Assembly (NCBI GenBank): GCA_016840125.1
Contig: JAEOSY010000376.1
Span: 1 to 19,108 of the forward strand
Origin: Candidatus Helarchaeota archaeon
Lineage (GTDB): Archaea > Asgardarchaeota > Lokiarchaeia > Helarchaeales > HEL-GB-A
Reading direction: 5' to 3'
DNA: 19,108 bases
The notes below the pieces were generated by a model, which saw nothing but the letters and a program-made list of their open reading frames with translations, was not told where the DNA came from and ran no database searches. Numbering within the stretch: the first letter of the stretch is position 1; each line of letters starts with the position of its first letter. A program made the position numbers and the translations under genes. Positions 1 to 19,108 of this stretch are shown piece after piece.

Positions 1-38
1 ATGACATATATCAGATTTGCCAATTCCTGTGATATCAT
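1..38 (+). repeat. Direct repeat copy 1 (about 38 bp, imperfect)
   Basis: The first 38 bases match 17397-17434 in the same orientation at 33 of 38 positions, including the uninterrupted core CAATTCCTGT and the shared start ATGACATAT. The copies lie about 17.4 kb apart, on either side of the whole gene cluster. The homology stops sharply after base 38, but copy 1 may extend left beyond the window. It could be a dispersed intergenic repeat or an old duplication at an insertion boundary. Nothing in it looks coding. Confidence 0.6.
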
Positions 39-107
39 TATGTTATCTGTAATAGACTCATTTTGGCTATATTCTTTTTTGGATGGCTTTTATCGATTTA
101 GTGAGTC

Positions 108-1874
108 CTAAATATCGCTATTGATTGTCAGAAATCCTTCCTTGCTCCATCCTCTTCTTTTATAGTAGTCGTCAACTAAATTATTAATATTTTGCTTGGT
201 GATACCGTTTCCATTGGGCAAAGTTTCTTTTAAAAGTCTTAGTGGAAGTCTGTCATCTTTTGGTTTTAAACCCTCTCGTAGATTGAATCGCCTGGTGTTA
301 TTAGTAATTTGAGATGCTAAGTTTTGAAGCTCCTTTTTGCTTAAAGTAATACCTGTTGACATGGCAATAAGCTTTGATAGATGATCCCAAGGGTATAGAT
401 CTCGATAAAAGCGGCATAAGATCAGTGTATCGAAAAGAGTACAACGATCTTCGAAATCGATAAAGAGTTCTGCTTTTCCTTCGATCTGATCGGGGTCAAT
501 CATTCCAGCTAATTCTGCCTTGTAAAACGTACTTCGCAGATGACATGCCCCACGGTCTGAAACAGCATAGGCCAGTCCCATTCCTTTTAACGCACGAGGG
601 TCATATCCCGGTGGTTCTAAACCTTTTGTATGGACGGCAATCTTTTCCAAGCCGAGCTCTTCACTTGATAGGCGAATACCCTCAGCTAATAGACCTCCAA
701 CACCTTCACGTCTCACTATTTTTAATAGCAGTGCTGCTATTTGGCTGGGTTGTCCGTATTCTACCTGCTCTTTTATCTTTCCCCGATGAGCGGCTTCGAT
801 TGCAAAAGCACATAAATTGCCCGAAGATATCGTGTCGATACCCATTCTATCGCAAACATCGTTTAGATAGGCGATTTCTTCGATCTGGTCAATTAGGCAT
901 AAACCGCCAAAGGCGTAAATAGTTTCATATTCAGGACCTTCCAGCTTGAGTCCTTTATGTCGTCCTTCCTGAATTTCTATTCTATTTCCGCAAGCTAGAA
1001 AGCAAGTTCTGCAGGCATTAGGCCGGGGGTTGCATTTATTCTTGATACTTTGTGCATTGATTTTTTCTCTATGTTTGATTTTTCCCTGATACCAGTAGCG
1101 AGCAGGAAACCCTCCTGCGTTGTTCACCAGATCGACCATCATCGGAGTCCCCATACTCCGGTACGCCTCTGTGATTGGTTCATTTCTCCATTGGTTCAGT
1201 ATGCCTTTAGCAAAATCTTTCATAGTATCGGGTTCACTCCAAGACCGCCTTTGGTTACCATGAAATGCTAATGCTTTAATTTTTTTTGACCCCAAGATAG
1301 CCCCCATACCCGTTCGACCGGATACTCGCCAACCATCATTTTTGACGACAGCGAATCTTACACGGTTTTCTCCCGCCGGGCCAATTACGAGAATTGCTGC
1401 ATTTTTAGGCTCTAATTTTTTAGCCACAGCAGATTCTGTGGCAAAAGTATCCAAACCCCATAGCGCATCTGCAGAATGAAACATGACATCGGTGTCGGTG
1501 ATTTCAAGCCAAAGCGGCGACTCTGAGATTCCCTTTAAAATTATTGCATCAAAACCTGTTCGGCTCATTCCAATTGCCGCACTTCCTCCCGCATAAGATT
1601 CAGCATAAAAACCCGTTAATGGGGATTTTGAAAAAATACCATGACGGCAAGAACCGTATATCGGACTGTCTGAGATTGGCCCTAATCCAAATATGATATG
1701 GTTCTCCGGGGCAAAAGGATCAACATCCTTGGGATTGCGCTCTAGTAGCAAATGTGTGGCAAGCCCCTTTCCCCCTAAATATTTGCGCAATAAATCCTCA
1801 TCTATTGGATCCACCTTCCACTCGCGATTGCTCAAGTCAATGCTTAGCAGTCTTTTAAAAAAGCCATTTATCAT
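108..1874 (-). CDS. aor: Aldehyde:ferredoxin oxidoreductase, AOR family (copy 1)
   Basis: Cytoplasmic tungsten-pterin enzyme expected to oxidise an aldehyde to its acid with ferredoxin as acceptor. The 588-residue protein has the usual family length. It opens with the family start (NGFFKRLLSIDLS), carries the pterin-binding stretch SGRTGMGAILGSKK (residues 185-198), and has the [4Fe-4S] ligands C288, C291 and C295 (ACRTCFLAC) plus C487 (LILCRF), close to the Pyrococcus AOR spacing. H445 in DRGACH lies in the substrate/cofactor region. A GGAGG lies about 12 bases before the ATG. It sits 119 bp downstream of the aminotransferase on the same strand and is probably cotranscribed, so the aminotransferase's aldehyde product is a natural candidate substrate. 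The family call is firm; the substrate is unknown. Confidence 0.93.
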   Translation of the reverse strand: MINGFFKRLLSIDLSNREWKVDPIDEDLLRKYLGGKGLATHLLLERNPKDVDPFAPENHIIFGLGPISDSPIYGSCRHGIFSKSPLTGFYAESYAGGSAAIGMSRTGFDAIILKGISESPLWLEITDTDVMFHSADALWGLDTFATESAVAKKLEPKNAAILVIGPAGENRVRFAVVKNDGWRVSGRTGMGAILGSKKIKALAFHGNQRRSWSEPDTMKDFAKGILNQWRNEPITEAYRSMGTPMMVDLVNNAGGFPARYWYQGKIKHREKINAQSIKNKCNPRPNACRTCFLACGNRIEIQEGRHKGLKLEGPEYETIYAFGGLCLIDQIEEIAYLNDVCDRMGIDTISSGNLCAFAIEAAHRGKIKEQVEYGQPSQIAALLLKIVRREGVGGLLAEGIRLSSEELGLEKIAVHTKGLEPPGYDPRALKGMGLAYAVSDRGACHLRSTFYKAELAGMIDPDQIEGKAELFIDFEDRCTLFDTLILCRFYRDLYPWDHLSKLIAMSTGITLSKKELQNLASQITNNTRRFNLREGLKPKDDRLPLRLLKETLPNGNGITKQNINNLVDDYYKRRGWSKEGFLTINSDI

Positions 1875-1993
1875 TTTTTAAATCGGTCCTCCAAAATATC
1901 AAACACGATTTAAATTATGTTAATTATTTTCTAATTAGGTCAAGACATCAATTACCTAAATGTTTAAGACACCATTATCCTGGCATAAAACAA

Positions 1994-3298
1994 CTATCCA
2001 GCAACTTCTTTCATTGCTTCTTCCAGAATTGAAATGCCTCTGTCGAGTTGTTCATCGGTTATTACCAGGGGCATAAGAGTTCGGATTACATTTCCAAAGT
2101 TACCGCAGGAAAGCAGAATCAGTCCCTTTTCATAGCACCGTTGCACCAATGCTTTGGCCTCTTCAACAGCTGGCTCTTTTGTTTCCCGGTCACGAACAAG
2201 CTCAAGAGCCAACATGGCTCCCTTACCCCTAACGTCTCCAACGATTTCAATCTCCTTCTTTAGGCCTTCGAAACGGGGTAATAAATTTTTGCCCAGTTCA
2301 ACTGAGCGGTCCAAAAGTCCATCCTCTAAGAGGATTTCCATTACAGCAAGTGCTGCGCGACACGAGACGGGATTCCCTCCAAAGGTGCTGCCAAGGCCCC
2401 CGGCATGGACAGCATTCATTAACGTCGATCGGCCAGTAATAGAAGAAAGAGGCATTCCACCCGCAAAGCCTTTTGCCATTGTAATGATATCTGGAGCAAT
2501 GCCCCAGTGTTCGATTGCAAATAATTTGCCGGTACGTCCAGCACCCGACTGAACTTCATCGATAATGAGTGTAATATCATACTTTTCACAGATTTTTTTT
2601 AGCTTCGGAAAATACTCCGGGGGTGGTGTAATAAAGCCTCCCTCGCCCTGGATCGGTTCGGCTATGACAGCTGCCGTATCCTCAGGAGCGACATTAGAAA
2701 TGAAATATTCTTCCAAATAATCCGCGCAAGCTATATTACATTTGGGATATTCTAATCCAAAGGTACAGCGGTAGCAGTATGCAAATGGCATTCGGTAAAT
2801 TTCAGGTACAAAAGGAGCAAAACCTTTTTTATACGGCATAACCTTGCTAGTTAGGCTCATACCCATATACGTACGCCCATGAAAGGCATTTTCGAAACAA
2901 ATTATAGCTGGACGTTGCGTCGCATATCGGGCCACTTTAATTGCGTTTTCGACAGCCTCTGCCCCGCTGTTTGCAAACATGGTCATCTTATCAAAGTCGC
3001 CAGGAGCCATTTGGTTCAGAATAGCTGCAAGGTTAACATATGCATCGTACATGGTAACGTGAAAACATGAGTGGATACATTTCTCTGCTTGGTTTTGGAT
3101 GGCTTTAACCACTTTGGGATGGCAGTGCCCCACGTTATTGACACCGATGCCGCCAGCAAAATCTATAAGTTCACGACCTTCTACATCAGTAATGATCGCA
3201 CCGTGTGCTTCCTCTATAAACGCTGGGGTCACACTATAAGGCCCCTGGGGAACATGCTGGTGCCGCATTTGTCGGAGCTCTTCACTATTTTTAGACAT
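1994..3298 (-). CDS. Class-III pyridoxal-phosphate omega-aminotransferase (GabT-like)
   Basis: Fold-type I PLP aminotransferase (434 residues, full length) of the 4-aminobutyrate/omega-amino acid group. It would move a terminal amino group to an oxo acid and leave an aldehyde. Visible motifs are SGAEAVENA (111-119) for phosphate binding, the Asp in IIDEVQ (D247), and the Schiff-base lysine K276 in TMAKGFAGG. A four-cysteine segment, YCYRC to KCNIAC (C175, C178, C187, C191), resembles that seen in GabT-like enzymes of anaerobes and archaea. GGAGG precedes the ATG by 12 bases. It is the first gene behind a sigma-54 promoter (3390-3405, minus strand) and is followed by an AOR, which suggests an amine to aldehyde to acid route. 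The exact amine (GABA, beta-alanine, taurine or other) cannot be read from sequence. Confidence 0.92.
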   Translation of the reverse strand: MSKNSEELRQMRHQHVPQGPYSVTPAFIEEAHGAIITDVEGRELIDFAGGIGVNNVGHCHPKVVKAIQNQAEKCIHSCFHVTMYDAYVNLAAILNQMAPGDFDKMTMFANSGAEAVENAIKVARYATQRPAIICFENAFHGRTYMGMSLTSKVMPYKKGFAPFVPEIYRMPFAYCYRCTFGLEYPKCNIACADYLEEYFISNVAPEDTAAVIAEPIQGEGGFITPPPEYFPKLKKICEKYDITLIIDEVQSGAGRTGKLFAIEHWGIAPDIITMAKGFAGGMPLSSITGRSTLMNAVHAGGLGSTFGGNPVSCRAALAVMEILLEDGLLDRSVELGKNLLPRFEGLKKEIEIVGDVRGKGAMLALELVRDRETKEPAVEEAKALVQRCYEKGLILLSCGNFGNVIRTLMPLVITDEQLDRGISILEEAMKEVAG

Positions 3299-3389
3299 GT
3301 GCTCTACTGCCCTCCTAAATCACTTCGTTTCAAAAACCATTAATAAACGTTCTTTTATTTTTAAATAATCGGAACGTAGAAATTTTATA

Positions 3390-3405
3390 AGCAAAAGCTG
3401 TACCA
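3390..3405 (-). promoter_or_regulatory. Sigma-54 (-24/-12) promoter for the aminotransferase-AOR operon
   Basis: Read on the minus strand this is TGGTACAGCTTTTGCT. It has GG, ten bases, then GC, with the TTGCT -12 half, against the consensus TGGCACG-N4-TTGCW. It lies about 90 bp upstream of the aminotransferase ATG, giving a predicted 5' leader of about 80 nt. The divergent neighbour encodes a sigma-54 activator, which makes the assignment coherent. Confidence 0.72.
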
Positions 3406-3418
3406 GTTCTATAGCGAA

Positions 3419-3483
3419 CCCAATATTCATACGCTACAAGGTAGTTTTATCAATATTTGAGTTAATATGCGTGATTGTTTGGG
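3419..3483. repeat. Imperfect dyad upstream of the minus-strand sigma-54 promoter
   Basis: CCCAA-N7-ACGC (3419-3434) is mirrored by GCGT-N6-TTGGG (3469-3483). The arms pair in two blocks but have unequal spacers. It lies between the sigma-54 promoter and the TGCA sites. It could be a second regulator site or chance; the signal is weak. Confidence 0.25.
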
Positions 3484-3550
3484 TCAATTCCAATTTTTTC
3501 TTGCTATGGTCTTGGTTTTTTATCACAAGACTACAAAATTAAATGCGCTC

Positions 3551-3575
3551 TTGCATAATTAATGCAAATATGCAT
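3551..3575. promoter_or_regulatory. Candidate enhancer/operator: overlapping TGCA dyads
   Basis: Two overlapping dyads: TTGCAT-N5-ATGCAA (3551-3567, perfect 6-base arms) and ATGCA-N4-TGCAT (3562-3575, perfect 5-base arms). They end ten bases before the regulator's ATG and lie about 150 bp upstream of the minus-strand sigma-54 promoter, a normal enhancer distance. A like element follows the regulator gene at 5417-5437. The likely reading is that the PAS regulator binds here, activating the aminotransferase operon and controlling its own expression. No binding data support this; it rests on symmetry, recurrence and position. Confidence 0.5.
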
Positions 3576-3585
3576 ATAGGTAATT

Positions 3586-5397
3586 ATGCCTACTCAAAAA
3601 AAACATACCTCGTTGGTAACACCTGAGCTCGGTGAACTTCTTTTTAAATCACCCAAAGTAGAAGAAGATCAACTAAATTGGAAAATTTTTGGAAAAGCCC
3701 TGCTTAATGCCTCACAAAGTTCAATATTTGTAGTGGATCGCATTGCCACGGTCATTATTTCTAATGAACTGGCTCGGAAGAAGTTAGGTCTATTTCCCGG
3801 TAGCTTATTAACAAGTACTATGTCAAATTTATGGCCGTATATTCAAAAAAACTTTCAGAACAAAAATAATCGAGAAAGTATTTTCATAAAAATCAAAGAA
3901 ACGCCTTATTTAGCCTTATTAACCCCTGTTACTCATAAAGATTCCACTACCGGCATGTTATGTATCCTTGAAGATCATACGGAATTGCATAATGTGACAC
4001 GCAGAATGATCTCCTATCAAGAATTAAGCCAAGAGTTGGATGCACTTGTTGATTTTAGCAGTGACGGTTTATGGATCTGCGATGGAAATGCAAATGTATT
4101 AAAAATTAATAAAGCATCAGAACGTATTAATGATGTTCGATCAGATGATGTTGTAGGAAGCAATATGAGCGATCTGGTGAAAAATGGATTTGTCGACCGA
4201 TCAGTAACTCTAGATGTACTCAAATCACGAAAGTCTAAACACATATTACAGGAAAATCGATCTGGCAGAAAACTCATATTGACTGGAAACCCTGTTTTCA
4301 ACGAAAAAGATGAAATTATTCGTGTTGTGGTAACTGAACGAGATATAACGGAAATTGATAATCTACGTCATAAACTTGAAGAACAGGTGACCATCAAGGA
4401 TCTGATGCGACATCAGATGCTGGAGATGCAGCTGGGTAAGCTAAAATCACAGCAGATCATCGCTCGCAGTCCGGCAATGATCAATGTTTTCAAACAAGCT
4501 TTGAAATTGAGCCAATTTGATACGACTGTTTTAATTTTAGGCGAATCAGGTAGCGGCAAAGGGGTCATCGCCAACCTAATTTACAGACATTCACCCCGTT
4601 CAGATCATCCCATGATTAGAATTAATTGTGGTGCTATTCCAGAAACTCTGGTTGAAACCGAGTTGTTCGGATACGATAAAGGGGCTTTTACTGGCGCCGA
4701 CCGCAAAGGGAAGCCCGGACACCTAGAATTGGCAGACGGTGGAATGATCTTTCTTGATGAGATTGCAGAATTACCCATGCCTTCTCAGGTTAAATTGCTT
4801 AGGTTTTTAGAAAACGGGCGAATTACAAGAGTTGGTAGTACTAAAAGCCGGCAGCTTGATGTACGCATTCTTGGTGCCACCCACCGAAATCTTGAAAGCA
4901 TGGTGAAAGATGGCACCTTCAGGCAGGATCTTTTTTACAGATTGAATGTAGTACCAATTTCCGTGCCACCCTTGCGTGATCGAAAAGAATGTATACTGCC
5001 ATTGATTCAATATTATTTGGAATATTTTGCTTATAAATTGAAACGAAAAAAAAAGCCTCAAATTTCACGAAAAGCAATGAATGCTATGATAACATATAAC
5101 TACCCAGGCAATGTTAGAGAGTTAATGAATCTTTGTGAAAGGCTAGTGGTTATGGCGGAGAAAGGTTGGATAGATCTGAATAATTTACCTACTAATATTA
5201 TATCAATGTCTGATGATTTAGGTAAAGGCTTGATTAGTGATTTAAAAGAAGGTAAGACTCTTGCTCAAATGATCGAAACCGTAGAGCAACGAATATTAGA
5301 AGATGCTAAGCTTAAATATGGAACTCAGAAAAAAATAGCAAAGGCACTAAGTGTAAACCAATCAACTATTGCTCGAAAGCTTAGAAAATATAAATAG
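3586..5397 (+). CDS. Sigma-54-dependent transcriptional activator with PAS sensor domains
   Basis: Bacterial enhancer-binding protein of 603 residues. Its N-terminal half looks like two PAS-type sensor domains (about 35-135 and 148-260; the second has the typical SSDGLWICDGNANVLKIN start and an ERDITEI end). The AAA+ domain follows, with Walker A GESGSGKG (319-326), the sigma-54-contacting GAFTGA loop (366-371) and Walker B IFLDEI (388-393). A TyrR/Fis-type helix-turn-helix (about 575-603, TQKKIAKALSVNQSTIARKL) ends it. There is no receiver domain, so a ligand or redox signal on the PAS modules is more likely than phosphorylation. The Shine-Dalgarno is weak (AGG). The gene lies between the two sigma-54-promoted operons and is flanked by TGCA dyads, so it is very probably the local regulator. 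Confidence 0.95.
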   Translation: MPTQKKHTSLVTPELGELLFKSPKVEEDQLNWKIFGKALLNASQSSIFVVDRIATVIISNELARKKLGLFPGSLLTSTMSNLWPYIQKNFQNKNNRESIFIKIKETPYLALLTPVTHKDSTTGMLCILEDHTELHNVTRRMISYQELSQELDALVDFSSDGLWICDGNANVLKINKASERINDVRSDDVVGSNMSDLVKNGFVDRSVTLDVLKSRKSKHILQENRSGRKLILTGNPVFNEKDEIIRVVVTERDITEIDNLRHKLEEQVTIKDLMRHQMLEMQLGKLKSQQIIARSPAMINVFKQALKLSQFDTTVLILGESGSGKGVIANLIYRHSPRSDHPMIRINCGAIPETLVETELFGYDKGAFTGADRKGKPGHLELADGGMIFLDEIAELPMPSQVKLLRFLENGRITRVGSTKSRQLDVRILGATHRNLESMVKDGTFRQDLFYRLNVVPISVPPLRDRKECILPLIQYYLEYFAYKLKRKKKPQISRKAMNAMITYNYPGNVRELMNLCERLVVMAEKGWIDLNNLPTNIISMSDDLGKGLISDLKEGKTLAQMIETVEQRILEDAKLKYGTQKKIAKALSVNQSTIARKLRKYK

Positions 5398-5416
5398 ACT
5401 CTCAATTTAACCAACC

Positions 5417-5437
5417 TAATTATGCAATTATGCATAT
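5417..5437. promoter_or_regulatory. Candidate enhancer/operator: TGCA dyad after the regulator
   Basis: Contains the dyad ATGCA-ATTA-TGCAT (5422-5435), which also reads as two tandem copies of ATTATGCA (5419-5434). The 11-base word TAATTATGCAA (5417-5427) occurs in reverse complement at 3551-3561. It lies about 430 bp upstream of the activase sigma-54 promoter, far but workable for an enhancer given DNA looping. Confidence 0.45.
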
Positions 5438-5863
5438 TTAGACTGATTGTAAGTTTTTCTTACATCGATATGCTGCTCTCTTAGGTTCATTTCAATATCT
5501 CATCCAGATTCTGCCTTCTACTGTAAATAACTTACTGAATATATAAGAATTATATAATATCGTTGGTCTTTGCTTTATTTGAATCGGTTAATGATATGGT
5601 TGATGGCGGTCAAATTGATCCATGTAGCCTTATTCCACAATTTTAAGAATGATTGAGGTAATTTTTAATTGATAGTTCACATTAATCACCTGATAATGTT
5701 AATAAAAATTTAATTATAGAATTACATCGATCTAAATGGATTTTATAATTTATCCTCACTCAATTCATATTTTCAGTGAGATGATCGCTGTTCTCTTCAT
5801 TATCTTAAATAATAAAAACACAACATATAGATATAATTCGATAAAATCTTAATCTAACAAAAA

Positions 5864-5879
5864 TGGCTTAAATCTTGCA
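5864..5879 (+). promoter_or_regulatory. Sigma-54 (-24/-12) promoter for the activase-permease operon
   Basis: TGGCTTAAATCTTGCA has the TGGC -24 element and TTGCA -12 element with exact GG-N10-GC spacing. It lies 52 bp upstream of the activase ATG, placing the start site near 5890. It is the plus-strand counterpart of the sigma-54 promoter at 3390-3405. Confidence 0.75.
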
Positions 5880-5931
5880 CTTTAGCATAAAGATAATTTT
5901 AACATACTCGCATAAAAGAAAATTCTAAAAT

Positions 5932-6852
5932 ATGGAAGAACGGGACTTATTTGGATTGATCTTTGATATTCAAAAATTCAGTGTACACGATGGACCTGGA
6001 ATAAGAACGCTTGTCTTCTTTAAGGGCTGTCAACTTAATTGCTTGTGGTGCTCAAATCCTGAAGGGCAAAAAGACTATTCACAATTAATGTTATTCCCAG
6101 AGAAATGTATTGGTTGCTTCCATTGTACAGAAGTTTGTCCTACGGGTGCAACATATCTCATAGACAGGGAAATTCAATTTAATAGAGAACTTTGCAACAA
6201 TACCGGTATCTGCACTGATTCTTGTCCGGCAGAAGCGCGAAAGTTGGTTGGTAAACAAATTAGTGTTAATGATTTATTGCAGGAGATTGAAAAGGATAGT
6301 GCTTTTTATAGAAAATCTGGTGGAGGAATTACCTTCGGAGGAGGAGAGCCTTTACTACAATCGAACTTTATCAAGGCTGTATCTATTGAGTGCCAAAAGC
6401 AGGGTTTCAATATAGCATTAGAAACTTGTGGTTATGCACCCTGGAAAAACTTAAAATCAGTTGCTCCTTATATGGATTTAATACTGTTCGACTTAAAACA
6501 CATGGACCCTAAGCTTCACAGGAAATTCTGTGGGTATTCGAATAAGCTGATCCTTGAAAATCTAAAAAAGCTATCGCAATTGAAACCCAAAAAATTAACA
6601 ATAAGAATACCAATTATTCCTAGCTTTAATGATACTGAAGAAAATATCAAACAAACAGCTGATTTTGTAAAATCTCTAAATTCTTCTATATCTCACGTTG
6701 AAACGCTCGCTTATCATAAATACGGCGTTTTAAAATATCAAAGATTAGGTATGAAATACAAGATCGATGAAACAAGGGTGCCTACAAATGAAGATATGGA
6801 TAGAGTGAAGAACATCTTTGAGAAGTATCATATCAAGGTTATAATCGTATAA
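5932..6852 (+). CDS. Glycyl radical enzyme activating enzyme (radical SAM)
   Basis: Radical S-adenosylmethionine enzyme (306 residues) that installs the glycyl radical on its partner GRE. The radical-SAM cluster motif is C33-x3-C37-x2-C40 (GCQLNCLWC), preceded by the family signature FSVHDGPGIRT. A ferredoxin-like insert follows: C59-x2-C62-x2-C65-x3-C69 is a complete [4Fe-4S] set. The second set reads C88-x5-C94-x3-C98, with Thr91 and not Cys at the usual second position. The SAM-binding GGGEP motif follows, within SGGGITFGGGEP. This insert is typical of activases for eliminase or decarboxylase-type GREs and absent from the pyruvate formate-lyase activase. It is the first gene after a sigma-54 promoter. 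Its only visible client is the GRE at 9586, which is unusual in lying 2.7 kb away with transport genes and an IS remnant between. No clear Shine-Dalgarno precedes the ATG. Confidence 0.93.
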   Translation: MEERDLFGLIFDIQKFSVHDGPGIRTLVFFKGCQLNCLWCSNPEGQKDYSQLMLFPEKCIGCFHCTEVCPTGATYLIDREIQFNRELCNNTGICTDSCPAEARKLVGKQISVNDLLQEIEKDSAFYRKSGGGITFGGGEPLLQSNFIKAVSIECQKQGFNIALETCGYAPWKNLKSVAPYMDLILFDLKHMDPKLHRKFCGYSNKLILENLKKLSQLKPKKLTIRIPIIPSFNDTEENIKQTADFVKSLNSSISHVETLAYHKYGVLKYQRLGMKYKIDETRVPTNEDMDRVKNIFEKYHIKVIIV

Positions 6853-6906
6853 CAAACAGATAGCTTTTAATGAGTTGTTTTGGAGAACAAACTTAAGGAG
6901 GTTATC

Positions 6907-8307
6907 ATGACGGCATCAGCTGAAAGTGCAGTAAGGGAAGAGGTTTATAGGAGTAAGCTCCCCGCGTTACCTGAGGACAGAGTTTTTAGCTTAGCGGATC
7001 ATACTTTCACTACAACAGCATGGAGTATCGCAACCTGGTTGTTTGTTATGGGGGCATGGCAAGGTTTTGCGGCTCCATTGCACCTTGCGATTATTGCAAC
7101 GCTTTTTGGATGCACGGTTCCGCTTGTTTTCCAAAGCTTGCTGGGGCGATTTTTCGCAAGATGGGGTGTAGATGTCGCTTTTGGAGCGAGAGCGACTTTT
7201 GGGCCTATAGGGACCAAAGTCATTGTATTGCTATTAGGAGTGTTACCAGCGTGGTGTTGGATTTCAATTCCTGCTGTAATGTTTGGAAGGGCGGTACATA
7301 CAATAGGTGGAATTTACGGCGTAACTGGTTTTATTGTCAATGAATTTTTATGGGGTGTAATTTGTATGTGTGTTGGCCTATTCATTACATACAAAGGACC
7401 AAATTGGATGAAATGGGCTTTTCGTTTTGCAACACCGTTGATGGTAATTCTTATAGTAATGATTACTTGGCGTATGCTTACAAACTGGGGGTTAGGGAAT
7501 CTCTTAGAAATGAAGCCTAAGGGACTAAATCCTGATCCTTACATCAGCTTTATAATTGCTGTTGAAATGGCCTTAGGTTTGGGAGTTTCGTGGCTTTTTC
7601 AGTTCGCCTGCTATGGAAGAATTTGTAAGACTGAATCAGCCGCCTACTATGGAAGTTATATAGGATGGGGTCTATTGTGGGCAATTTTGGCTATACCTGC
7701 TATGTTTGTTGCTCTTGCTGCAGGAGCAGAGGATATCGTAGAAGGGGTAAAACTGATTGGCGGTGGATGGGTTATACTTTACTTGGTTCTGCTTATTATA
7801 GCGAACCCATCATCCTTAGCTACAAATGGCTATCTTATCGGACTTACCTTGCGTAATTTTTTCCCCAAATTGAAGTGGATTTATGCAGTAAGTGTAAGTT
7901 TTGTGGTCTTGATATTGGTTGCAATTCCTTGGGCTTATGATGCTTTTGGGAGTTTTATAGTGACACTAGCATCTGTCACAATGGCATTCGCAGGCGTATG
8001 GGTTACCGATATATTGTTGCGCCAATCGAATGTAAGCCTAAGAGATCTTTACGATGAAAGTCCTCAAGGTGGATATTATTATTGGATGGGGATAAATTGG
8101 TTTGCACTTATCTCAGCAGCAGCTGGCGCATTAGTTGCATTTATTATATGGAACCCAATGGCTCAACAAATTCATTTGGTTGGTGTTTTCAAAATTTTTG
8201 GTGCTTCAATACCAGCGGCAGTATCGGCTGCTATAGTATATTATATATGTGCTAAAGTCTATCTAATGCCTAATAAAATAGGCCATCCAGATATACCTTG
8301 GAAATAA
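6907..8307 (+). CDS. NCS1-family (cytosine/purine/hydantoin-type) permease
   Basis: Integral membrane carrier of the nucleobase:cation symporter-1 family, which takes up nucleobases, hydantoins, allantoin and related compounds, usually with H+ or Na+. About 12 hydrophobic segments are visible. The N-terminal region matches the family, with conserved ATWLFVMGAWQG in the first span and GARATFGPIG in the unwound-helix region. The start is set at ATG 6907 (466 residues) because AAGGAGG at 6895-6901 is ideally placed for it; an upstream in-frame TTG (6880) would put that site inside the gene. It lies 54 bp after the activase and 60 bp before a small membrane protein. The context suggests it imports the GRE pathway substrate, but the substrate cannot be deduced. 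Confidence 0.88.
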   Translation: MTASAESAVREEVYRSKLPALPEDRVFSLADHTFTTTAWSIATWLFVMGAWQGFAAPLHLAIIATLFGCTVPLVFQSLLGRFFARWGVDVAFGARATFGPIGTKVIVLLLGVLPAWCWISIPAVMFGRAVHTIGGIYGVTGFIVNEFLWGVICMCVGLFITYKGPNWMKWAFRFATPLMVILIVMITWRMLTNWGLGNLLEMKPKGLNPDPYISFIIAVEMALGLGVSWLFQFACYGRICKTESAAYYGSYIGWGLLWAILAIPAMFVALAAGAEDIVEGVKLIGGGWVILYLVLLIIANPSSLATNGYLIGLTLRNFFPKLKWIYAVSVSFVVLILVAIPWAYDAFGSFIVTLASVTMAFAGVWVTDILLRQSNVSLRDLYDESPQGGYYYWMGINWFALISAAAGALVAFIIWNPMAQQIHLVGVFKIFGASIPAAVSAAIVYYICAKVYLMPNKIGHPDIPWK

Positions 8308-8367
8308 AGTTAAAAAACGATTTGCAATCTTAAATATTTATAGAATTAATTAATGGGAGGACGAAAA

Positions 8368-8568
8368 ATGGATAGTACTGATAAAACATTTGACGAGGAG
8401 TTGGAACGAAGATTGGATATATACTATGATTATAAGCCAGGGAGCCCGGAATGCCCCATAAAACCTTTGACACTAAAAGGTTTAATGCCGGCTATAATCA
8501 TAGCTGTGCTACTTACACTTTATCAAATATACGGAATGATCGGTTTCTCATCGCTGTATCCTAACTAA
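8368..8568 (+). CDS. Small single-span membrane protein, possible permease partner
   Basis: A 66-residue protein that I do not recognise. An acidic, tyrosine-rich N-terminus (about 1-35, including YYDYKPGSPECPIKP) is followed by one strong transmembrane helix (about 40-60, LMPAIIIAVLLTLYQIYGMIGF) and a short tail. GGGAGG (8355-8360) sits seven bases before ATG 8368, which decides this start over the in-frame ATG at 8353. It closely follows the NCS1 permease in the same operon. Small helical partners are known for several secondary carriers of other families, so a permease accessory role is reasonable but inferred. Confidence 0.7.
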   Translation: MDSTDKTFDEELERRLDIYYDYKPGSPECPIKPLTLKGLMPAIIIAVLLTLYQIYGMIGFSSLYPN

Positions 8569-8600
8569 TATATCGAGAAGAACGGGATAAAAAGTAAAGG

Positions 8601-8623
8601 AGCCACCGGCTTCGCCGGTGGCT
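8601..8623. terminator. Strong GC-rich hairpin; IS200-type right end and/or terminator
   Basis: Perfect 10-base arms AGCCACCGGC / GCCGGTGGCT around a TTC loop. It starts 32 bp after the small membrane protein gene and may end the activase-permease transcript, although only a short T run follows. Its position directly beyond the decayed minus-strand transposase, and its look, also fit the subterminal hairpin at the right end of an IS200/IS605 element. Both roles can coexist. Confidence 0.6.
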
Positions 8624-8727
8624 TTGAGAACCAGACAGTACAAACGGGGAATCATGTTAGGGGCTACCAGTGTAGCCGGGGTGCGCAGCCTGGCGCTCTT
8701 AGATGTTTTGTCTCTCGATGTAGCACC

Positions 8728-9062
8728 CTATGCTGTTTCGTTTGCACAGATTGTACTTACAGGGTACACACGGATCCAGAAACCTCAACCCAGTGCTCTG
8801 TATAAACTGCCGGAACATGCTTGAATAGCTGTATCGTCACCCGACCCTTGATCATACAAATGATTTCGCTTACAGCGTGTTGGGGGAATGGAAAGCGACA
8901 GGTGTACATGATATTTGGTACATGACCCCCTATTACCCTAACCATTTTCCATTAAGCGATTTTGCGAGTCCAACCTATAGACTTCTGACCGATTCTGCCG
9001 AGCATTACCCTGAAAGGGAACTTCGGACAGAACACAGCATGATAATTGCATACATATTTCAT
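8728..9062 (-). pseudogene. tnpA: Decayed IS200/IS605-family TnpA (HUH, Y1 transposase)
   Basis: Reading the minus strand from ATG 9062 gives an eroded IS200-type transposase. It starts MKYVCNYHAVFCPKFPFRVM, like the family's YHxVFCPKYRRxVL opening. An in-frame stop interrupts it around residue 37, and it resumes as VIGGHVPNIMYT, then AVSEIICMIKGR, TIQLFKHVP and EHW. A shift of frame then gives RVYPVSTICANET, matching the family RGYFVSTVG region, before a stop at 8728. The usual HUH motif (HxMPDHVH) has lost its histidines, so the enzyme is dead. Normal family length is about 140-150 residues. The hairpin at 8601-8623 would be the element's right end. I recognised this by eye from family motifs. 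Confidence 0.72.
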
Positions 9063-9075
9063 ATATGGTAAGTGT

Positions 9076-9204
9076 TTATATGTATCCCAATTGCATCTCC
9101 TTACCAATTCTAATTAGCCTGGCAAGCGCCCTGGCATTTAGACTGTACTCGTTTTCATATTCAGCATCGCTGATGTACCCAGTCTCGCAAAGCTGGAGGG
9201 TTTT
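9076..9204 (-). pseudogene. Possible C-terminal scrap of a four-helix-bundle (23S IVP-like) protein
   Basis: The minus strand is open for about 42 codons here and ends in TAA at 9078-9076. It reads LQLCETGYISDAEYENEY and then an alanine/arginine-rich helix. This resembles the C-terminal helix of four-helix-bundle proteins (LGYIS-x-EEY pattern). There is a stop immediately upstream and no start codon, so it is at best a fragment. It adjoins the transposase remnant. This could be chance. Confidence 0.25.
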
Positions 9205-9230
9205 TCAATAGCTAATATAAATTGAAAAAC
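9200..9230. repeat. Perfect 10-base inverted repeat
   Basis: GTTTTTCAAT (9200-9209) and ATTGAAAAAC (9221-9230) are perfect arms with an 11-base spacer. The transcribed hairpin would be AT-rich and weak. It marks the point where the gap changes from mixed composition to AT-rich GRE leader. It could be a bidirectional terminator, an operator or an old element end. Confidence 0.4.
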
Positions 9231-9585
9231 GAATCAATTCAAACAATAAGATGATATAGGATTGCTTTCCCCATTTCTGACCACTTGTGCTTATTTGCAT
9301 TCATTTAGAAAGTTGGGATCCTAAATCATACAGTTAATATTCTATTTGTTATAGCATTTAAGTTAGATCAAACAGTATCTATAGTCATGGATTAGCGCTT
9401 TTTTATTAAATGGCACCAGTATCTCGTTCTTTTGGCGAGAGAAGGATTAACTGCTTTGTGAAACAACCAATCACATATAAAAAGTGGTGAGCAACATTAT
9501 TTTGGATACCAACGAAACTAACAATTAACAATTAATAGCTTGAAAAGTTCGACAGTTAGTAAAAATAATTGCGAAGGAGAAAGAA

Positions 9586-12108
9586 ATGAAAACATCAGGA
9601 AAAATGCAAATTCAAAATCTAAGCAAATGGAAAGAAAAAACATGCGCAAATATAGATGATTTAGACGTTGATGAACTGCCAATACCGCTGCAAGCCGTAG
9701 ACAGTGAGTATGTAGAAAAAAGAGGTTGTACACAGAGAATAGAACGTTTGCGAGAGCAGTATTTCAAAAACAAACCAACAGTCTGTATTCATAGGCCCCG
9801 AGTTTATACACAGGTTTTTAAGGCAACTGAAGGAGAGGCAATGTGTATAAGGAGAGCCAAAGCATTTAAAAAATTATGTGAAGAAAAACCCATTATTATT
9901 CAGGATGATGAGCTCATAGTCGGTAGTCCTGGTTGTGGGCCAAAGTACGTAAATTTGTGTCCTGATCAAGAGTGGCATTGGATCGAGGAAGAACTTGAGA
10001 CTATGACATTGAGAAACCAAGACCCATATATTATTACCGAAGCTCAGAAAAAAGAATTAAGGGAAGAAATAATACCATACTGGAAAGGAAAATCTGTTTA
10101 CGACTACTGTCTATCACATTTACCGGAAGAAACAAAACGTCTCACTTTTAGAACCGGTATAATAGATAATGAAGTCAAGCAATGTAGCGCACTTGGACAT
10201 AGTGTGCCAGGTTGGCAATATACTATTTTACCGAAGGGTCTTAAGGGAATGATGGAATCCATTCATGAAACGTTAGCAAATCTATCATATCGAAACCCAG
10301 AAGACCACGAAAAGATTGAGTACCTTAATTCCATGCTCATTTGTTTAGACGGCATGAAAATATTGGCAGAAAGACATGCCCAAGAAGCACGGAGCATGGC
10401 AGAAAACGAAAGTAATGCTACAAGGAAAAAAGAATTAATCGAAATTGCCGAAATATTCGATTATGTTCCCTTTAATCCTGCAAGAACTTTTAGAGAGGCT
10501 GCACAAGCGATTTGGCTCGGACAAGTAGGCGTTTACATGGAACTCAACGGACCCTCCCTGGGGTTAGGCCGTTTCGATCAGATCATGTTTCCATATTATG
10601 AAAAGGACTTGAAAGAAGGCATAATGACCAAAGATGCAGCCCTGGAAATTATGGAATGCCTTTGGATGAAACAAGCAGAAATAATATGGCTGCTTAATGA
10701 GGATGCTTCACATTTTTTTGGAGGATATCAACTTTTCTTAAGTTGTAACATGGGTGGCTTAAAAAGAGATGGAAGCGATGCGACCAATGATTTAAGCTAT
10801 TTGTCCATGAAGGCCACAAGGGATCTTAAATTGCACTCACCTTCGTTAGTTGCTCGAGTAAACGAAAAGAGCCCTGAAAAATATTTGATGGATATAGCGA
10901 AAACGATTCGCGAGGGGATAGGATACCCCCAAGTTCATAATGATGAAGTAGGTGTTAAGTGTATGTTATCAATGGGCGTACCAATTGAAGATGCCTACGA
11001 TTATGATGTTTCAGGGTGCACTGAGATACAGATACAAGGCAAAATGTGGAAGTATTCTGATGCTGGCCAGTTCAATATGGGATGTTGCGTTGAGTTCGCC
11101 TTAAATGATGGTTGGTCAAGGATGTTACCTAGTGATAAGCGGTGGGGATTACCAACCGGAAACCCAAGAAATTTTAAAAGCTATGAAGAAATTGAAGAAG
11201 CAGTAAAAAAACAAATTGCATATCTAACAGAACATTTATTGATTTGTAATATGGTTTCAGAGAGGGCACATAAAGAGCGATTTCCTTATCCGTTTACCTC
11301 TAGTCTTATGGTGGGACCTACTGAGACTGGCATAGATTTTTATCAGGGCGGCGCTATTTATAATGTCGGTCCATCTCCGTCCTACATCGGCTTAGCAAAT
11401 GTTGCAAATAGCTTAGCCGCAATAAAAAAGCTTATATTTGATGATAAAGAAATAACGTTAGATGATCTAATAGATGCACTCGACAATGATTTTAAGGGGC
11501 AGAAAGGAGAGGAATTACGACAGCTGCTATTGAATCGTGGAGCTAAATATGGACGGGATGATCCTTATGTTGACGAGATAGCTAAAAGAATTGCTGATTT
11601 TTGTTCAAAAACAGCATATGAATTTAAAAGTATAAGGAATTGTCGATCAGTTTCTGCAATGTATCCTGTAGCGGCTAATACACCATTGGGAATGGTAGTT
11701 GGCGCTTTGCCATCGGGAAGAAAAGCAGGGATGCCCTTAGCGGATGGGATTTCTCCCGAACAAGGAACTGATGGATCACCAACCGAGGTAATCAAGTCAG
11801 TAACATCTTGGGACCATGCTAGACACCCAAATGGTACTTTATTGAATATGAAGTTCAATCCATCACTGCTTAAAAATGATGACGGTTTGCGAAATATGGT
11901 TTCTCTCATTAGAACTTTTCAAGATTTGGGTGGCTGGCATGTCCAGTTTAATGTGATAAGCGCTGAGACGTTAAAAGATGCACAAAATGAACCAAAAAAA
12001 TACCCTGATTTGATGGTGAGAGTAGCTGGATATAGCGCATATTGGAACGACCTAGCAAAAGAAACCCAAGACGATATTATATCACGTACAGAGCATTTAA
12101 CTTTTTAA
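9586..12108 (+). CDS. Glycyl radical enzyme (eliminase/decarboxylase-type), new or unassigned class
   Basis: Cytoplasmic oxygen-sensitive enzyme (840 residues) of the pyruvate formate-lyase superfamily. The glycyl radical sits at G815 in VRVAGYSAYW near the C-terminus; the thiyl radical cysteine is C478 in DVSGCTEIQ, with E480 two residues on. The single Cys-x-Glu pair excludes pyruvate formate-lyase (adjacent Cys-Cys) and groups it with dehydratases, C-N and C-S lyases and arylacetate decarboxylases. Other family landmarks are IIPYWKGKS, ALGHSVPGW, GLGRFDQIMFPYY and GYPQVHNDEV. Differences from the classes I know are Thr-Glu-Ile after the Cys, where diol dehydratase/choline lyase types have Val-Glu-Pro, and Trp for Phe after GYSAY. 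There is no N-terminal extension for a microcompartment. AAGGAGA precedes the ATG by five bases. It is followed by an SDR and an AOR, implying an aldehyde or ketone product. The substrate is unknown. Confidence 0.94.
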   Translation: MKTSGKMQIQNLSKWKEKTCANIDDLDVDELPIPLQAVDSEYVEKRGCTQRIERLREQYFKNKPTVCIHRPRVYTQVFKATEGEAMCIRRAKAFKKLCEEKPIIIQDDELIVGSPGCGPKYVNLCPDQEWHWIEEELETMTLRNQDPYIITEAQKKELREEIIPYWKGKSVYDYCLSHLPEETKRLTFRTGIIDNEVKQCSALGHSVPGWQYTILPKGLKGMMESIHETLANLSYRNPEDHEKIEYLNSMLICLDGMKILAERHAQEARSMAENESNATRKKELIEIAEIFDYVPFNPARTFREAAQAIWLGQVGVYMELNGPSLGLGRFDQIMFPYYEKDLKEGIMTKDAALEIMECLWMKQAEIIWLLNEDASHFFGGYQLFLSCNMGGLKRDGSDATNDLSYLSMKATRDLKLHSPSLVARVNEKSPEKYLMDIAKTIREGIGYPQVHNDEVGVKCMLSMGVPIEDAYDYDVSGCTEIQIQGKMWKYSDAGQFNMGCCVEFALNDGWSRMLPSDKRWGLPTGNPRNFKSYEEIEEAVKKQIAYLTEHLLICNMVSERAHKERFPYPFTSSLMVGPTETGIDFYQGGAIYNVGPSPSYIGLANVANSLAAIKKLIFDDKEITLDDLIDALDNDFKGQKGEELRQLLLNRGAKYGRDDPYVDEIAKRIADFCSKTAYEFKSIRNCRSVSAMYPVAANTPLGMVVGALPSGRKAGMPLADGISPEQGTDGSPTEVIKSVTSWDHARHPNGTLLNMKFNPSLLKNDDGLRNMVSLIRTFQDLGGWHVQFNVISAETLKDAQNEPKKYPDLMVRVAGYSAYWNDLAKETQDDIISRTEHLTF

Positions 12109-12171
12109 TGTAATTAACGCAGAAGACATCTCTTTGGATTTAAACTTTTTATAAAATAAGGAGAAGGAAAA

Positions 12172-12972
12172 ATGAAATTTGAAGGGAAAGTTGCGATTAT
12201 AACAGGTGCAGCTAGAGGTATGGGTTATTCTCATTGCTTATCTTTTGCTAAAGAAGGCGCAGATATTGCAGCAGTTGACATTTGTGAAAATATTGATGGG
12301 ATATATGAGTTATCAAGTGATTTAAAAAACGTAATTAGCGAAGTTGAAAGTATTGGGAGAAAAGCAATTGGAGTAAAATGTGACGTGAGAAATGCTAATG
12401 AAGTAAAGAGTATGGTGGATAAAGTAATAAGTGAATTTGGAAGGATTGATATATTGGTAAATAATGCCGGCATAGAGGCTTTCAATTACACATGGGAGAT
12501 CCCAGAAGAAGAGTGGGACAAGGTAGTTGATGTGGATCTAAAAGGAGTTTTTTTATGTTGTAAATATGTTGTGCCAAAGATGATTGAGAAAAAAAGTGGT
12601 AAAATTGTTAATATATCTTCAATTTATGGTTCTCAAGCGGCAGGTATGGTCTCGCATTATTGCGCTGCAAAATTTGGAGTTGTTGGTTTTACTCAATCTC
12701 TTGCACAAGAGGTTGCAGAACATAATATCAATGTAAATGCCGTCGGTCCCGGTTTTATAAACACTGCCATGGCTGATGCTGAGGCTCCTATTTTTGCCCC
12801 ACTCATGGGCCTCTCTCCTGATACATACTATGAAGAAGCAGTAAAACAAGTAAGCCTTTTCGGTCGAGAAATTACTCCTCAAGATATATCGAATGCCGTT
12901 ATCTGGCTTTCCTCGGAAGAGAGTCGCAATGTTACCGGACAATTCATACTGGTTGACGGGGGGCATGTATAA
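12172..12972 (+). CDS. NAD-dependent short-chain dehydrogenase/reductase
   Basis: Classical SDR (266 residues). The nucleotide-binding TGAARGMG is at 11-18, Asp36 at the end of the second strand favours NAD(H) over NADP(H), NNAG is at 97-100, and the catalytic S150, Y163 and K167 (YCAAK) are present. The usual structural Asn before LKGVF reads Asp122, a variation seen elsewhere in the family. A longer than usual loop (ICENIDGIYELSSD) follows Asp36, like that of carveol-dehydrogenase/mycofactocin-type SDRs, which bind NAD tightly. AAGGAGAAGG precedes the ATG. It lies 63 bp after the GRE, so it probably oxidises the alcohol substrate or reduces a carbonyl product of the GRE step. Specificity is unknown. 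Confidence 0.92.
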   Translation: MKFEGKVAIITGAARGMGYSHCLSFAKEGADIAAVDICENIDGIYELSSDLKNVISEVESIGRKAIGVKCDVRNANEVKSMVDKVISEFGRIDILVNNAGIEAFNYTWEIPEEEWDKVVDVDLKGVFLCCKYVVPKMIEKKSGKIVNISSIYGSQAAGMVSHYCAAKFGVVGFTQSLAQEVAEHNINVNAVGPGFINTAMADAEAPIFAPLMGLSPDTYYEEAVKQVSLFGREITPQDISNAVIWLSSEESRNVTGQFILVDGGHV

Positions 12973-13131
12973 TAGCTTATACTTCAGCTACCGATGCACG
13001 AATATGGATAAGACTATGGCACCCCTTCAAGGTAGGATTTAAGTCACAATTTAGATCTGGATTACTTTCTATTGGCCACTAAGCATATTGAAAATATTTT
13101 CTGTCGAATGAAAAATTAAAGGAGGTGGCAA

Positions 13132-15018
13132 ATGCTTAACGGTTATAACGGAAAAATATTACTTGTAAATTTAAGCGATGGCTCCGTAAAGACTGAAAAT
13201 TTAATAGAAGAAGTATATCGAAACTTTATAGGAGGACAAGGATTAGGAGTTAGGATTCTTTATGAAAAAATGAAAAAAGGCGCTGATCCAATGGGTCCTG
13301 ATAATATATTAGGTTTTGTAACAGGGTTATTAACAGGGTCTGCACTGCATGGTGCACGATTTACTGTAGTTTCTAAATCTCCTGTTTCAGGTGGATGGGG
13401 TGACAGTAATTGTGGGGGGAGTTTTGCATATGAGTTAAAGGCCGCCGGTTTTGATGGAGTTTTCTTTACCGGTATTTCCTCAAAGCCAGTTTACCTGTAT
13501 TTAAATGAGGGCAAAGCCGAGCTGAAAGATGCCAGTCACTTGTGGGGAAAAGATACAGTAGCAACTGATGAAAGCATCAAAAGTGAACTTGATGATAAAA
13601 AGATAAGAATTGCTTGCATAGGTCCTGTTGGAGAAGCCAAATTACGTTCAGCTGCGATCATGCATGAAGGGTCAGCAGCAGCAAGAGGCGGACTCGGAGC
13701 AGTGATGGGGTCAAAGCTCCTTAAGGCTATAGCTGTCAGGGGTACTCAAAAAATAAAGATGGATGATTCCGATCTGTTTTCTAAATTACGCAAGGAGTAT
13801 CTCTCTGATGTTAAGGTTTCTAAAAATCCTTGGGTGCCATTCTTTAAAAATTGGGGTACGCCTGCCTTTTTTGAGGGTTACCTTACTGCTGGAGACACTC
13901 CCATAAAAAATTGGACACTTTTTGGAGAAGAAGGATTTCCAAATTGGTCAAAGTTGCATGGTGACTCAATCACAAAATACCAAACTAAGAAGCGTGCATG
14001 TAGGGGGTGTCCGCTTGCCTGTAAAGGAAGCCTCAAAATTGAAAAAGGTAAATATGCAGTAGAAAAAACAGATAAAGTTGAATATGAAACATTGGGAATG
14101 CTTGGCTCTAATCTTCTTGTTGATAACGCAGAGGCCGTAATTAAAGCTAATGATATCTGTAATCGTTATGGCATTGATACTATTGCAGTTGGTAGTTCGA
14201 TCGGGCTGGCTATGGAATGTTATGAACGTGGCCTAATAACCAAAAAAGATACAGATGGAATTGATCTTGTATGGGGTAATGCAGACGCAATGGTTGCATT
14301 GGTCGAAAAGATAGCTAGAAGAGATGGATTTGGAGCTAAATTAGCAGAGGGTAGTCAGCTTGCTGCTAAACGCATTGGTAAGGGAGCTGAGAAATTCGCG
14401 GTACACGTTGGGGGTCAAGACCTTCCTGCTCATGATGCTAGAACCAGTGTTGGCCATGGTTGGGGCTATATTGTTGATCCTACTCCAGGCCGACACACTG
14501 CGACAACATTTAAAGACAGTCAGGAAGAGGGGCAGGAATGGTATGAAGGTTTAAAGTATGGCTTGTCGGATGATTTAAATTTTCCAAAAATAGACAAACT
14601 TGATCCTGAGGCCAATTCTGAAATATTTGCTATATGTAGTGACGCAGATCGTTTGTGGACATCAGCTGGGCTATGTTGGTTTGCTTTATATCCAGAAGGA
14701 CTTCCACTCGTTGAGGCGATAAGGGCAATAACTGGTTGGGATTTTACACTTGCTGAGGGATTAAAGACGGGTCGAAGAATTCAAACTTTGCGTCAGGCAT
14801 TTAATATACGTGAAGGTGTAAAACCTCACGAGTGGCACATTCCTGAAAGAATGGATGCAGCACCAGAAACAGGGCCGATAAAAGGTCGAAAAATTGATTT
14901 CAAACAAATGAAAAAGGTCGGTTATGCCTCATTAGGATGGGATGCCGATTCAGGCGTGCCATTAAAATCAACCTTAGAGGAGCTTGGATTAATAGAGTTA
15001 GTTGGTGATATTGGATAG
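13132..15018 (+). CDS. aor: Aldehyde:ferredoxin oxidoreductase, AOR family (copy 2, divergent)
   Basis: Tungsten-pterin oxidoreductase (628 residues). It has the family start NGYNGKILLVNLS, the pterin-binding AARGGLGAVMGSK (183-195), and [4Fe-4S] ligands C290, C293 and C297 (ACRGCPLAC) with C515 (AGLCWF). H455 in PGRHTATTF is in the substrate region. It is about 40 residues longer than the copy at 108-1874, and its motifs differ at many positions (AARGG against SGRTG; CRGCPLAC against CRTCFLAC), so this is a different subfamily and not a recent duplicate. The Shine-Dalgarno GGAGGTGG is strong. Its place behind the GRE and SDR suggests it oxidises the aldehyde made there and supplies reduced ferredoxin. 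A 159 bp gap before it shows no clear promoter. Confidence 0.94.
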   Translation: MLNGYNGKILLVNLSDGSVKTENLIEEVYRNFIGGQGLGVRILYEKMKKGADPMGPDNILGFVTGLLTGSALHGARFTVVSKSPVSGGWGDSNCGGSFAYELKAAGFDGVFFTGISSKPVYLYLNEGKAELKDASHLWGKDTVATDESIKSELDDKKIRIACIGPVGEAKLRSAAIMHEGSAAARGGLGAVMGSKLLKAIAVRGTQKIKMDDSDLFSKLRKEYLSDVKVSKNPWVPFFKNWGTPAFFEGYLTAGDTPIKNWTLFGEEGFPNWSKLHGDSITKYQTKKRACRGCPLACKGSLKIEKGKYAVEKTDKVEYETLGMLGSNLLVDNAEAVIKANDICNRYGIDTIAVGSSIGLAMECYERGLITKKDTDGIDLVWGNADAMVALVEKIARRDGFGAKLAEGSQLAAKRIGKGAEKFAVHVGGQDLPAHDARTSVGHGWGYIVDPTPGRHTATTFKDSQEEGQEWYEGLKYGLSDDLNFPKIDKLDPEANSEIFAICSDADRLWTSAGLCWFALYPEGLPLVEAIRAITGWDFTLAEGLKTGRRIQTLRQAFNIREGVKPHEWHIPERMDAAPETGPIKGRKIDFKQMKKVGYASLGWDADSGVPLKSTLEELGLIELVGDIG

Positions 15019-15197
15019 TGCTAGTTATTTAATACTTCGATAAAAAGGATTTAAAGCATTTACCGATGGTAGTTGAATATATGGATTTTGGCATTAGGAG
15101 TGTATGTAATCTTTCATTATATGAATTAATCTTGGAAGCAAAGAATATCGATAGAAATATTAGGTAAAAATTTAAAAACTAAAACCTGGAGGTTAAA

Positions 15198-15662
15198 ATG
15201 GCGCTTAAGTTAATTAGCCCATCATTTAAAGATGGGGATGGGATACCAACTAAATTTACATGTGAAGGAGATGATGTGTCTCCCCCACTAAAATGGGAGA
15301 ACTCACCTATAGGTACAAAATCTTTTGTTGTTATTCTTGAAGATCCAGAAGATACTACTGCCCCTGGAGGTATTTTTCTGCATTGGACCATATTTAATAT
15401 CCCTTCCGATACTATGGAATTAGCAGAAAATGTCTCAGCAACTAGTCAAATGCCGAAAAATGTAAAAGAGGGTAAGAATGATTTTGGAAAGATTGGCTAC
15501 GGCGGACCCTGTCCAGATGGTAGTGGGAAACATAAATATCGATTCACTCTTTATTCAATAGACATAAAGTTATCTTTAGAAACGGGGATTTCAAAGGAAC
15601 AATTGTTAAATAGTATAAAAGGGCATATAATTGAACAAGCTGAGCTTAGGGGCCTTTATTAG
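15198..15662 (+). CDS. YbhB/YbcL (PEBP) family protein
   Basis: Small soluble protein (154 residues, normal length) of the phosphatidylethanolamine-binding/Raf-kinase-inhibitor fold. Family signatures are CEGDDVSPPLKW near the start, ILEDPEDTTAPGGIFLHWTIFNIP (conserved DPxD...HW ligand pocket, residues about 46-70) and the YGGPCPDGSGKHKYRFTLY block, matching the family's YxGPCPPxGxHxYxFxLY. No signal peptide, so cytoplasmic. GGAGG precedes the ATG by five bases. Bacterial members have no firm enzymatic role; they bind small anions or phosphate-like ligands. Its presence between the AOR and FdhD hints at a ligand-handling role in this pathway, but this is inference. Confidence 0.93.
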   Translation: MALKLISPSFKDGDGIPTKFTCEGDDVSPPLKWENSPIGTKSFVVILEDPEDTTAPGGIFLHWTIFNIPSDTMELAENVSATSQMPKNVKEGKNDFGKIGYGGPCPDGSGKHKYRFTLYSIDIKLSLETGISKEQLLNSIKGHIIEQAELRGLY

Positions 15663-15929
15663 AGGTTTTTAAATAATTTGAGGCAAAATTATAACTAATT
15701 TAAAAATTACGATATAATCCAAAATTAATTACCATTCTGGAATGATCCCCTAAAACTGCACAAAAAAATCAAGTGTTATCAGATTGCCCCGAGACTGAAC
15801 ATACTTGTTACTCTTCTGATTTTGATAGATTTAGGATGCGTAAACTGTTTTGGTTGAGTTAAGCGAGTAATAGGCTTCCAAGTCTACAATAAAAAGCAGG
15901 CCAGATATATATTATTTGAAGTATGATTT

Positions 15930-16784
15930 GTGGTGTCAAAAAAAGAGTCTCACCTGATTAGGGTCTATCGGACAATGCAAACGAATAAGAATACTAAAAA
16001 ATATCAAGTTACAATAGAAAAAGGCACAAAGAGAAAAATTGATAATCAAGAATTGATCGTTGAAGAACCCTTATCGATCCGGGTTGATGGAAAACCCTAT
16101 TCTGTGATCATGCGTACACCCGGTAATGAAATACATCATGCTGCAGGGTTTTGTCTTGCCGAAGGCTTGGTTGATAGTCCGGATGATTTTTCTACTATCG
16201 GCTTTTGCACTGAAGAAGGTGTTAATGTTGTAACAGTTAATCTTACTTCTGAAAGGCGGAATACGGTTGAGAAATTGATAAACCGAAGGGGTTTTTTCAG
16301 TCAGACCAGCTGTGGCATATGCGGCAAGGAGCTTTTATCCGACATGAGTCAGATCGTCAGACCCCTGGCAAGCGGCATTAATATGACGATTGAAAGGGCT
16401 AAGTTCTGTTTCTCCCAGTTAATTGAGCATCAGGCTCTTTATAAAAAAACATTTGGCTCGCATGCGGCGATGATTTTTGATTCGAATTGTAGGGTAATGT
16501 CTTACGCGGAGGATGTTGGACGCCATAATGCTATGGATAAAGCAGTCGGCAAAGTGCTCATGGACAGAAAAATTGAAGATGCACATATTGTCGTTGTATC
16601 ATCCAGATCGAGTTTTGAGCTTATCCAAAAGGCTGCCAGGGCACAATTGGAGATTATGATTAGCATGTCACGGCCGACTTCACTTGCCTTGGACTTGGCA
16701 AAAAGTCTCAATATGACATTGGTATGTATGAATGAAAAACGTGGGTTTATAACTTATTGTGGTGATGAGCGTTTTCATACCTAG
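15930..16784 (+). CDS. fdhD: FdhD family sulfur carrier for Mo/W-pterin cofactor
   Basis: FdhD accepts sulfur from a cysteine desulfurase and passes it to the metal of bis-pterin enzymes, classically formate dehydrogenase. Visible motifs are EEPLSIRVDG, the active CxxC at C128/C131 (TSCGICGKE), EDVGRHNAMDK, and the SMSRPTSLALDLA region. Length is typical. The start is uncertain: GTG 15930 gives 284 residues, but neither it nor ATG 15975 (269 residues, close to the family norm) has a clear Shine-Dalgarno. No formate dehydrogenase is in the window; the only pterin enzymes nearby are the two AORs. A short hairpin CTCCG/CGGAG (16798-16814) follows the stop and may be a weak terminator. Confidence 0.93.
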   Translation: MVSKKESHLIRVYRTMQTNKNTKKYQVTIEKGTKRKIDNQELIVEEPLSIRVDGKPYSVIMRTPGNEIHHAAGFCLAEGLVDSPDDFSTIGFCTEEGVNVVTVNLTSERRNTVEKLINRRGFFSQTSCGICGKELLSDMSQIVRPLASGINMTIERAKFCFSQLIEHQALYKKTFGSHAAMIFDSNCRVMSYAEDVGRHNAMDKAVGKVLMDRKIEDAHIVVVSSRSSFELIQKAARAQLEIMISMSRPTSLALDLAKSLNMTLVCMNEKRGFITYCGDERFHT

Positions 16785-17396
16785 TTTTATCTAAACTCTC
16801 CGCTTAAAACGGAGGGCCGAAAGAAATCCACGTTAGATGAAAATTGTGCCTGCTGTTATGTATCACGCCTCCCCCCGGTGGTGTTAAATTCTGAGATATA
16901 TCAATCATAACTCAGGTTTTAAGCACCTCTCCTAATCAAAAATAACCATACATTTCCGCAGATTTAAAAATGGAAAGTGAATTATATTATTAAGATCTGT
17001 GGTAACCATGACATATCACCGGTGTTTTTGCTTGAAATTCATATTCTGAATTGTTAGATAGGACATGGCGTGTATCATTCTTTTCTCCGTCTGCGGCCCT
17101 GCGGTATCAGGCCTGCATTACACGCCAAAACGATTTCCACATCAGGTCTGACTTCTGCCAGGACAGATGTGGACGGGGGCCACGCCTAAAACAAGGGCCG
17201 CACCCCCTACCGCTATTATACAAACAGAGTTCTACTGTTCAGATCATCACTCAAAATCCATGATTACCTTTGCGCCTACCGGTGTATCTAAGAGTGCTGC
17301 TTGAAATATCAATAACAAGCTTCACCAGCTGCCCATTTGGGTATTAAGTAGTCAAAAAACAAGGCGGGCTCAGAAATGGCTCTGCCTTATCTATCC

Positions 17397-17434
17397 ATGA
17401 CATATCTCAGTTTTGACAATTCCTGTTGTATCAT
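17397..17434 (+). repeat. Direct repeat copy 2 (about 38 bp, imperfect)
   Basis: Matches 1-38 at 33 of 38 bases in the same orientation. It ends about 10 bp before the ATG of the EamA transporter remnant, so it may be the former leader of that gene. The first 12 bases, CCATGACATATC counted from 17395, also recur at 17005-17016. Confidence 0.6.
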
Positions 17435-17444
17435 CTACCTAATT

Positions 17445-17702
17445 ATGCAACTTAACCCTCCAAGCCCCGGTTTTGCCTCAGCCGCCGTATTCTTGTCGGC
17501 CTCGCTTTGGGGGCTTTACTGGATTCCGCTCAGATATCTGAAAGATCAGGGAATTGATGGCGGATGGGCGGTGGCTTTGCTGAACTGCCGGCCGGGATAA
17601 CGCTGGCGCTGATCGTATTTGAAATAGGGACGCCATCGCGGACAGCTTGGCCAAGCGATGGCTTGCCTGGTGGAGGTACTCCTGACCCCTCAGGAGCGTT
17701 CT
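17445..17702 (+). pseudogene. EamA/DMT-family transporter, N-terminal remnant, frameshifted
   Basis: From ATG 17445 the frame reads FASAAVFLSASLWGLYWIPLRY and DGGWAVALLN, the first helix and loop of a drug/metabolite-type (EamA) membrane transporter. The frame then closes at a TAA near 17600. Slipping one base restores the family sequence LPAGITLALIVFEIG (17582 onward), after which the match fades and stops at about 17702. A full gene would be about 300 codons, so this is a truncated and frameshifted pseudogene. Confidence 0.65.
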
Positions 17703-17927
17703 GAACTAGCCTCATAGACGCAACAAAGGAATTGCGATGTTTTTTTACGATAGGAAACCTTTGATTTCTAAAAATTTGCAGGTATTCAAAGCTCAAAAAA
17801 ACTATGATATCATATTATCAATCGGCACTTTAACTCATCTTTCAATTCTGTCAAATCAAGTGTAGGTCAGAGCAGATAAGATCATTGGTTTTTTGTCTTA
17901 CCAAACAATTACCAAAAAGGGCTGCTA

Positions 17928-18746
17928 ATGACTCCAGATAAGGGAACACAGATCATCGACAAGGCTAAGGAAATGAGGGCTTCAATGGCGGGCATCGCGA
18001 ACGTTGAGCTCCTCAAGAACTCACCTTCCCATGCAATTATAAAACAACTTGGCATGGAAATAGATAGGAGTAATCCTTACAATGGGATATGCGATTTCGA
18101 CAAAATCAGGTGGCCTGCAAAAGCCAAGTCAGCGCTGGTTATCGCGGTTTCTCATCCCAAAGACAAACCAGAGTTCGACTGGTGGACTGGATTGAAAGGA
18201 ACCCCTGGAAACAGTGAGTTGATAAGAATTAACAAGGAATTGTCTGCATGGATTGAAGAGATCCTTAACATCAAAACCCACAAATTACCCTATTTCATTC
18301 AAACAGGCGGGATATACCTCAAAGATGCAGCGGTATTGGCCGGACTTGGTTGTATTGGTAAAAACAACATGCTTGTAACTCCAGAATTTGGACCGAAGAT
18401 TCGTCTTCGAGCATTGCTTCTTGAGGAAGACTTAACTCCCACAGGTCCCGTTGACTTTGATCCGTGTAACGACTGTGAAGAATATTGCATCAAAGCGTGC
18501 CCTCAGAATGCCTATGGAAAGATTGTTATCTCATCTTCTGAAACTGGGCAGGTCAACCTTCCCGGACGTGATGGTTGTTTCAGCAGGGCTAAATGCATGA
18601 TCCAGATGGATAAAAATTGCGAAAAAGCAGGAATTGATATAAATGAAACAACGAAATCCGCTATAGACATAGGGGACATAGAAAAAGCGAAGCGTTATAT
18701 TAAATACTGTCGGCGGTGTGAGTTTGCTTGCCCCATTGGAAATTGA
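17928..18746 (+). CDS. QueG-like double [4Fe-4S] protein (epoxyqueuosine reductase-related)
   Basis: 272-residue soluble iron-sulfur protein related to epoxyqueuosine reductase and the iron-sulfur half of reductive dehalogenases. The conserved core GIYLKDAAVLAGLGCIGKNNMLVTP (about 128-152) matches the family's cobalamin-side motif (AGLG-x-IGKN). Cluster ligands are C180, C183, C187 and C191 (CNDCEEYCIKACP) and C261, C264 and C268 (CRRCEFACP), with further cysteines at 217, 223 and 231. It is shorter than true QueG (over 300 residues) and lacks the C-terminal HEAT region, so a tRNA role is doubtful. AAAAAGGG lies before the ATG. It is separated from the GRE cluster by over 1 kb of decayed DNA and may be unrelated to it. 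Confidence 0.82.
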   Translation: MTPDKGTQIIDKAKEMRASMAGIANVELLKNSPSHAIIKQLGMEIDRSNPYNGICDFDKIRWPAKAKSALVIAVSHPKDKPEFDWWTGLKGTPGNSELIRINKELSAWIEEILNIKTHKLPYFIQTGGIYLKDAAVLAGLGCIGKNNMLVTPEFGPKIRLRALLLEEDLTPTGPVDFDPCNDCEEYCIKACPQNAYGKIVISSSETGQVNLPGRDGCFSRAKCMIQMDKNCEKAGIDINETTKSAIDIGDIEKAKRYIKYCRRCEFACPIGN

Positions 18747-19108
18747 TAGACTTCCTTCAGCTTTCTATTCATTGGATCGACCTGTAGCCTCACAATAAAA
18801 CGGACATTGCTAAATTACTGATTTCTCCGATGTATCCGTAAAGTTAGCTTTCACCTAAAAACTGATATATTATTTTCATATGATCAGGGAATTAGTCACT
18901 CTCGATACCTTTATACCATAACTGTATATGTAACTTTTTAATATTATACACTAGGTAACCAGTGATATTCCAACACGATAAAGGGCGCTGGACCCCAAAG
19001 GTTGGACCGCCTGAGGGGTGAGTTAAGCTATTAGCCAGAAGTTCAATAAAAGTAAAACAGGCATCAGGCCGCCTGGGCGAACGGATGGGGTAAACCGTAG
19101 TAGACCTC
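18747..19108. other. Non-coding right end with GC-richer tail
   Basis: AT-rich to about 18980, with no gene seen. From about 18985 to the window end the sequence becomes GC-rich and full of short pairing segments (GCTATTAGC; CGG and CCG around ATGGGGTAAA), without an open frame of note. This change could be the start of a structured RNA such as the 5' domain of a group II intron, or another mobile element, but the window ends before it can be identified. Confidence 0.35.

Follow-up and report, generated by a model that had tools for sequence, protein, structure and literature searches.

Organization and regulation of the locus

The window, by which we mean the whole 19,108-nucleotide stretch of DNA analyzed here, is arranged around a PAS sigma-54 activator (3586–5397, plus strand; nearest NCBIfam model PrdR, whose cutoff it does not reach) that lies between two divergent units. 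To its left, on the minus strand, are a class III omega-aminotransferase of the GABA-transaminase type (1994–3298) and AOR1, of the tungsten aldehyde:ferredoxin oxidoreductase family (108–1874). To its right, on the plus strand, are a radical SAM glycyl radical activating enzyme (activase, 5932–6852), an NCS1-type permease (6907–8307), a 66-amino acid protein (8368–8568), and, beyond a noncoding or eroded stretch of 1,017 bases (8569–9585), a glycyl radical enzyme (GRE) of an uncharacterized eliminase clade (9586–12108), an SDR (12172–12972), a second aldehyde:ferredoxin oxidoreductase (AOR2, 13132–15018), a YbhB/PEBP-like protein (15198–15662), and an FdhD sulfurtransferase (15930–16784). The genes named in a preliminary description of this DNA, from the activase to FdhD, are all present and open where that description had placed them, all on the plus strand, and Pfam and NCBIfam assign them to the families claimed. 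It did not include the 66-amino acid ORF, the eroded DNA and its hairpin, AOR1, the GABA-transaminase-type enzyme, the PAS-sigma-54 activator, or the sigma-54-type sites. Whether the PEBP-like protein and FdhD belong to the unit is uncertain, this link being drawn from strand and gaps; by Pfam and NCBIfam, FdhD exceeds the TIGR00129 cutoff (164.4 vs. 140.9) and misses PRK00724.

The activase scores 364.3 bits against TIGR02494 (cutoff 174.35) and has Cys33, Cys37, and Cys40 along with seven auxiliary-cluster cysteines; eight such cysteines are described as widely conserved in activases in the available part of PMC6453916. The second auxiliary cluster motif contains only Cys88, Cys94, and Cys98. 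No second activase was found among the window proteins scanned. Both AORs have the AFOR_N and AFOR_C domains (PF02730/PF01314) and the CX2CX3C motif (starting at C288 in AOR1), as does tungsten aldehyde:ferredoxin oxidoreductase (1aor_A, 354.7 bits with AOR2); unlike in that known system, two copies lie around a GRE. Neither reaches the NCBIfam equivalogs PRK09849 and GAPOR_Arch. The closest relative of AOR2 is 86% identical and is labeled Thermodesulfobacteriota by its source, so the host may belong to the Desulfobacterota. The aminotransferase exceeds the cutoff of the GABA transaminase model TIGR00700 (529.9 vs. 506.65 bits) and misses the PRK GABA-transaminase models shown; its best solved relatives are GabT. 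The SDR is nearest to the mycofactocin-coupled and carveol dehydrogenase subfamilies, falling below their cutoffs.

As the preliminary description had held, the partners typical of known GRE loci (microcompartment, CoA-acylating aldehyde dehydrogenase, and sulfite genes) are absent among the window proteins scanned with Pfam and NCBIfam. An Rfam search of the window gave no match. Further downstream, positions 17928–18746 encode a 272-amino acid protein with a CX2CX3CX3CP motif; it has no Pfam match and by eye resembles epoxyqueuosine-reductase-type iron-sulfur proteins.

The island is probably under sigma-54 control. A strict -24/-12 pattern (TGGYNYN5TTGCW), tightened after a first look, occurs three times in 19 kb, where 0.39 would be expected; a single one of 200 shuffles gave as many. 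One match (3390–3405, minus strand) lies upstream of the aminotransferase-AOR1 pair and another (5864–5879, plus strand, beginning with base 5864) upstream of the activase; the third, inside the NCS1 gene, is probably due to chance. The first-look scan had given 16 matches with up to two mismatches (9.65 expected; 4/200 shuffles reached 16), and a looser exact form gave four, a number reached by 26 of the 200 shuffles. Putative sigma-70 sites were not in excess of shuffles (38 vs. 38.2).

The stretch at 8569–9585 holds broken frames and no intact gene. One minus-strand frame in it ends in LCETGYISDAEYENEYSLNARALARLIRIGKEMQLGYI, which we take to be the tail of four-helix-bundle (23S rRNA intervening-sequence) proteins. 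Near its start is a GC-rich hairpin (8601–8623), for which a 152-base fold has a z of -3.1, with 2 of 200 shuffles as stable; as the terminator scan of the window was not above shuffles (9 vs. 7.9), the hairpin is to be read on its fold energy. The stretch may have been inserted later, or the GRE half may have a promoter of its own. The GRE and the permease may lie in separate units, whereas the position of the activase on the permease side argues for a single one.

The glycyl radical enzyme and its pocket

The GRE has a thiyl/base motif, GCTE, at amino acids 477–480 and a glycyl radical motif, RVAGY, at 812–816; motif and alignment identify Cys478, Glu480, and Gly815 as the catalytic residues. 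Its predicted structure has a pLDDT of 93.8 and a pTM of 0.93. The protein exceeds the cutoff of the PFL2-3, or eliminase-type, model TIGR01774 (681.8 vs. 678.2 bits), and it reaches no curated NCBIfam equivalog cutoff among those listed. It is 300 bits short of the CutC equivalog TIGR04394 (750.3 bits vs. a cutoff of 1050; a true CutC, L098, scores 1660 bits) and at least 344 bits below the cutoff of each of the equivalogs for HpsG/HpfG, HypD, and the indoleacetate and hydroxyphenylacetate decarboxylases.

A tree of 89 rows, combining fetched loci with members of the best 120 of 1,407 database matches, places the GRE within a clade of 37 rows (itself and P0002–P0037; SH-aLRT 100, stem 0.40); the tree was made by a quick method, with a long-branch warning elsewhere in it. 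The three clade members tested (P0015, P0029, and P0031) all miss the equivalogs shown, with P0015 and P0029 exceeding the PFL2-3 cutoff and P0031 missing it (657.1 vs. 678.2). Identity to the solved GREs listed is at most 41%: 38–41% for CutC, 37–39% for the B12-independent glycerol and 1,2-propanediol dehydratases, and 38–39% for the N-methyl-cis-4-hydroxyproline dehydratases (8iof and 8id1). In an earlier network, as described in the accessible portion of PMC6453916, ~60% identity parts characterized GRE functions, and membership with the glycerol and propanediol dehydratases would call for more than about this identity to a characterized member. The window GRE stays below this value. The locus is an intact GRE locus of an uncharacterized class, and tight clustering with a biochemically characterized class, which would have refuted the preliminary description, is not seen. 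The known classes were taken from PMC11574389 and PMC11528403. The limonene GRE, considered in passing, is of the succinate-synthase type according to the excerpted PMC12583861 and is unrelated to the window GRE.

No relative above 45% identity was found in the genome collections. The best matches reach at most 39% in the 80 genome-contig loci described below, at most 44% in 395 genomes sharing their phylum with G001, a Desulfobacterales genome, and at most 45% in 389 genomes of its class; these samples overlap. Nothing closer occurred in the order of G154 (8 genomes) or in the order (6) and class (23) of G359, and no GRE at E≤1e-200 occurred in 400 genomes from the phylum of a Leptolinea genome, a sample without a positive control. 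The sole viral-contig match, on an IMG/VR contig (L094), combines phage-like structural frames with a GRE activase and a C-terminal fragment of a GRE; this contig is probably an assembly chimera, and we discarded it as a viral GRE.

The pocket distinguishes the clade. When 26 of the 37 clade rows were aligned and mapped through the true CutC L098, the site of CutC Asp216 was His in 25 of the 26 (P0011, the exception, has Asn) and in none of 28 other rows, which have Glu, Asp, Gln, or Thr. In 8id1, Glu is opposite the window His205. The choline pocket of CutC (Asp216, Tyr208, and Tyr506) corresponds to His205, Val197, and Gln495 in the window GRE, which keeps Phe395, Phe389, the thiyl Cys, and the base Glu in this alignment; both Phe are variable across the clade. 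QM/MM work has choline held by Asp216 and Glu491 of CutC (PMC12451663, in the part available). With Asp216, credited with holding choline, replaced along with both Tyr, the window pocket is not of the choline lyase type. His205, Asp492 (Cys+14), and Tyr693/Val695 presumably recall glycerol dehydratase; residue numbers for that enzyme had no match among the literature listed.

The permease, its small neighbor, and related loci

The permease exceeds the gathering score of the NCS1 family PF02133 (54.8 vs. 23.5) and falls far below the cutoff of the nucleobase symporter subfamily TIGR00800 (53.9 vs. 353.1). Its frame opens at 6880, and the ATG at 6907, behind aaggaggt, has the better start context. 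It aligns to the hydantoin transporter Mhp1 at 56 bits only. Of the Mhp1 hydantoin-site residues whose roles are given in PMC4195764 (in excerpt), Trp117 and Asn318 are kept, opposite window Trp127 and Asn316, but Gln121 is opposite Pro131. Counting the permease, its close family is small, with 14 members at E≤1e-3 among the 7,999 best candidates scored. Ala309, Ser312, and Thr313 of Mhp1, which we take to form the Na2 site, are opposite window Ala308, Ser311, and Ser312. No NCS1 match was found among viral contigs, and none at E≤1e-20 in 375 genomes of the phylum, which held no positive control.

Also unlike Mhp1, the permease has a small ORF beside it. A single hydrophobic stretch (2.04 at best when averaged over 19 residues) marks the encoded 66-amino acid protein, which matches nothing in Pfam or NCBIfam. 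It has IYYD[YF]xPG in common with the one homolog found; a scan of the fetched loci with a wider pattern recovered only the same homolog copy. It is probably a small membrane partner of the permease. A conserved small partner would be new for the NCS1 family, as far as the literature matches and the available part of the CodB paper (PMC9379551) go.

That homolog occurs in genome G1002, the only one of 379 genomes in the class of G001 with an ortholog of AOR2 (66%, E≤1e-215; at most three candidates were scored in the genomes listed). In its locus, L116, the AOR2 ortholog is directly behind an NCS1 permease (42%), which is directly behind the 74-residue homolog (36% over 59 residues, E 7e-12). 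This adjacency points to a conserved unit of the three and makes NCS1 and AOR2 neighbors in a second genome, in agreement with the association suggested by the preliminary description. G1002 is also among the 7 of 389 genomes in that class with a GRE at E≤1e-190; its GRE (44%) is on another contig, flanked by hydantoinase A/B, a carbon-nitrogen hydrolase, an amidohydrolase, and a polysaccharide deacetylase. Judging from equal size and source, the clade member P0031 and an AOR2-type protein are probably on one 28,400-base contig. On a further G1002 contig (C59; locus L121), 19 kb of sequence with a distant NCS1 (23%) contain an AOR and lack a GRE; inspection by eye adds a ferredoxin, a ThiS-like protein, and an FAD enzyme to the neighbors. 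The NCS1-AOR pairing may be wider.

Association of the permease and AOR with related GREs is mixed. Eighty distant GRE loci (kept from 97 on genome contigs; at most 39% identity by best segment; 1.33 Mb in total, median 17 kb, some short) had no AOR, hydantoinase, MttB, or NCS1 match at E≤1e-6, and SDR matches occurred in four (L042, L071, L072, and L075). Among 12 closer or CutC loci (L095–L099 and L108–L114; 7 to 20 kb), three had an AOR (L095, L108, and L114) and three an SDR (L095, L109, and L114). A conserved SDR link was dropped, the L109 SDR being only 36% identical, which is ordinary for SDRs. Some of these genomes are rich in AORs, with 17 first-look candidates in G1002, so that chance alone should place a few near GREs. 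NCS1 occurred in none of the 92 loci, and any NCS1 match (E≤1e-6) in 2 of 12 genomes with related GREs (G1002 and G283). Hence, of the permease and AOR that the preliminary description expected in homologous loci, AOR appears in some closer loci, and the permease in none. Among loci of sister GREs, some contain genes for hydantoinase A/B, MttB, or FAD amine-oxidase-like proteins or, by eye, ProXVW. The literature matches listed, mostly open-access, contain no account of a locus with GRE, AOR, and NCS1.

Proposed pathway and alternatives

We propose that the locus is a catabolic island of two divergent sigma-54 units, in which NCS1 takes up a compound, the GRE converts it to an aldehyde or ketone, and AOR2 carries out oxidation; we consider this evenly poised between right and wrong. 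The preliminary description is partly supported: its general idea, GRE-driven breakdown with energy captured through the AOR, stands. The activator would drive the aminotransferase and AOR1 to the left and the activase, NCS1, and small membrane protein, followed by GRE, SDR, and AOR2, to the right. NCS1, probably with its 66-amino acid partner, would import a small hydroxylated, probably nitrogen-containing compound. The activase would generate a radical on Gly815 that passes to Cys478; the GRE would then abstract hydrogen from a carbinol carbon and, with Glu480 as base, expel the neighboring hydroxyl (less likely an amine), leaving an aldehyde or ketone. AOR2 would oxidize the aldehyde to an acid with reduction of ferredoxin, the omega-aminotransferase would supply AOR1 with a second aldehyde made from an amino end, and the SDR might adjust an alcohol. 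We infer the hydroxyl leaving group, substrate class, order of steps, regulation, and the joining of GRE and permease in one pathway. A nitrogen-containing substrate is plausible: NCS1 keeps two Mhp1 hydantoin-site residues and has lost a third, and the genes in sister loci and the omega-aminotransferase behind a matching promoter point toward nitrogen without proving it.

A more specific and very doubtful version has NCS1, with a dedicated single-pass subunit, feeding a new GRE dehydratase acting on an amino-diol-like compound (e.g., of the 3-amino-1,2-propanediol type). The GRE would yield an omega-aminoaldehyde, AOR2 an omega-amino acid, the GABA-type transaminase a semialdehyde, and AOR1 a diacid; if so, both oxidations would charge ferredoxin without CoA or a microcompartment. 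This route is guesswork, consistent with the presence of two AORs and one omega-aminotransferase.

It is unlikely, in our estimation, that two separate pathways are merely adjacent, with activase, NCS1, and small ORF apart from GRE, SDR, and AOR2, and with the NCS1-AOR2 link belonging to a GRE-independent route. Several observations speak against a single pathway: L116 has NCS1, small ORF, and AOR2 with no GRE in the 16 kb fetched, the G1002 GRE being on its separate contig; the distant G1002 NCS1 likewise has an AOR and no GRE nearby; eroded DNA and a stable hairpin part the window halves; and NCS1 is missing from all 92 GRE loci. However, the activase is beside NCS1 and the GRE beside AOR2, and the GRE needs an activase, of which the scanned window proteins include no other; homologs of GRE, activase, NCS1, small ORF, and AOR2 all occur in G1002. 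Rather less likely is a plain vicinal-diol dehydratase, glycerol- or propanediol-like, with a substrate devoid of nitrogen. The fold of the GRE adjoins those of the glycerol and propanediol dehydratases, and it has His where CutC has Asp216, along with Asp at Cys+14, as we assume glycerol dehydratase does. Against this, identity to these enzymes is low, their gene neighbors presumably differ from those in the window, where neither microcompartment nor CoA-acylating aldehyde dehydrogenase was detected among scanned proteins, and NCS1 and the omega-aminotransferase would be left without explanation. Just as improbable, in our view, is a CutC-like C–N lyase with a quaternary or methylated amine as its substrate. 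CutC is the nearest solved enzyme, and some sister-GRE loci have MttB with a corrinoid protein or, by eye, ProXVW; but the three choline-pocket residues are exchanged and the CutC cutoff is missed by a wide margin. A further difference from the CutC system is that the window contains AORs, with neither a CoA-acylating aldehyde dehydrogenase nor a shell gene among the proteins scanned.

On our favored reading, the GRE is a good candidate for a new class of eliminase whose aldehyde product is oxidized with reduction of ferredoxin. Anaerobes use GREs to break C–N, C–O, and C–S bonds, and no function is assigned to many of the GREs abundant in the gut (PMC11574389, in its available part). The pocket signature, nearby activase, candidate importer, and omega-aminotransferase bring the number of compounds to be assayed down to tens, and, if the reading is true, a GRE together with aldehyde:ferredoxin oxidoreductases would be another way of saving energy from an aldehyde.

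A separate observation concerns L114, in genome G1096. Its GRE resembles the N-methyl-hydroxyproline dehydratase group and is beside two MttB methyltransferases and a corrinoid protein, with an AOR, two SDRs, a binding-protein-type permease, and an enolase-superfamily gene as further neighbors. This locus is a candidate for a hydroxyproline-betaine pathway.
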